64,000 bases of DNA from Litorivivens lipolytica (GTDB taxonomy: Bacteria; Pseudomonadota; Gammaproteobacteria; Pseudomonadales; Spongiibacteraceae): NCBI RefSeq assembly GCF_014191715.1, contig NZ_JACHWY010000003.1:186001-250000 (forward strand), in the 5' to 3' direction. Of this stretch, positions 1 to 64,000 are shown piece by piece. The position numbers were made by a program, and so were the translations under genes. Position 1 is the stretch's first letter, and each line of letters starts with the position of its first letter. Under the pieces are notes generated by a model that had not been told where the DNA came from, did no database searches, and saw only the letters and a list, made by a program, of their open reading frames with translations.

Positions 1-1119
1 GGTATCGACTATGGAAAGCGCCCCGGCCTGCTGCAACAGCTCTGAAATAGCCGCGAAGTTGAAATCGCTGGGGCCATTGACCAGCGGCAAACCCCAGGCG
101 GCCGGCTCAAGGCTGTTGTGACCACCGCGCTCAATCAGACTGCCGCCCACGGTAGCCACATCGGCGCAACCGAATAGCAGCATTAACTCACCCATGGTAT
201 CGAGCAGCAGGATGTCTGCGCCTTCCGGATGATCACCGGAACTACGACGCACCATTGACCAGTTTCCGCTCGCAATCAGGGCGGCAACTTGATCAAAGCG
301 TTCCGGGTGACGCGGTGCAATTAACAGGGCCGCCTCTGGCACCTGTTCCCGGATCTGCGAAAACGCCTTTAAAATCAGGGTTTCCTCGCCCTCATGGGTA
401 CTCGCGCACAACCAGACCGGGCGCCCAGCCAAACCCAGCTTCCTGCGCTCATCCTGCGCCTGCTGGCGCAAGCTTTCCGGCACATCAATATCAAACTTCA
501 CACTGCCCGATACACTCAGCTGCGCGTCGGGCACCCCCAGCGAACGGAAGCGCTCGGCATCACTGCGATGCTGGGCGACAACCATGGAAATAGCCGAAAA
601 AACCCGCTTTGTCAGTGCCGGCAAACGCGCGTAACCCCGCGCTGACTTTTCTGACAACCGAGCATTGGCCAGCACCACCTCAAGCCCTGCCCGGCGCGCG
701 CAGCAGACCATATTGGGCCAGATTTCGGTTTCCATGATCACTAGCGTTTGCGGCCCTGTTCTGCGTAAGAAGCGCCCAATGGCATCGGGCATATCGTAGG
801 GCGCGTACACATGAAACACGCTGTCACCCAGCATGGCCTGCACCCGCTCGGAACCGGTTGGGGTCATGGTGGTGACGGTAATCGCCTGCTCCGGGTAGCG
901 CTCTTGCAGGACTTTTATCATCGGCACCGCGGCGATGACTTCCCCCACGGACACCGCATGCACCCAGATGCCACCCCGCTTTGGTGGCGCGGTAAAAAAG
1001 CCAAAGCGCTCAGCCATGCGACGCCGGTATTCCGGTGCTTTCACTGAACGCTGCAGCAGCCGCAGCAAAAGCAGCGGTGAAATCAGATAGAACAGGCAGG
1101 TATAGATGAACAGCGGCAT
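1..1119 (-). CDS. waaA: 3-deoxy-D-manno-octulosonic acid (Kdo) transferase, 3' end missing
   Basis: Transfers Kdo from CMP-Kdo to lipid A precursor at the inner face of the cytoplasmic membrane, an early step of lipopolysaccharide assembly. Translation gives 373 codons from an ATG at 1119 and stays open to the window edge; the family usually has about 425 residues, so only the last fifty or so are missing. The N-terminus (MPLFIYTCLFYLISPLLLLR) is the expected membrane anchor. Later come the family stretches WVHAVSVGE, METEIWPN, the SGSVKFD block and GGSLIERGGHN near the truncated end. No clear Shine-Dalgarno site precedes the ATG, but the start fits the family. It diverges from the FAD oxidoreductase gene. 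Identification is secure. Confidence 0.96.
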   Translation of the reverse strand, partial: MPLFIYTCLFYLISPLLLLRLLQRSVKAPEYRRRMAERFGFFTAPPKRGGIWVHAVSVGEVIAAVPMIKVLQERYPEQAITVTTMTPTGSERVQAMLGDSVFHVYAPYDMPDAIGRFLRRTGPQTLVIMETEIWPNMVCCARRAGLEVVLANARLSEKSARGYARLPALTKRVFSAISMVVAQHRSDAERFRSLGVPDAQLSVSGSVKFDIDVPESLRQQAQDERRKLGLAGRPVWLCASTHEGEETLILKAFSQIREQVPEAALLIAPRHPERFDQVAALIASGNWSMVRRSSGDHPEGADILLLDTMGELMLLFGCADVATVGGSLIERGGHNSLEPAAWGLPLVNGPSDFNFAAISELLQQAGALSIVDT

Positions 1120-1185
1120 GACAGTAATCGGGTGGGAATTGTGCGGCCAAGCATAGCGAGCAGCCCGAAACATGTGAAGCTCTTT

Positions 1186-1193
1186 GCTATACT
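1186..1193 (+). promoter_or_regulatory. Extended -10 promoter candidate for the FAD oxidoreductase/AKR pair
   Basis: TGCTATACT lies 22 bases before the ATG at 1215. It combines the TG dinucleotide of an extended -10 element with a good -10 hexamer (TATACT). No convincing -35 box is seen 17 bases upstream, which is acceptable for extended -10 promoters. Inferred from sequence only. Confidence 0.45.
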
Positions 1194-1214
1194 GCGCCCC
1201 TTGAAGGAGAACCT

Positions 1215-2405
1215 ATGACAGACTCTCGCCTGCGCGTGGATACAATCATAATCGGCGGTGGCGTCGCCGGCCTCTGGCTGCTTAACCGGCTGGTAGCAGA
1301 GGGCCGCAATGCGATCCTGTTCGAGCAGAATGATCTCGGCAGTTCGCAAACCATTGCCTCACAGGGGATGATTCACGGCGGCATCAAATACGCGCTGGGC
1401 GGCGCACTGACCGGCGAATCCGAGGCCATTGCCGCCATGCCCGAGCACTGGGCGCGCTGCCTGGAAGGTAAGGGCGATGTGGATATCAGCGCCTGCAACG
1501 TGCTGAGCCGCCACTTCTATCTGTGGTCCACCCGCTCGCTGACCTCTCGACTGTCGTCTTTCTTTGCCAGCAAAATGCTGCGCGGCCGGGTCGACAGCGT
1601 CAAGGCTGATGACCGCCCCCCGGCCTTCGACAGCTCGAAATTCAAAGGCTCGCTGTATCGACTGGCCGATCTGGTATTGGATGTCCCCTCCCTGCTGCAT
1701 ACCCTGTCGGCGCGGCACAGTGATCGGATATTCAAGATCGACTGGTCGGAGGCGCAATTGCAACGCGAAGGCAATCGTGTGGCCGCGCTGCGCTGGAACA
1801 ATGGCCTCAGCATCAGCGCCGATAATTTTATTTTCTCGGCTGGCGCCGGCAACGAATCCCTGCTCGCCCAAGTTGAGTTACAACAACCTGCCATGCAGCG
1901 CCGGCCGCTGCAGCAGGTCTTGGTGAAACACGATTTCCATTCACCTTTATATGCGCATTGCATGGGCACCAACCCCTCGCCCCGGCTGACCATTTCCAGT
2001 CACCGCTGCAGCGATGGTCGAAGCTGCTGGTATCTGGGCGGTGATCTGGCCACCGAAGGTGTCGGCATGAATTCCGACGCTCTTATCGACAAGGCCAGAA
2101 AAGAGCTGTTTGAGCTATTCCCCTGGGTCGATTTCGGTCGCACGGAATGGGCGACCCTGGTAGTGGATAGAGCCGAACCCAAGCAGAGTCAATTGATCAA
2201 GCCGGACAAGGCCTATGCCGAGCGCGCCTGCGACAACCTGCTGGTGTGCTGGCCCACCAAACTGACCCTGACCCCGGATATGGCCAATCAGGTAGGCGAG
2301 CTACTGGCACCGATCAATACTGACAACGGCATTCAGGCGCCGACGGAACTTCAGTCGTTGCCACGACCCGAGATCGCCACCCCCTGCTGGGAAACCCTGT
2401 TTTAA
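1215..2405 (+). CDS. FAD-dependent oxidoreductase (DAO/GlpD-like fold)
   Basis: A 396-residue flavoprotein. An N-terminal dinucleotide-binding motif (GGGVAG, residues 14-19) in a beta-alpha-beta unit and an acidic end of the second strand (ILFEQND) show FAD binding of the glycine oxidase/GlpD type. The ASQGMIHGG segment near residue 50 resembles the flavin-contacting loop of DAO enzymes. The substrate is unknown. The start has a textbook ribosome site (AAGGAG, 7 bases before the ATG). The aldo/keto reductase gene follows after about 10 bases, so the two are probably co-transcribed. A similar pair occurs near waaA in pseudomonads as far as I recall. Confidence 0.85.
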   Translation: MTDSRLRVDTIIIGGGVAGLWLLNRLVAEGRNAILFEQNDLGSSQTIASQGMIHGGIKYALGGALTGESEAIAAMPEHWARCLEGKGDVDISACNVLSRHFYLWSTRSLTSRLSSFFASKMLRGRVDSVKADDRPPAFDSSKFKGSLYRLADLVLDVPSLLHTLSARHSDRIFKIDWSEAQLQREGNRVAALRWNNGLSISADNFIFSAGAGNESLLAQVELQQPAMQRRPLQQVLVKHDFHSPLYAHCMGTNPSPRLTISSHRCSDGRSCWYLGGDLATEGVGMNSDALIDKARKELFELFPWVDFGRTEWATLVVDRAEPKQSQLIKPDKAYAERACDNLLVCWPTKLTLTPDMANQVGELLAPINTDNGIQAPTELQSLPRPEIATPCWETLF

Positions 2406-2414
2406 GGAGTGGAT

Positions 2415-3218
2415 ATGGAGAGCGCACTAAGCCACCGCCGCTTTGGCAGCAGCGACCTGATGGTCAGCCCGCTCGGGCTCGGCACGGTCAAACTGGGGCG
2501 CGATAAAGGCGTCAAATACCCCAAGGACTTCACCATTCCCGACGACAAGGCCGCTGCCGATCTGATCGCACTGGCCCGCGACCTTGGCATTAACTTGATT
2601 GATACCGCACCAGCCTACGGGCGCAGTGAGGAACGCCTGGGCAAATTACTGCAAGGCCAACGACAGGACTGGGTCATTTGCTCCAAGGTCGGCGAAGAAT
2701 TTAATAATGACAGCGGCGACTCACACTTTGATTTCAGTCATCGCCACACCCGCCAGAGCATCGAGCGCAGCCTCGACCGGCTGAAAACCGACTATATCGA
2801 TATTGTGCTGATTCACTCCGATGGTCGCGATGAGCACATTATCCAGCACGAAGGCGCACTGGAAGCCCTGCAGCAATGCAAGCAGGAAGGCCTGATCCGC
2901 GCCATAGGCATGTCCACCAAAACCGTATCGGGCGGATTGCTCGCCGCCGAGCTGAGTGATGCCGTGATGGTGGCCTACAACCCTGCGCACCAGGAAGAAT
3001 CGCCGGTGCTGGACTACTGCGCACGCCACGGCAAGGCCGCCATCCTAAAAAAAGCGCTTGGTAGCGGCCACCTGATCAGTGAGCAGGATCCTGCCCAAGC
3101 AGCGATGCACTTCGCGCTATCGCATCCCGGAGTCACCAGCGCCATTGTCGGCACGATTAATCCCGAACACTTGCGCGAGAATGCGGAGGCTTGTCAGCGG
3201 GCATTGCTCCAAACCTGA
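2415..3218 (+). CDS. Aldo/keto reductase family oxidoreductase
   Basis: A cytoplasmic NADPH-dependent reductase, 267 residues, with a TIM-barrel pattern. The catalytic tetrad of the family can be placed: D63 and Y68 (in LIDTAPAYGRSEERLG), K91 (CSKVGEEF) and H134 (VLIHSDG). The C-terminal IVGTINPEHLREN stretch is the usual cofactor-phosphate region. I chose ATG 2415 over the in-frame GTG at 2409 because the AAGGAG at 2404-2409 is correctly spaced from the ATG and would overlap the GTG. It sits directly behind the FAD oxidoreductase and is presumably in one operon with it. The natural substrate cannot be read from sequence. Confidence 0.88.
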   Translation: MESALSHRRFGSSDLMVSPLGLGTVKLGRDKGVKYPKDFTIPDDKAAADLIALARDLGINLIDTAPAYGRSEERLGKLLQGQRQDWVICSKVGEEFNNDSGDSHFDFSHRHTRQSIERSLDRLKTDYIDIVLIHSDGRDEHIIQHEGALEALQQCKQEGLIRAIGMSTKTVSGGLLAAELSDAVMVAYNPAHQEESPVLDYCARHGKAAILKKALGSGHLISEQDPAQAAMHFALSHPGVTSAIVGTINPEHLRENAEACQRALLQT

Positions 3219-3230
3219 TACTAGCTCCAC

Positions 3231-3632
3231 TCATCGCTTTGGAAGTGAATCATCAATCTCGACGACTCGCCGATCATAGAAAAAGTGCGCATTGGGCTGA
3301 AAGGTCTCGGGAAGCTCGTTCTCATTACTTTTGAGAAACAAAAGTTGTGAAACCAACTTCCAGCCCATCGCATTCGTGTTGTACAGCACCTCACCGCATT
3401 CCAGACAAAAGACGCGCGTCATATTTTTAGCGGGATGCTTGAAGACTTTTATCTTCGACTGCCCCCGGGTTACTTCAACCTGATCAACCTCCCAAGCCAG
3501 CACTGAGCGATACGGCACCTGAAGAAGTTCTCGACAATCTTCACAATGACAGTAGGCATGAACCTTGGGTGAACCCGTCATGGCGACTTCCACTCCACCG
3601 CAATCACAGCGCACCTGATACTGTTCTTTCAT
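3231..3632 (-). CDS. GFA-family (glutathione-dependent formaldehyde-activating-like) zinc protein
   Basis: A 133-residue protein of the GFA/CENP-V fold. Zinc-ligand cysteines are visible as C9-x-C11 (RCDCGG), C28-x-C30-x2-C33 (CHCEDC) and C76-x2-C79 (CLECG), which is the full family pattern. GFA proteins are named for adduct formation between glutathione and formaldehyde, but most members have no proven reaction. I chose ATG 3632, preceded on its strand by GAGAGGAGAGGG, rather than the longer reading back to 3683. It is the last gene of a leftward group with the cupin and MdaB, which suggests a role in electrophile or aldehyde handling (inference). Confidence 0.85.
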   Translation of the reverse strand: MKEQYQVRCDCGGVEVAMTGSPKVHAYCHCEDCRELLQVPYRSVLAWEVDQVEVTRGQSKIKVFKHPAKNMTRVFCLECGEVLYNTNAMGWKLVSQLLFLKSNENELPETFQPNAHFFYDRRVVEIDDSLPKR

Positions 3633-3688
3633 CGCCCTCTCCTCTCGGAAACCGGAGCAGATCGCTCCAGCCTTGCTCGCCAAACATT

Positions 3689-4072
3689 TTAGCTCGGCTT
3701 TGATTCGACAATGATTGCTACCACCACATTACCACCAACATTTTTCACTTGGTGCGCCCAGGCTTCATGCCACATCACATGCCCATCAGGAACATCTACG
3801 CGCATCCCCTCCCCGTTTGACAGCGTGATGTTGAGACTACCGCCTCTCTGGAAGTAGACCGTTTCATTGTGATGCCTGTGCATCGAATCTGACTCGCCCG
3901 GCTTTAATACCATCTTCAGTACTAACACGTGTTCGTTTTCGTGAAGCACGGTGTACTGCCCCGGCGAGGCAATATGGGCGGCGCGGTGCTGTCGGGCTCC
4001 TGCGATAACGCTAGCGCTGACAGCCAGACATACCAAAAACGCGAGAACCCGATGCAGATTCTTGAACAACAT
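3689..4072 (-). CDS. Exported small cupin-domain protein
   Basis: A 127-residue protein with a signal peptide (basic start, hydrophobic AFLVCLAVSASVIAGA at residues 11-26), so probably periplasmic. The rest is a single cupin barrel: the first cupin motif has histidines H65, H67 and H68 with E70 as candidate metal ligands, and a second motif appears around HEAWAHQV. A glycine/asparagine-rich strand (GGSLNITLSNGEG) joins them. Function is not known; small exported cupins are often sensors or metal-dependent enzymes. It lies between mdaB and the GFA gene with short gaps (12 and 56 bases to the coding ends used here), consistent with one transcript. Confidence 0.8.
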   Translation of the reverse strand: MLFKNLHRVLAFLVCLAVSASVIAGARQHRAAHIASPGQYTVLHENEHVLVLKMVLKPGESDSMHRHHNETVYFQRGGSLNITLSNGEGMRVDVPDGHVMWHEAWAHQVKNVGGNVVVAIIVESKPS

Positions 4073-4084
4073 GGCTGACTCCTT

Positions 4085-4675
4085 TTATCCCGTGATGTTC
4101 GCTTGGAGATGCTGAATGAAGCGCTGAAAGTCTTTCTCTACCTCAGGGTTTTTCATCACGTCGTAACAGGCAAAGGTTTCCAGTAGCGTCATACCGAAGA
4201 AACGGAAATTCATGTGCATGGGAAAGAGCAAATCATCAACACTCTTACCCCGGAAGAGATACTCGTCCGGATTGCTGAATGACTCCTCTGGTGCATTAAA
4301 CGTTAAGGAGAGCATGTACTGCTTTCCCGTCAGCGTACCGCCACCGCCGTAATTGGCCTTGGGTTTTTCTTCCGTGCGACCGTCACCGTTGCACAGCGCG
4401 CCACTCATGCCTGCGGTATAAACTTCATCCATATACTTCTTAAAGTTCCAGGGCACTCCCATCCAATTGACCGGAGTTTGCAGTACAACGATGTCTGCCC
4501 ACTGGTGATTTTCCAGTTCTTGCTCAACATCCCAGCCCTTGTCCACTTCGACGATACGCGTCTTGTGACCTTTAGCCCTCAGCAGCTCATCCGCCATATG
4601 GACCAAAGTGCCGTTGAGTTTCCCCTCGGCGAAGGGATAGTAATGGTGTGCGTTAATAATCAGGATATTGCTCAT
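4085..4675 (-). CDS. mdaB: NAD(P)H:quinone oxidoreductase (modulator of drug activity B family)
   Basis: A 196-residue flavodoxin-like FAD enzyme that reduces quinones by two electrons, protecting cells from semiquinone and oxidative damage. Family signs are the N-terminal strand and loop [19 protein letters not shown], the segment [24 protein letters not shown] that builds the flavin site, and [13 protein letters not shown]. Length matches E. coli MdaB (about 193). It diverges from the HxlR regulator with 121 bases between the start codons, a layout typical of a regulator controlling its neighbour. Quinone-reductase genes next to HxlR regulators are a known theme (for example YodB and QorR targets). 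Confidence 0.9.
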
Positions 4676-4721
4676 TAAGGGCCTCCGCCTGCTTTTGCTA
4701 GTGGTTGTATGTCAGTCGGCG

Positions 4722-4762
4722 GTATACTATGGTTTTCAAGTCACCATTCTCAATTAGTATAC
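4722..4762. promoter_or_regulatory. Inverted-repeat operator candidate between mdaB and the HxlR gene
   Basis: GTATACTA at 4722-4729 and its exact reverse complement TAGTATAC at 4755-4762 face each other with 25 bases between them; the half-sites are 33 bases apart, about three helical turns. Each core (GTATAC) is itself a palindrome, so two dimers could bind. The site lies 35-75 bases before the regulator's ATG and near the mdaB promoter side, where an autoregulating HxlR repressor would be expected. No binding data; inference from symmetry and position. Confidence 0.5.
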
Positions 4763-4796
4763 TTTTAGTAACCTATATAGGATTGAGTCCGAAAGA

Positions 4797-5156
4797 ATGA
4801 AAAGCCGCGTAGAAACAGACAATTACGGCAGGAAAAAAGTTTTTGATGCCTGCATGGAACCCTGCGCGATTGAACGCGGCATGCGCATCATCGGCGGGAA
4901 GTGGACCGGCTCACTGATCTACCACCTGAAAGATGGTCCGGTTCGCTTTAATGACCTAACGCGCATGCTGGGCGGCGCCAGTAAGAAAATGATTGATCAG
5001 CGCCTCAAAGAACTCGAAGCCCGCGGCATGATCGTGCGAACCGTCATTAATGATCGCCCCATAGCCGTCACCTATGAACTGACAGAGTTTGGCCGCAGCG
5101 CGCTCAAGATTCTTGATGATCTAAGGGTTTGGTCCGAGCAACACGATATTCGTTAA
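4797..5156 (+). CDS. HxlR-family winged-helix transcriptional regulator
   Basis: A 119-residue single-domain regulator. The HxlR signature is clear: C23 in EPCAIERGMRIIGGKWTG, then LIYHLKDGPVRFNDLTRMLGGASKKMIDQRLKEL (helix-turn-helix) and the wing and C-terminal helix ending in YELTEFGRSALKILDDL. Two cysteines, C19 and C23, lie just before the DNA-binding domain, where YodB/QorR-type members carry redox-sensing thiols. It is transcribed away from mdaB and probably represses that leftward block in the absence of quinones or electrophiles (inference). Base composition is more AT-rich than in flanking genes, suggesting acquisition with the block. Confidence 0.9.
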   Translation: MKSRVETDNYGRKKVFDACMEPCAIERGMRIIGGKWTGSLIYHLKDGPVRFNDLTRMLGGASKKMIDQRLKELEARGMIVRTVINDRPIAVTYELTEFGRSALKILDDLRVWSEQHDIR

Positions 5157-5311
5157 CCGCCACCTCAGCCATCAACGCAAAGAAAGCTACTAGCACGCAT
5201 TGATCCAAGCTCGACACTGGCTGCGTAAACAGCGCATCGTGGCCCCAACCGCTGATGACTACAGGTTGTAAGCATAGAGCGTTTGCGTCTTTCGCACGCT
5301 CAGAGGGTCTA

Positions 5312-5320
5312 TGCTATTAT
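5312..5320 (+). promoter_or_regulatory. Extended -10 promoter candidate for trxA
   Basis: TGCTATTAT, an extended -10 with hexamer TATTAT, lies 50 bases before the trxA start. It follows an imperfect inverted repeat (GAGCG..TGCG / CGCA.GCTC, about 5277-5301). The 213-base gap between the regulator gene and trxA otherwise shows no gene. Confidence 0.4.
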
Positions 5321-5369
5321 CGCCACCCTGTAATTTCAGACCGTCATTTGAAACATTTGGAGAACTCTT

Positions 5370-5696
5370 ATGAGTGACAACATTACCCACGTCACCGACA
5401 GCAGTTTTGATTCAGAAGTCCTGTCGTCCGACCTCCCCGTGCTGGTGGACTTCTGGGCGGAGTGGTGCGGCCCCTGCAAAATGATCGCCCCCATTCTGGA
5501 TGAAATCGCCACGGAATACGCTGGCAAGGTAAAAGTGTGCAAGATTGACGTCGACGCCAACTCTGACACACCGGCCAAGTTCAGCGTGCGCGGCATCCCC
5601 ACCCTGATGATCTTCAAGGACGGCAATGCCGAAGCCACCAAAGTTGGCGCGATTTCCAAGAGCCAACTCGCTGAATTTATTGATTCAGCCCTGTAA
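5370..5696 (+). CDS. trxA: Thioredoxin 1
   Basis: The general cytoplasmic disulfide reductase, 108 residues, the usual size. The active site WCGPCK (residues 32-37, catalytic C33 and C36) sits after the VLVDFWAEW strand, and the cis-proline loop is present in RGIPTLMIF. It reduces ribonucleotide reductase, methionine sulfoxide reductases and other targets, and is itself reduced by thioredoxin reductase, which is not in this window. The ribosome site GGAGA is 6 bases from the ATG. rho follows on the same strand 204 bases later, the same trxA-rho order as in E. coli. Confidence 0.97.
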
Positions 5697-5712
5697 TTCC
5701 CTGATCTGCTGT

Positions 5713-5740
5713 CCCCGCTTGCCATCCCCGGCAGGCGGGG
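5713..5740 (+). terminator. Hairpin after trxA
   Basis: CCCCGCTTGCC (5713-5723), a six-base loop, and GGCAGGCGGGG (5730-5740) form an 11-bp GC-rich stem with one wobble pair. It starts 17 bases after the trxA stop. Only a short T-poor tail (TTATAG) follows, so it may be a weak terminator, a processing block, or part of the rho leader. Confidence 0.5.
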
Positions 5741-5900
5741 TTATAGTGCAGACAGGGCTGGACGCTCCGGCACCCAAGTGCTAGATTGTTTCCATCGCTT
5801 CCCGTAATCCTTCTTTACTTAACCATCGAATCCCGCGCTCGCACTTCTGTGTGCTTCGCACGTACTCCAACTTTTCTCACTAGTCACCTCCAAAAAAACT

Positions 5901-7169
<1,269 letters not shown>

Positions 7170-7177
7170 TTACGGCG

Positions 7178-7205
7178 TGTGGGAGCGAGCCCACTCGCTC
7201 CCACA
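7178..7205. repeat. Perfect palindrome of Pseudomonas REP type between rho and ubiD
   Basis: TGTGGGAGCGAG (7178-7189), loop CCCA, CTCGCTCCCACA (7194-7205): a perfect 12-bp stem. The wording GTGGGAGCGAG closely resembles the repetitive extragenic palindromes common in Pseudomonas genomes. No T-run follows, so it is not a standard terminator for rho; ubiD begins 20 bases later. It could end or protect the rho transcript. Confidence 0.65.
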
Positions 7206-7224
7206 GGAAATACAGAAAGCACCG

Positions 7225-8688
7225 ATGAAATACCGCGACCTCAGAGAATTTATCGCCTATCTCGAATCCATCGGTGAGCTGAAACGCATCACCCAGTCCG
7301 TCGATCCGAATCTGGAAATGACGGAAATCAGCGACCGCGTTCTGCGCGCTGGTGGCCCCGCCCTTCTGTTTGAAAACCCTGTCGGCTATGACATGCCGGT
7401 GCTGACCAATCTGTTCGGCACGGAAAAACGGGTGGCACTGGGCATGGGGCAGCACTCCATCGACGCGTTAAGTGAAGTTGGCGAAGTGCTCGCCTTTCTG
7501 CGCCAGCCCGATCCGCCCAAAGGTCTGCGCGACGCCTGGAGCAAAGCGCCGATCTTCAAACAGGTGCTAAATATGGCACCCAAACAATTGCGTAGCGCAC
7601 CCTGCCAGGACGTGGTGATCGAAGGCGACGCGGTCGACCTGTACAAGATTCCCATTCAAACCTGCTGGCCGGAAGACGCCGGCCCTTTGGTAACCTGGCC
7701 TCTGGTCGTTACGCGCGGCCCCAATAAAGAACGTCAGAACCTCGGCATTTACCGAATGCAGCTGATCGGCCGCAATAAGCTGATCATGCGCTGGCTGTCA
7801 CATCGCGGCGGTGCGCTGGATTTTCAAGAATTCAAACAACAGCATCCGGGCGAGAATTATCCTGTCTCGGTCGCACTGGGCGCTGACCCAGCCACCGTTC
7901 TCGGCGCGGTGACACCGGTTCCGGACACCATCAGCGAATATGGGTTTGCCGGCCTCTTGCGCGGCGGCAAGACCGAGGTTGTAAGGTCACTCAGCAATGA
8001 TCTGCAGGTGCCTGCCAGTGCCGAGATTATTCTGGAAGGCTACATCGCTCCCGATGAAATGGCCGATGAAGGCCCCTTCGGTGATCACACCGGTTATTAC
8101 AACGAAGTCGAGCGCTTCCCGGTATTTACCGTCACCCATATCACCCATCGACCGAACCCGATCTATCACAGCACCTATACCGGTCGACCACCGGATGAGC
8201 CAGCGGTGTTGGGCCTCGCTCTAAACGAAGTGTTCGTACCGATCATCAAGCGGCAATTCCCGGAAATCGTCGACTTCTATTTGCCGCCCGAAGGCTGCTC
8301 CTACCGCATGGCCGTGGTCACCATGAAGAAGCAGTATCCCGGTCACGCCAAGCGCGTGATGTTCGGCGTCTGGTCCTTCCTGCGGCAGTTCATGTACACC
8401 AAGTTTGTGATCGTGACCGACGACGATGTGAATGCCCGAGACTGGAAAGATGTAATCTGGGCGATGACAACCCGGATGGACCCGGCGCGCGACACAGTCA
8501 TGGTCGAGAATACCCCCATCGACTATCTGGATTTCGCTTCACCGGTCTCCGGGCTGGGCTCCAAAATCGGTTTTGACGCCACAAATAAATGGGAAGGCGA
8601 AACCACCCGCGAGTGGGGGCGCACCATCGCGATGGACGACGCCACCAAGCAGCGCGTCGACGAACTGTGGCAACAGCTGGGATTGTGA
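7225..8688 (+). CDS. ubiD: 4-hydroxy-3-polyprenylbenzoate decarboxylase
   Basis: Decarboxylates the polyprenyl-hydroxybenzoate intermediate of ubiquinone synthesis using prenylated FMN made by UbiX (not in the window). 487 residues; E. coli UbiD has 497. Family blocks are [15 protein letters not shown] at the start, [45 protein letters not shown] (the E-D-E active-site region around EGPFGDHTG), and [19 protein letters not shown] chose ATG 7225 because the family starts at this point; an upstream reading would run through the palindrome at 7178-7205. Its stop overlaps the hemW GTG, so the two are translationally coupled. Confidence 0.97.
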
Positions 8689-9827
8689 GTGCGCTCACGC
8701 CACCGCCACTTTCGCTCTACATCCATGTGCCCTGGTGTGTTCGCAAGTGCCCCTATTGCGATTTTAATTCCCACGAAAAGGCCCAAGCCCTGCCGGAGAC
8801 AGCGTATGTCGACGCGCTGATCGAAGACCTCCAACCCGATCTTCATCTGGCACAAGATCGCACGATTGAATCGGTGTTTATCGGTGGCGGCACGCCGAGC
8901 CTGTTTTCCGGCGAAGCCTACCAGCGCCTCTTTGACTTGCTGCGACAGCAGCTTCACTTCAGCGCGAACTGTGAAATCACCCTTGAAGCAAATCCGGGCA
9001 CGGTAGAGCAGGAGCGATTCCTTGGCTACCGCGAGGCCGGCATCAACCGTCTATCCCTGGGCGTGCAAAGTTTTCAAAACCGGCAACTGGAAAAGCTTGG
9101 CCGCATTCACAATAGTGCCAATGCGGTCGCGGCGGTTCACACTGCTCGCGAGGCTGGATTCGAGCGCATTAATATCGACCTTATGCACGGTCTGCCCGAC
9201 CAAACCACACGCGAAGCAGTCAGTGATATTAAAACCGCGCTCCAAGTCGGCGCCAGCCATCTCTCCTGGTATCAACTGACCATAGAGCCGAACACCCATT
9301 TCCATAAACAGCCACCACTGCTGCCAGTAGAAGACACGCTGGCCGATATCCAACAGTGCGGTCTGGAAGCTATCAGCGAGGCAGGCCTCAAGGCCTATGA
9401 AGTGTCGGCCTACGCAATACCCGGCGAGGAAAGCCGCCATAACCTGAATTACTGGCGATTCGGTGATTACCTTGCACTGGGCGCGGGCGCCCACGGCAAG
9501 ATTTCCATGGGCGGCAGCATTCTCCGCTATCAGAAAACCCGCCTGCCAGAGCACTACCTGCAGCGCGCAGGCTCCCGCACAGCCCAGCAGCATACGGTTA
9601 ACACAGAAGATCTGCCCTTCGAATATCTGATGAATGCCCTGCGCCTGCACGAGGGCTTTACACCACAGCATTTCGAAGCCCGCACCGGTTTACCTTTCAG
9701 CACGATAAGCGGCACGGTGCATGCGCTCTATGAAGAGGGCTTGCTCGAAGAGTACGGTGATCGATTCCGCTGCACCGAAACCGGCCGCCGATTCCTCGAC
9801 GATGTGGTCGCTCGTTTCCTGCCCTGA
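8685..9827 (+). CDS. hemW: Radical SAM heme chaperone HemW
   Basis: A 380-residue radical SAM protein that binds heme and is thought to insert it into respiratory enzymes; long mis-annotated as an oxygen-independent coproporphyrinogen oxidase. The 4Fe-4S motif is CVRKCPYC (C18, C22, C25 from this start), lacking the extra cysteine of true HemN. Further blocks are [28 protein letters not shown] and [13 protein letters not shown]. The GTG at 8685 overlaps the ubiD TGA (GTGA); this gives the family's N-terminus directly before the SLYIHVPWC strand. Upstream in-frame ATG at 8589 lies inside ubiD and would add an unrelated 32-residue extension, so I rejected it. Confidence 0.94.
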
Positions 9828-9885
9828 AACCCGCGCTGTGGTAGACTATTGGCCCTCAAATTTCACGTAACACAGGTGTACACCC

Positions 9886-11733
9886 ATGGCTGATTTCCGG
9901 TCAAAAACCTCTACCGCCGGACGCAATATGGCGGGTGCGCGTGCGCTCTGGCGCGCCACCGGCATGAAAGATGAAGACTTCAAAAAGCCTATTATCGCCG
10001 TCGCCAACTCCTTTACCCAGTTTGTGCCCGGCCACGTTCACCTCAAGGATATGGGCCAACTGGTCGCGCGCGAAATTGAACGAGCCGGCGGCGTTGCCAA
10101 GGAATTCAATACCATTGCCGTCGATGACGGCATTGCGATGGGTCACGACGGCATGCTCTACAGCCTTCCCTCGCGCGACCTGATCGCCGACTCGGTGGAA
10201 TACATGGTCAATGCCCACTGCGCCGACGCGCTGGTGTGTATTTCAAACTGCGACAAAATCACTCCCGGCATGCTCAACGCCGCCATGCGGCTGAATATTC
10301 CGGCTATTTTCGTTTCCGGCGGTCCGATGGAAGCCGGTAAAACCAAACTAGCAGATCACGGTCTGGACTTGGTCGACGCGATGGTGATCGCTGCCGACAG
10401 CAGCGTCAGCGACGAAGTCGTCGAGGAGTACGAGCGTTCCGCCTGCCCTACCTGTGGTTCCTGCTCGGGCATGTTTACCGCCAACTCCATGAACTGCCTA
10501 ACCGAGGCCCTGGGCCTGTCATTGCCCGGCAACGGCTCGCTGCTGGCAACGCACGCGGATCGCCGCGAGCTGTTTCTGGAAGCCGGTCGACGCATCGTGG
10601 ATCTTGCCATGCGTTTTTACAAAGACAACGACGCCTCGGTACTGCCCCGTAACATCGGCAGCTACAAGGCCTTTGAAAACGCCATGAGCCTCGATATCGC
10701 CATGGGCGGCTCGACCAACACCATTCTCCATTTGCTGGCAGCCGCACAGGAAGCCGAGCTGGAATTTACCATGCAGGACATTGACCGCCTGTCGCGTAAA
10801 GTGCCCCAGCTTTGCAAGGTCGCGCCCAACACCCAGAAGTATCACATGGAAGACGTGCACCGCGCCGGTGGTGTGGTGGGCATCCTGTCTGAACTGCATC
10901 GCGCCGGCTTGCTGCACGGCGACTGTCCGACAGTACACAGCCCGACAATGGCGGAAGGCCTGGCCAAGTGGGATATCGTCCAGACGCAAGACGACGCCGT
11001 TAAAACCTTCTACAAAGCCGGTCCCGCAGGTATTCCGACACAGGAAGCCTTCAGCCAGGCCACGCGTTGGCCGAGCCTCGACAGCGATCGTGCCAACGGA
11101 TGCATCCGCTCCATCGACAACGCGTTTTCGCTGGAAGGTGGATTAGCGGTTCTGTTCGGAAACATTGCGGAGAACGGCTGTGTAGTTAAAACCTCGGGCG
11201 TCGATGAAAGCATTCTGGTCTTTGAAGGCCCGGCGCATATTTGTGAAAGTCAGGAAGATGCCGTCGATGACATTCTGAATGACCGGGTTAAAGCGGGAGA
11301 TGTTGTTGTCGTTCGCTACGAAGGCCCCAAAGGCGGCCCGGGTATGCAGGAAATGCTTTATCCGACCAGCTACATCAAGTCGAAAGGCCTGGGCAAAGCC
11401 TGTGCTCTGCTGACTGATGGCCGCTTTTCCGGCGGCACCTCCGGCTTGTCGATTGGCCACGTCTCACCGGAAGCCGCTTCAGGTGGCGCGATCGCGCTGG
11501 TAGAACAGGGCGACATTATCAAGATAGACATACCAAACCGCAGCATCAATGTGAAGCTGAGCGACGAAGAGCTCGCGACTCGACGCAAGGCGATGGAAGC
11601 GAAGGGTGATGCTGCCTGGAAGCCGGTTAAAGTGCGACCGCGCAAGGTATCTACTGCACTGAAAGCCTACGCATTAATGGCAACCAGTGCCGACCGCGGT
11701 GCGGTGCGCGACCTGTCACAAGTGGGCGGCTGA
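9886..11733 (+). CDS. ilvD: Dihydroxy-acid dehydratase
   Basis: Fourth step common to isoleucine, valine and pantothenate precursor synthesis: dehydrates 2,3-dihydroxy acids to 2-keto acids with an iron-sulfur cluster. 615 residues, the normal length. Cluster and metal ligands visible: C122-D123-K124 (SNCDKITPG) and the cysteine group at 187-193 ([11 protein letters not shown]), then [20 protein letters not shown] near the C-terminus. A -10-like TAGACT is seen about 35 bases before the start. It is a single gene, ended by the hairpin at 11771-11798. Confidence 0.98.
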
Positions 11734-11770
11734 TACGCCCTGCCCGCTTTTTCACAAAAAAACGAGCAAC

Positions 11771-11798
11771 AAAAAAGGCGCCTTGAGGCGCCTTTTTT
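11771..11798. terminator. Bidirectional rho-independent terminator between ilvD and the TPR gene
   Basis: AAAAAAGGCGCC (11771-11782), loop TTGA, GGCGCCTTTTTT (11787-11798): a perfect 12-bp stem flanked by A6 and T6. It can end the rightward ilvD transcript and the leftward TonB-cluster transcript, whose last gene stops at 11814. Confidence 0.93.
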
Positions 11799-11813
11799 AA
11801 TGGAAAGAGAAAC

Positions 11814-13199
11814 TCACACTTCCTGTGCCAGTGCCTTCTCTCGAGCCAGTTCGCGCTCCATAAACTGCAGCCACTGTTCGGCATAGGTTTTGGAGCGATC
11901 GCTCTTCTTGGCTTCTTTAAAGGCCTTGCGGGCTTCGTCGTAGTTCTTCAGGTTGAACTCAGCCATACCGAGTACCAGCTGGGCGCTGTCCGGACGCTTC
12001 ACACCACCTTTCTTCAGGCCGTTGCGCACCGCCTCGGCAGCCTTCTCGAACTCGTCGTTATCAAGGTAGATATTACCCAGACGGGCCCACAGCTCGCCTT
12101 TGTCCGACTTGCTTGCCGCCGCACGCATTTCGGGAATGGCGCGCTTGATTTCCTGAGCCTGACGCCAGGAGTTAGCCAGCAGTTCCAGGTTCTTGGAGGT
12201 CGGGTCTATCTGCTTGGCCTTGATACCTTTGTCGATAACCTTGGCCGCCTTGTAAGGCACCTCAATGGAAAGGAAGAGATAGGCCATATTGATCAGCTCT
12301 TTCTCTTTTTCCAGCAGCTTCTGCACGTAAGCCGTTTCCATGGCTGAAACCATGTCCTTCTCACGCTTGAGCTCACCATACATTGCAGCCAATTGCTGCC
12401 AGTAGGCCTTCTTCTGATAGTACTTCAGCGTCTCTTCAAGAATCTCGACCACTTTCTTAACGTCGTTTTTCTCGAAGTAGAGGTAACGCTGCAAGCCCCA
12501 CCACTGCTCCTTCGGAATCTTGCCCTTCGACTTGTAGTCGTTGATGGCAATCTCGATATGCTGCAATGACTTGCGCAGATCCTGAAGCTGATAATAACCC
12601 TGACTCAACAGGGCGTGGGCGTTGGCACCCACCGGCTCACCCAGCTCTTCTTTCAGCTTGAACCAGTTCAGCAGCGTGTTAACGCCCTTCTTCCAGTCTT
12701 CTTTTACAAAGTAGAGCTGAGCAATTGTGAACTTGGTGTTCACTTCCATTGCGTAGGGGATGTCGGGCTGCTTGATAACTTGTTCGTACGCACCCAACGC
12801 CTTGTCGTAATCTTCCTTGGTGAAGTAGATAAAGGCGTACAGGTTGTACAGGTTGGCCATCTCGTAGCTGTTCAGCGCGCCACGACCTTCCTTGTCACGC
12901 AGTTCATTCAGCTTGCCGAGCGCTTCGTTGTACTTCTTCTCTTCAGCCAGTACCTGCGCTTCATTAAGCTTTTCAAAAACCTTGGCGCGAATCGCCGGCG
13001 TACGGCGAGTCTGCTGCTTTTTCTTTTCCTGCGCCTGAAGCTTACCCAAGGCAGATTGACCCAGCAGCGGCTCGACCGCAGTCGTGACCAGGGGCACCGA
13101 AAAGGTGACGGCGGCCCCCAGCGCGGCCGCTGACAGCCAGCGACCGACTGACTGAACACGGCTACACGGTTTGCTCTGTATCATGTTGTCAGTCTTCAT
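11814..13199 (-). CDS. Tetratricopeptide-repeat protein of the TtpC-type TonB cluster
   Basis: A 461-residue exported protein. The N-terminus has a signal-anchor (WLSAAALGAAVTFSVPLVTTAV, about residues 21-42), then a lysine-rich linker (EKKKQQTRR) and TPR-like helical repeats through most of the chain (for example ALGAYEQVIKQPDIPYAMEVNTKF and LARLGNIYLDNDEFEKAAEAVR-like units). Such a gene is a regular partner of TonB2-type clusters in Vibrio and Shewanella. It likely acts as a periplasmic scaffold for the energy-transducing complex. Its ATG overlaps the tonB stop (ATGA), so translation is coupled. Last gene of the operon, ended by the 11771 hairpin. Confidence 0.85.
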   Translation of the reverse strand: MKTDNMIQSKPCSRVQSVGRWLSAAALGAAVTFSVPLVTTAVEPLLGQSALGKLQAQEKKKQQTRRTPAIRAKVFEKLNEAQVLAEEKKYNEALGKLNELRDKEGRGALNSYEMANLYNLYAFIYFTKEDYDKALGAYEQVIKQPDIPYAMEVNTKFTIAQLYFVKEDWKKGVNTLLNWFKLKEELGEPVGANAHALLSQGYYQLQDLRKSLQHIEIAINDYKSKGKIPKEQWWGLQRYLYFEKNDVKKVVEILEETLKYYQKKAYWQQLAAMYGELKREKDMVSAMETAYVQKLLEKEKELINMAYLFLSIEVPYKAAKVIDKGIKAKQIDPTSKNLELLANSWRQAQEIKRAIPEMRAAASKSDKGELWARLGNIYLDNDEFEKAAEAVRNGLKKGGVKRPDSAQLVLGMAEFNLKNYDEARKAFKEAKKSDRSKTYAEQWLQFMERELAREKALAQEV

Positions 13200-13798
13200 T
13201 TATCCAACTCGTAGGTAAAACGGTTCTGGATGCCGGGCACTTCGATCGGATCACCATCCACAACCCGCGGCTTGTACTTGAACTTCTCTGCAGCTTTCAC
13301 AGAAGCGCGCTCAAAATAGCCCGGCGGCGAACAGTCAACCGGAGTAATGTCCCGAGTGGTGCCGGATTTGGTTACGGTGTACTCGACCGTACAGTAACCT
13401 TCCACACCACGGCTCTGGGCGCGACGGGGGTAGATCGGCGCTACCTTAACGATAGGCAGATATTCACCGTCTGACGCTGACAGGCCGCCCTGGGCATTGG
13501 TCAGGGAGATCTGCTGACTGGGCGCCATGTTCACGGCTTCCACGTCAGGATTAACATCTTCCATTTCCGGCTGTTCCATATCCGGCGGCGGCTGTTCCGG
13601 CTCCGGTGGCTTGTCCGGCTTGCGGTCGATATTGGTTTCAATATCCCGGTCCGGCATATCGATATCGGCGATGCGGGTGGCCGGCTTTTCATCCAGCGAC
13701 TTGTCGGCTGTTTCGATCAGCGTCGGCATCAGCACGAACAAGGCGGCGGTTACGACAAAGCCAAGCGCAGCGCCTATGAGTAGTCTAAGTCTATTCAT
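13196..13798 (-). CDS. tonB: Energy transducer TonB (short TonB2 type)
   Basis: Couples the proton motive force harvested by ExbB-ExbD to outer-membrane receptors. 200 residues: a single N-terminal membrane anchor (LLIGAALGFVVTAALFVLM, residues 5-23), a short acidic/proline-rich linker (KPPEPEQPPPDMEQPEME), and a C-terminal TonB domain from about residue 110 (YPRRAQSRGVEGYCTVEYTV ... FKYKPRVVDG). The short linker is typical of TonB2-like proteins that need an accessory TPR or TtpC partner to span the periplasm. Lies 6 bases after exbD and overlaps the TPR gene. A second tonB is at 54796-55665. Confidence 0.94.
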   Translation of the reverse strand: MNRLRLLIGAALGFVVTAALFVLMPTLIETADKSLDEKPATRIADIDMPDRDIETNIDRKPDKPPEPEQPPPDMEQPEMEDVNPDVEAVNMAPSQQISLTNAQGGLSASDGEYLPIVKVAPIYPRRAQSRGVEGYCTVEYTVTKSGTTRDITPVDCSPPGYFERASVKAAEKFKYKPRVVDGDPIEVPGIQNRFTYELDK

Positions 13799-13804
13799 AA
13801 GCCT

Positions 13805-14212
13805 TTAATCATCATCAGTGGCCAGTGACACGTCGTAAACACCTGCTGCCCGCGCTGCGTCAATTACCGCAGTCACGGTTTCGGTGTTAGAGGCCTTGTC
13901 GGCCTGCACGACAACCGCACCTTTCGGGTTCTCGGCGTGCATACGCTCGATCACCGAACGCACTGAACGCTTGTCCACGCGTCGCTTGTCAATCCAGATC
14001 TCGTTGGTGCCGTTTACCGCCACCAGGATGTTGACGTTCTCTTTCTTATTGGCTGTAGAAGCCTCCGGCCGATTCACCTCAATGCCCGCCTCTTTGATAA
14101 AGGACGCGGTCACAATGAAGAAGATCAGCATGATAAAGACCACGTCGAGCATCGGCGTCAGGTCAATTTCGGAAGCGTTTTCTTCAGCTCCAGCTCTATT
14201 CATTCTGCGCAT
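13805..14212 (-). CDS. exbD: Biopolymer transport protein ExbD
   Basis: Stator partner of ExbB in the TonB energy complex. 135 residues with one membrane helix (residues 22-40) carrying the essential proton-path aspartate D23 in the motif DLTPMLDVVFIMLIFF, then a periplasmic domain (KENVNILVAVNGTNEIWIDKRRVD). It lies between exbB (11-base gap) and tonB (6-base gap) on the same strand. Confidence 0.95.
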   Translation of the reverse strand: MRRMNRAGAEENASEIDLTPMLDVVFIMLIFFIVTASFIKEAGIEVNRPEASTANKKENVNILVAVNGTNEIWIDKRRVDKRSVRSVIERMHAENPKGAVVVQADKASNTETVTAVIDAARAAGVYDVSLATDDD

Positions 14213-14223
14213 GTTGGAATCTC

Positions 14224-14751
14224 TTAATGATCTGTGGTCAGGTGGTCTTTCAGCAATTCACTTTCGCGCTCGGCAATTCGGGTGATATAGGTATTCCCGA
14301 ATACGCCTGACAGCGCTGCAACCATCCCGGCCATGGTCGGAATTGTTGCTTTGGAAACACCGCCTGCCATGGACTTGGCATCGCCACCGCCGGTAACGGC
14401 CATGATGTTGAACACCTCGATCATCCCGGTCACCGTGCCCAGCAGACCCAGCAGCGGACAAAGCGCCACCAGAGTCTGAATAAGCGGCAGGGATTCGCGA
14501 ATCTTGAGATTCACCTGGGAGATCAGCAATTCGCGAATAGCGTGGGCATTCCACGACTTCCGCTCGCTGCGGCCCTCCCAGACCTGCATGACCTGGTCAA
14601 CTTCGCCGCCGAGGCCGAACCGGAAAAACCAGAAGCGCTCAAACAGCAGTGTCCACATCAGGAAGGTCACGGCGGCGATCAACCAGAGTACATCGCCACC
14701 GGCATCCATGAAGCGCCGAATGATGTCTGCCCATTCGTACAGCTGATACAT
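14224..14751 (-). CDS. exbB: MotA/TolQ/ExbB proton channel family protein (short ExbB)
   Basis: A 175-residue inner-membrane proton-channel subunit. The first helix is VLWLIAAVTFLMWTLLFERFWFF (about 19-41), and the conserved two-helix channel core is LVALCPLLGLLGTVTGMIEVFNIM with a second helix containing MAGMVAALSGVFGNTYI. Its length matches ExbB2-type proteins. It follows the large TtpC-like gene by 3 bases and precedes exbD; this double ExbB arrangement is the mark of TtpC-type TonB systems. Confidence 0.93.
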   Translation of the reverse strand: MYQLYEWADIIRRFMDAGGDVLWLIAAVTFLMWTLLFERFWFFRFGLGGEVDQVMQVWEGRSERKSWNAHAIRELLISQVNLKIRESLPLIQTLVALCPLLGLLGTVTGMIEVFNIMAVTGGGDAKSMAGGVSKATIPTMAGMVAALSGVFGNTYITRIAERESELLKDHLTTDH

Positions 14752-14754
14752 GGA

Positions 14755-16143
14755 TTATGCTCCCTGTTTACCCTCGGTGTGCTGAGCAACAAGACCTGTG
14801 CTCTGCTCTTCCAGGATGTGGATGATCTTCTTGGAACGGCCACTTACTACGGTGTGCAGCAGTACCGTCGGGATCGCAACACACAGACCCAGTACGGTAG
14901 TTACCAGTGCACCGGAGATACCGCCTGCCATCGCTTTCGGATCACCAGCACCAAAGATGGTGATCGCCTGGAAGGTGATGATCATACCGGTAACCGTACC
15001 CAGCAGACCCAGCAGCGGGGCGACCGCAGCAATGATCTTGAGTAGGTTGAGCGACTTCTCGAGGCTCGGCAGTTCTTTCAGTACCGCTTCAGACAGCTTG
15101 AGCTCAAGGGTCTCGGAATCCATGTTCGGATTCTCTTCGTGAACTTTCAGCACACGACCCAGCGGGTTGTTGTCGTTCGCAGAGCCAGACTTCAGCTGTG
15201 CGTTCACTTTCGAACCTACCAGGCTAAGGGCAATCAGACGCCACAGGGCAATGATCAGCGCTACCACACCAACACCGGTGATGATGTAACCAACCACGCC
15301 ACCTTGGTGCCAGCGCTCGGTCAGAGTCGGGCTGTCGATCAAGGCAGACAAGAAGGTACCGCCTGTCGGGCCTGTCGGGTCAACACCAAAGGCGTGGATA
15401 CCTTCGTTGGCGTTCGCCAGCTCTTCAGCCCAGCCAATGAAAGGACCACTCGGCTGACGCGGCAGCACTTGCAGGCTTTCAGTTTCGGGCTCGTACTTCA
15501 GGTACATGCCGTCGCTGTTAACGATGTTGAAGGTACCGACACGGGTAACTTTCTGAGAGGTAGTTTCACCAGAAGCGTCAGTCACGTCGGTTTCAAAACG
15601 CACCACTTTGCCTGATTCAGTCATTTCGACCATCAGGGCGTGCCACATTTTCTCGATCTCAGTGATGCTTGGCAGCTGCTCTGCGCCAGTCATCTTCTCG
15701 ATCAGCTTGTTTACGAACTCTTCACGCCCAGGGAATTGAACGCTGACCAGTGAGTTCTGGTAGTTGGAGCGCAGATCACCAGCGGTAGAAGTCAGGTGAC
15801 CAAACAGTTCGGTCAGGGTACCCAGACGCTCTTTCAGCTGACGCTGCTTGTCGGTCAGGATCAGCTCAAGCTCTTCAAACTTGCCTTCCAGAGCCGCTGA
15901 GCGCTTTTCTTCGCTCTTCAGCATCTCACGGGCTTCGTCGAGCATTTCTTTCTGCTGGTAACGGGCAGCTTTGAAACGCTCTTCACGAGCACGGTTTTCC
16001 TGGGCTTCCTTGACGCGACCCTGCTCGACATAGCGGAGCAGTTCATCAAGGGATTTCGCTTCCTGGGCGACAACCGGCGCGGACACAATTGCCAGCGCGC
16101 TGCCCAGAGCGATCAATGCGGATTTCAACATTGTCTTTTTCAT
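14755..16143 (-). CDS. ttpC: Large ExbB-related protein, TtpC type
   Basis: A 462-residue ExbB relative with an extra periplasmic half. It has a signal peptide (ALIALGSALAIVSAPVVAQEA, to about residue 28), then a charged coiled-coil region (about 30-130, rich in E, K and R, e.g. RAREERFKAARYQQKEMLDEARE), a globular part, and a C-terminal three-helix MotA/TolQ/ExbB domain (GVVGYIITGVGVVALIIALW near 280-300, then IIAAVAPLLGLLGTVTGMIITF and the last helix near 425). In Vibrio TonB2 systems TtpC is needed for TonB2 function. Start overlaps the DUF3450 stop by one base (TAATG). The symbol is assigned by architecture and context. Confidence 0.88.
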   Translation of the reverse strand: MKKTMLKSALIALGSALAIVSAPVVAQEAKSLDELLRYVEQGRVKEAQENRAREERFKAARYQQKEMLDEAREMLKSEEKRSAALEGKFEELELILTDKQRQLKERLGTLTELFGHLTSTAGDLRSNYQNSLVSVQFPGREEFVNKLIEKMTGAEQLPSITEIEKMWHALMVEMTESGKVVRFETDVTDASGETTSQKVTRVGTFNIVNSDGMYLKYEPETESLQVLPRQPSGPFIGWAEELANANEGIHAFGVDPTGPTGGTFLSALIDSPTLTERWHQGGVVGYIITGVGVVALIIALWRLIALSLVGSKVNAQLKSGSANDNNPLGRVLKVHEENPNMDSETLELKLSEAVLKELPSLEKSLNLLKIIAAVAPLLGLLGTVTGMIITFQAITIFGAGDPKAMAGGISGALVTTVLGLCVAIPTVLLHTVVSGRSKKIIHILEEQSTGLVAQHTEGKQGA

Positions 16144-16979
16144 TACTGAACATCCTCCGGCGCAGCGATCGGCAGTTTCATAATATCGATAGAGGCTTGC
16201 TTACGGGCGATACGCAGACCTTTCAGGATTGCGCTCTTATAGTCGTTGCCCAGAGCCTGGAATTCACGAGCCTCGTTGTTCCACATGCCGGATTTCTCAG
16301 TATCAGTTGTCTGGTACAGGAGAGCGATACGGCCGATTCGAAGGAAGTTCACGTCACGCTCGACGCCATCAACCTCGGCTTTACCCGCATAGGTGTCGAT
16401 CTTGCGACCGTACTCGGTTTCGATTTTGTAGGCTTCCAGCACCTGACGGAATTTCTCCGCAATAGACACATCGGAGCGATCCAGGTTGGCGCGCAGGAAC
16501 TCAATGCGCTGCTCACGCTCTTCCTTGTGAAAGGGAACGTCGAGACGCACAAACTCTTCCAGACCGTCGATCATCTTGATGATGGTCGGCATCATCTGAC
16601 GCTGGATAACCGTTGCCTCACCAATTGATGCCTCAAGCTCTTTGATGCGACGAATCTGGTTGGTGATCTGCTTCTCAAGGCGGGCGTTGTATACCTTGAG
16701 GCCATCAACCTGCTTCATGACCGTTTTGTAGTCGGTCAGAAGATCGCGGGTCTCAGCGGCGATTTTGTCAATGCGAACCTGAGACTTGCGCGCGGCTTCG
16801 TTTTTCTTGTGGCCGACCGACAGAACCTCCTTAACGGTGGTTTTCGGCTCTGGCGGCGCAGCCGCTGCCTCCTCGCCTGCTTCTTCATCAGACGATGCAG
16901 CATGAACTTGTGCGGCAGACAGAGTCAGCATGGTTAGCGACACTGCCAGCGCGACTGATTTCAATCGATGCATATTCAT
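16143..16979 (-). CDS. DUF3450 periplasmic coiled-coil protein, first gene of the TonB cluster
   Basis: A 278-residue exported protein: signal peptide MNMHRLKSVALAVSLTMLTL then SAAQVHA, a low-complexity acidic patch (SDEEAGEEAAAAPPEP), and long helical segments with coiled-coil character (KSQVRIDKIAAETRDLLTDYKT, LEKQITNQIRRIKELEASI). Recognised as DUF3450, a family found almost only beside TtpC-type TonB genes; its role is unknown, plausibly a periplasmic partner of TtpC. I chose the ATG at 16979 (signal peptide starts there, AGGA upstream) over one nine codons earlier at 17006. First gene of the six-gene leftward operon. Confidence 0.83.
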   Translation of the reverse strand: MNMHRLKSVALAVSLTMLTLSAAQVHAASSDEEAGEEAAAAPPEPKTTVKEVLSVGHKKNEAARKSQVRIDKIAAETRDLLTDYKTVMKQVDGLKVYNARLEKQITNQIRRIKELEASIGEATVIQRQMMPTIIKMIDGLEEFVRLDVPFHKEEREQRIEFLRANLDRSDVSIAEKFRQVLEAYKIETEYGRKIDTYAGKAEVDGVERDVNFLRIGRIALLYQTTDTEKSGMWNNEAREFQALGNDYKSAILKGLRIARKQASIDIMKLPIAAPEDVQ

Positions 16980-17408
16980 GGGGATTGCTTTTCCTATTAG
17001 GGACATGTGTGTAAAGCAGACCGTTTTATTCTAAAAAAGAGCTGCAAGTTACAAACCTGTAATTAGTCACAGCGAACCACATTTTAATCACGAGCATTCT
17101 TAAGAATCAACGACCCGGCCAGCGCGGCCCCAGACTCCAAAACTTCGCGACGCAACGTGTACTCAAGTTACGAAAAATCCACTTTTCGGTAACACTTTAT
17201 CAACCTGACACAAGTACCTGACCACTTTTCGAGCAGAAGTCGCAGCTTTTGCTCACTTATTAAACAGGCGCCTACGGTATATGACACAAATAATTCACGT
17301 ATCTAAGCTTTTCGCTCCTGATATTAGGCTAGGAAAGCTTAAGGTTTTTTTGCGGTAACACCTTTTAAGAGAGATTTGTGAACAATTGCCTAACGAATTT
17401 TCTGCGGC
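16980..17408 (-). promoter_or_regulatory. Long AT-rich leader upstream of the TonB cluster
   Basis: About 430 bases without a gene between folA (ends 17409) and the DUF3450 start. It is clearly AT-richer than its surroundings. CGGTAACAC occurs twice in the same orientation (17187-17195 and 17353-17361), each inside a T-rich context. On the minus strand a -10-like TAGAAT lies about 50 bases before the DUF3450 start, with only a weakly spaced TTGTAA upstream. I see no Fur-box-like sequence, no small gene and no convincing terminator for folA. The operon promoter must be here, but I cannot place it firmly. Confidence 0.35.
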
Positions 17409-17912
17409 TCAGCCCCGGCGCTGGTACTCCACAAAACGGAATCGCCAGCCCGCTTCTTCACCGGATTCTTCACTGACAGGAACCCAGCAAGACTCAAGCT
17501 CAGGGAAAAAGGCATCCCCCTCTACCTCCGCATCCACTTCCGTCAGGTAGAGGTGATCTGCATGAGGCAGCAGGGAACGGTAAAGCTGCTCTCCGCCGAT
17601 CACCATCACTTCCTCGGCGCCGTCGGTCACAGCCACTTCTTCGGCCAGCGCCAGCGCCGCCTCGGTGCTGGTGGCCACGCGAACACCGTCGGGTTGATAG
17701 CCTTGCTGGCGGGTAACCACAATATTGGTGCGGCCCGGCAGCGGCCGACCGATGGATTCATAGGTCTTGCGCCCCATCACCACCGGCTTGCCGAGCGTTG
17801 TCCGCTTGAAGTGCTTGAGGTCAGCCGAGATATGCCAGGGCAGCGCATTGTCGCGCCCGATCACCCGATTGCGTGACATGGCTGCGATCATCGCCAGGCG
17901 CAGGCCGCTCAT
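17409..17912 (-). CDS. folA: Dihydrofolate reductase
   Basis: Reduces dihydrofolate to tetrahydrofolate with NADPH, regenerating the cofactor consumed by ThyA next door. 167 residues. Family blocks: [21 protein letters not shown] (with the Met20 loop PW), the substrate-contact D in [27 protein letters not shown], and [12 protein letters not shown]. Its ATG overlaps the thyA stop (ATGA), so translation is coupled. Cytoplasmic, standard. Confidence 0.97.
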
Positions 17913-18748
17913 ACGGCAATCGGCGCCTTGATCGCCGGCTGCGGGTTGTAGTCGTCAAAAATGAAGTCTTCAAACTCGTAGTCGAAGATGGATTCCGGAC
18001 GCCGGGCAAAACGCAGGGTTGGCAGCGGACCGGGCTTGCGTTTCAGCTGCTCGTAGACAATGTCATCGGTCAGATGATTGAGGTAAAGGTGGCAGTCACC
18101 AAAGGTGTGCACAAACTCACCCACCTCCAGATCACACTGCTGAGCGACCATATGGGTCAGCATGGAATAACTTGCGATATTGAACGGCACCCCAAGGAAT
18201 AGATCGGCGCTGCGCTGGTACAACTGGCAGGATAAGCGCCCCTCCGCCACGTAAAACTGGAACAGGGTATGGCAGGGTGGTAGCGCTGCCTTGCCGCGGC
18301 GCGCATTTTCCTGCGGGCTGAGGGTTTCGTCCGGCAGATCTGCCGGGTTCCAGCCGCTAACGATCAAACGCCGGGAGTCGGGCTTGGTGCGAATCATCCG
18401 AATCAGTTCACTGATCTGATCGATGGTAGAGCCATCAGGGCAGGCCCAACTGCGCCATTGCTTGCCATAGATCGGTCCGAGGTCGCCGTCTTCCAGCGCC
18501 CACTCATCCCAAATGCTAACGCCGCGCTCGCGCAGCCAGTTATTGTCGCAGCTGCCGTTAAGAAACCAGATCAATTCATAGATAACACTGCGCAAATGGA
18601 CTTTCTTGGTCGTCAAAAGTGGAAAGCCCTGACGCAAATCGAAGCGCAACTGACGCCCGAAAACCGATCGCGTGCCCACACCAGTGCGGTCCGACTTGTC
18701 TACGCCGTTATCGATCACATCCTGCATCAGATCGAGATACTGTTTCAT
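17909..18748 (-). CDS. thyA: Thymidylate synthase
   Basis: Methylates dUMP to dTMP using methylenetetrahydrofolate. 279 residues, slightly longer than E. coli ThyA (264), with the difference in the middle insert (around residues 80-130). The catalytic cysteine is C159 in [28 protein letters not shown] and HLYLNH complete the active site. Start and stop overlap lgt and folA by four bases each (ATGA), making one leftward operon lgt-thyA-folA. Confidence 0.97.
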
Positions 18749-19569
18749 GCTTTTCCTTTACCTTGCTTCGATAGCGCCTGCACAGCCGCCGCGCGGCGAT
18801 ACGCCCAAACCAGAATAACGATTCCCGCCACAATCATCGGCAATGACAAGAGTTGCCCACGAGTCAGCCACCCAAAGGCAACAAAGCCGATATGCGCGTC
18901 CGGCTCGCGGAAAAATTCCACCATAAAGCGGAACAGCCCGTAAAACAGGACAAACACCGCACCCACCGACCACTCCGGGCGGGGCTTGCGCGAAAACCAG
19001 AAAACGATGGCGAACAATATTACCCCTTCAAGGGCGAATTGATACAACTGGGACGGATGCCGGGGCAATTGCGAAGGGTCGCGCGGGAACACCATGGCCC
19101 AGGGCACATCACTGGCCCGCCCCCACAGCTCCTGACCGATAAAGTTACCGAGCCTGCCGAGCCCCAGACCAATGGGCACCAATGGCGCCACGAAATCCAT
19201 CAATTCGCCAAAGCGCAATTTTTGGCTGCGCGCATACCACCACTGCGCAACGATCACCCCGATCAAGCCGCCATGAAAGGCCATGCCGCCCTCGTTTACC
19301 CGGAACAGCCACAGGGGATCCGCCAGCAGGCGATCAAAGCCATAAAACAGCACATAGCCAAGTCGGCCGCCGAGGACCACGCCCAATGCACCGTAGAAGA
19401 TAATGTCGTCAACCTGATCGCGATTGACGGGTCGCCAGGACTGGGCGCTGCGCTGACGCGCCAGCCACCAGGCGGCGGCGAAACCGGCCAGATACATCAG
19501 GCCGTACCAGTGAATAGCGATTGGCCCGAGCTGAACAGCTACCGGGTCAAAGGCAGGGTGAGTCAACAT
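18745..19569 (-). CDS. lgt: Prolipoprotein diacylglyceryl transferase
   Basis: Integral inner-membrane enzyme, 274 residues, that attaches diacylglycerol from phosphatidylglycerol to the lipobox cysteine of prolipoproteins. Seven hydrophobic segments are visible. Signature [14 protein letters not shown] is present (family GRxGNFxN/GxExxGR), along with [12 protein letters not shown] and the [12 protein letters not shown]-terminal motif. Gene begins one base after the TauE-family gene ends and overlaps thyA, as in pseudomonads. Confidence 0.97.
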
Positions 19570-20361
19570 TTACAGATTCCTGAGAATAAACTGAAGGCCG
19601 ATGATACCGAGAAACAGCGCAAATACACGCTTCAGGTGCCGTTCGGGCAATCGCTGGGCCAAACGGGCGCCGGCGCGGGCAAACAGGGTACTGGTTGACA
19701 CGATGCCAAGAAAGGCCGGCCAGTAGACAAAACCGGTGCTGTAGGTGGGCAAGCCCTCTCGACCCCAGCCCGCCCAGATATTAGTGGCAAAACCCACCAG
19801 CGCAATCGGCAGGCCACAAGCCGCCGACACACCGACCGCTTGCTGCATCCGCACATTGGACCAACTCAAATAGGGTACCGTCAGCGAACCCCCGCCGATG
19901 CCAAACAAGGCCGATACATAACCAATCACAGTGCCCGCAAGGGACGAACCCAAACGCCCCGGCACCACCCGCCCGGGCTTGGGTTTAAAGTTGAGCCCCA
20001 TCTGCAAGGCAACCAGCAGGGCGAACGCACCAAATAACAGCTGCAGCAGTGCCCCTGCCATACCCGCTGCTGTATGCACCCCCAATATGACGCCAAGGGC
20101 GATGGCGGGCGCCAGTTTCCAGAATAGGGGCCAGTCCACATTGCCATACAGATGATGGGCGCGAACCGAACTGATCGAGGTAAACACAATGGTCGCCAGC
20201 GAGGTACCAATGGCGAGCTGCATCAATATCGCCGCAGGAAATTCCAACAGGGTAAAACTGAACACCAGCGCCGGCACAATAATCAAACCACCGCCGACCC
20301 CAAACAGCCCTGCGGTTAGCCCGGCAATCGCTCCGACCAGAAGATAGCTAACTAACACCAT
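19570..20361 (-). CDS. TauE/SafE (TSUP) family membrane permease
   Basis: A 263-residue membrane protein with about eight hydrophobic helices and the two repeated halves of the TSUP family: GLFGVGGGLIIVPAL near residue 20 and ALFGIGGGSLTVPYL in the second half. Members export or import small sulfur or organic anions; the substrate cannot be inferred. It is the first gene of the leftward run with lgt-thyA-folA. A similar permease precedes lgt in Pseudomonas. Confidence 0.9.
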   Translation of the reverse strand: MVLVSYLLVGAIAGLTAGLFGVGGGLIIVPALVFSFTLLEFPAAILMQLAIGTSLATIVFTSISSVRAHHLYGNVDWPLFWKLAPAIALGVILGVHTAAGMAGALLQLLFGAFALLVALQMGLNFKPKPGRVVPGRLGSSLAGTVIGYVSALFGIGGGSLTVPYLSWSNVRMQQAVGVSAACGLPIALVGFATNIWAGWGREGLPTYSTGFVYWPAFLGIVSTSTLFARAGARLAQRLPERHLKRVFALFLGIIGLQFILRNL

Positions 20362-20434
20362 GACTTAGTTCTGTAAATTTCGACGAAAATCAGGACAGAT
20401 ACCCGAGAAAACTTGCTCTGTTTCACACTTTGCC

Positions 20435-20443
20435 TGCTATCAT
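20435..20443 (+). promoter_or_regulatory. Extended -10 promoter candidate for the NRDE gene
   Basis: TGCTATCAT (TG at 20435-20436, hexamer at 20438-20443), 32 bases before the ATG at 20475. The same TGCTAT core appears in the candidate promoters at 1186 and 5312. Confidence 0.4.
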
Positions 20444-20474
20444 GTTTTTAAATGGGCGTGAGTAAACTGTTCTT

Positions 20475-21242
20475 ATGTGCCTGATTATTGCAGCTTGGAA
20501 AAGCCATCCCAAATTTCCGCTGATCATCGCCGCCAATCGCGATGAGTTTTTTCAGCGTCCCAGCATTCCGGCCCATTTCTGGAAAGATTCCCCGTCGGTG
20601 CTCGGCGGCCGCGACATGGAAAAAGGCGGCACCTGGCTGGGCGTCAATCGCCATGGTCATCTTGCTGCCGTGACCAATTATCGCGGCGGCGACCTACCCG
20701 CCAACGGACGCTCCCGCGGCGAACTCGTGGCTCGCTATCTACTCAGCGACACGCCCTGCGAGGTATTTCTAAAACAGATTTCAAAGGAACAGAGTCTCTA
20801 CAATCCCTTCAACCTGTTGCTGTTCGACGGCGAGCAATTAGCCTTTACCGCCGACAATAATCCTCAAAAGAAATTACTGGACCCGGGCATTCATGTAATC
20901 GGCAACTCCCGCATCGATGCCGATGAGCGCAAGGTCGATGTCGCCCGCGCGGCAATGGCCCGATGCCTGCACAAGTCCCCGACGCCTGAGCGTCTGATCG
21001 AGCTTCTGGGTGACAGCGAGCCCACCTTGAGCTCTGACGACAAACGAGAACAGGCGCTATCCGCCTTTTTCGTCGACCTGAGAGAGCATGGCTACGGCAC
21101 CCGTGCGACAACCGTAGTGCTGTTCGATACGCTCGGCAATATCAGGTTTTTCGAGCAACCCTTCGACGAGCAAGGCAAGCCCGGTCGCGCCGTCGATATC
21201 GCCTTTAATCGCTTTGATCTGGCCGCCGCCGAGAACGCCTGA
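20475..21242 (+). CDS. NRDE-family protein (TANGO2-like)
   Basis: A 255-residue cytoplasmic protein with the family start MCLIIAAWKSHPKFPLIIAA followed by the name-giving NRDEFFQRPS. Other blocks: LGGRDMEKGGTWLGVNRHGHLAAVTNYR and the C-terminal YGTRATTVVLFD. The N-terminal cysteine C2 suggests the Ntn-hydrolase-like fold reported for the family. The eukaryotic relative TANGO2 is tied to heme and lipid handling; the bacterial role is unsettled. Convergent with ptsP, whose stop lies 8 bases beyond. Confidence 0.9.
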   Translation: MCLIIAAWKSHPKFPLIIAANRDEFFQRPSIPAHFWKDSPSVLGGRDMEKGGTWLGVNRHGHLAAVTNYRGGDLPANGRSRGELVARYLLSDTPCEVFLKQISKEQSLYNPFNLLLFDGEQLAFTADNNPQKKLLDPGIHVIGNSRIDADERKVDVARAAMARCLHKSPTPERLIELLGDSEPTLSSDDKREQALSAFFVDLREHGYGTRATTVVLFDTLGNIRFFEQPFDEQGKPGRAVDIAFNRFDLAAAENA

Positions 21243-21250
21243 ACCAAGCT

Positions 21251-23545
21251 TCAACGCTTGGCGCGCAACTGATCGCCCATGGACGGCTGCAGCATCTTAT
21301 CAACGCCGGCGGCTGTCATGGCCTCGCGTACCAGGTCTTTGACGTCCGCCGACGACTCCTGCTCCAGGGCCTTTTCCAGCAGTTTCTTGGCATCTGCCAG
21401 ACTGTGACTGCGGATAACCGATTTCACCTTCAGCAGGCTGCTGGCATTCATCGACAGCATGTCGTACCCCATGGCCAACAGCAGAATCGCCGCGCCCGGA
21501 TCACCCGCTAACTCACCGCAGATACCCACTGGCTTGCCTTCTGCCTGCGCGGCGTTGGCCACCTCATACAGAGCGCGCAGTATGGCCGGATGCAGGGAGT
21601 GATACAGGTCCGCCACCCGGGAGTTGTTGCGATCAACCGCCAGCAAGTACTGAGTCAGGTCATTCGAGCCAACAGAAAGAAAATCGACCCGCCGCGCCAT
21701 TTCACGCGCCTGATAGACGGCCGAGGGCACCTCGACCATCACTCCGATCGGCGGCAACTTGGCCTTGATGCCTTCATCCACCAGCTCGTCGTGAGCCCGG
21801 TAAATCAGTTCCAGCGCCTCCTCCAGTTCAGGCACATTACTGATCATGGGCAGCATGACGCGCAGGTTATCCATACCGACGCTGGCCTTGAGCATGGCCC
21901 GAACCTGTACCAGAAAAATTTCCGGATGGTCGAGGGTAACCCGAATACCACGCCAGCCGAGGAAGGGGTTTTCTTCGTCAATCGGGAAGTACGGCAGGGA
22001 TTTGTCTCCACCGATGTCGAGCGTGCGCATGGTGACCGGCAGCGGCGAAAAAGCCTGTAACTGCTCGCGGTAAATCACCCGCTGCTCTTCCTCACTGGGA
22101 AAACGCTCGCGCAGCAGAAAAGGAATTTCCGTTCGGTACAGGCCGACACCCTCGGCGCCGTGGTCGATCGAGCGCGCCACATCCGCCATCAAGCCGGTGT
22201 TGACCCAGAGCGGCATCCGGTGACCGTCCAGCGTTTCGCTGGGCTTGTCGCGCAGGGTTTCCAGCCCCTTACTCAGCTCCTGTTGCTCGGCGTAAATCGC
22301 CTCGAAGCGGGCATAGAGCTCCTTCGCCGGATTGTAGTGAACTATGCCGTTGTAGCCGTCGAGCACCAGATTGGCACCCTCGACCTGAGTGAACGGCAGA
22401 TCGACCGCGCCCATGATGGTGGGCACACCCATTGCCCGCGCCAGAATGGCGACGTGAGAATTGCTGGAGCCGCGCACGCTGACCAGACCGGCCAACTTCT
22501 CGCGCGGAACCTCTGCCATAATCGAGGCGGTCAGTTCTTCCCCAACGAGAATGGTGCGCTCGGGGTATTCAATATCTCTCGTATTAGCAGTCTGCAGGTA
22601 AGCAAGCACTCGCCGACCGAGATCTTTCACATCGGTTGCCCGCTCCTTGAGATAGGCATCTTCCATACCTTCAAAGGTGCGAACGTGCGAAATCACCACC
22701 TGTGCCAGCGCGCCCTGAGCCCACTCGCCCTCGCGAATACGGCTCTCAATTTCCATCCCCAGCGCGCGGTCATCGAGCATGCTCAGGTAAACGTCGAACA
22801 GGGCCCGCTCTTCCTTCGCCAGCTTGTCCTGGAGCCGGTTCTTGATATTGGTAATGTCTTCCCGCACCGCCTGCAGACACTGAAAGAAGAAGGCGACCTC
22901 GGCCTCAATATCCTCGCAAGGCCGGCTTGGCACCGCATAGAGATCCGCTTCCGGAATCACCAGTACAGCGGTACCCATGGCAATACCGGGCGCACCGGCA
23001 ATACCGGTAAATTCTGCACTGCGCGACGCATCCCGCTGACGGTTCTTGCCACCAATCGCACCGGTCGCCTTGGCGTGCGCGATGACGCCAGCCAACTGGG
23101 CCGACATGGTGACCAGAAAGGCTTCTTCGTCTTCATCAAAGCGGCGGCTGTCTTTCTGCTGAACAACCAAAACCCCGTGCAGACGACGCTGGTGGATAAT
23201 CGGCGCACCGAGAAAGGAGTGGTAGAGCTCTTCGCCTATACCCTCGAGGTAGAAGTAATTCGGATGCTCTTCGGCGTTGTCCAGATTGAGGGGTTCTTCA
23301 CGCCGGGCAACCACACCAACCAGACCTTCGTCTTCCGCCAGGCTGACCACACCCACCAATTCGGGGTTAAAGCCCTGGTTGGCCATCATTACCAGACGGC
23401 CGGTTTCGAAATCCTTGAGGTAGACCGTGCAGACTTCAACGCCCATCACCTGGGCAATGCGCTGCACCATGATATCCAGCGCCGATTGCAGATCGTCAGC
23501 CGTATTGACCGCCTGAACAATCCGCCGCAGGGCGTCGAGCATCAT
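21251..23545 (-). CDS. ptsP: Phosphoenolpyruvate-protein phosphotransferase of the nitrogen PTS
   Basis: Enzyme I-Ntr: takes phosphate from PEP and passes it to NPr, part of a regulatory PTS linked to nitrogen, potassium and virulence control. 764 residues. An N-terminal GAF sensor domain (about 15-155) is followed by the HPr-binding helical domain, the phosphohistidine domain with active H364 in [15 protein letters not shown], and the C-terminal PEP-binding barrel ([18 protein letters not shown]; catalytic cysteine in [12 protein letters not shown]). The start overlaps the rppH stop (AGATGATG); ATG 23545 or 23542 could be used. rppH-ptsP is a conserved pair in gammaproteobacteria. Confidence 0.97.
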
Positions 23546-24054
23546 CTGCCGGACCTCCCTGCCTCACCACTGACCAAACGACTGTGACGGGGACAGAGTT
23601 CTTTCATTGCCCGGCGATACACATCGCGCTTGAAGGTAACCACCTGATTGACCGGGTACCAGTAACTCACCCAATCCCAGGCATCAAACTCAGGCTTGGC
23701 GGGATCACCCGCAAGATGGACGTCGCTATCGGCGCCGAGAAATTCCAGCAAGAACCATTTCTGTTTCTGGCCGATGCACACCGGCCCATTACCGTTGCGA
23801 CGCACCAGACGCTGCGGCAGGCGATAACGCAACCAGCCTCGCGTGGCTCCTAACAGGCGCACATGCTCGGGCTTGAGTCCGACCTCTTCCTCCAGCTCCC
23901 GAAACAGGGCCTGCTCGGGGCTCTCGCCCTGCTTGATCCCGCCCTGGGGAAACTGCCAGGCATTCTGCCCGGCACGACGCGCCCACAGCACCTGGCCCCG
24001 GCCATTCGCCAGTACCATGCCGACATTGGGTCTGAATCCTTCCGCGTCTATCAC
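23542..24054 (-). CDS. rppH: RNA pyrophosphohydrolase
   Basis: Removes pyrophosphate from 5'-triphosphate RNA ends, opening mRNAs to RNase E decay. 170 residues with a complete Nudix box at 38-60 ([22 protein letters not shown], catalytic glutamates in REL.EE). N-terminus [15 protein letters not shown] and AWQFPQGGI are standard. Coupled by overlap to ptsP. It diverges from the HAD phosphatase gene with about 190 bases between. Confidence 0.97.
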
Positions 24055-24243
24055 TCGAACTCTCTCGTCAATTCTTCCGTAATTTATTGTTAGTGCGACA
24101 TTTTTGCTACTGTCGCAGACATTTCATTGTTCCACAATTCCCGGATTCAGGGAATCGGGACAAATCCCGCTGGCAACCCCGTGAAATGCGCGCCCGCAAT
24201 CGCTATGCTAGCGCCTCCTTGTAAACACAGTGGCAGACACAGC

Positions 24244-24900
24244 GTGGCTTTGGCAATTTTTGATCTCGACAACACCCTGCTCGGTGGCGACAGCGACCAT
24301 GCGTGGGGCGAGTTTCTGGTTGATCGCAAACTGGTGGACGGAAACGCCTTCCGCGAAGCCAACGATCGTTTTTACCAGCAGTACAAGGATGGCAATCTCG
24401 ATATTCAGGCCTATCTCGAATTCGCCCTGCAGCCATTGACGCGATTCAGCCCGGAAGAGCTGACCGAGCTGCACCGCGATTTCATGACCCACTATATTGC
24501 CCCCATGCGCCTGCCGAAGGCAGACGCCTTGATCGCCAAACACAAGGCCGCGGGCGATCACTGCATGATCATGACCGCGACCAACACCTTTATCACGCGA
24601 CCGATAGCCGAAAGCTTGGGAATACCCGACATTATCGGCTCGGAAGCAGAAGTGATCGATGGCCGCTATACCGGAAAACCTGCCGGCACACCGTGTTTTC
24701 AGGAAGGTAAGGTGATTTTGCTGAAGCAGCGAATTCAAGAAAAAGGCTACAAACTTGCCGGTAGCACCTTCTACTCAGACTCACACAACGATCTGCCGCT
24801 ACTGCGACTGGTGGAAAACCCGGTGGTGGTGGACCCGGACGAAAAACTGCTGAAGGAAGCACTGCGCCAGGGTTGGCCAGTGATATCGCTTAGAGATTAA
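24244..24900 (+). CDS. HAD-superfamily (SerB-like, IB) phosphatase
   Basis: A 218-residue HAD hydrolase. Motif I DLDNTL carries nucleophile D7 and acid/base D9; motif II is in MIMTATNTF, and motif III/IV in FYSDSHNDLPLL. A helical cap lies between motif I and II. This subfamily is sometimes named histidinol-phosphatase or phosphoserine phosphatase-like; the true substrate is unknown. I chose GTG 24244 since homologues begin right before the ALAIFDLD strand; a longer reading from an ATG at 24127 crosses promoter-like DNA. Its stop is 3 bases before the convergent GGDEF gene. A 122-bp piece of this gene is duplicated at 26337-26458. Confidence 0.87.
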   Translation: MALAIFDLDNTLLGGDSDHAWGEFLVDRKLVDGNAFREANDRFYQQYKDGNLDIQAYLEFALQPLTRFSPEELTELHRDFMTHYIAPMRLPKADALIAKHKAAGDHCMIMTATNTFITRPIAESLGIPDIIGSEAEVIDGRYTGKPAGTPCFQEGKVILLKQRIQEKGYKLAGSTFYSDSHNDLPLLRLVENPVVVDPDEKLLKEALRQGWPVISLRD

Positions 24901-24903
24901 TTA

Positions 24904-26028
24904 TCAGGCCGCACAGACATCCGCCGACAGCTTGCGACTGAAAAAGCAATTTCTGCCGCTGCGCTTAGCTTCGTACATAAGCTCATCTGCAGCTTTAACC
25001 AGCTGCGGCCCGCTAGCGCAGCCGTGGGTTGCCACGGCCACCCCCATACTGAGCCCAACGTCGATAGACTGCCCCTCGAACTCCACTGGCTGCACAAGGG
25101 CCTTGTGCAGTTTTTCAGCCACCTGCTCGGCCTCGGCTTCCGACTGAATACCAGGCAGGGCAACCACAAACTCATCACCGCCGATGCGGGAGATTGTATC
25201 GCCGGAGCGCAGCAGTTTGCCGGCTCGCTCCACAACCGTTTTCAGGATCAAGTCGCCGGCCGCATGGCCGTAGGTATCGTTGATCGGTTTAAAGCGGTCC
25301 AGATCAATAAACACCACGCCGACACAGGAGCTCTCCCGCTCGCTTTGCTCAATGGCGCCTTGCAGCTTTTCTTCAAGCACATGCGGGCGAACCGCTCCGG
25401 TCAGCGTATCCACGTTGGCAAACTCACGCAGTTTCTGCTGGGCCTTGGCGGTGTCTTCTGCGAGCAGCGCAATCAACTCAGAGTGCTTAAGGAAAGCACT
25501 AAAAATAACCATCGGCAGCCAGGCCGCCACTAGGATATAAGTCGCCCACGTGCTGTAGGTGGACATAAAAGCGTCGAGGTTGATGCCGAGCGTGAGCAGA
25601 CCGCTGGTAAACCCTCCTGCGACCAGAACCAGCAGCACCAGCGCGCAAGCCCCCAGAATCGTCCCCAGCCGCAATGAAATCGCCATGCCGGCGATCAGGG
25701 CGCTGGCCGCCAGCCACCAGGTACCGGCGCCGAGCATCCCCAATGTAAACACACCCAGCAGACCAACTGACCACATCATGGCAATCAAAGCGCCACAGCG
25801 AACTTTAACCGGGAGTTGTTTGCGGAAGAGCCAGAGGCCCACAGCGGTCAAACCAACTAATAGGTGAAAGCCATAGACAGGCATCCACCCGGTCACAGAC
25901 GATCTCATCACGGAGAGCGGCGCACCGACCGCCCCTACAATGGCCATCCCCGCCAGCACTCGGTCCAGCGCCTCTTCGCGCGCCCGAGCTATAAAGGCTG
26001 AAGGATCTAGAAACTCATCGTCTGGCAC
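24904..26028 (-). CDS. Membrane-bound diguanylate cyclase (GGDEF), copy 1
   Basis: Makes the second messenger cyclic di-GMP from two GTP. 374 residues: five or six hydrophobic helices in the first 180 residues form a membrane sensor domain, then a short linker and a GGDEF domain (about 205-365). The active-site motif is intact (IGGDEFVV) and the product-inhibition RxxD site (RSGD) sits five residues before it, so it should be an active, feedback-inhibited cyclase. About 57% identical by hand alignment to the neighbouring gene at 26491-27612. A CRP/Vfr-like palindrome lies just upstream. Confidence 0.93.
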   Translation of the reverse strand: MPDDEFLDPSAFIARAREEALDRVLAGMAIVGAVGAPLSVMRSSVTGWMPVYGFHLLVGLTAVGLWLFRKQLPVKVRCGALIAMMWSVGLLGVFTLGMLGAGTWWLAASALIAGMAISLRLGTILGACALVLLVLVAGGFTSGLLTLGINLDAFMSTYSTWATYILVAAWLPMVIFSAFLKHSELIALLAEDTAKAQQKLREFANVDTLTGAVRPHVLEEKLQGAIEQSERESSCVGVVFIDLDRFKPINDTYGHAAGDLILKTVVERAGKLLRSGDTISRIGGDEFVVALPGIQSEAEAEQVAEKLHKALVQPVEFEGQSIDVGLSMGVAVATHGCASGPQLVKAADELMYEAKRSGRNCFFSRKLSADVCAA

Positions 26029-26048
26029 AGCTCAATCCCCACATTGAA

Positions 26049-26064
26049 CGTGAACTAGATCACG
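26049..26064. promoter_or_regulatory. CRP/Vfr-like palindrome upstream of GGDEF copy 1
   Basis: CGTGA-ACTAGA-TCACG: perfect five-base half-sites with a six-base spacer, matching the TGTGA-N6-TCACA plan except for the outermost base pair. It starts 21 bases before the GGDEF copy 1 start codon. No such site precedes copy 2. Position so close to the start would fit repression or a very short leader; inference only. Confidence 0.4.
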
Positions 26065-26268
26065 TTTTAGCGCAAGACACACAAAAATTACTTACGTATT
26101 TTTACGCATGTTGGGGAAAAGCAGCGAGCCATACGGCACCGCGCCAAGCGCAAGACAACTAAAATAATGCTTATTTTTCTAATGGTTACAAACATCCCGC
26201 GGAAATTTAATCGCCCCTCACGAAATACGGGTAATTACGCGAGCCTCTCGCGGGCCCAACCCGCGCAC

Positions 26269-26294
26269 AAAAAAGCCGGCTCGCAGCCGGCTTT
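26269..26294 (-). terminator. Duplicated gcvH-type rho-independent terminator
   Basis: Stem AAAGCCGGCT (26272-26281), loop CGC, AGCCGGCTTT (26285-26294), with an A-run on the plus strand (26269-26274) that gives a U-run in leftward RNA. It matches the gcvH terminator at 27779-27805 in stem sequence, orientation and distance to the gcvH-like stop codon. It now lies downstream of GGDEF copy 2 and could end that transcript. Confidence 0.85.
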
Positions 26295-26316
26295 CTGAAA
26301 ACCTTCACACCTGTAC

Positions 26317-26338
26317 TCAGCCTTCGTACTCGGCGTCG
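26317..26338 (-). pseudogene. Remnant of gcvH 3' end
   Basis: Reading leftward this is the last seven codons or so of gcvH with its stop: DAEYEG-stop against DAECED-stop in the intact gene at 27826-28212. It has two mismatches over the first 22 bases and is followed by a copy of the gcvH terminator at matching distance. It is joined directly to the HAD-gene fragment at about 26337-26339, the breakpoint of a tandem duplication. Confidence 0.85.
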
Positions 26339-26458
26339 ATAGCCGAAAGCTTGGGAATACCGGACATTATCAGCTCGGAAGCAGAAGTGATCGATGGCCG
26401 CTATACCGGGAAACCTGTGGGCACACCTTTTTTTCAGGAAGATAAGGTGATATTGCTG
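26337..26458 (+). pseudogene. Fragment of the HAD phosphatase gene
   Basis: 122 bases that match 24602-24723 of the intact HAD gene without gaps, with 9 mismatches (about 93% identity). The reading frame is still open (IAESLGIPDII then SEAEVIDGRYTGKP) and runs to a TGA at 26465-26467, but has no start and lacks motifs I, II and IV of the enzyme, so it is a dead piece. Similarity stops abruptly after TTGCTG, where about 170 bases corresponding to the gene's end have been lost before GGDEF copy 2. Confidence 0.95.
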
Positions 26459-26490
26459 CGGGACTGAGCCCCCATCCTTGTAGATTCCTG

Positions 26491-27612
26491 TTATGCGGCG
26501 AATGTCCTATCCAGTTTCTGGCAAACCAGATTATTTGTGCCGCTGCGTTTAGCCTTATACATCAGCTCGTCGGCGATTTTCATCAAACCTGCACAGTCAA
26601 CTTTTTCCTTCGCACCGATGACAACGCCCATACTGAGACGGATTTCAAGCTCGTGACCATCGAAAGTAAATGGCCGAGTAATAGCCTTGCGCAGCTTGCG
26701 CGCCACAAGCTCCGCTTCTGAATCCAAGCTCACCCCAGGTATCACCACCACAAACTCGTCACCTCCCGCACGAGCGATCACATCGCCAGAGCGCAACACC
26801 GTGCGAGATCGTTCAACAACAGCCTTGAGGACGGCATCCCCCGCTGCATGACCGTAGGTATCGTTGATCGGTTTAAACTGATCCAAATCAATAAAGATCA
26901 CCCCGATCGATTTTTTATTCTCATCACGCGTGGATAAGGCGGCGCGCAATTGCTGTTCCAGCACATGGGGGCGGACGGCGCCGGTCAGCATATCGGTATT
27001 GGCAACCTCCTGCAGCGCAAGCTGGGCGCGAGCAGTCTCTTCTGCCAGTTGAGTTACGATATCGGCGTGCTTCACAAAGGCGCTAAAAATCACCATGGGT
27101 AGCCAAGCTGCCACCAATATATAAGTTGCCCACGTAGAGTAGGCGGCCATGTATGTGTCGAGCTCCAGAGAAACCGTTAGAAGCCCCTGGGAGAACGCCG
27201 CCGCCACACACAACAGGAATACAATCGCCGCGCAGCCCAAACCCATCCCCACGCGCAAGGACATGCTCATTCCGCCCACCAGCGCGCTCGACGCCAGCCA
27301 CCACGTGCCAGCGCCCATCATGCCAAGAGAGACCACACCCAAGGTGCCGATCAGCCACATCAAGGCGATCACCATCCAAAACCGAGCTTTTTGTGAAAAC
27401 CGCGCGCGAAACAGCCACAGCATCACCACGGCAAAGCCCATCAAAAGGTGGTAGCTGTACATCGCTTGCCAACCCGTAACGGTAGCGCGCATAGCTGACA
27501 ATGGCGCACCAAACAAACCAACAACAGCCAGACACGCCAATACCTTATCCAGCGATTCCGCTCTCGCAGTCGCTATCATCGCTTTTGGATCGAGAATTCT
27601 CTCTTGCTGCAT
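26491..27612 (-). CDS. Membrane-bound diguanylate cyclase (GGDEF), copy 2
   Basis: Paralogue of the gene at 24904-26028: 373 residues, the same multi-helix N-terminal domain and a C-terminal GGDEF domain with intact AGGDEFVV and an upstream RSGD inhibition site. The most conserved stretch between the two copies is the last membrane helix (STWATYILVAAWLPMVIFSA), suggesting a shared signalling joint, while loops differ. Its upstream region has no CRP-like site, so the two may be regulated differently. It arose through the tandem duplication whose scars flank it. Likely active. Confidence 0.93.
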   Translation of the reverse strand: MQQERILDPKAMIATARAESLDKVLACLAVVGLFGAPLSAMRATVTGWQAMYSYHLLMGFAVVMLWLFRARFSQKARFWMVIALMWLIGTLGVVSLGMMGAGTWWLASSALVGGMSMSLRVGMGLGCAAIVFLLCVAAAFSQGLLTVSLELDTYMAAYSTWATYILVAAWLPMVIFSAFVKHADIVTQLAEETARAQLALQEVANTDMLTGAVRPHVLEQQLRAALSTRDENKKSIGVIFIDLDQFKPINDTYGHAAGDAVLKAVVERSRTVLRSGDVIARAGGDEFVVVIPGVSLDSEAELVARKLRKAITRPFTFDGHELEIRLSMGVVIGAKEKVDCAGLMKIADELMYKAKRSGTNNLVCQKLDRTFAA

Positions 27613-27778
27613 AACAAGCCTCAGGCGGCTCTATTTAAGACTTGTTTATAGCCGAATTACGTGCAGAAGGGACTAAGTACATCCCGCAGGCATTTTTAGC
27701 TATCTGAGGTAATTCAAAATGACTGCAACAGAATGAAATTATTATCTTTTTATAATCAAATAGTTATAAGACAGACAC

Positions 27779-27805
27779 AAAAAAAAGCCGGCTCGTGGCC
27801 GGCTT
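27779..27805 (-). terminator. Rho-independent terminator of gcvH
   Basis: On the leftward strand: stem AAGCCGGC / GCCGGCTT (27785-27792 and 27798-27805, loop TCGTG) followed by a run of eight U (plus-strand A 27779-27786). It begins 20 bases after the gcvH stop. A second copy is at 26269-26294. Confidence 0.92.
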
Positions 27806-27825
27806 CTCTCAAACACGAAGAACGA

Positions 27826-28212
27826 TCAGTCTTCGCACTCGGCGTCGTAGGCTTCCGCGTCCAGCAGGTTTTCCAGCTCACCCGGTTCACTGGGCTGCAG
27901 CTTGAAGAACCAGCCGTCGTCGTAAGGCGATTCGTTGATGACTTCCGGCGACTCTTCCAGCGACTCGTTAATGGCAATGACTTCGCCACTCACCGGTGAG
28001 TAGATGTCAGAAGCGGCCTTCACCGATTCCACTACGCCAATTTCTTCGCCGGCGGAATAGGTGTTGCCGATTTCCGGCAGTTCCACAAAAACCACGTCAC
28101 CCAATGCGTCCTGCGCATGGTCGGTTATACCTACCGTGATGGTTCCGTCGGCTTCCAGACGCGCCCATTCGTGGCTGCTGGCGTATTTCAGTTCGCTGGG
28201 CGAATTGCTCAT
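27826..28212 (-). CDS. gcvH: Glycine cleavage system H protein
   Basis: Lipoyl carrier of the glycine cleavage complex, shuttling the aminomethyl group between GcvP, GcvT and Lpd. 128 residues (E. coli 129). The lipoylated lysine is K65 in [38 protein letters not shown] is the usual front part. I chose ATG 28212 because the family starts at this point; longer reading frames would run into the permease gene. No gcvT or gcvP is near, and the gene has its own terminator, so it may be transcribed alone or with the iron transporter genes upstream. Confidence 0.96.
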
Positions 28213-28289
28213 GAGATTTTCCCGCTGCTGGCAAAAGGCGCATTCTAACGCCGCTTGTTTCAAATAAAAACAATCTAAGCTGATAGCGG

Positions 28290-29927
28290 CTATTTCAGGG
28301 TGCGCTTGATGCTGATGATCACGGGAACCAGCCCCAGCAGCACAATGGTCAGCGCCGGCAGCGCTGCCCGCTGCCATTCCCCTTCCGAGGTCATTTCATA
28401 AATTCGAACCGCCAGCGTGTCCCAACCGTAAGGGCGCAACAGCAAGGTCGCCGGCATTTCCTTGATGACATCGACAAAGACCAGAATGGCGGCGGTCAGT
28501 AGCCCCGGCCTCAACATCGGCAAATAAATCCGCCACAGCACTTCCAACGGCCGTGCACCGAGGGTGCGCGCCGCATCGGGAATGGACGGGCGAATACGCA
28601 GCAGGCTGGCATCGATCGGCCCGCTCGCCACCGCCAGAAATCGAATCCAGTAAGCCGCGAGCAAAGCCAGCACGGTGCCCACCAGCACCGAGCGCGCCTC
28701 CATGCCCAGCCACGCCTGCAAGGGAAACAACAACTGCTGCTCAATGCGGGAAAAGGAAATCACCACGCCCACCGCCAACACCGACCCCGGCAGGGCGTAA
28801 CCCAATTGCGCAAGGTCAAAAAAAGCCCGCTGCCGGGGGCCCGCCCGCCAGCGACTGAAGGCCAACAGGGTGGCAATGGCGACGGTCAGCACCGAGGCCT
28901 GCAGGGCCAGTGAAAGGGAATGCCACAGCAAGGCGCCAAAGCGTGCATCCAATTGCGCCGCGCCGACCTCAAAGGCCCAGATCAGCATCTGCAACACCGG
29001 CAGGAAGAAGGCCACACTCAACACCAGTAAACAGTAAGCGGTAACCGCCCAGGCCCGAAGCCCGGTCAGAGGGTGGCGAAAGTGATGGTGCAACTGCGAG
29101 CCCTGCACATAGCGGCGGCGACCGCGCAGGCGCTTTTCGGCAAACAGGGTCAGCGCAACAAATAACAGCAACAGGGAGGCCAATTGGGCCGCTGCCTGCA
29201 GGCTGAAAAAGCCAAACCAGGCTTTGTAAATGGCGGTGGTAAAGGTGTCATAGTTGAACACCGCGACCGTACCGAAATCGGCGAGTGTTTCCATCAGTGC
29301 CAGTGAGACGCCGGCGATTATGGCCGGTCGGGCCATCGGCAGAGCGACCCGAAAAAAGGCGCCCCAGGCACCGCTGCCCAGGCTGCGTGCAGCCTCAATG
29401 GTGTCACTGCTCTGGGAGAGAAAGGCACTGCGCGCCAGCATGTACACGTAGGGGTAGAGCACCAGTGACAACACCAATACCACCACCGCCTCATGGCGCA
29501 CGTCGATCAGTGGCAGGCCCAACTCCCGCGACAGAAAGCTCTGCAGCGGGCCACTGAAATCAAACAGCCCCAGCACCACAAACGCGAGGACGTACGCGGG
29601 CACCGCCATCGGCAACATCAGCAGCCATTCAAACTTGGCGCGCCCGGGAAAATCGCACATCACCACCAGCCACGCCAGACTGATACCGAGCACCGACACA
29701 CACAGGCCGACACCCATCAGCAACACCAGCGTGTTGCGCAGCAGGGAGGAGAGCTGGGTGGCGATCAGGTGCTGCCAGATTTCGGTTTGATCCGATCCCC
29801 AGCTGAAAATCACCACCAGAATAGGCGCCAATACCGCCAGCACCGCAACCGAGGCAGCGATGCGCGATAGGGGTCGCAGGCTTTTCTGACCTGCGCTGAT
29901 CAGGCGGGCCGCCGGCGCCTCATTCAC
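28290..29927 (-). CDS. fbpB: Iron(III) ABC transporter permease, fused two-half type
   Basis: A 545-residue inner-membrane protein with roughly twelve hydrophobic helices, i.e. two fused permease halves as in FbpB/SfuB. Each half has the ATPase-contact EAA loop: [26 protein letters not shown] in the first and [26 protein letters not shown] in the second. It follows the binding-protein gene by 15 bases and starts with GTG without a clear ribosome site, suggesting coupling. No ATPase (FbpC) gene follows; gcvH does. The ATPase must be encoded elsewhere. Confidence 0.92.
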
Positions 29928-29942
29928 GGGAGATCAACCGGC

Positions 29943-30968
29943 TTAGCGATAACCGGCGCGATCCATCACGCGTATGGCCTCACCTTGCAGGCGGCCCGCT
30001 TCGGCAACCGGAATATCGTCACCCTCAAATTCACCCCAGCGGGTAAGTGGCTCGGGCAGGCTGACCTGCGGGTTGACCGGATATTCCTGATTCAGCAGGG
30101 CTAGCTGCAACTGAGCATCAGTACCGGACAGCCATTCGATCAACTGTTGGGCCTCGGCCACGTGCTGGCTGGCGCGAGTGATACCGGCCCCGGAGATATT
30201 CAGATGCACCCCGCGACCATCAGCGCCCTCACCCTGCTGGTTGGGCCAGAACATGGTGACCGGAAGGCTTGGGTCATCGGCGACCATACGCGCCAAATAA
30301 TAGGTATTCACAATGCCCACGTCGCACTGGCCAGCGGCAATGGCTTCAACCACCTTGTTGTCATTGGAGAAAGGCGGTACCGCCAGGTTCTTGACCCAGC
30401 CACTTACGATTTCTTCGGTCTCGGCTTCGCCGCGGGCAGCAATCATGGTGGCAACCAGTGACTGGTTATAGACCTTCTTCGCCGTGCGCAAACAGAGCCG
30501 ACCAGTCCACTGCTCATCAGCCAGCGCCTCGTAGGTGCTCAGCTCAGAGGGCTTAACCCGCTCGGTGGAGTAAATGATGGTGCGCGCCCGAATACTCAAA
30601 CCGAACCAGCGATTGCCTTCATCGCGCAGGGCAGAGGGAATATTGCTGGCCAGAACGTCGGATTCAATGGGCTGCAGCACGCCCGCCTCAGCGGCCTGCC
30701 AGAGATTGCCCGCATCAACCGTAATCAGCAGATCGGCGCGGCTGCGCTCGCCTTCGGCCTGCAGGCGCGCCAACAGGGGGCCAGCGGCGTCGGTGACATA
30801 GCGTATAGGGATACCCGTCTGCGCGGTGAAGCGATCAAACAGAGGCTTGATCAGATGCTCCTTTCGCGCGGTATACACTACCAGCCCTTCGTCAGCCTTC
30901 TGGCTTTCAGGGCCCTCGCCACAGGCGGCGAGCAACAGCGCCAAGCCAATCACCAGCACGGAACGCAT
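29943..30968 (-). CDS. fbpA: Iron(III) ABC transporter substrate-binding lipoprotein
   Basis: A 341-residue periplasmic ferric-ion binding protein of the FbpA/extracellular-binding family 1 type. Signal with lipobox LAAC (MRSVLVIGLALLLAAC, cysteine 16), so probably membrane-anchored. Family stretches: VVYTARKEHLIKPLFDRFTAQTGI, GVLQPIESDVL, and the tyrosine-rich NTYYLARM, which holds the paired iron-binding tyrosines. I chose ATG 30968, with GAGGAG six bases upstream; an ATG at 30974 abuts that site. A Fur box overlaps its promoter, so it is iron-repressed. Confidence 0.94.
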   Translation of the reverse strand: MRSVLVIGLALLLAACGEGPESQKADEGLVVYTARKEHLIKPLFDRFTAQTGIPIRYVTDAAGPLLARLQAEGERSRADLLITVDAGNLWQAAEAGVLQPIESDVLASNIPSALRDEGNRWFGLSIRARTIIYSTERVKPSELSTYEALADEQWTGRLCLRTAKKVYNQSLVATMIAARGEAETEEIVSGWVKNLAVPPFSNDNKVVEAIAAGQCDVGIVNTYYLARMVADDPSLPVTMFWPNQQGEGADGRGVHLNISGAGITRASQHVAEAQQLIEWLSGTDAQLQLALLNQEYPVNPQVSLPEPLTRWGEFEGDDIPVAEAGRLQGEAIRVMDRAGYR

Positions 30969-31010
30969 GAACATCTCCTCGAAATAAGAATAGTAAGAAA
31001 GAAAGTGTCG

Positions 31011-31029
31011 AATGATAATTATTATCATT
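31011..31029. promoter_or_regulatory. Fur box controlling the iron ABC operon
   Basis: AATGATAATTATTATCATT, an almost perfect 19-base palindrome matching the Fur consensus (GATAATGATAATCATTATC family). It covers the -10 of the leftward promoter described at 31012-31040 and lies 43 bases before the fbpA start. Iron-loaded Fur would block transcription. Confidence 0.92.
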
Positions 31030-31040
31030 TCAGATAACAA
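31012..31040 (-). promoter_or_regulatory. Sigma-70 promoter of fbpA
   Basis: On the minus strand: -35 TTGTTA (31035-31040), 17-base spacer, -10 TATCAT (31012-31017) inside the Fur box. Spacing is ideal; transcription would begin near 31005. Confidence 0.65.
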
Positions 31041-31062
31041 TGCCCGGCTTACTCAAAACTAC

Positions 31063-31173
31063 CGTCATTGCGTACCCAAAGCACTTCGTGGGGCATGCTA
31101 AGCACCGCGAAGCAACCTTTCTGAAATGGCGGTGAAGTTAAAAGATCGGCGCTGCGCTCCTCACGACAACGCA
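31063..31173. repeat. Decayed palindromic repeat between fbpA and ubiI
   Basis: The left edge CGTCATTGCG (31063-31072) equals the end of the element at 60233-60325. Near the right edge, the reverse complement of 31155-31172 reads CGTTGTCGTGAGGAGCGC..., which resembles the inward part GCGAGGAGCG of that element. A third shared word, CGAAGCAACCT, lies in between (31108-31118). The middle has diverged. I read it as a degenerate relative of the same repeat family. Confidence 0.4.
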
Positions 31174-31180
31174 GGCCACC

Positions 31181-32395
31181 TTAGAAGCCCATGGCCTTGC
31201 GAATCAGCTGACGCTTAAGTGGTGCCGCCTGATTGACCAGCTTCATACCGGTATTACGCAGCCAGCGCACGGGCAAAGCGGTCTCGCCAAACAAGCGCTT
31301 AAAGCCATCCATCGCCGCCATCGCCGCCAGATTGTCGCCCTTGCGACGGCGCTGATAGCGCTGCAATACCGTCAGCGAGCCAATGGCCTCTTCTCGCGAC
31401 AGCGCGCGACGGATTTCGTCCTGCAGTGCTGCCACATCTTTAAAACCGAGATTGATTCCCTGCCCGGCCAGCGGGTGAATGCTGTGAGCTGCATCGCCCA
31501 CCAGTGCAACGCCGGGTTTGACGTAATTAATTGCGTGGCGCTGGCGCAGCGGAAAACTGAAACGACGACTGACGTCCTCCACCGCTCCCAGTCGCCCTTC
31601 GAAGGCCTCTGCCAACGTGATCTTGAACGCGTCATCATCCAGCGCCTGCAACTGCGCCGCGTAATCGGTATCGGCAGACCAGACAATGGAGCAGTAACGA
31701 TCGGGCGCATCACCGGCGGCCAGCGGCAGAAAGGCCAGCGGCCCGGTCGGCAAAAAACGCTGCCACGCGGTGTACTCATGGCTGGCCGACATTTTCACCG
31801 TGGTCACCAAAGCCTGCTGCTTGTAACTCCATTCGCGAGTCGCAAAGTCCGCCCACTGACGGACCCGAGAATTGGCGCCGTCGGCGGCCACCAGCAGATC
31901 CGCCTCGAGGCGATCACCGTTTTCCAATACAAGGGTTGCCACGGCACCCGCGTAACTCAGGCTCCCAACCGGGCTGTTTTCAAACACGCGGACATTGGTC
32001 GCGTTGTGCACCTGATCGGCCAGTGCGGCCAGCAAAATGCGATTTTCGACGATATGACCAAGGTTATCGACATTGACCTCGCCGGCCTCGAAATGCACTT
32101 CACCGGTACCTTCGGCGTCCCACACCTGCATATCGGTGTAGTGACAGATGCGCGAACTGGCAATCGCCGGCCAGGCCCCCACCTGTTCAAGCCACCGCTG
32201 ACTGGCCGCCGTAATCGCACTGACCCGCGGATCGTAGTCGTGAACGCCATCCCCCAGTTCGGGCCACTCCGCCGTGACACTGCCTGCTTCTACCAGCGCT
32301 ACCCGCAAAGGCAGATCGACAAGCCCTGCCGCCATGCCCAGCCCGGCCAAACCGCCGCCCACAATCACAATATCGTAGTGCCGGTTGCGACTCAT
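31181..32395 (-). CDS. ubiI: FAD-dependent ubiquinone-biosynthesis hydroxylase, UbiI-like
   Basis: A 404-residue flavin monooxygenase of the UbiH/UbiI/UbiF family that hydroxylates the ring of the ubiquinone precursor. FAD motifs: GGGLAGLGMAAGL at residues 13-25, the DG motif (VAADGANSRVRQW), and GDAAHSIHPLAGQGINLGFKD near residue 290. Position downstream of pepP-ubiH matches ubiI (visC) in E. coli; sequence alone cannot exclude UbiF/Coq6-like regiospecificity. Its ATG overlaps the ubiH stop (ATGA). Confidence 0.9.
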   Translation of the reverse strand: MSRNRHYDIVIVGGGLAGLGMAAGLVDLPLRVALVEAGSVTAEWPELGDGVHDYDPRVSAITAASQRWLEQVGAWPAIASSRICHYTDMQVWDAEGTGEVHFEAGEVNVDNLGHIVENRILLAALADQVHNATNVRVFENSPVGSLSYAGAVATLVLENGDRLEADLLVAADGANSRVRQWADFATREWSYKQQALVTTVKMSASHEYTAWQRFLPTGPLAFLPLAAGDAPDRYCSIVWSADTDYAAQLQALDDDAFKITLAEAFEGRLGAVEDVSRRFSFPLRQRHAINYVKPGVALVGDAAHSIHPLAGQGINLGFKDVAALQDEIRRALSREEAIGSLTVLQRYQRRRKGDNLAAMAAMDGFKRLFGETALPVRWLRNTGMKLVNQAAPLKRQLIRKAMGF

Positions 32396-33675
32396 AGCGA
32401 AGTGCCTCGTGATCTATCTCCCGCCTGGCCACGGGCATTGCCCGGCGCCAGCCCCGCCGCCTGTTCGACAAAGCGACGCTTCAGGCCCGGCAGTACATCC
32501 AGTGCCAGCAGGCCGAGATTGCGCCCCAAGCTGAACGCAGGATTTTTCTGGGCAAAGAGTTTCGGCAGCTGATGCGAAAACTGAACGGTGGATTGCTGAT
32601 CTTGCCGCTGCTGTTCCAGGTAGGCGCGAAGTTGCCCCAGACTGCCCAAAGTCTCTGCAGTCTGGCCGGCCAGATGCTCCGCTAGCCGCGCCACGTCGCG
32701 CAGCGCAAGGTTGAAGCCCTGCCCGGCCACCGGATGCAAAGCGTGAGCGGCGTTACCCACCACCACCACATTGGGCCTCACCTGCTCTTCAGCCTCAACC
32801 AACTGCAGCGGGAACACGGCGCGCTCGCCGCAGCGCAACAGGCGACCCTGGCGGTAACCGAAGCGCTCCTGCAGGCGACGCAAAAAATCTGTTTCCGAAG
32901 CCGCCAGCAAGTCATCCGCATCCTCCGGCGACAGCGTCCACACCAGCGCCGCACGCGCCTGCCCCTCTTCACTATCGGCCAGCGGCAACAGTGCGAGCGG
33001 CCCTTCGTCGGTAAAGCGCTCGTAGGCAATGCCTTCATGCGGGTTTTCGAAAGTGACGTTGGCTATCAACGCTGACTGGCCGTAGTCGACCGTATGGCTG
33101 GCAATGCCAAGCGCACTGCGCAAACCGGACTGGGCGCCATCGGCCACCGCCAGCAGGCGACAGCGAATCGACATCGCCTCGCCCTCTTTCGGCTGCAAGC
33201 TCAGGGCCGCCAAGTCCTCAGACTGCTCAACGCGACCGACCGTGGCCGGCGACAGGCAGGTCAGTCCCGGCGCGTCTCGCAGGGCATTTAACAGCACGCT
33301 GCCCAACCAGGCGTTTTCAACCACATAGCCCAGTGCGGGCCAACCCTGCTCGCTGGCTTTCAGCAAGCTGCTGCCGATATGGCCGCGATCGGAGACGTGA
33401 ATCCGATCGATGGCGGTCAGGTGTTCCGTGAGATTTTCCCAGACGTCAATGCTCTGCAGAATCTGCTGGCTACCATAGGACAGCGCCGTGGAGCGGGCAT
33501 CAAAACTCGGCCGATACACCGGTGCACTGCCCGCCTTGGGAAAAGGAAAACTCTCCACCAGCAGCACCGACAGGCGACCCTCAGCATAGCGACTGAGGGC
33601 CAGAGCCAAACTGGCACCGACCATGCCGCCGCCGGCAATAACCACATCATAGTCACGCTGAAGTTCGAGACTCAC
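32392..33675 (-). CDS. ubiH: 2-octaprenyl-6-methoxyphenol hydroxylase
   Basis: Flavin monooxygenase, 427 residues, for another ring hydroxylation in ubiquinone synthesis. Motifs: GGGMVGASLALAL (residues 15-27), VADGAQSGLRSALGI, and GNAAHALHPVAGQGFNLALRDV. The gene starts on the base after the pepP stop and overlaps ubiI, forming the conserved ygfB-pepP-ubiH-ubiI string. The extra C-terminal tail (about 25 residues, RGQAGDRSRGTSL) looks like read-through of overlap sequence rather than a domain. Confidence 0.95.
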   Translation of the reverse strand: MSLELQRDYDVVIAGGGMVGASLALALSRYAEGRLSVLLVESFPFPKAGSAPVYRPSFDARSTALSYGSQQILQSIDVWENLTEHLTAIDRIHVSDRGHIGSSLLKASEQGWPALGYVVENAWLGSVLLNALRDAPGLTCLSPATVGRVEQSEDLAALSLQPKEGEAMSIRCRLLAVADGAQSGLRSALGIASHTVDYGQSALIANVTFENPHEGIAYERFTDEGPLALLPLADSEEGQARAALVWTLSPEDADDLLAASETDFLRRLQERFGYRQGRLLRCGERAVFPLQLVEAEEQVRPNVVVVGNAAHALHPVAGQGFNLALRDVARLAEHLAGQTAETLGSLGQLRAYLEQQRQDQQSTVQFSHQLPKLFAQKNPAFSLGRNLGLLALDVLPGLKRRFVEQAAGLAPGNARGQAGDRSRGTSL

Positions 33676-34995
33676 TCAGCTAGCCTCCGCCATCAGCGCT
33701 TCAATCTCTTCGACCGTTTTGGGAACATCACTGGTCAACACATCGCAGCCGTCTTTGGTGACAACCACATCGTCTTCAATGCGAATACCGATACCGCGCC
33801 AGCGCGCTTCAACGTTCTCGTTATTGGGCGACACATAGATACCGGGTTCCACGGTCAAGGCCATACCCGGCTCCAGCAGGCGCCACTCGTCACCCACCTT
33901 GTAATCACCTACATCGTGCACATCCAGCCCTAGCCAATGCCCGGCCCGGTGCATGTAAAAATCGCGATAGGCTTCACTTTCAATGAGCTTGTCGACACTG
34001 CCCTTGAGCAATCCCAGCTCGACCAGCCCTTCGGTAATCACGCGCACGGTTTCGTCGTGAGGCTGATTCCAGTGATTATCGGGTTTTACCGCCGCAATGG
34101 CGGCCAGCTGCGCTTTAAGCACAACGTTATACAGCACTTTCTGCTCTTTGCTAAAACGGCCGTTGGCGGGAAAGGTGCGCGTGATATCGGCCGCGTAACC
34201 TTCGAGTTCGCAGCCGGCGTCGATCAGTATCAGATCGCCATCTCGAATCTGGCTGGCGTTTTCAACATAGTGAAGAATACAACCGTTGGCGCCCGCTCCC
34301 ACGATGGTGTTATAGGCGGGGAAGCGCGCCCCGTGGGTGGCAAATTCATGCAGAATTTCCGCCTCCAGCTGGTACTCGAACATCCCGGGCTTGCACGCCT
34401 GCATCGCACGCAGGTGGGCGCTGGCACTGATATCGCCGGCGCGTTTCATCACGCGCTGTTCCGCCGCACTTTTGTATAGCCGCATGTCGTGAAGGAAATG
34501 ATCGAGGTCGATAAATTCGCCGGGGGGATGGGCGCCGGTGCGCGCCTTGGCGCGGATGGCATTAACCCACTGCATCAGGTGGGCATCAAAGTCGGCGTGT
34601 CGCCCCATGGCGTAGTAAACACGTTCCCGACCTTCGATAAGTCCGGGCAGAATCTCGTCGATATCACCGATGGGAAAGGCATCATCGGCACCGAAATTTG
34701 CGCATACACCTTCCGGCCCCTGCCGGTACCCGGTCCACAACTCCATGGTGGGGTCGCGGTCGCGACAGAACATCACAAACTCACCGTGCTCGCGACCCGG
34801 CAGCAAGACCATGACCGCGTCCGGCTCGACAAAGCCGCTCAGATAATAAAAATCACTGTCCTGACGAAAGGGGTATTCCGTATCGCGGCTGCGCACTTTT
34901 TCCACCGCGCCCGGAATAATGGCAATACTGTTGGGTTCCATCACCGCCATCAGGTTGCTGCGACGACGGGCGTATTCCTGCTTGGTCACCTTCAT
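33676..34995 (-). CDS. pepP: Xaa-Pro aminopeptidase P
   Basis: Dimanganese pita-bread peptidase that removes the N-terminal residue before proline. 439 residues. The metal ligands appear as D in LIDAGCELEGYAADITRTFP (two aspartates), H in HRAGHWLGLDVHDVG, E in LTVEPGIYV and E in GIRIEDDVVVT. I chose ATG 34995 (MKVTKQEYARRRSNLM matches the E. coli start), with GAGAGA upstream, over an ATG four codons earlier at 35007. Second gene of the string with ygfB. Confidence 0.96.
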   Translation of the reverse strand: MKVTKQEYARRRSNLMAVMEPNSIAIIPGAVEKVRSRDTEYPFRQDSDFYYLSGFVEPDAVMVLLPGREHGEFVMFCRDRDPTMELWTGYRQGPEGVCANFGADDAFPIGDIDEILPGLIEGRERVYYAMGRHADFDAHLMQWVNAIRAKARTGAHPPGEFIDLDHFLHDMRLYKSAAEQRVMKRAGDISASAHLRAMQACKPGMFEYQLEAEILHEFATHGARFPAYNTIVGAGANGCILHYVENASQIRDGDLILIDAGCELEGYAADITRTFPANGRFSKEQKVLYNVVLKAQLAAIAAVKPDNHWNQPHDETVRVITEGLVELGLLKGSVDKLIESEAYRDFYMHRAGHWLGLDVHDVGDYKVGDEWRLLEPGMALTVEPGIYVSPNNENVEARWRGIGIRIEDDVVVTKDGCDVLTSDVPKTVEEIEALMAEAS

Positions 34996-35086
34996 GGGGT
35001 CTCTCATACTGAACGACGACTGCTACCGCTCAGCAGGTTAGCAAAAAAGTGGCAACAACACCGCTCTGTAGTGTGGACGATGCCGC

Positions 35087-35677
35087 TCAGTGCACCTGTT
35101 TCGGCGCCGGATGCTCGCCCGCCCGACGTGCCTGACTACAACACTCAACAAAGACCGAAACCACGGCCATTTCCAGATAGCTCACCAGTTCGGAAAACTG
35201 CCGCTCGGCTTCTTCGCTCTGCTCGGTATCAAGTCCGGCCTGGGAGATGGCCGCAATATCGGTCAACACCTCCGAGACCGTGGTGCTGTACTGCTGCGCA
35301 CCTTCGTTTTTTTCACGCTGTTTACCGGCCATGGCAAACCCCGTAAGAAAACCCTGACACCAACTGCCCACTGCACTGACTCGCTGATCGAGATCGACAT
35401 CGTCGCCGGGTAAAAAGAGAGTCATGGCACCGATATCGCCGCCTAGCTGCTCAACCGCAACCTGATAAAGGCGCAGCAGGTGAGGCCAATCCGCGTCGCC
35501 AAAACTGTCGACATCCAACAGCTGCGCCGCCTGCTCACGCAATTGTTTCTCATCGATGCGCTCACCGACAACCACCTGCCCCACAAAAAAACCATGCAAC
35601 TCGGCAGGGGGGTAGAGCGCGCCGAGGCGAACAAACAAATCGGCGATATCGTCGTGATCGGGTAGTGCGGTTGCCAT
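35087..35677 (-). CDS. ygfB: YecA/YgfB-family (UPF0149) protein
   Basis: A 196-residue, mostly helical acidic protein of the UPF0149 family, always placed before pepP-ubiH. Recognisable segments: LGALYPPAELHGFFVGQVVVGE, WCQGFLTGFAMAG and the C-terminal FSELVSYLEMAVVSVFVE. In Pseudomonas YgfB has been linked to control of peptidoglycan-recycling and beta-lactam resistance genes through AlpA; elsewhere the role is open. It lacks the C-terminal zinc-binding SEC-C motif of YecA. Confidence 0.88.
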   Translation of the reverse strand: MATALPDHDDIADLFVRLGALYPPAELHGFFVGQVVVGERIDEKQLREQAAQLLDVDSFGDADWPHLLRLYQVAVEQLGGDIGAMTLFLPGDDVDLDQRVSAVGSWCQGFLTGFAMAGKQREKNEGAQQYSTTVSEVLTDIAAISQAGLDTEQSEEAERQFSELVSYLEMAVVSVFVECCSQARRAGEHPAPKQVH

Positions 35678-35922
35678 TGCCCTGCAAGTCTCCTGTTAAA
35701 GCAAGCCTTATAAAAATCAGCTGCGCATAGTACCCGCCCCCTTGGCCAAAATCGATCACTTAGGCATTTCGCGACTTTTAGCCACCCATTTCAGAGCTTT
35801 CTCAAGTGATAATGGCAGGCATTTGAAATACTGCACTATTTGGGCAATTGACCCCCCCTGCGAGCAGCTCTAGACTAGCGCAATCATTACAAACACCCAC
35901 GAAACACTCGCAGGGGAAGCTC

Positions 35923-36132
35923 ATGCCAGACCTATCGATCAAGTCGGTTGAACGGAAAATCGACGAGCTGATTCAGCTCTGCGAGCAATTAAACCGCGAA
36001 AACCAGATGCTTAAGACCAACACCGAAGCCTGGCAGCGCGAGCGCGAGACCCTGCTGGAAAAAACCAATATCGCCCGCAATAAGGTGGAATCCATGATTC
36101 AACGCCTGCGCGCCCTGGAGCAGGAATCATGA
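35923..36132 (+). CDS. Small coiled-coil protein upstream of zapA (TIGR02449-like)
   Basis: A 69-residue protein that is almost entirely a coiled coil (KSVERKIDELIQLCEQLNRE and LLEKTNIARNKVESMIQRL show heptads). I recognise it as the family that sits directly before zapA in Pseudomonas-like genomes. Its size and make-up resemble E. coli ZapB, but homology is not claimed. AGGGGAAG precedes the ATG at 35923. Its stop overlaps the zapA start (ATGA), implying equal production with ZapA. Confidence 0.85.
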   Translation: MPDLSIKSVERKIDELIQLCEQLNRENQMLKTNTEAWQRERETLLEKTNIARNKVESMIQRLRALEQES

Positions 36133-36431
36133 GCCAGAATACCGTTGTGGTCCGCATTATGGACAAGGAATTTCAGGTGGCCTGCCCGCCCGACCAGGAG
36201 CCGGGCCTGCATCAGGCCGCAGCCCGTCTCGACAAGCAAATGCGTGAAATTCGCTCCAGCGGCAAGGTCATCGGCCTTGAGCGCATAGCCATTATGGTGG
36301 CCCTGAACACCACCTACGAACTGCTCAATGGCAGCAACGAGCCGAGCAAGGCCGAGCAAGACAGCATTAAACGCGTGAACGAGAAACTCGAAGACGCCCT
36401 TCACAAACTGCGCCAGCTCGAAATCAACTGA
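36129..36431 (+). CDS. zapA: Cell division protein ZapA
   Basis: FtsZ-ring associated protein that cross-links FtsZ filaments. 100 residues: the N-terminal globular part (VVVRIMDKEFQVACPPDQEPGL) and a C-terminal coiled coil (KAEQDSIKRVNEKLEDALHKL). Coupled to the upstream coiled-coil gene by a 4-base overlap. In many gammaproteobacteria 6S RNA (ssrS) and ygfA follow zapA; here only 19 bases separate it from a convergent gene, so neither is present at this site. Confidence 0.95.
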   Translation: MSQNTVVVRIMDKEFQVACPPDQEPGLHQAAARLDKQMREIRSSGKVIGLERIAIMVALNTTYELLNGSNEPSKAEQDSIKRVNEKLEDALHKLRQLEIN

Positions 36432-36434
36432 GTC

Positions 36435-36450
36435 GCTACCCCTGGGTAGC
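36435..36450. terminator. Short hairpin between zapA and the convergent membrane gene
   Basis: GCTACCC (36435-36441), two-base loop CT, GGGTAGC (36444-36450). It fills the gap between the two stop codons. There is no T-run, so termination is uncertain. Confidence 0.3.
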
Positions 36451-37344
36451 TCAACGCAGGCTGCGCAGAATATTCAGCAAATCCGGCAATAGCTGCACGT
36501 AAGTGCCCGCATAGGCGGCGAGGGTATAGCCGTCGCTGCCGGGTGACTGCAACTGGCGCTGCACTTCATCAATCAGTCGCAGCAAGGTGCGCTCGGCCCG
36601 AAAGCGATTAATACCGCATTCCACCAGCGGCGCCACCACAGGCGTCAGTAGAATCAGCGCCATAAAACCCACCGCGCCACCGGTCACCGAAACCCAGCCG
36701 GGCAAACCAAACCACTTGGCCCACAGCGCGGAAAAATAGGATTGCTGGGACAAGTAGAGCGAGCTCGCCGCCGTTGCCCCGAGAATGCCGGCACTGCCAA
36801 AGGCGATCTTGTCGCTGAGCAGACGCCCGGCCACCCCTAGCGTGATAAACAGAATGATATCCCGACTGCCCTCGTGATCTACCGCCAGGCGCGCTACCGC
36901 CGCGCGCACTCGCCGCTCCAGTTCGGCAGGGGAATAGCGTGCGAGCAAGGCCTCCACTTCGCGCTGCTTGGAGGGGTCCAGCTCCGGGTGCTGCCCCAGA
37001 TGCTTCAGCAGGGATTCCTCAAGAGAGGCCAGATGCAAAAGCTCTCCCGCAATCACCCCGGCCAATGCCAGCTCCTTGGCACTGTAGCGCGGCTCAGTCG
37101 CCACCTTGCGCCCACCCAGACGGCGCAGCGCGCGCCAGGTGAACCGCGGAATGGTTGCGAGATCGCGGGGAATATCCCGTCGATGCTGCCAGTGACGCTT
37201 GGCTACTCCGCCCAGAGAATGAAAGTGGCGCGCGCAGACGTCCGGCACACGTTCCCTCGCCGCCGAGAAATGCGCATCCAGCATGGCATTAAGGCGAGAT
37301 TCCCATTCGTCACGGGTCAGGCGGGGTGGGCTGGTGTCAGGCAT
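36451..37344 (-). CDS. Unknown membrane protein divergent from the molybdoenzyme
   Basis: A 297-residue protein I do not recognise. The first 170 residues are basic and helical (arginine-rich, e.g. HWQHRRDIPRDLATI), then a hydrophobic segment (DIILFITLGVAGRLL, about 165-180), a glycine/alanine stretch (FGSAGILGATAASSLYL), a second strong helix (VTGGAVGFMALILLTPVVAPLV, about 218-240) and an amphipathic tail. So probably two or three membrane passes with a large cytoplasmic N-terminal part. I chose ATG 37344 over TTG 37350. Head-to-head with the molybdopterin oxidoreductase gene, 68 bases apart, suggesting a shared promoter region. Confidence 0.7.
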   Translation of the reverse strand: MPDTSPPRLTRDEWESRLNAMLDAHFSAARERVPDVCARHFHSLGGVAKRHWQHRRDIPRDLATIPRFTWRALRRLGGRKVATEPRYSAKELALAGVIAGELLHLASLEESLLKHLGQHPELDPSKQREVEALLARYSPAELERRVRAAVARLAVDHEGSRDIILFITLGVAGRLLSDKIAFGSAGILGATAASSLYLSQQSYFSALWAKWFGLPGWVSVTGGAVGFMALILLTPVVAPLVECGINRFRAERTLLRLIDEVQRQLQSPGSDGYTLAAYAGTYVQLLPDLLNILRSLR

Positions 37345-37412
37345 GCTCAATGTTTGCGGGTCGACGAGGGATCAGGCAGACTGAGTCCGAAAATAATCAG
37401 GGAACACATTCG

Positions 37413-39521
37413 ATGGCCACCACTATACATCACCGAACCTGCAATCTGTGTGAAGCGATATGCGGTCTCGAGATTGAGCACGATGGCAGTCAGATCCTCA
37501 GCATCAAGGGCGACAAGCAGGACCCCTTTAGCCGCGGCCATGTCTGCCCCAAGGCCGTAGCTCTCAAGGATATTCACGAAGACCCGGACCGCCTGCGCCA
37601 ACCCCTGAAAAAAGTCGACGGCCAATGGCAGAGCATTAGCTGGGATCAGGCACTCGATGAGGTCGCCGAAAAGCTCGGCGCCATCCAGCAAGCCCACGGC
37701 AAGGACAGCGTCGGCGTCTACCTCGGCAATCCCAACGTACACAACACCGGTTCCATGCTGTTCAGCCGCCACTTGCTGCATGCCCTGAATACCCGCAACC
37801 GGTTTTCGGCGACGTCGGTAGATCAACTGCCCCACCACCTGATTGCCCACAAACTGTTCGGCCACCAGCTTAAGATTCCGGTGCCGGATATCGATCACTG
37901 CGACTACTTTCTGGTATTCGGCGCCAACCCCATGGCCTCCAACGGCAGCATCATGACCGTGCCCGATGTGCGCCATCGGCTTAAGGCCATTAACCAGCGG
38001 GGCGGCAAGATTGTGGTGATTGATCCGCGCCGCAGTGAGACCGCCGAAGTCGCCAGCGAGCATCTGTTTGTCCGCCCCGGCAGCGACGCCCTGCTCCTTT
38101 CAGCCATGATTCACGACCTCTACGCTTCCGGCAAGGTGGCCACACATCGACTGCACGACCATACCGACGAACTCGAAGGCCTCGAGGCGCAGTTTAGCCC
38201 CTTCAGCCCCGAAGCCGTCGCCGAAGCCACCGGCATCAGCGCGCTGGAAATTCGCCGTCTGGTGAGTGAATTCACCAGCGCCAAAAACGCCGTTGCCTAC
38301 GGTCGCATGGGCGTCTCGGTGCACCCCTTTGGCACACTTAGCCAATACCTGATCATGCTGTTCAATCTACTCTGCGGCAGACTGGATGAACCGGGCGGCC
38401 TGATGTTTACCCGTCCCGCCATCGACACCCTCTCGGTTACCGGCCCCGGCAATTTTGACCGCAGCCGCAGTCGGGTGCGCCAATTGCCCGCCTTTTCCGG
38501 TGAATACCCGGTGGCGACACTGGCCGAAGAAATTCTCACGCCCGGTGAAGGACAAATCCGCGCCCTGCTGACCGTCGCCGGCAACCCGGTGCTGTCGACA
38601 CCCAACGGGCGCCAGCTAGACAAAGCCCTCGAGCAGCTCGACTTTATGGTCTGCATCGACTTCTATCTGAACGAGACCAGCCGTCACGCAGATATTATTC
38701 TGCCGCCCGTGAGCCCGCTGGAGCGCGAGCACTACGATGTCATCTTCCACCTGCTGGCAGTGCGCAATAGCAGTCGCTACGCCGACGCCCTGTTTGAAAA
38801 ACCCAAGGACGCCAAGCACGACTGGGAGATTTTCCTGGCATTGGCAGAAAGGCTATCACCGGCCCGCGGCCTGAAGCAGAAGTTCAGCCACTTGGGCCGC
38901 CGCATTTTGACGCCGAAGCGAACACTGGACGCCCTGCTCAAACGCGGCCCCTACAAACTCAGCCTGAAAAAACTCCGGGCCCAGCCCCACGGTATCGACC
39001 TCGGTCCGCTGCAGCCACAGCTACCCGAAGGCCTGCACCACAAAGACAAGCGGATTCACCTGAACACCGAGTTTTTCCTGTCGGATCTTGAACGCCTCAA
39101 GACTCTGCTGGCCGATACGGAGCGCCACGAACAGGTTCTGCTGATCGGCCGCCGCCATGTGCGCAGCAACAATTCCTGGCTGCACAACAGCCAGCGACTG
39201 GTCAAAGGAAAACCCCGCTGCACCGCCCAGATTCATCCTCGCGATGCGGCGCGGATGGGCGTTAACGAGGGGCAAAATGTGCGCATTACCTCGCGGGTCG
39301 GCTCACTGGTAGTGCCGGCCGAGGTAACCGACGAAATCATGCCCGGCGTGGTCAGCGTACCCCACGGTTGGGGCCATCAGCGCGAAGGCGTACAGCTATC
39401 GGTGGCCAAAGAACACGCCGGCGTGAGCGTCAATGATCTAACCGATGAACAAGCCATCGATGCCCTGTCAGGCAATGCAGCACTGAATGCGCTGCCGGTT
39501 CAGCTCAGCGCGGCCAGCTGA
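37413..39521 (+). CDS. Orphan molybdopterin-dependent oxidoreductase (DMSO reductase superfamily)
   Basis: A 702-residue catalytic subunit of the formate dehydrogenase/DMSO reductase superfamily. An N-terminal 4Fe-4S site is formed by C10, C13, C17 (CNLCEAIC) and C45 (SRGHVCPKA). Mo-pterin contact stretches include FGANPMASNGS and VVIDPRRSETAE, with the C-terminal pterin domain at VRITSRVGSLVVPAEVTDEI. At the usual metal-ligand position (NRFSATSVDQLPHH, about residue 128) I see no Cys or Sec; a serine may serve. No Tat signal, so cytoplasmic. I chose ATG 37413 (AGGGA upstream). No electron-transfer subunits are adjacent. Reaction unknown. Confidence 0.87.
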   Translation: MATTIHHRTCNLCEAICGLEIEHDGSQILSIKGDKQDPFSRGHVCPKAVALKDIHEDPDRLRQPLKKVDGQWQSISWDQALDEVAEKLGAIQQAHGKDSVGVYLGNPNVHNTGSMLFSRHLLHALNTRNRFSATSVDQLPHHLIAHKLFGHQLKIPVPDIDHCDYFLVFGANPMASNGSIMTVPDVRHRLKAINQRGGKIVVIDPRRSETAEVASEHLFVRPGSDALLLSAMIHDLYASGKVATHRLHDHTDELEGLEAQFSPFSPEAVAEATGISALEIRRLVSEFTSAKNAVAYGRMGVSVHPFGTLSQYLIMLFNLLCGRLDEPGGLMFTRPAIDTLSVTGPGNFDRSRSRVRQLPAFSGEYPVATLAEEILTPGEGQIRALLTVAGNPVLSTPNGRQLDKALEQLDFMVCIDFYLNETSRHADIILPPVSPLEREHYDVIFHLLAVRNSSRYADALFEKPKDAKHDWEIFLALAERLSPARGLKQKFSHLGRRILTPKRTLDALLKRGPYKLSLKKLRAQPHGIDLGPLQPQLPEGLHHKDKRIHLNTEFFLSDLERLKTLLADTERHEQVLLIGRRHVRSNNSWLHNSQRLVKGKPRCTAQIHPRDAARMGVNEGQNVRITSRVGSLVVPAEVTDEIMPGVVSVPHGWGHQREGVQLSVAKEHAGVSVNDLTDEQAIDALSGNAALNALPVQLSAAS

Positions 39522-39601
39522 GCTGACCAAGGGACTCACTTAAAAAGCGCTTGTATCCCCTTGTTACTGTGCGCAAAATAGCTCGGAAACAAGGGATACC
39601 C

Positions 39602-40897
39602 ATGGCCGACGATACCCCCTACATCAAGTGGTTCCGCAATTCCGCGCCGTACATCAACGCGCACCGCGGCAAAACCTTCGTGCTGATGATCAGCGGCGAG
39701 GCCATCGCTCATCCCAATTTTGACAATATCATCCACGACATCGCCCTGCTCAATAGCCTCGGCGTTAATCTGGTGCTGATTCACGGCGCCCGCCCCCAGA
39801 TCGAAGCGCGGGTGCAACAACAGGGCATTGAAAGCCGCTTTCATCAGGACTTAAGGATTACCGATGCCGGCACCCTGGCCTGTGTCTGCGACGCGGCGGG
39901 TTCCGTGCGCGCCCATATCGAGGCCTTGCTGTCGATGGGCGTAGCCAACTCTCCCATGCACGGTGCCGCCATCCGCGTGGTTTCCGGCAATTACGTGACC
40001 GCCCGGCCTATCGGCGTGATCGATGGCGTCGATCTGGAACATACCGGTCAGGTGAGACGAGTAGACGCAGAAGCCATTCACCGGCAGCTAGCGCAGGACA
40101 ACGTCGTGCTCATTTCGCCGCTGGGCTACTCCCCCACCGGCGAGATTTTCAACGTCACCCTCGAGGATGTGGTGGTGGAAACCGCCGCTGCCATTCGCGC
40201 CGACAAATTGATCGTGTTTGACGAAATGGCCGGCGCCATCGATGACGGCGAGTTGATTCGAGAATGCGAATTGAGTGAGGCCAGGAGTCTGCTGAGCCGC
40301 ATCGATAACCCCTACGGTCTGCATACCATCGTCCGCGCGGCCGAGCGAGGCGTTCCGCGCTGTCACCTGATCGGATATTCCGAGGACGGCGCGCTGCTGG
40401 AAGAACTCTATACCCGCGACGGTGCCGGCACGCTGGTTTCCACCGATGACTACGAAGAACTGGCCACCGCGACCATCGACGACGTCGGCGGCATTCTCGA
40501 AATCATCGCCCCGCTGGAGCAAGACGGCATTCTCGTGAAGCGCTCGCGCGAAGTGCTGGAAACCGAAATTCACTGCTTCCGAGTGATCAAACGCGATGGT
40601 GTGGTTATCGCCTGCGCGGCCCTGTATCCCTACCCGGAACAAGGCAGTGGCGAAATCGCCTGCGTGGCCACCCACCCGGACTATCGCCGCTCGGATCGCG
40701 GTGAGCGGCTGCTGCGTTCGCTGGAAAAGCAGGCCCGGCAAATGGGGCTGAGTTCGGTGTTTGTGCTGACCACTCGCACCGCTCACTGGTTTCAGGAGCA
40801 GGGGTTTGTGCCGAGCAGCGTCGATGCGCTGCCGCCGGGCAAACAGCAGCTCTATAACTTCCAGCGCAATTCCAAGGTGTTTGCCAAAACACTCTGA
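39602..40897 (+). CDS. argA: Amino-acid N-acetyltransferase (N-acetylglutamate synthase)
   Basis: First step of arginine synthesis: acetylates glutamate. 431 residues with an amino-acid-kinase-like N-terminal domain (about 1-285, with VLIHGARPQIEARV) fused to a GNAT acetyltransferase domain (about 290-431, with ACVATHPDYRRSDRGERLLRSLE as acetyl-CoA loop). This is the classic E. coli-type ArgA. I chose ATG 39602, preceded by AAGGGA, instead of an upstream TTG 39551. The kinase-like domain normally senses arginine. Confidence 0.96.
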   Translation: MADDTPYIKWFRNSAPYINAHRGKTFVLMISGEAIAHPNFDNIIHDIALLNSLGVNLVLIHGARPQIEARVQQQGIESRFHQDLRITDAGTLACVCDAAGSVRAHIEALLSMGVANSPMHGAAIRVVSGNYVTARPIGVIDGVDLEHTGQVRRVDAEAIHRQLAQDNVVLISPLGYSPTGEIFNVTLEDVVVETAAAIRADKLIVFDEMAGAIDDGELIRECELSEARSLLSRIDNPYGLHTIVRAAERGVPRCHLIGYSEDGALLEELYTRDGAGTLVSTDDYEELATATIDDVGGILEIIAPLEQDGILVKRSREVLETEIHCFRVIKRDGVVIACAALYPYPEQGSGEIACVATHPDYRRSDRGERLLRSLEKQARQMGLSSVFVLTTRTAHWFQEQGFVPSSVDALPPGKQQLYNFQRNSKVFAKTL

Positions 40898-40907
40898 GCG
40901 GCCCGCG

Positions 40908-41642
40908 ATGCGTATCCCGAGAATCTACACAGACCAGCCATTGAGCAAGGGCGCAGAGCTGCAGCTCGACGACAGCGCCTCGCGCCACCTCTGTCAGGTA
41001 TTGCGCCTGAACCGTGGTGATGTGCTGGTGCTTTTTAACGGCGACGGCTGCAGCTACCCGGCGCGCATTTCACACGCCGACAAGAAAAAAGCGCAGGTCA
41101 CCGTGGAAGACTGCGATCAGCGCGCTCTGGAATCCCCGTTTCCGATTCATTTGGGCATTGCCTTGTCCAAGGGCGACCGCTTCGACTGGGTTTTGCAGAA
41201 AGCCACCGAGCTGGGGGTTACCGCAATTACCCCGCTGCAGACTCAACGGGTCGATGTAAAACTGAACCGCGAGCGGGCCGAGAAAAAACAGCGTCATTGG
41301 CAGCAGGTGATCATCAGTGCCTGCGAACAATGCGGTCGCAATCGTCTGCCACAGCTAGCGGAGCCACAGACCCTGCAGGACTGGCTGGGGGAAGTGGAAG
41401 CCGATCAGAAATGGGTGTTATCGCCCGCTCATGAAGGCGGGCTAAGACCATCGCAATCGGCGAGTAGTGCCGCCTTGCTGGTGGGCCCCGAGGGCGGCCT
41501 GGAGGACGATGAGGTGAAGCTGGCGCTCAACGCAGGCTTTGAAGCGCTGCAGCTGGGCCCCCGCATTCTCAGAACCGAAACCGCACCGCTGGCGGCAATC
41601 AGTATTCTGCAATTTTGCTGGGGTGATTTCGATCAGGGCTGA
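40908..41642 (+). CDS. rsmE: 16S rRNA (uracil1498-N3)-methyltransferase
   Basis: Methylates U1498 of 16S rRNA in the decoding centre. 244 residues: an N-terminal PUA-like barrel (ASRHLCQVLRLNRGDVLVLF) and a SPOUT knot domain with LLVGPEGGLEDDEV and LGPRILRTETAPLAAIS, which bind SAM. ATG 40908 is 11 bases after the argA stop; the family start MRIPRIYT fits. Convergent with chpC, whose stop codon lies 7 bases further. Confidence 0.96.
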   Translation: MRIPRIYTDQPLSKGAELQLDDSASRHLCQVLRLNRGDVLVLFNGDGCSYPARISHADKKKAQVTVEDCDQRALESPFPIHLGIALSKGDRFDWVLQKATELGVTAITPLQTQRVDVKLNRERAEKKQRHWQQVIISACEQCGRNRLPQLAEPQTLQDWLGEVEADQKWVLSPAHEGGLRPSQSASSAALLVGPEGGLEDDEVKLALNAGFEALQLGPRILRTETAPLAAISILQFCWGDFDQG

Positions 41643-41649
41643 AGCTGAC

Positions 41650-42135
41650 TCACTGCCCCATCAGAACGCGCGCAATCTGGGCTTCGATAATTTCCAGATC
41701 CGGGATCACCGCCGGGTCACCCGCCAATTCAACCTGTGAAAGTTCTACCCGACCCGGCTGGGCTTCGTTGTCGGGTTTCAAATCTTCTTTGACGATACGG
41801 GCCTGACGGGGAATACCGAAGCAGCGAATCCCGTAGAATTTCAATTCTTCCCGGTCACTGATGCCATTGAGAATCGCCACCTGACCACTGCCCCGAGATG
41901 TGGGATCAATAGCGTCCCCATTGAGCTGCTCAAAAGAAATCAGCGGAACGCGCTGGCCGCGCCACTCCATCATCCCCAGCAGCCAGGGCGGCGCAGAATC
42001 GAGGGGCTCGATCACGGAGGCCGGCACAAACTCCGCCACATTCACGTTGGGCAGTAACAGGTTTTTACGCTGGATGGGCAGCATCAGTACCGGCACGGTA
42101 TCGGTGAACTGCAGTTGCTTGATATCCTGTTCCAT
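41650..42135 (-). CDS. chpC: CheW-like protein ChpC of the type IV pilus chemosensory system
   Basis: A 161-residue CheW-domain protein, last gene of the pil-chp operon. The CheW core is visible in VNVAEFVPAS, SAPPWLLGMMEWRGQRVPLISFEQLNG and VAILNGISDREELKFYGIRCFG. ChpC links chemoreceptors to the ChpA kinase and may pass specific inputs to the system. Separated by 14 bases from chpB. Assignment rests on domain and position. Confidence 0.9.
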   Translation of the reverse strand: MEQDIKQLQFTDTVPVLMLPIQRKNLLLPNVNVAEFVPASVIEPLDSAPPWLLGMMEWRGQRVPLISFEQLNGDAIDPTSRGSGQVAILNGISDREELKFYGIRCFGIPRQARIVKEDLKPDNEAQPGRVELSQVELAGDPAVIPDLEIIEAQIARVLMGQ

Positions 42136-42149
42136 GATGAACGCCTTCT

Positions 42150-43067
42150 CTATTTTTTCGCCTTGCCGCGCAAGCGACTGCTCAGTGTTGCCGCCAGCTG
42201 TGCCGGCGTACCACTCACACTGACCACGCCGGTACGATTCACCGCCTCCGGCATGGTATCGCTAACGCAGGTCTCTATGGCTTGTGTCCACACCTGACCG
42301 CCCGCCTGACGCACCCGCAGTGCCGCCTGCTCGCCATCGTTGCAGGTGCCGGTAAAAATCAGCAGGCCTAGGCGATTCCGATACTGCGCCACCAACCCTT
42401 CAGCTACCTCGTCGATGCAGGGCCGATAACCGCTACGCCACCCCTTCGAGGAGGCGATGACTCGCCCAAAGGGCAGAAAACGCGGCTTGGTTTCCGGCGC
42501 TATGATCAGCACCTGCCCAGCCCGCAGTCGCGCCTCGCCAGTAAACATCGCAATGTTGTGGGGCGTCTTGCGCTGCAGCTGAGTCGACAGGGCCTTATCG
42601 AAGGCCTCCTCGATGTGCTGCACGTAAACAAACCCCACGGGCAGCGATACTGGCACGGCCGCAAGAAACTCGGTGACCGCTTCCGGCCCACCCAGCGATG
42701 CGCCCAGCAGCCAGACCTGCTCCAGTTCCGCGACTTCACTCGGCGCAGATCGTGGCAACAGCGCCGCGTCGAGCTTGCCTAGGAGCTGGGTGTACCAGCG
42801 CACCAAGTGATCGCGCTCGCCTGGCCAGTCATCCAATACCAGGGTCGGCGCACTGGAAACCGCACTGATATAACCCAAGGCGCGCTCAATGCGTTTAGCT
42901 GAGAGCAACACCAGCCAAATTTGCGGCTCTTCCTCCAGCCCACCGTGGACAGCTTCAAGCTCGTCGGCAGAGCAACTGAGCAGCACGTAATGCGACGCCT
43001 TGACCAGCTGATTCTCTAACCAGTGCCGCTGCCTGACGTCGTCGACGACCAGCGCCAAATGCGTCAT
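42150..43067 (-). CDS. chpB: CheB-type methylesterase ChpB
   Basis: A 305-residue methylesterase that removes methyl groups from the PilJ chemoreceptor, opposing PilK. The esterase domain (about 120-300) keeps the triad: serine in LLGASLGGPEAVTEFL, histidine in YVQHIEEAFDKAL and aspartate in FTGTCNDGEQAALRV. The N-terminal 110 residues look like a receiver fold (LALVVDDVRQRHWLENQLV), but the strand that should carry the phosphorylated aspartate reads LVLLSAKRIE with no aspartate. It is therefore probably not switched by phosphorylation. Confidence 0.92.
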   Translation of the reverse strand: MTHLALVVDDVRQRHWLENQLVKASHYVLLSCSADELEAVHGGLEEEPQIWLVLLSAKRIERALGYISAVSSAPTLVLDDWPGERDHLVRWYTQLLGKLDAALLPRSAPSEVAELEQVWLLGASLGGPEAVTEFLAAVPVSLPVGFVYVQHIEEAFDKALSTQLQRKTPHNIAMFTGEARLRAGQVLIIAPETKPRFLPFGRVIASSKGWRSGYRPCIDEVAEGLVAQYRNRLGLLIFTGTCNDGEQAALRVRQAGGQVWTQAIETCVSDTMPEAVNRTGVVSVSGTPAQLAATLSSRLRGKAKK

Positions 43068-43101
43068 TGGCTAAACCTTGCCCCTTGCCCGCCTCGATAA
43101 C

Positions 43102-49134
<6,033 letters not shown>

Positions 49135-49146
49135 TATTGTCTCATC

Positions 49147-50013
49147 TTATTCGTTGCCGTCGCGGCGGCGCTCAAACAGTTGTACATTGTCGCCCCCTCT
49201 ACGAATCAGCGCGGGGTGCTTCCAGCCCGAGCCTTCACTGGGCCCGATCAACAGAATGCCCCCCGGCTTCAGTCTGTTAACCAGACTGTCGAGAACCTGG
49301 CGCTGACGCCAGGCCCGGAAATACACCAATACGTTCTGGCAAAAAATCACGTCCATGGCCGAGCGCGGGGTGCTGTTTGGATCCAGCAGGTTGGACTGGA
49401 TGAAACACACCCGGGAAGCCAGCTCTGGCGTCACCTTGTAATTCAAGCCCTGCTCAGATTGCATGTAGCGCTGACGCAGGGTTTCCGGCAGCTCTTGAAT
49501 GCGCCGCACGTGGTAACTGCCCTGGCGCGCAACCTTAATCGCCGCGCTGCTGACATCGCTACCCATCACGCCAAAATACGCCTGCTGCCCTGAGCCCTCA
49601 ATCAAGTTACTGGCGATCATGGCCATGGTATAGGCCTCCTCGCCGGTCGAGCAGCCCGCGCTCCACATATCCAGCGCCAGCCTCCGCTCTTCCTTCTGCG
49701 CAACATCCAGCCGCTTTTGCAGATAGCGGGCAAGAATTCGATAGGCAGACGGCGTTCGATAGAAGCGGGTTTCCTTGACGGCTAGATGATCGATCAACCA
49801 CTCGCCCATACCGTGCCAAGGTCGCGTTTCAAGTGAGGCCAATGCCTTTTCCGCCTCGGCCTCGCTCATGTCCTGCAACCAGGGCTTCAGCCCCTTCCTC
49901 AGGATGTGCTGGTGCTGATTCAGGTTAATACCGGTCTGCGCTTCCAGCACGGCCTGCCAACGCCCCAACTGCTCCTGCTTTACCTCAGCCATGATGTTTT
50001 TCTGCGACCACAT
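49147..50013 (-). CDS. pilK: CheR-type methyltransferase PilK
   Basis: SAM-dependent methyltransferase, 288 residues, that methylates glutamates on the PilJ receptor. The N-terminal helical CheR domain (about 1-75) precedes the Rossmann part with the SAM loop DMWSAGCSTGEEAYTMAM, then DVIFCQNVLVYF and LKPGGILLIGPSEG. The start could be ATG 50013 or ATG 49992 (MAEVKQEQ); neither has a strong ribosome site. Lies between pilJ and chpA. Confidence 0.93.
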   Translation of the reverse strand: MWSQKNIMAEVKQEQLGRWQAVLEAQTGINLNQHQHILRKGLKPWLQDMSEAEAEKALASLETRPWHGMGEWLIDHLAVKETRFYRTPSAYRILARYLQKRLDVAQKEERRLALDMWSAGCSTGEEAYTMAMIASNLIEGSGQQAYFGVMGSDVSSAAIKVARQGSYHVRRIQELPETLRQRYMQSEQGLNYKVTPELASRVCFIQSNLLDPNSTPRSAMDVIFCQNVLVYFRAWRQRQVLDSLVNRLKPGGILLIGPSEGSGWKHPALIRRGGDNVQLFERRRDGNE

Positions 50014-50033
50014 TACGCCCGCCTGCGTCGAAA

Positions 50034-52112
50034 TCAGGCTTCCTCAGCGATACCGTCCTGCTCTTCTTTGGCTTCAACCTCAGCATGCTGCTGCGGCAGT
50101 TTGAAACCGGCTACCGAGCGACGCAGTTCGTCTGTCATCTCGGACAGGTTACCAATCGAGCGCGCCGTTTCCGTGGTACCGGCAGAAGTCTGCGAGGTAA
50201 TTTCCTGGATAACGTGCATCGTGTTGGAGATGTGGCCCGCCGACGCCGCCTGTTGGCGTGCCGCGTTCGAGATGTTCTGGATCAATTCCGCCAGTTCCTG
50301 CGATACCTTCTCGATTTCTTCTAGTGCCGCACCGGCGTCCTGGGCCAGACGGGCACCACGCACCACTTCCGTAGTGGTTTGTTCCATCGAGATAACCGCT
50401 TCGTTGGTATCCGACTGGATGGTTTTTACCAGCGCTTCAATCTGCTTGGTCGCACCAGAGGAACGTTCCGCAAGGCGCTGTACCTCGTCCGCAACAACCG
50501 CGAAGCCTCGACCCGCATCACCGGCCATAGAGGCCTGGATCGCGGCGTTCAGTGCGAGGATGTTGGTCTGGTCGGCGATGTCGTTGATCAACGATACGAT
50601 ATCCCCGATCTCCTGCGACGATTCACCCAGTCGTTTGATCCGCTTCGAGGTTTCCTGAATCTGTTCGCGGATGTTATCCATACCCTTGATCGTGTTCTGT
50701 ACCATTTCGGCGCCGGTATTCGCGATGGATACCGAGCGCTTCGCAACCGCGGCCGATTCAACGGCGTTCGACGATACCTGATCGATGGTCACCGCCATCT
50801 CGTTAACCGCTGCCGAGGCACCGGCAATTTCCTGGGCCTGATTCTCGGAGGCCTCGGCCAGCGTCAGAGCGGTTTGCTGAGAGTTCTGGGCCGCGGTGGA
50901 TACCCGCAGAGCCGTATCGTTAATCTGCGAAACCAGCACCCGCAGCTGGTCAATGGTGTAGTTGATAGAGTCAGCGATCGCACCGGTAAAGTCTTCCGAT
51001 ACCGTTGCCGTCGTGGTCAGGTCACCGTCTGCGAGGTCAGCCAGTTCGTCCAGCAGTCGCAGGATCGCGTTCTGGTTTCGCTCGTTGGTTTGTGCCGTTT
51101 CCTGCAGTCGGCTCTGGGTGTTACGGAATGACTGAATACCGAGCAGGGCCAGTGAAATGGGGATCAGAATCACAAAGCCGAGAATGGTGGTGGTCGACAG
51201 CAGGCGCTTGCTTTCCAGATTGTCGATCGCCGTGGATAGCTGGTTGGTCGCGTCCTGTACTTTTGGCGCGTCAACAATGATGGATTCAGCTGCGGTGGTT
51301 GCCTCCAGCAGGCTGGGCGAGGCCTGGAAGATATCGTCAACCGAGCTGGCCACGAATTCAAACAGCTGGCTGATTTCCTGCAGACTCTGCTGGGCCTCGG
51401 CGTCGCGCACGCGGCTGACCTGCATCGCCGGGTTGCCTTCAATCATGCCGCGCAGAACCGTACCGAAGGTACTCGCATCGATGTTGAACTGGTCGGCTGC
51501 GATCGGCGCATCCTGTCCACCCTCAAGCATCCGGTCGACGTTTCGGGCGATCCGTTCCGCCAGCCAGGACTGGCGCTGGGCCACCGCCACCTGATCGGCC
51601 GGCGCGTTGCGATCGAGCAGAATTTCCACGACGTTGTTGTATTCCTGCTGGAGTACAGGAATCGACTCGTTAAGAGTCAAGGCAACTTCGTGCAGGAAGA
51701 TGATCCGCTCTTTGTTGGTGATGATGGTCTGGGCTGCTTCACTGACCCGCTCCCACACACTATCAACCGCGGCCAGCTCGCTTTTCAGCAACTCGCGCGG
51801 CGAGGGCAAATCACTGCTGCCGCGCTCCAGCACGGTCTGAGCCTGCTCGAAACGATCGTGGGCTTCCGCCAAAGCCTCAAAGGCTTCACCTTCACCGGCA
51901 GCGGCCTCACGCGAACTGGTTTCAATCTGCTGGGTATACAGACGCAGATCACCCGCCAGTTCCAGGTAGCGCTGGTCGTAACCGGCATCCCGCAGAACGA
52001 AGTAGGCGTTGATGCCGGCGCCGACAAAGCCGACCAGCATCAGAACCACAAACACGCCGATGGAGCGATTGCCGCGCAGGCGCGACATGCCGCTGTCTTT
52101 ACTCAATTTCAT
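50034..52112 (-). CDS. pilJ: Methyl-accepting chemotaxis protein PilJ
   Basis: The membrane receptor of the type IV pilus chemosensory system, 692 residues. TM1 is at about 18-38 ([17 protein letters not shown]), a large periplasmic sensing region follows to about 300, TM2 is at about 305-327 ([18 protein letters not shown]), then HAMP and a long signalling coiled coil. The conserved tip reads [19 protein letters not shown]. In P. aeruginosa PilJ senses pilus-related or surface signals. Located between pilI and pilK. Confidence 0.95.
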
Positions 52113-52177
52113 TATCCGGACTCCAGGCCGTATAGACTCTAGCTTTTGTTGCTTTTGTGTTTCCCCAATAACGGCCG

Positions 52178-52720
52178 TCAGGCCGCCACGTTATAAAACT
52201 TGTCGTCCTGAATCAGTTTTTCAGGACTGAATACCGCGCGCACCCCATCTTCCTGGACGTAGGAACCATCGATGTAGGGCTGCAGTACTTCGGGTATTCC
52301 GTCAGGCATTTCCGGGCTGTATTGGTCGACCGGAAAGGTTTCCATGCCGCGCACACTACTGACGATCAAGCCGCTGTAGAGCTCGCCCATTTCCAGCACC
52401 AACACCCGGTGAGACTTGCGGCTGCGATCCAGGCTGCCGCCGAGAAAGGCCTCCATATCCATAAGCGGCAACAGACGACCACGCACATTGGCGACGCCGC
52501 GCACCCAGTCCTGCACCGAAGGCAAGCGGGTATAGGGTGGCAGCGTCAGAATTTCGGTGACCTGACCCATGGGCGCCACCAGACGGGCACCGCCGAGCTC
52601 AAACGAGATACCGGTCCATTCCGGCACGATCTCTGTCTGCTGGGGCAGACCACTGGACACCGCGACACTGCGGTTGGCAAGTGCGACCAGCTGATCGAAG
52701 GGTTCGTCAGGCAACTGCAT
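52178..52720 (-). CDS. pilI: CheW-like adaptor PilI
   Basis: A 180-residue CheW adaptor that couples the PilJ receptor to the ChpA kinase. Core segments are [47 protein letters not shown] and [24 protein letters not shown]. Follows pilH by 16 bases on the leftward strand and precedes pilJ. Confidence 0.93.
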
Positions 52721-52736
52721 GAATCAACTCCGCCGC

Positions 52737-53102
52737 TCAGGCGGTCATCACTGACTTGATCGTCTTAACCAGTGTACTGTCATCCACCGGCTTGGTCAGA
52801 TAACCCTTGGCGCCCTGGCGCTTACCCCACAGGCGGTCGGTTTCCTGATCTTTGGTGGTAACGATGATAACGGGAATGGCACTGGTCGCGGCATCGTTGG
52901 TCAGCTGACGGGTAGCCTGAAAGCCATTCATACCGGGCATGACAATATCCATCAGTACTACGTCGGGTTTTTCAGATCGGGCCAGCTCAATGCCTTTTTC
53001 ACCGGACTCGGCGGTGAGAACTTCATAACCGTGCTTGCTGAGCATTTGGGAAATCTTATAGGTTTCCGTCGGCGAATCGTCGACGATCAAAACTCGAGCC
53101 AT
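52737..53102 (-). CDS. pilH: Response regulator PilH
   Basis: Single-domain receiver, 121 residues, phosphorylated by ChpA. The acidic pocket is VDDS, the phosphoacceptor aspartate lies in VVLMDIVMPGMNGF, and the conserved threonine and lysine in VIIVTTKDQ and YLTKPVDD. In P. aeruginosa PilH opposes PilG, shifting pilus retraction. Its partner pilG lies 30 bases upstream. Confidence 0.94.
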   Translation of the reverse strand: MARVLIVDDSPTETYKISQMLSKHGYEVLTAESGEKGIELARSEKPDVVLMDIVMPGMNGFQATRQLTNDAATSAIPVIIVTTKDQETDRLWGKRQGAKGYLTKPVDDSTLVKTIKSVMTA

Positions 53103-53132
53103 CTTACTTCTCCATTTACCGATTTATTATTG

Positions 53133-53519
53133 TTATGCCGCAGCCACGTGTGACTGAATCGCATCCAGCAGCTCGTTCTTGCTGAAAGGCTTGGTCAGAT
53201 ACTGATCAGAGCCGACAATGCGCCCCTTCGCCTTGTCAAACAGACCATCCTTACTGGACAGCATAATCACCGGAGTTTTCTTGAACTCACTGTTATTTTT
53301 GATCAACGCGCAGGTCTGGTAGCCGTCCAGGCGGGGCATCATGATATCCACAAAGATGATGTCCGGCTTTGAGTCGGCAATCTTTGCCAGCGCATCAAAT
53401 CCGTCTGTAGCGGTAATTACCGCACAACCTACCTTGCTGAGCAAGGTTTCCGCGGTGCGACGTATGGTCTTACTGTCGTCAATCACCATGACTTTCAGGT
53501 TTTCGAAGTTTGCTTCCAT
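53133..53519 (-). CDS. pilG: Response regulator PilG
   Basis: Single-domain receiver, 128 residues, that drives pilus extension and cAMP signalling through the ChpA pathway. VIDDSK gives the acidic pocket, the phosphorylated aspartate is in IIFVDIMMPRLDGY, and VIMLSSKDGLFDKAKGRIVGSDQYLTKPF completes the fold. I chose ATG 53519 since AAGGTG lies seven bases before it; a start six codons upstream (53537) has no such site. First gene of the eight-gene pil-chp operon. Confidence 0.93.
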   Translation of the reverse strand: MEANFENLKVMVIDDSKTIRRTAETLLSKVGCAVITATDGFDALAKIADSKPDIIFVDIMMPRLDGYQTCALIKNNSEFKKTPVIMLSSKDGLFDKAKGRIVGSDQYLTKPFSKNELLDAIQSHVAAA

Positions 53520-53829
53520 TGGGTCACCTTGACTCATCGCCCAATGCCTTCAGCGAGCAGTGGGCCTTATTATTGTTGCTGTCTGATCTACTTGCGGCCT
53601 GATATCGTCACAGCCAACCATTCGCCCTGACAGCTTTTCCAAACAGCGTTCCTGTTTAACACGGATTCCAGCTTTAATCCATAACTTGAGCCCGGCCAGC
53701 ACTTTATCCGGCCCGTATTACAGGCTGGTTTCAGCCCCGCACGGCGATTATGACTTGCCAGCCCGACGGCGAGGCCGTAAGTTAGCCCACCGGCTTCCGA
53801 CCCCCTCAAAAAGGCAGGCGACAGTAACC
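53520..53829. other. Divergent promoter region between pilG and gshB
   Basis: About 310 bases without a gene. It must hold the pil-chp promoter (leftward) and the gshB promoter (rightward). I could not find a convincing -35/-10 pair with 16-18 spacing, a repeat or a small gene in it; AT-rich tracts lie near 53569-53590 and 53650-53690. Confidence 0.5.
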
Positions 53830-54786
53830 ATGACGATACACCTTGGCGTGGTGATGGACCCCATCGAGCGCATCCACTACAAGAAAGACTCCACCCTGGC
53901 CATGCTGTGGGCCGCCAGCCGCCGCAACTGGCAGCTGCACTACTTTACGCCCGATGCCCTCTACGTGGCGGACGGCAAAGCCTACGGATCGTCGCGCCAA
54001 TTGCAAGTCTTTGAAAACCCGGACCATTACTATGAGCTGGGCGACACGCAGGAAATCCCACTGGGCTCCCTCGACGCCATTCTGATGCGCAAGGACCCAC
54101 CCTTCGATAACGAGTTTCTCTACAGCACCCACATTCTGGAACTGGCGGAAAAACAAGGCGCCCTGGTGGTCAATCGCCCTCAGAGCCTGCGCGACTGCAA
54201 TGAAAAACTGTTCGCCGCCCAATTCCCCGAGTGCATCCCACCCCAGGTGGTCACCCGCAGCGCCAAACGGCTGCGTGCCTTTCATGCCGAACACGGCGAC
54301 GTGATTCTGAAACCGCTGGACGGCATGGGTGGCGCCTCCATCTTCCGGGTGGGTCCAAATGACCCCAACCTCGGTGTCATTATCGAAACCTTGACCCGCC
54401 ACGGCGAAGAAACGGTGATGGCCCAGCGCTTTCTGCCGGAAATCCGCGACGGTGACAAACGGGTGCTGCTGATCGATGGCGAACCCGTCGACTACTGCCT
54501 GGCCCGCATCCCCGCCCAGGGTGAAACCCGCGGCAACCTGGCCGCCGGCGGCACAGGACGAGCCCAGCCACTGAGCGACCGGGATCGTTGGATTGCCGCC
54601 CAGGTGGCGCCTGTACTGAAGGAAAAGGGGCTGATTTTTGTCGGCTTGGATATCATTGGCGACTACCTGACCGAAATAAATGTGACCAGCCCCACTTGTA
54701 TCCGCGAAATCGACAGGGCATATAATACCGGCATAGCCGACCGGCTGATGGATGCCATTGAAGCCAGACTACCGACGCGGGATTAA
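53830..54786 (+). CDS. gshB: Glutathione synthetase
   Basis: ATP-grasp enzyme joining gamma-glutamylcysteine and glycine. 318 residues, standard. Blocks: MTIHLGVVMDPIERIHYKKDST, LGSLDAILMRKDPPFDNEF, VILKPLDGMGGASIFRV (ATP-grasp), and VGLDIIGDYLTEINVTSPT with the metal-binding residues. I chose ATG 53830, where the family starts; a longer frame reaches back to 53686. gshB is next to pilG in pseudomonads as well. tonB follows 9 bases later. Confidence 0.97.
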   Translation: MTIHLGVVMDPIERIHYKKDSTLAMLWAASRRNWQLHYFTPDALYVADGKAYGSSRQLQVFENPDHYYELGDTQEIPLGSLDAILMRKDPPFDNEFLYSTHILELAEKQGALVVNRPQSLRDCNEKLFAAQFPECIPPQVVTRSAKRLRAFHAEHGDVILKPLDGMGGASIFRVGPNDPNLGVIIETLTRHGEETVMAQRFLPEIRDGDKRVLLIDGEPVDYCLARIPAQGETRGNLAAGGTGRAQPLSDRDRWIAAQVAPVLKEKGLIFVGLDIIGDYLTEINVTSPTCIREIDRAYNTGIADRLMDAIEARLPTRD

Positions 54787-54795
54787 AACCATAAG

Positions 54796-55665
54796 ATGAG
54801 TGCTGTGGCTACAACAGCCCCCAAGCCAAACGACAAACTGGGCTTTTTCTTCTGTCTGGCTGCGGCCCTTCACGCCGCCATTATTCTCGGCGTGGGTTTT
54901 ACCGAAGAGCTGCGCCAGCGCTCGGCGCCACGCCTGGAAATCACCCTCGCCAAGCACAAGTCCGACCCCAACCCCGACGCCGATTTTCTCGCCCAGCAGG
55001 ACCAGCAGGGCAGCGGCACGCTGGAAGAAAAAGCGCTGCTCACCACTGACAAGCAGCGCCCGATGCGCGACACCCTGCACTCCAATCCGGAAACCCTGAC
55101 GCTGGCCAAGCGCAAACTGGCCGCGGACAACCAGAAATTGCTGAGCACCAGCGCCAAAGCCGACCGGCAGACCGCTCAGGCAGACAAGGAAAAGGAACAA
55201 GTACCGGAAATTATCGACGGACCGGCCGACAGCACCCGCCTCAGCCGCGAAATTGCCAGCCTGCAGGCCAAGCTGGATCTGCAGCGCCAGGCCTACGCCA
55301 AACGGCCGCGCATCCGCACTCTGACCTCGTCATCCACCAAGCGCGCCATTGAGGCCGAATACCTGCACAACTGGCGCACCGAGGTCGAAACCATCGGCAA
55401 CAACAACTACCCCGAGCAGGCCAAACGACTGGGGCTGGAAGGCTCCCTGCGACTGATGGTGGCACTGCTGCCGGACGGCAGCGTGCGCGAGGTAGAAATC
55501 CTGCAAAAATCCGGCCACCCGCTGCTGGATAATGCTGCCCTGCGCATCGTGCGACTCGCCGCCCCCTTTCCGCCCTTTCCCCCCGAACTGAAGCGGGAAG
55601 TGGACGTACTGGAAATCATTCGCACCTGGCGCTTTGAGCAGAGCACACTGACCTCGGAAGGCTGA
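54796..55665 (+). CDS. tonB: Energy transducer TonB, long form
   Basis: Second TonB of the window, 289 residues. N-terminal anchor FFFCLAAALHAAIILGVGF (about 17-35, with the histidine seen in TonB anchors), a charged helical linker (LSREIASLQAKLDLQRQAYAK) and a C-terminal TonB domain (EAEYLHNWRTEVETIGNNNYPEQAKRLGLEG to VLEIIRTWRFEQ). It lacks a Pro-Glu/Pro-Lys rod, unlike the classic E. coli protein. It is near gshB, as in P. aeruginosa where a tonB-like gene occupies this place. No exbB or exbD is adjacent, so it must use distant partners. Confidence 0.88.
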   Translation: MSAVATTAPKPNDKLGFFFCLAAALHAAIILGVGFTEELRQRSAPRLEITLAKHKSDPNPDADFLAQQDQQGSGTLEEKALLTTDKQRPMRDTLHSNPETLTLAKRKLAADNQKLLSTSAKADRQTAQADKEKEQVPEIIDGPADSTRLSREIASLQAKLDLQRQAYAKRPRIRTLTSSSTKRAIEAEYLHNWRTEVETIGNNNYPEQAKRLGLEGSLRLMVALLPDGSVREVEILQKSGHPLLDNAALRIVRLAAPFPPFPPELKREVDVLEIIRTWRFEQSTLTSEG

Positions 55666-55735
55666 CTCCCCCTGTTAGAACCGGGGTGAGAACAAGTGCC
55701 TTGCCTTCCCTTGGAACACGCCCATAATTCCGACA

Positions 55736-56305
55736 ATGAGCGACTCACCCGACAGCCTGAAAAACCACCTCCTGCTGGCCACCCCCCAGTTAAATGGCGG
55801 CTTCTTCGCAGGCAGCGTGACCTACGTCTGCGAACATGACAGCGACGGCGCCATGGGGCTGGTCATCAACCATCCGATGGATGTACGGGTAGAGGAAATC
55901 CTCGCGCAGCTCTCGCTCGCCAATGAAGCACACCCCCACAACGAACCTGTGCTCGCCGGCGGGCCACTGCACACCGAACGCGGTTTTGTCCTTCACGGCT
56001 TTGACCGGCGCCGACGCTGGCAGGATTCGGTGGCAGTCAGCGGCGACATCCAACTCACCACCTCCCTCGACATTCTGACCGACATTGCCCATAACAGCGG
56101 CCCCAGCCACGCACTGATTGCACTGGGCTATGCCGGCTGGGCGCCGGGACAGCTGGAGTCAGAACTGGAAGAAAATGTCTGGCTCACCGTGCCCGCCGAC
56201 CTGCACCTGCTGTTTGAAGTTCCCCACCACAAGAAGTTTGATGCCGCCCTAAGCAAGCTGGGCATCGATCTCGGCAAACTGGCCCCCTATACCGGACACG
56301 CGTGA
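55736..56305 (+). CDS. yqgE: YqgE/AlgH family protein (UPF0301)
   Basis: A 189-residue cytoplasmic protein of the YqgE/AlgH family. The hallmark segments are LKNHLLLATPQL, FAGSVTYVCEHDSDGAMGLVINHPM, VLAGGPLHTERGFVLH and LIALGYAGWAPGQLESEL. In Pseudomonas it was once linked to alginate regulation; the biochemical role is unknown. No clear ribosome site before the ATG. Its TGA overlaps the ruvX GTG, so the two are coupled, a common arrangement. Confidence 0.93.
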   Translation: MSDSPDSLKNHLLLATPQLNGGFFAGSVTYVCEHDSDGAMGLVINHPMDVRVEEILAQLSLANEAHPHNEPVLAGGPLHTERGFVLHGFDRRRRWQDSVAVSGDIQLTTSLDILTDIAHNSGPSHALIALGYAGWAPGQLESELEENVWLTVPADLHLLFEVPHHKKFDAALSKLGIDLGKLAPYTGHA

Positions 56306-56724
56306 AAACACAAACTATCATTGCTTTCGACTACGGCACTCGCTGGATAGGTTGCGCCGCCGGACAGACCCTGACCGGCACCGCGACAGCGCTCCCGGCA
56401 CTGCGCGCCCGCGACGGCATTCCCGACTGGGAGGAGCTAGGCAAACTGCTGGAAGAATGGAAACCCACCGCCGTGATCGTGGGCCTGCCGCTGAATATGG
56501 ACGACAGCGAATCAGAACTCAGCGCCCGCGCCCGCAAGTTTGGCAAGCGCATTCACGGCCGTTTCGGTCTTCCTGTGGAACACTGGGATGAACGCCTCAG
56601 CTCATTTGAAGCAAAGGGCGAAATTATGGAAAACCGCCACAGCAAGCAGTTCAAGCGTGAAGGGGTCGACAGCCTCAGCGCGCAGCTCATTCTGGAATCC
56701 TGGCTGCGCAGCCAGGACTCCTGA
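56302..56724 (+). CDS. ruvX: Holliday-junction resolvase-like / pre-16S rRNA nuclease YqgF
   Basis: RNase H-fold nuclease, 140 residues, now thought to trim the 5' end of pre-16S rRNA. The first strand FDYGTRWIG carries the first catalytic aspartate; VIVGLPLNMD and EHWDERLSSFEA supply the second acidic residues, and DSLSAQLILESWL the last. GTG start overlaps the yqgE stop (GTGA). The pyrR-pyrB-pyrC genes that follow ruvX in P. aeruginosa are absent; pilU is only 11 bases away on the opposite strand. Confidence 0.95.
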   Translation: MKTQTIIAFDYGTRWIGCAAGQTLTGTATALPALRARDGIPDWEELGKLLEEWKPTAVIVGLPLNMDDSESELSARARKFGKRIHGRFGLPVEHWDERLSSFEAKGEIMENRHSKQFKREGVDSLSAQLILESWLRSQDS

Positions 56725-56735
56725 TTCCGTCGATA

Positions 56736-57893
56736 TCAGCGGCGGCGCATGCCGCCGCCACGATTATTGTCACTGCTATCGTCTTCCATAATCGACAGCT
56801 TCTTCGACATCTCGCCGAGTTCTTCCGCATCGGCGCCGCCCATCTTGATCATCAGGCGCAGATCATTGGGCGAGTCGGCGTGGGCCAGCGTATCCTCATA
56901 GGTAATCTGACCATCGGTGTAGAGCTCAAACAGGGCCTGATCAAAGGTCTGCATCCCCTGCTCATTGGAGCGTGCCATCAGGCTCTTCAGCTCATGCACC
57001 TCACCCTTGCGGATCAGATCCGACGCGAGCGGGGTATTTAGCAGCACCTCCACACAAGCGCGTCGACCTTCACCGTCCGGGGTCGGGATCAACTGCTGGG
57101 CAATCATGGCCTTCAGGTTAAGCGACAGATCCATCCACAACTGACCGTGGCGTTCCGCCGGGAAGAAGTGCTGAATCCGGTCCAGCGCCTGGTTGGCGTT
57201 GTTGGCGTGCAGGGTGCACAGGCAAAGGTGGCCGGTTTCGGCGAAGGCCAAGGCGTGTTCCATGGTCTCGCGGGTTCGCACCTCGCCGATCAGGATCACG
57301 TCTGGCGCCTGACGCAGGGTATTTTTCAGGGCGACTTCAAAGGACTCCGTATCGATCCCGACTTCGCGCTGGGTCACGATACAGCCCTGATGCTTGTGGA
57401 TAAATTCAATCGGGTCTTCGATCGAAATGATATGACCCTTGGAGTTGCGATTGCGGTGGCCGATCATCGCAGCCAGGGATGTGGACTTACCCGTGCCCGT
57501 CGCACCCACAAAAATAATCAGGCCGCGCTTGGTCATGGCCAGATCCTTGATGATCTCCGGCAAGCCCAGATCATCCACTTCGGGAATATTGGTCTCAATG
57601 CGCCGTAGCACCATGCCCGCAAAATTGCGCTGCTGAAAGGCGCTGACCCGGAAACGACCCACTCCGCGCGAGCTGATCGCGAAGTTGCACTCGCGCTTCT
57701 GCGCAAATTCCTGCCGTTGGGCGTCGTTCATAATACCCAGCACCAGCTCGCGCGACTGATCCGGCGACAGTGACTGGGTCGAAATCGGGGTCATCTTGCC
57801 GTTCAATTTGATCGACGGCGGCACACCGGCCGTTATGAACAGGTCCGACGCGCCCTTATCGGACATGATCTTAAGCATCTTATCGATAGCCAC
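56736..57893 (-). CDS. pilU: Type IV pilus retraction ATPase PilU
   Basis: Accessory retraction motor of the type IV pilus, 385 residues. The Walker A is GATGTGKST (130-138), the Asp box and Walker B are in DVILIGEVRTRETMEHAL, and the His box in TGHLCLCTLHANNANQ. The N-terminal PAS-like part begins MAIDKMLKIMSDKGASDLF. PilU needs PilT for full activity. It follows pilT by 20 bases, in the standard pilT-pilU order. Confidence 0.96.
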   Translation of the reverse strand: MAIDKMLKIMSDKGASDLFITAGVPPSIKLNGKMTPISTQSLSPDQSRELVLGIMNDAQRQEFAQKRECNFAISSRGVGRFRVSAFQQRNFAGMVLRRIETNIPEVDDLGLPEIIKDLAMTKRGLIIFVGATGTGKSTSLAAMIGHRNRNSKGHIISIEDPIEFIHKHQGCIVTQREVGIDTESFEVALKNTLRQAPDVILIGEVRTRETMEHALAFAETGHLCLCTLHANNANQALDRIQHFFPAERHGQLWMDLSLNLKAMIAQQLIPTPDGEGRRACVEVLLNTPLASDLIRKGEVHELKSLMARSNEQGMQTFDQALFELYTDGQITYEDTLAHADSPNDLRLMIKMGGADAEELGEMSKKLSIMEDDSSDNNRGGGMRRR

Positions 57894-57913
57894 AACAAAT
57901 CCTCAGAGGCTGA

Positions 57914-58948
57914 TCAGAAGTTTTCCGGGAAGCGGGCTTTCGATTTCGCCGCTTCGCGAGTGACAACCTTGCGCTGCACCAGACCTTCCAGACACTGATC
58001 CATGGTCTGCATGCCGAGGTCACCGCCGGTCTGAATGGAAGAGTACATTTGCGCCACCTTGTCCTCGCGGATCAGGTTTCGAATCGCCGGCGTACCCAGC
58101 ATGATCTCGTGAGCCGCGACCCGGCCACCGCCCTGCTTTTTCAGCAGCGTCTGGGAAATAACCGCCTGCAGGGATTCCGACAGCATGGAGCGCACAATAG
58201 CTTTCTCTTCGGCGGGGAATACGTCAACTACCCGGTCGATGGTCTTGGCCGCCGAGGTGGTGTGCAAGGTACCGAAAACCAGGTGGCCGGTTTCGGCCGC
58301 AGTCAGCGCGAGGCGAATGGTTTCAAGGTCCCGCATCTCACCTACCAGAATGATGTCGGGGTCTTCCCGCAGGGCCGAGCGCAAGGCCTCGTTAAAACCG
58401 TGGGTATCCCGGTGAACTTCCCGCTGGTTAACCAGACATTTTTTGGATTCGTGGACAAATTCGATCGGGTCTTCGATGGTCAGGATGTGCTCAAAGCGAT
58501 TGTCGTTGATGTAATCCATCATCGCCGCCAGTGTGGTCGACTTACCGGAGCCCGTCGGCCCGGTCACCAGCACAATACCGCGCGGGTAATTGGAAATTTT
58601 CTTGAACACATCGCCCATACCCAGCTCGTCCATGGTCAAGACCTTGGACGGGATAGTCCGGAATACCGCACCGGCCCCCCGGTTCTGGTTAAAGGCGTTA
58701 ACCCGGAAACGGGCAACACCGGGCACCTCAAAGGAGAAGTCCGTTTCCAGAAATTCTTCAAAATCGCGGCGCTGCTTATCACTCATGATCTCGTAGATCA
58801 GACCATGGACATCCTTGTGCTCCAGCGGCGGCAGATTGATTCGGCGCACATCACCGTCTACCCGGATCATGGGCGGGAGACCCGCCGACAAATGCAGATC
58901 CGACGCGTTTTGCTTGGCACTGAAGGCCAGTAATTCTGTAATATCCAT
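57914..58948 (-). CDS. pilT: Type IV pilus retraction ATPase PilT
   Basis: Hexameric motor that depolymerises pili and powers twitching motility. 344 residues. Walker A GPTGSGKST at 130-138, Asp box and Walker B in DIILVGEMRDLETIRLAL, His box in TGHLVFGTLHTTSAAK, and the AIRNLIREDK retraction motif near residue 287. Target of the PilG/PilH output from the chp genes in this window. Divergent from yggS with 113 bases between, where its promoter must lie. Confidence 0.97.
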   Translation of the reverse strand: MDITELLAFSAKQNASDLHLSAGLPPMIRVDGDVRRINLPPLEHKDVHGLIYEIMSDKQRRDFEEFLETDFSFEVPGVARFRVNAFNQNRGAGAVFRTIPSKVLTMDELGMGDVFKKISNYPRGIVLVTGPTGSGKSTTLAAMMDYINDNRFEHILTIEDPIEFVHESKKCLVNQREVHRDTHGFNEALRSALREDPDIILVGEMRDLETIRLALTAAETGHLVFGTLHTTSAAKTIDRVVDVFPAEEKAIVRSMLSESLQAVISQTLLKKQGGGRVAAHEIMLGTPAIRNLIREDKVAQMYSSIQTGGDLGMQTMDQCLEGLVQRKVVTREAAKSKARFPENF

Positions 58949-59061
58949 GACTTTCCCTACTGCAATGCGCAGGCTTTACTGCCCGACGTTGTTATAGCTA
59001 ACTGAAAAATCTGTTTATTCTTCTGACGTTGGCACACAGACTTTTCGTAGAATAGAGCCCC

Positions 59062-59754
59062 ATGATCGACGAAGCCTCCATAAAGGGCAATATAGCAGAG
59101 CTGTTGGAGCGTATCCGCACCTGCGCCCAAGAAAGCGGACGCAGCCCACACTCTGTCAAACTCATGGCGGTGAGCAAGACGCGCCCCGCCAGCGCCATCC
59201 GCGCCGCACTGGCGGGCGGTTTGTCCGATATCGGCGAGAACTACATCCAGGAAGCCCGGGCCAAGCAGGAAGAGCTGAGCAGCGAAGCGATCTGCTGGCA
59301 TTGCATCGGTCCGATTCAATCCAACAAAAGCCGCACGGTAGCCGAGCACTTCGACTGGGTGCATACGGTCGATCGGCTGAAGCTGGCCAAACGCCTCAGC
59401 CAGCAGCGCCCACCCGAGTTGCCGCCGCTCAATATCTGCCTGCAAGTGAATATTGATCGCGAACCGCAAAAGGCGGGGGTCGCACCGGAACAGCTTGCCG
59501 AGCTGGCCGAGGCAGTCTCCAGCCTGCCCAACCTGCGCCTGCGCGGCTTAATGGCCATCCCGGCGGCACGCAGCGAGCTGGCAGAGCAGCGGGCGGTATT
59601 TGCCGAGGTGCGACAGTGTTTCGAGCAGCTCGCCAAACAGCACACGTATATGGATACCCTGTCGATGGGCATGTCGCGGGACTTCCCCGCCGCCATCGCC
59701 GAAGGCGCCACCATCGTGCGTATCGGCACGGAGATTTTCGGAGCTCGCGACTGA
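59062..59754 (+). CDS. yggS: PLP homeostasis protein YggS (PipY/PLPBP)
   Basis: A 230-residue PLP-binding protein with alanine-racemase-like barrel that keeps free pyridoxal phosphate balanced. The PLP lysine is K39 in [13 protein letters not shown]; other blocks are [33 protein letters not shown] and [28 protein letters not shown]. It stands beside pilT as in Pseudomonas. The trmL start overlaps its stop (TGATG). Confidence 0.96.
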
Positions 59755-60218
59755 TGCTCGATATTGTGCTGTATCAACCGGAAATCCCGCCCAATACCGG
59801 CAACATTATCCGCCTCTGCGCCAATACCGGCATGCGCCTGCATTTGATCAAACCGCTGGGGTTTGTGCTCGACGATAAACGCCTGCGCCGCGCCGGGCTG
59901 GACTATCACGAGTGGGCACAAGTCAAAACCCATGCCTGCTGGGAGGATTATCTGGACAGCGAGCAACCACAGCGGGTGTTCGCCTGTTCAACCAAGGGTA
60001 AGCGCCTGCATAGCGAGGCGAACTTTCAGAAGGGAGACTGCCTGGTCTTTGGACCGGAAAGCCGTGGCTTACCCGCCGACTTTTTAGGCGCCTTGGACAA
60101 AGAGTGCATCCTGCGATTGCCGATGCGCACTGACAGCCGCAGCCTGAATCTATCGAATGCGGTCAGTATTTTTATTTACGAAGCGTGGCGCCAGCTGGGC
60201 TTTGAGGGTGGCACTTAG
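59754..60218 (+). CDS. trmL: tRNA (cytidine/uridine-34 2'-O)-methyltransferase
   Basis: SPOUT-class methyltransferase that modifies the wobble base of tRNA-Leu. 154 residues, close to E. coli TrmL (157). Family segments: [20 protein letters not shown], then LCANTG, the knot GPESRGLP, and [26 protein letters not shown] chose ATG 59754, overlapping the yggS TGA, matching the family start. A longer frame from 59616 adds unrelated arginine-rich sequence. Confidence 0.95.
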
Positions 60219-60232
60219 ATAGCTAACTCTTA

Positions 60233-60325
60233 CGTCATTGCGAGGAGCGTAGCGAGGAAGCAATCTCCCGAATCATGCTGCGAGCATCAGGAGGTTGCTT
60301 CGCCGCTTTGCGGCTCGCAATGACG
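60233..60325. repeat. 93-bp palindromic repeat element between trmL and secB
   Basis: Terminal inverted repeats of about 36 bases: left arm begins CGTCATTGCGAGGAGCG (60233 on), right arm ends CGGCTCGCAATGACG (to 60325); 29 of 36 positions pair. It fills the space between the convergent trmL and secB stops and can fold as one long hairpin. The phrase GTCATTGCGAGGAGCG is known to me as a recurrent intergenic repeat in several bacteria. It has no coding capacity and no flanking target duplication that I can confirm. Confidence 0.8.
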
Positions 60326-60331
60326 GGGGGC

Positions 60332-60799
60332 TTAGTGCTTGGCTTCAGAAGCTGCCGGCGCAGCGGCTTGCGCCTGAGCCTGTTTCTGGGCCTCGCGAAA
60401 CAGGGCTTCAAAATTCACTGGCTGCAGACCGACCGCCGGGAAGCCACCCTTCAGTGCCAGCGAGTCAACGGCTTCGCGAGCGTAGGGGAACAGCAGGTTC
60501 GGGCAAGCAATACCCAGCACCTGCTTCAGGGTGTCACCTTCAATGCCTTCGATAGCAAACAGACCGGCCTGCTGCACTTCGATCAGCAGCACCTTCTCAT
60601 CATCCAGCTCAGCGGTCAGAGTGACAGTCAGAATAACCTCGTGGCTTTTCTCCGCAATGTGCTGACTGCGGGTATTCAGATCCACCTTGAACTTGGGCTT
60701 CCAGGCCTTGGTAAAAATCATTGGGCTGGCTGGAGACTCCAGCGAGCAGTCTTTCAGGTAAATGCGTTGCAGGGCAAAGGTCTGTGGTACGTCAGCCAT
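60332..60799 (-). CDS. secB: Protein-export chaperone SecB
   Basis: Tetrameric cytosolic chaperone that keeps presecretory proteins unfolded and hands them to SecA. 155 residues, standard. Blocks: FALQRIYLKDCSLESPASP, EVILTVTLTAELDDEKVLLIEVQQAGLF, and CPNLLFPYAREAVDSLALKGGFP. The C-terminal tail is alanine/glutamine-rich (AQAQAAAPAASEAKH). Downstream of grxC by 30 bases, in the yibN-grxC-secB order of E. coli. Confidence 0.97.
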   Translation of the reverse strand: MADVPQTFALQRIYLKDCSLESPASPMIFTKAWKPKFKVDLNTRSQHIAEKSHEVILTVTLTAELDDEKVLLIEVQQAGLFAIEGIEGDTLKQVLGIACPNLLFPYAREAVDSLALKGGFPAVGLQPVNFEALFREAQKQAQAQAAAPAASEAKH

Positions 60800-60829
60800 G
60801 AAAAATCCTGTTATTAGTGCGTTAAAAAT

Positions 60830-61087
60830 TTATTGTGCGAGCAGTGCGTTTAACTCGCCGCGCCGTTCCAGCGCCACCAGTTCATCGCAACCACCCACAT
60901 AGGTTTCGCCAATCCAGATCTGGGGCACAGTGGTGCTGCCGCCACTCATCTCCACCAACTTGGCGCGCATGGCGCGATCGCCGTCGACGGGAATTTCCTC
61001 AAAGTCCGCGCCCTTTTGCTGCAGCAACTGTTTGGCATGAATGCAGTAGGGGCAAAAGCGGGTAGTGTAAATACGCGCACGACTCAT
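60830..61087 (-). CDS. grxC: Glutaredoxin 3
   Basis: Glutathione-dependent disulfide reductase, 85 residues. Dithiol active site CPYC at 12-15, then TTVPQIWIG (cis-proline) and GGCDELVAL (glutathione-binding). Start ATG 61087 lies 8 bases after the yibN stop; a longer frame to 61108 would sit inside yibN. Between the rhodanese and secB genes. Confidence 0.95.
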   Translation of the reverse strand: MSRARIYTTRFCPYCIHAKQLLQQKGADFEEIPVDGDRAMRAKLVEMSGGSTTVPQIWIGETYVGGCDELVALERRGELNALLAQ

Positions 61088-61094
61088 GTTGGTT

Positions 61095-61511
61095 TCAGCC
61101 TTTAACAACCGGCAGCTGCTGAGCCTGCCATTCCATCATCCCGCCACTCATGCGGCGCACCCCGGTAAAGCCATCGGCCGCCAGCTTTTTGCCAATGGCA
61201 CTGGAGTGCTGACCGAGGCGACAAACCAGAATCAGCGGCTTGTCTTTATGCTTCTCCAGCTCGGTCTTGCGTTTGTCGAAGCTGTTATAGGGAATATTAA
61301 CGGCATTCACGATGTGACCCGCTTTGAAGTCCTTGGCCTCGCGCAGATCCACCACCAACGCATCTTCCTGATTGATCAGATTGACCGCCGCCTGCGGACT
61401 GAGCGCAGCCCCCGCACGCTTGGAATCGTGAAATACCAGCATCATCACGCATACCAGTAGCGCGCCAACCAGCATCCACTGCTGGCCAAGGAACAGAATG
61501 AAAGACTCCAT
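61095..61511 (-). CDS. yibN: Membrane-anchored rhodanese-like protein YibN
   Basis: A 138-residue protein with one N-terminal membrane helix (MLVGALLVCVMMLVF, 13-27) and a cytoplasmic rhodanese domain with the catalytic cysteine C97 in LILVCRLGQHSS. The domain includes DALVVDLREAKDFKAGHIVNA and GVRRMSGGMMEW. A sulfur-transfer or protein-interaction role is likely; YibN has been linked to membrane-protein insertion in E. coli. I chose ATG 61511 because the upstream extension is basic and unrelated. Divergent from gpmI. Confidence 0.92.
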   Translation of the reverse strand: MESFILFLGQQWMLVGALLVCVMMLVFHDSKRAGAALSPQAAVNLINQEDALVVDLREAKDFKAGHIVNAVNIPYNSFDKRKTELEKHKDKPLILVCRLGQHSSAIGKKLAADGFTGVRRMSGGMMEWQAQQLPVVKG

Positions 61512-61651
61512 GCCCGATACAACCCTCAAATTCGGCAAAGCGGCGATTATACACGAGCCGCACCGGTGTGACCCAGCCGCGTGGCGACGGCCTGCCGGAG
61601 CCGCTACAATAGGCGCCCCTACGAGCAACCACAGCGACGAAACCGACGTAC

Positions 61652-63193
<1,542 letters not shown>

Positions 63194-63197
63194 AACG

Positions 63198-64000
63198 GTG
63201 CTGGCGCGGCGCCTTGTTCTGATACTGCTGATTGCCTTTGGCGGGCAATCGGCAACGCTGGCCGACGCCGACAAGCGAGAACAGCTTAAAAACCTGAAAA
63301 GCCGCATTGCCAGCGTCCAGCGCGAACTGAACAGTCAGCGCGAAAAACGCAGCAGCGAACAGAAAGCCCTGCGCACGATTGAAACGCGACTCGGTGAGCT
63401 GCAACGACAACTGCGCAACACCCAGAACGATCTGGACAGGCAGCAGCGCAAGCTCGATGAGCTCGCCACTCGCAAGCGCAGCCTCAACCGCCAGCGCGAG
63501 CAGCAGGAAAAACTGATCGAGCAGCAAATTCTCGCGGCATACCAGCTCGGTCAGGAAAAGAAACTGAAAATGCTGCTGAATCAGGAGTCACCCGATACCC
63601 TCAGTCGCGCACTGGTTTACTACGACTATTTCAATCGCGCCCGCGCCGAAGAGATTGAGTCCTACCGCAGCACCATCGAAGAAATCAGCGCGATTGAACC
63701 GGCCATCCAGAAAGAAACCGAAGCACTCGAAGCCAGCAAAGAGCAATTGTCAGCTCAGCGCAATGAGCTGGCGGCAAAGCAGCGCGAACGCGCCGCTACC
63801 CTCGCCGCCCTTGACGCCCAGATCAGCACCCGCGACCAGAAACTCAACGCCATGCGCGCTGAGCAGGACGATCTGTTGAAACTGCTGCAAGCCATCGAGG
63901 AAGAAGTCGCCAATATCAGCCTGCCCGACTCTTACAGTCCCTTTCACACCCGCAAAGGCAAAATGGCCTGGCCAGCCAGCGGCAAACAGCTCCATCGCTT
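63198..64000 (+). CDS. envC: Murein hydrolase activator EnvC, 3' end beyond window
   Basis: Periplasmic activator of the amidases AmiA/AmiB at the division septum. 267 complete codons are visible. GTG 63198 starts a signal peptide (LVLILLIAFGGQSATLADA) and lies 4 bases after the gpmI stop. The following 200 residues are a long coiled coil rich in Gln, Arg, Glu and Lys (NLKSRIASVQRELNSQREKR and later EEISAIEPAIQKETEALEAS), with the EnvC middle segment YQLGQEKKLKMLLNQ. The last residues (KMAWPASGKQLHR) begin the LytM/M23 domain, which is cut by the window edge. Confidence 0.9.
   Translation, partial: MLARRLVLILLIAFGGQSATLADADKREQLKNLKSRIASVQRELNSQREKRSSEQKALRTIETRLGELQRQLRNTQNDLDRQQRKLDELATRKRSLNRQREQQEKLIEQQILAAYQLGQEKKLKMLLNQESPDTLSRALVYYDYFNRARAEEIESYRSTIEEISAIEPAIQKETEALEASKEQLSAQRNELAAKQRERAATLAALDAQISTRDQKLNAMRAEQDDLLKLLQAIEEEVANISLPDSYSPFHTRKGKMAWPASGKQLHR

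What the first reader, a model, noticed from the sequence alone, without database searches (positions are those of the whole stretch)
24602..27848. Scar of a tandem segmental duplication: HAD-GGDEF-gcvH unit copied, then eroded
The order intact HAD phosphatase (+), GGDEF copy 1 (-), gcvH-type terminator, gcvH tail, HAD fragment (+), GGDEF copy 2 (-), gcvH terminator, intact gcvH (-) is explained by one tandem duplication. The breakpoints are inside HAD (24602) and seven codons before the gcvH stop (27848). The novel joint at 26337-26339 fuses the gcvH tail directly to the HAD fragment, with only two shared bases (CG). The fragments line up in place, strand and distance to the terminator. This shows how a second diguanylate cyclase was gained in the lineage.
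Basis: seen in the sequence. Interest (0 to 1): 0.62.

Follow-up and report, generated by a model that had tools for sequence, protein, structure and literature searches.

The report
Scar joining two old cyclase genes
Between two housekeeping genes of a bacterium, the cut-off ends of those same two genes are welded together between two related signalling-enzyme genes; the weld looks much younger than the split between the two enzymes, so it probably joined two already different versions of the locus rather than copying one.

Summary
The scar is real. HAD codons 119-159 recur at 26337-26458 (113/122), fused through a 2-bp CG overlap to the last 22 nt of gcvH (20/22), with the gcvH hairpin beside it (25/28). 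The fragment probably continues to a stop at 26467 after a 168-bp internal deletion.

The one-step story (copied once, then eroded) fails on ages. Fragment and HAD agree at 35/40 third positions; the two MASE11-GGDEF genes at 151/374 (Fisher 6e-9) and at 49/120 fourfold sites, fewer than this genome and its closest held relative in five neighbouring genes (483/896). GGDEF upstream regions and terminator-gcvH spacers align no better than shuffled. No single-copy HAD-GGDEF-gcvH relative was found: 18 of 21 family genomes have HAD next to gcvH, the other two of the genus carry DUF3604 there, and 0 of 47 named loci with both genes show this GGDEF. The genus is thinly sampled (3 genomes).

Best account (0.45): one illegitimate joint between two homologous, already diverged HAD-GGDEF-gcvH alleles, probably through DNA uptake, then decay. 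Main rival: old duplication plus gene conversion. The kind of event is known; interest is modest.

The parts
24244..24900 (+). intact HAD-type phosphatase gene, left border of the slot and source of the fragment
   Evidence: ORF (start GTG 24244 chosen by eye), Pfam HAD 123.4 bits
24602..24723 (+). part of HAD that is repeated (codons 119-159)
24904..26028 (-). MASE11-GGDEF gene 1 (G1), 374 aa
26029..26265 (-). upstream region of G1, not alignable with that of G2
   Evidence: 43 of 300 shuffles reach the score
26266..26293 (-). hairpin like the one behind gcvH (25/28), now behind G2 in reading direction
26317..26338 (-). remnant of the last 22 nt of gcvH, two non-synonymous changes
26337..26338 (.). 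joint, 2 bp (CG) shared by the gcvH and HAD parts
26337..26467 (+). HAD remnant: 122 bp at 113/122 plus probable end RD* (26459-26467) after a 168-bp internal deletion
26491..27612 (-). MASE11-GGDEF gene 2 (G2), 373 aa, 57% identical to G1
27778..27805 (-). hairpin behind intact gcvH
   Evidence: not listed by the scan
27826..28212 (-). intact gcvH, right border of the slot
   Evidence: ORF (start ATG 28212 chosen), Pfam GCV_H 158.7 bits

Best explanation
A fairly recent illegitimate joint placed two homologous but already diverged versions of one slot in tandem: HAD-G1-hairpin-gcvH and HAD-G2-hairpin-gcvH. The gcvH end of the first was joined, with a 2-bp overlap, to HAD codon 119 of the second, leaving HAD-G1-gcvH remnant | HAD remnant-G2-gcvH. 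The likely route is uptake of DNA from a related strain or species, one side paired by homology and the other joined illegitimately. The core flanks (HAD codons 119-159, gcvH end) were still similar between the partners, while the slot interiors (cyclase, upstream region, spacer) had diverged long before. Afterwards the HAD remnant lost 168 bp and both remnants took non-synonymous changes; both cyclase frames stay open, and the copied hairpin now lies behind G2. Shown: anatomy, joint, age contrast. Inferred: existence of the second allele, the transfer, the order of events, the function of the hairpin.
For: Age contrast: third positions 35/40 (fragment-HAD) against 151/374 (G1-G2), Fisher 6e-9; fourfold 13/16 against 49/120, p 0.003. 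G1-G2 fourfold identity is below that of own-G002 orthologues in five neighbouring genes, 483/896 (p 0.008), and like own-G001 in three, 172/392 (p 0.60). GGDEF upstream regions do not align and the terminator-gcvH spacers align no better than shuffled (44% of 5,000 shuffles). HAD remnant end CTG CGG GAC TGA against CTT AGA GAT TAA: 5 of 12 bases differ, all synonymous, as for an end that was still coding while it diverged. The gcvH remnant keeps 20/22, hard for a sequence neutral as long as G1-G2 (P 0.0016 at 40%, 6e-5 at 50% divergence). Four of nine HAD-fragment changes are non-synonymous where both other genus members agree with intact HAD, so it decayed after the joint. ComEC and DprA domains are present.
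Against: No genome with a single-copy HAD-GGDEF-gcvH slot, donor or ancestor, was found, and both other genus members carry DUF3604 there, so two diverged GGDEF alleles of this slot must be assumed. The end-of-HAD argument rests on 9-12 nt of uncertain homology. The spacer argument rests on gaps: among aligned spacer bases 3 of 16 mismatch, not significant against 7.4% (P 0.11). Divergence along HAD shows no break that would mark donor DNA: own-G002 third positions 73/119, 20/40, 26/59, against 73/119, 16/40, 27/59 for G002-G001. HFIR products usually show 3-10 bp at the joint and a deletion (PMC3240628, passages); here 2 bp and a net gain, though 3 of 4 E. coli products in that paper had no homology at the joint. 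ComEC and DprA domains ring in 10 and 11 of 14 control genomes, so they say little.
Confidence: 0.45

Rival explanations
1. Old in-place tandem duplication of HAD-end/GGDEF/gcvH-end, but long ago; G1 and G2 diverged in place, and intact HAD recently overwrote 122 bp of its own remnant by gene conversion.
For: Explains old cyclases, unalignable upstream regions and spacer, and a young 122-bp stretch next to an older HAD end. G1 and G2 are each other's closest kin found (57% against 46-48% to G008).
Against: The gcvH remnant (20/22) would have to stay intact over the same long time (P 6e-5 to 0.0016); the HAD end differs only silently; both other genus members have DUF3604 in the slot, with G001-G002 fourfold identity (130/255) like their neighbouring genes (43/87, 31/50, 115/245). 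No conversion tract between G1 and G2.
Confidence: 0.2
2. An older, larger duplication held complete HAD and gcvH copies; a later deletion from the end of the first gcvH to codon 119 of the second HAD made the joint. The joint is then a deletion joint.
For: Remnant ends would have been under selection until the deletion: fits silent HAD-end changes and the conserved gcvH end.
Against: Needs a duplication, conversion of HAD (122 bp young) and a deletion; no relative with doubled HAD or gcvH was seen (one match each in all 21 family genomes at 1e-40 and 1e-20).
Confidence: 0.12
3. An old tandem pair HAD-G1-G2-gcvH was duplicated recently as a whole; then G2 of the first unit and G1 of the second were lost.
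For: Explains old cyclases and a young HAD fragment.
Against: Needs two precise deletions; predicts young, alignable spacer and HAD end, contrary.
Confidence: 0.06
4. One reading: one recent tandem duplication, then erosion and fast divergence of the two cyclases.
For: Order, strands and joint.
Against: Age contrast and unalignable slot interiors.
Confidence: 0.05

Closest known systems
Homology-facilitated illegitimate recombination (HFIR) as described for S. pneumoniae, Acinetobacter, P. stutzeri and E. coli (PMC3240628, passages)
   Same: One side anchored by homology, the other joined with little or no homology; DNA added at a locus.
   Different: 2 bp at the joint and a net gain with HAD sequence doubled; the paper describes mostly 3-10 bp and a deletion of similar size. 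No donor identified here.
Displaced 3' ends and immunity-gene arrays of V. cholerae T6SS clusters, and orphan tails of Rhs loci (PMC5361080, passages)
   Same: A module inserts at a conserved anchor and the older module is kept behind it, in one case with a displaced 3' gene end; HFIR is proposed there too.
   Different: Here the anchor is a housekeeping phosphatase gene, the modules are cyclases, and only one displacement is seen.
Tandem duplications with short junctions, including merodiploids made by transformation (PMC3784515, abstract)
   Same: Direct order of units and a novel joint; transformation as a possible trigger.
   Different: The two units differ too much inside to be copies from one recent event.

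Membership tests
Single recent tandem segmental duplication | novel joint linking the end of one unit to the start of the next, same orientation | tested here: met
Single recent tandem segmental duplication | all parts of the two units equally old, allowing for selection | tested here: not met
   third positions 35/40 against 151/374; upstream regions and spacers unalignable
Single recent tandem segmental duplication | single-copy arrangement in a relative | tested here: inconclusive
   not found: 0 of 21 family genomes and 0 of 47 named loci with both genes; but only 3 genomes of the genus are held
HFIR product | illegitimate joint with little or no homology | tested here: met
   CG shared
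HFIR product | opposite border inside homologous sequence, donor and recipient alleles distinguishable | tested here: inconclusive
   HAD end and spacer look diverged while 122 bp are not; no break along HAD against G002; no donor
HFIR product | deletion of recipient DNA at the illegitimate side (usual, not obligatory) | tested here: not met
   HAD and gcvH are both intact beside the scar
MASE11-GGDEF protein (G1, G2) | MASE11 and GGDEF domains above the Pfam cut-off | tested here: met
   MASE11 36.2 and 31.2 bits (cut-off 27.3), GGDEF 141.5 and 139.2 (cut-off 23.8)
MASE11-GGDEF protein (G1, G2) | diguanylate cyclase activity | not testable with these tools
   GGDEF and RxxD motifs read by eye; their meaning is recalled

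The most novel reading that the evidence does not exclude
The HAD-gcvH gap is a replaceable slot in this genus (DUF3604 in two members, MASE11-GGDEF in this one), and two diverged cyclase alleles of the slot were stacked by one illegitimate joint, so that a strain gained a second, ready-made different cyclase in one step instead of by duplication and divergence.
Probability: 0.4. Interest if true: 0.4.

Novelty: new member of a known kind. Interest (0 to 1): 0.27.

Why it matters
Tandem paralogues are usually read as duplicates that diverged in place. Here a datable scar between the two genes suggests that the pair was put together from two already different genes. If true, it is a small clean case of paralogue gain by allele stacking, and a warning that a duplication scar beside two paralogues need not date their divergence.

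Tried and rejected
One recent tandem duplication with plain divergence: rejected on ages. Gene conversion between G1 and G2: no tract (best 15-codon window has 12 third-position matches, reached in 425 of 2,000 shuffles; a 26-nt identical run covers FKPINDTYG). A break in divergence along HAD that would mark donor DNA: none. Foreign composition of G1 or G2: nothing clear (GC 0.588 and 0.545, window 0.577). Mobile origin: no plasmid match for the MASE11 part of G2 at 1e-5; viral contigs gave 20 relatives at 29-42%, mostly over the GGDEF part. DUF3604 moved elsewhere in this genome: best match 45%, against 77% between the slot genes of G001 and G002, so rather paralogues. Promoter-like sites in 24000-28400: 0, shuffles 2.6. 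Literature, by listing only: 'MASE11' 0 papers; 'diguanylate cyclase' + 'tandem duplication' + 'GGDEF' 7 papers, none read, none by title about a GGDEF duplication scar; a search on duplication joints listed 8 of 27 papers, one of which (PMC11111574) was looked at in passages and adds nothing specific. I make no claim that this kind of event is absent from print.
Full report
OBSERVATION. The repeat finder gives HAD 24602-24723 again at 26337-26458 (93%), the gcvH 3' end 27826-27847 again at 26317-26338 (91%) and the gcvH hairpin 27778-27805 again at 26266-26293 (89%). The HAD and gcvH similarities overlap by CG only, 26337-26338. A search of the whole genome with HAD 24602-24900 finds two places, the gene and the copy. 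Pfam names HAD, GCV_H and two MASE11-GGDEF proteins. A consensus scan lists the remnant hairpin but not the intact one, and no more hits than shuffles (5 against 5.6), so 'terminator' rests on reading the hairpin and T-run.

AN EXTENSION. After 26458 the fragment reads CGG GAC TGA, so its frame ends VILLRD*, where HAD ends VISLRD*. HAD carries GTGATTTTGCTG at 24712 and GTGATATCGCTT at 24880; slippage between them would remove 168 bp in frame. RD* is encoded by 12 of 100,000 random 9-mers of the window, but by raw base match 3,608 of 100,000 do as well, and local alignment of the two regions picked another stretch. I take the extension as likely, not proven.

AGES. Fragment and HAD agree at 35/40 third positions and 13/16 fourfold sites; G1 and G2 at 151/374 and 49/120 (Fisher 6e-9 and 0.003). 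With an assumed saturation level of 0.72, corrected fourfold distances are 0.22 (bootstrap 0 to 0.53) and 1.24 (0.85 to 2.0); fragment-HAD by third positions 0.14 (0.03 to 0.27). For scale, this genome against G002 gives 483/896 over HAD, gcvH, an ABC permease and two further neighbours (I call them ptsP and nudH from memory), and against G001 172/392 over three of these. An unselected fragment should change at least as fast as third positions of a live gene, so the copy is several times younger than the G1-G2 split. Upstream regions of G1 and G2 align no better than shuffled (43 of 300 reach the score), nor do the 20- and 23-nt spacers between hairpin and gcvH stop (44% of 5,000 shuffles). 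The spacer result comes from gaps; its mismatches alone (3 of 16) are not excessive (P 0.11).

KIND OF DIFFERENCES. Of nine differences in the 122 bp, four (24637, 24683, 24695, 24707) are non-synonymous changes in the fragment where both other genus members agree with intact HAD; one (24684) looks like a change in the intact gene. That is decay after the joint. The gcvH remnant has two differences, both non-synonymous. The end of the HAD remnant differs at 5 of 12 bases, all synonymous, more than 9/122 elsewhere (Fisher 0.003; RD* alone 4/9, 0.006): as if it was still coding while it diverged. The sample is small.

RELATIVES. In 18 of 21 family genomes HAD and gcvH are direct convergent neighbours, matches ending 11-196 bp apart. 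The two other genomes of the genus, G001 and G002 (89% and 70% complete), carry a DUF3604 gene between them and no G1/G2-like protein at 1e-60. DUF3604 of G001 and G002 is as diverged (130/255 fourfold) as their HAD, gcvH and permease (43/87, 31/50, 115/245), which fits inheritance in the slot. A named-genome scan with the HAD alignment kept the best 80 of at least 472 relatives; 47 of the 80 loci hold a gcvH match, 39 of them with 400 bp or more between. None of the 47 has a G1/G2 match over 100 bits; the one locus that does (L087, 33% identity) shows no gcvH. These loci overlap the family set (L067 is the G001 contig). In 31 of 39 slots the longest ORF falls in one cluster, by my recollection an RlmI-type methyltransferase. 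So no single-copy ancestor was found; with three genomes in the genus that is weak evidence.

ORIGIN OF THE CYCLASES. Besides this genome, only G008 of 390 order genomes has a match to G2 at 1e-70; it is 49% identical and lies 68 kb from its HAD-gcvH pair. With the MASE11 part: 3 of 390 order genomes at 1e-15 (this one, G008, a weak G086), 1 of 369 class genomes (this one) and 2 of 388 phylum genomes at 1e-20 (this one, a weaker G858) (samples of larger groups, at most 8 candidates scored per genome, 5). G1 and G2 are each other's closest kin (57% against 46-48% to G008).

EXPLANATION. A young joint, between flanks that are similar, enclosing interiors that are old, results if the two halves came from two versions of the same locus: one supplied HAD-G1-hairpin-gcvH end, the other HAD from codon 119-G2-hairpin-gcvH. 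Uptake with one homologous and one illegitimate side would do this; HFIR is described in PMC3240628 and invoked for module stacking with displaced ends in PMC5361080 (passages). Transformation can also create tandem duplications (PMC3784515, abstract). ComEC and DprA domains are present, as in most control genomes. Main rival: old duplication with recent conversion of the 122 bp. It is less good because the gcvH remnant is too well kept and the HAD end differs only silently, but it is not excluded. DUF3604 in both other genus members makes an old GGDEF duplication in this slot harder to place; it also means that the two GGDEF alleles assumed here are unobserved.

VERDICT. Observation confirmed. 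Interpretation partly supported: a tandem-type joint, yes; birth of the second cyclase by that event, probably not. The mechanism class is known and interest is modest.

Noticed in passing
L058:3407-5428; L059:4199-6226: The other two genomes held for the genus carry a DUF3604 gene between HAD and gcvH; the best match in this genome is 45%, so slot content differs within the genus.
   Followed up: partly
L058 about 3140-3300: A long inverted repeat between gcvH and the DUF3604 gene in G002, like a small palindromic repeat element; seen by eye.
   Followed up: no
L072-L146, slot between HAD and gcvH: In 31 of 39 slots of 400 bp or more among named loci the longest ORF falls in one cluster, about 398 aa in many; it looks like an RlmI-type methyltransferase (recalled, not tested). 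18 of 21 family genomes have no gene there.
   Followed up: partly
G000:C1:603686-604171 (L151): A third, distant MASE11-like region in the same genome (E 1.9e-16).
   Followed up: no
window about 25268-25293 and 26852-26877: G1 and G2 share 26 identical bases over FKPINDTYG although third positions are otherwise about 40% alike; probably conserved residues with like codons.
   Followed up: partly
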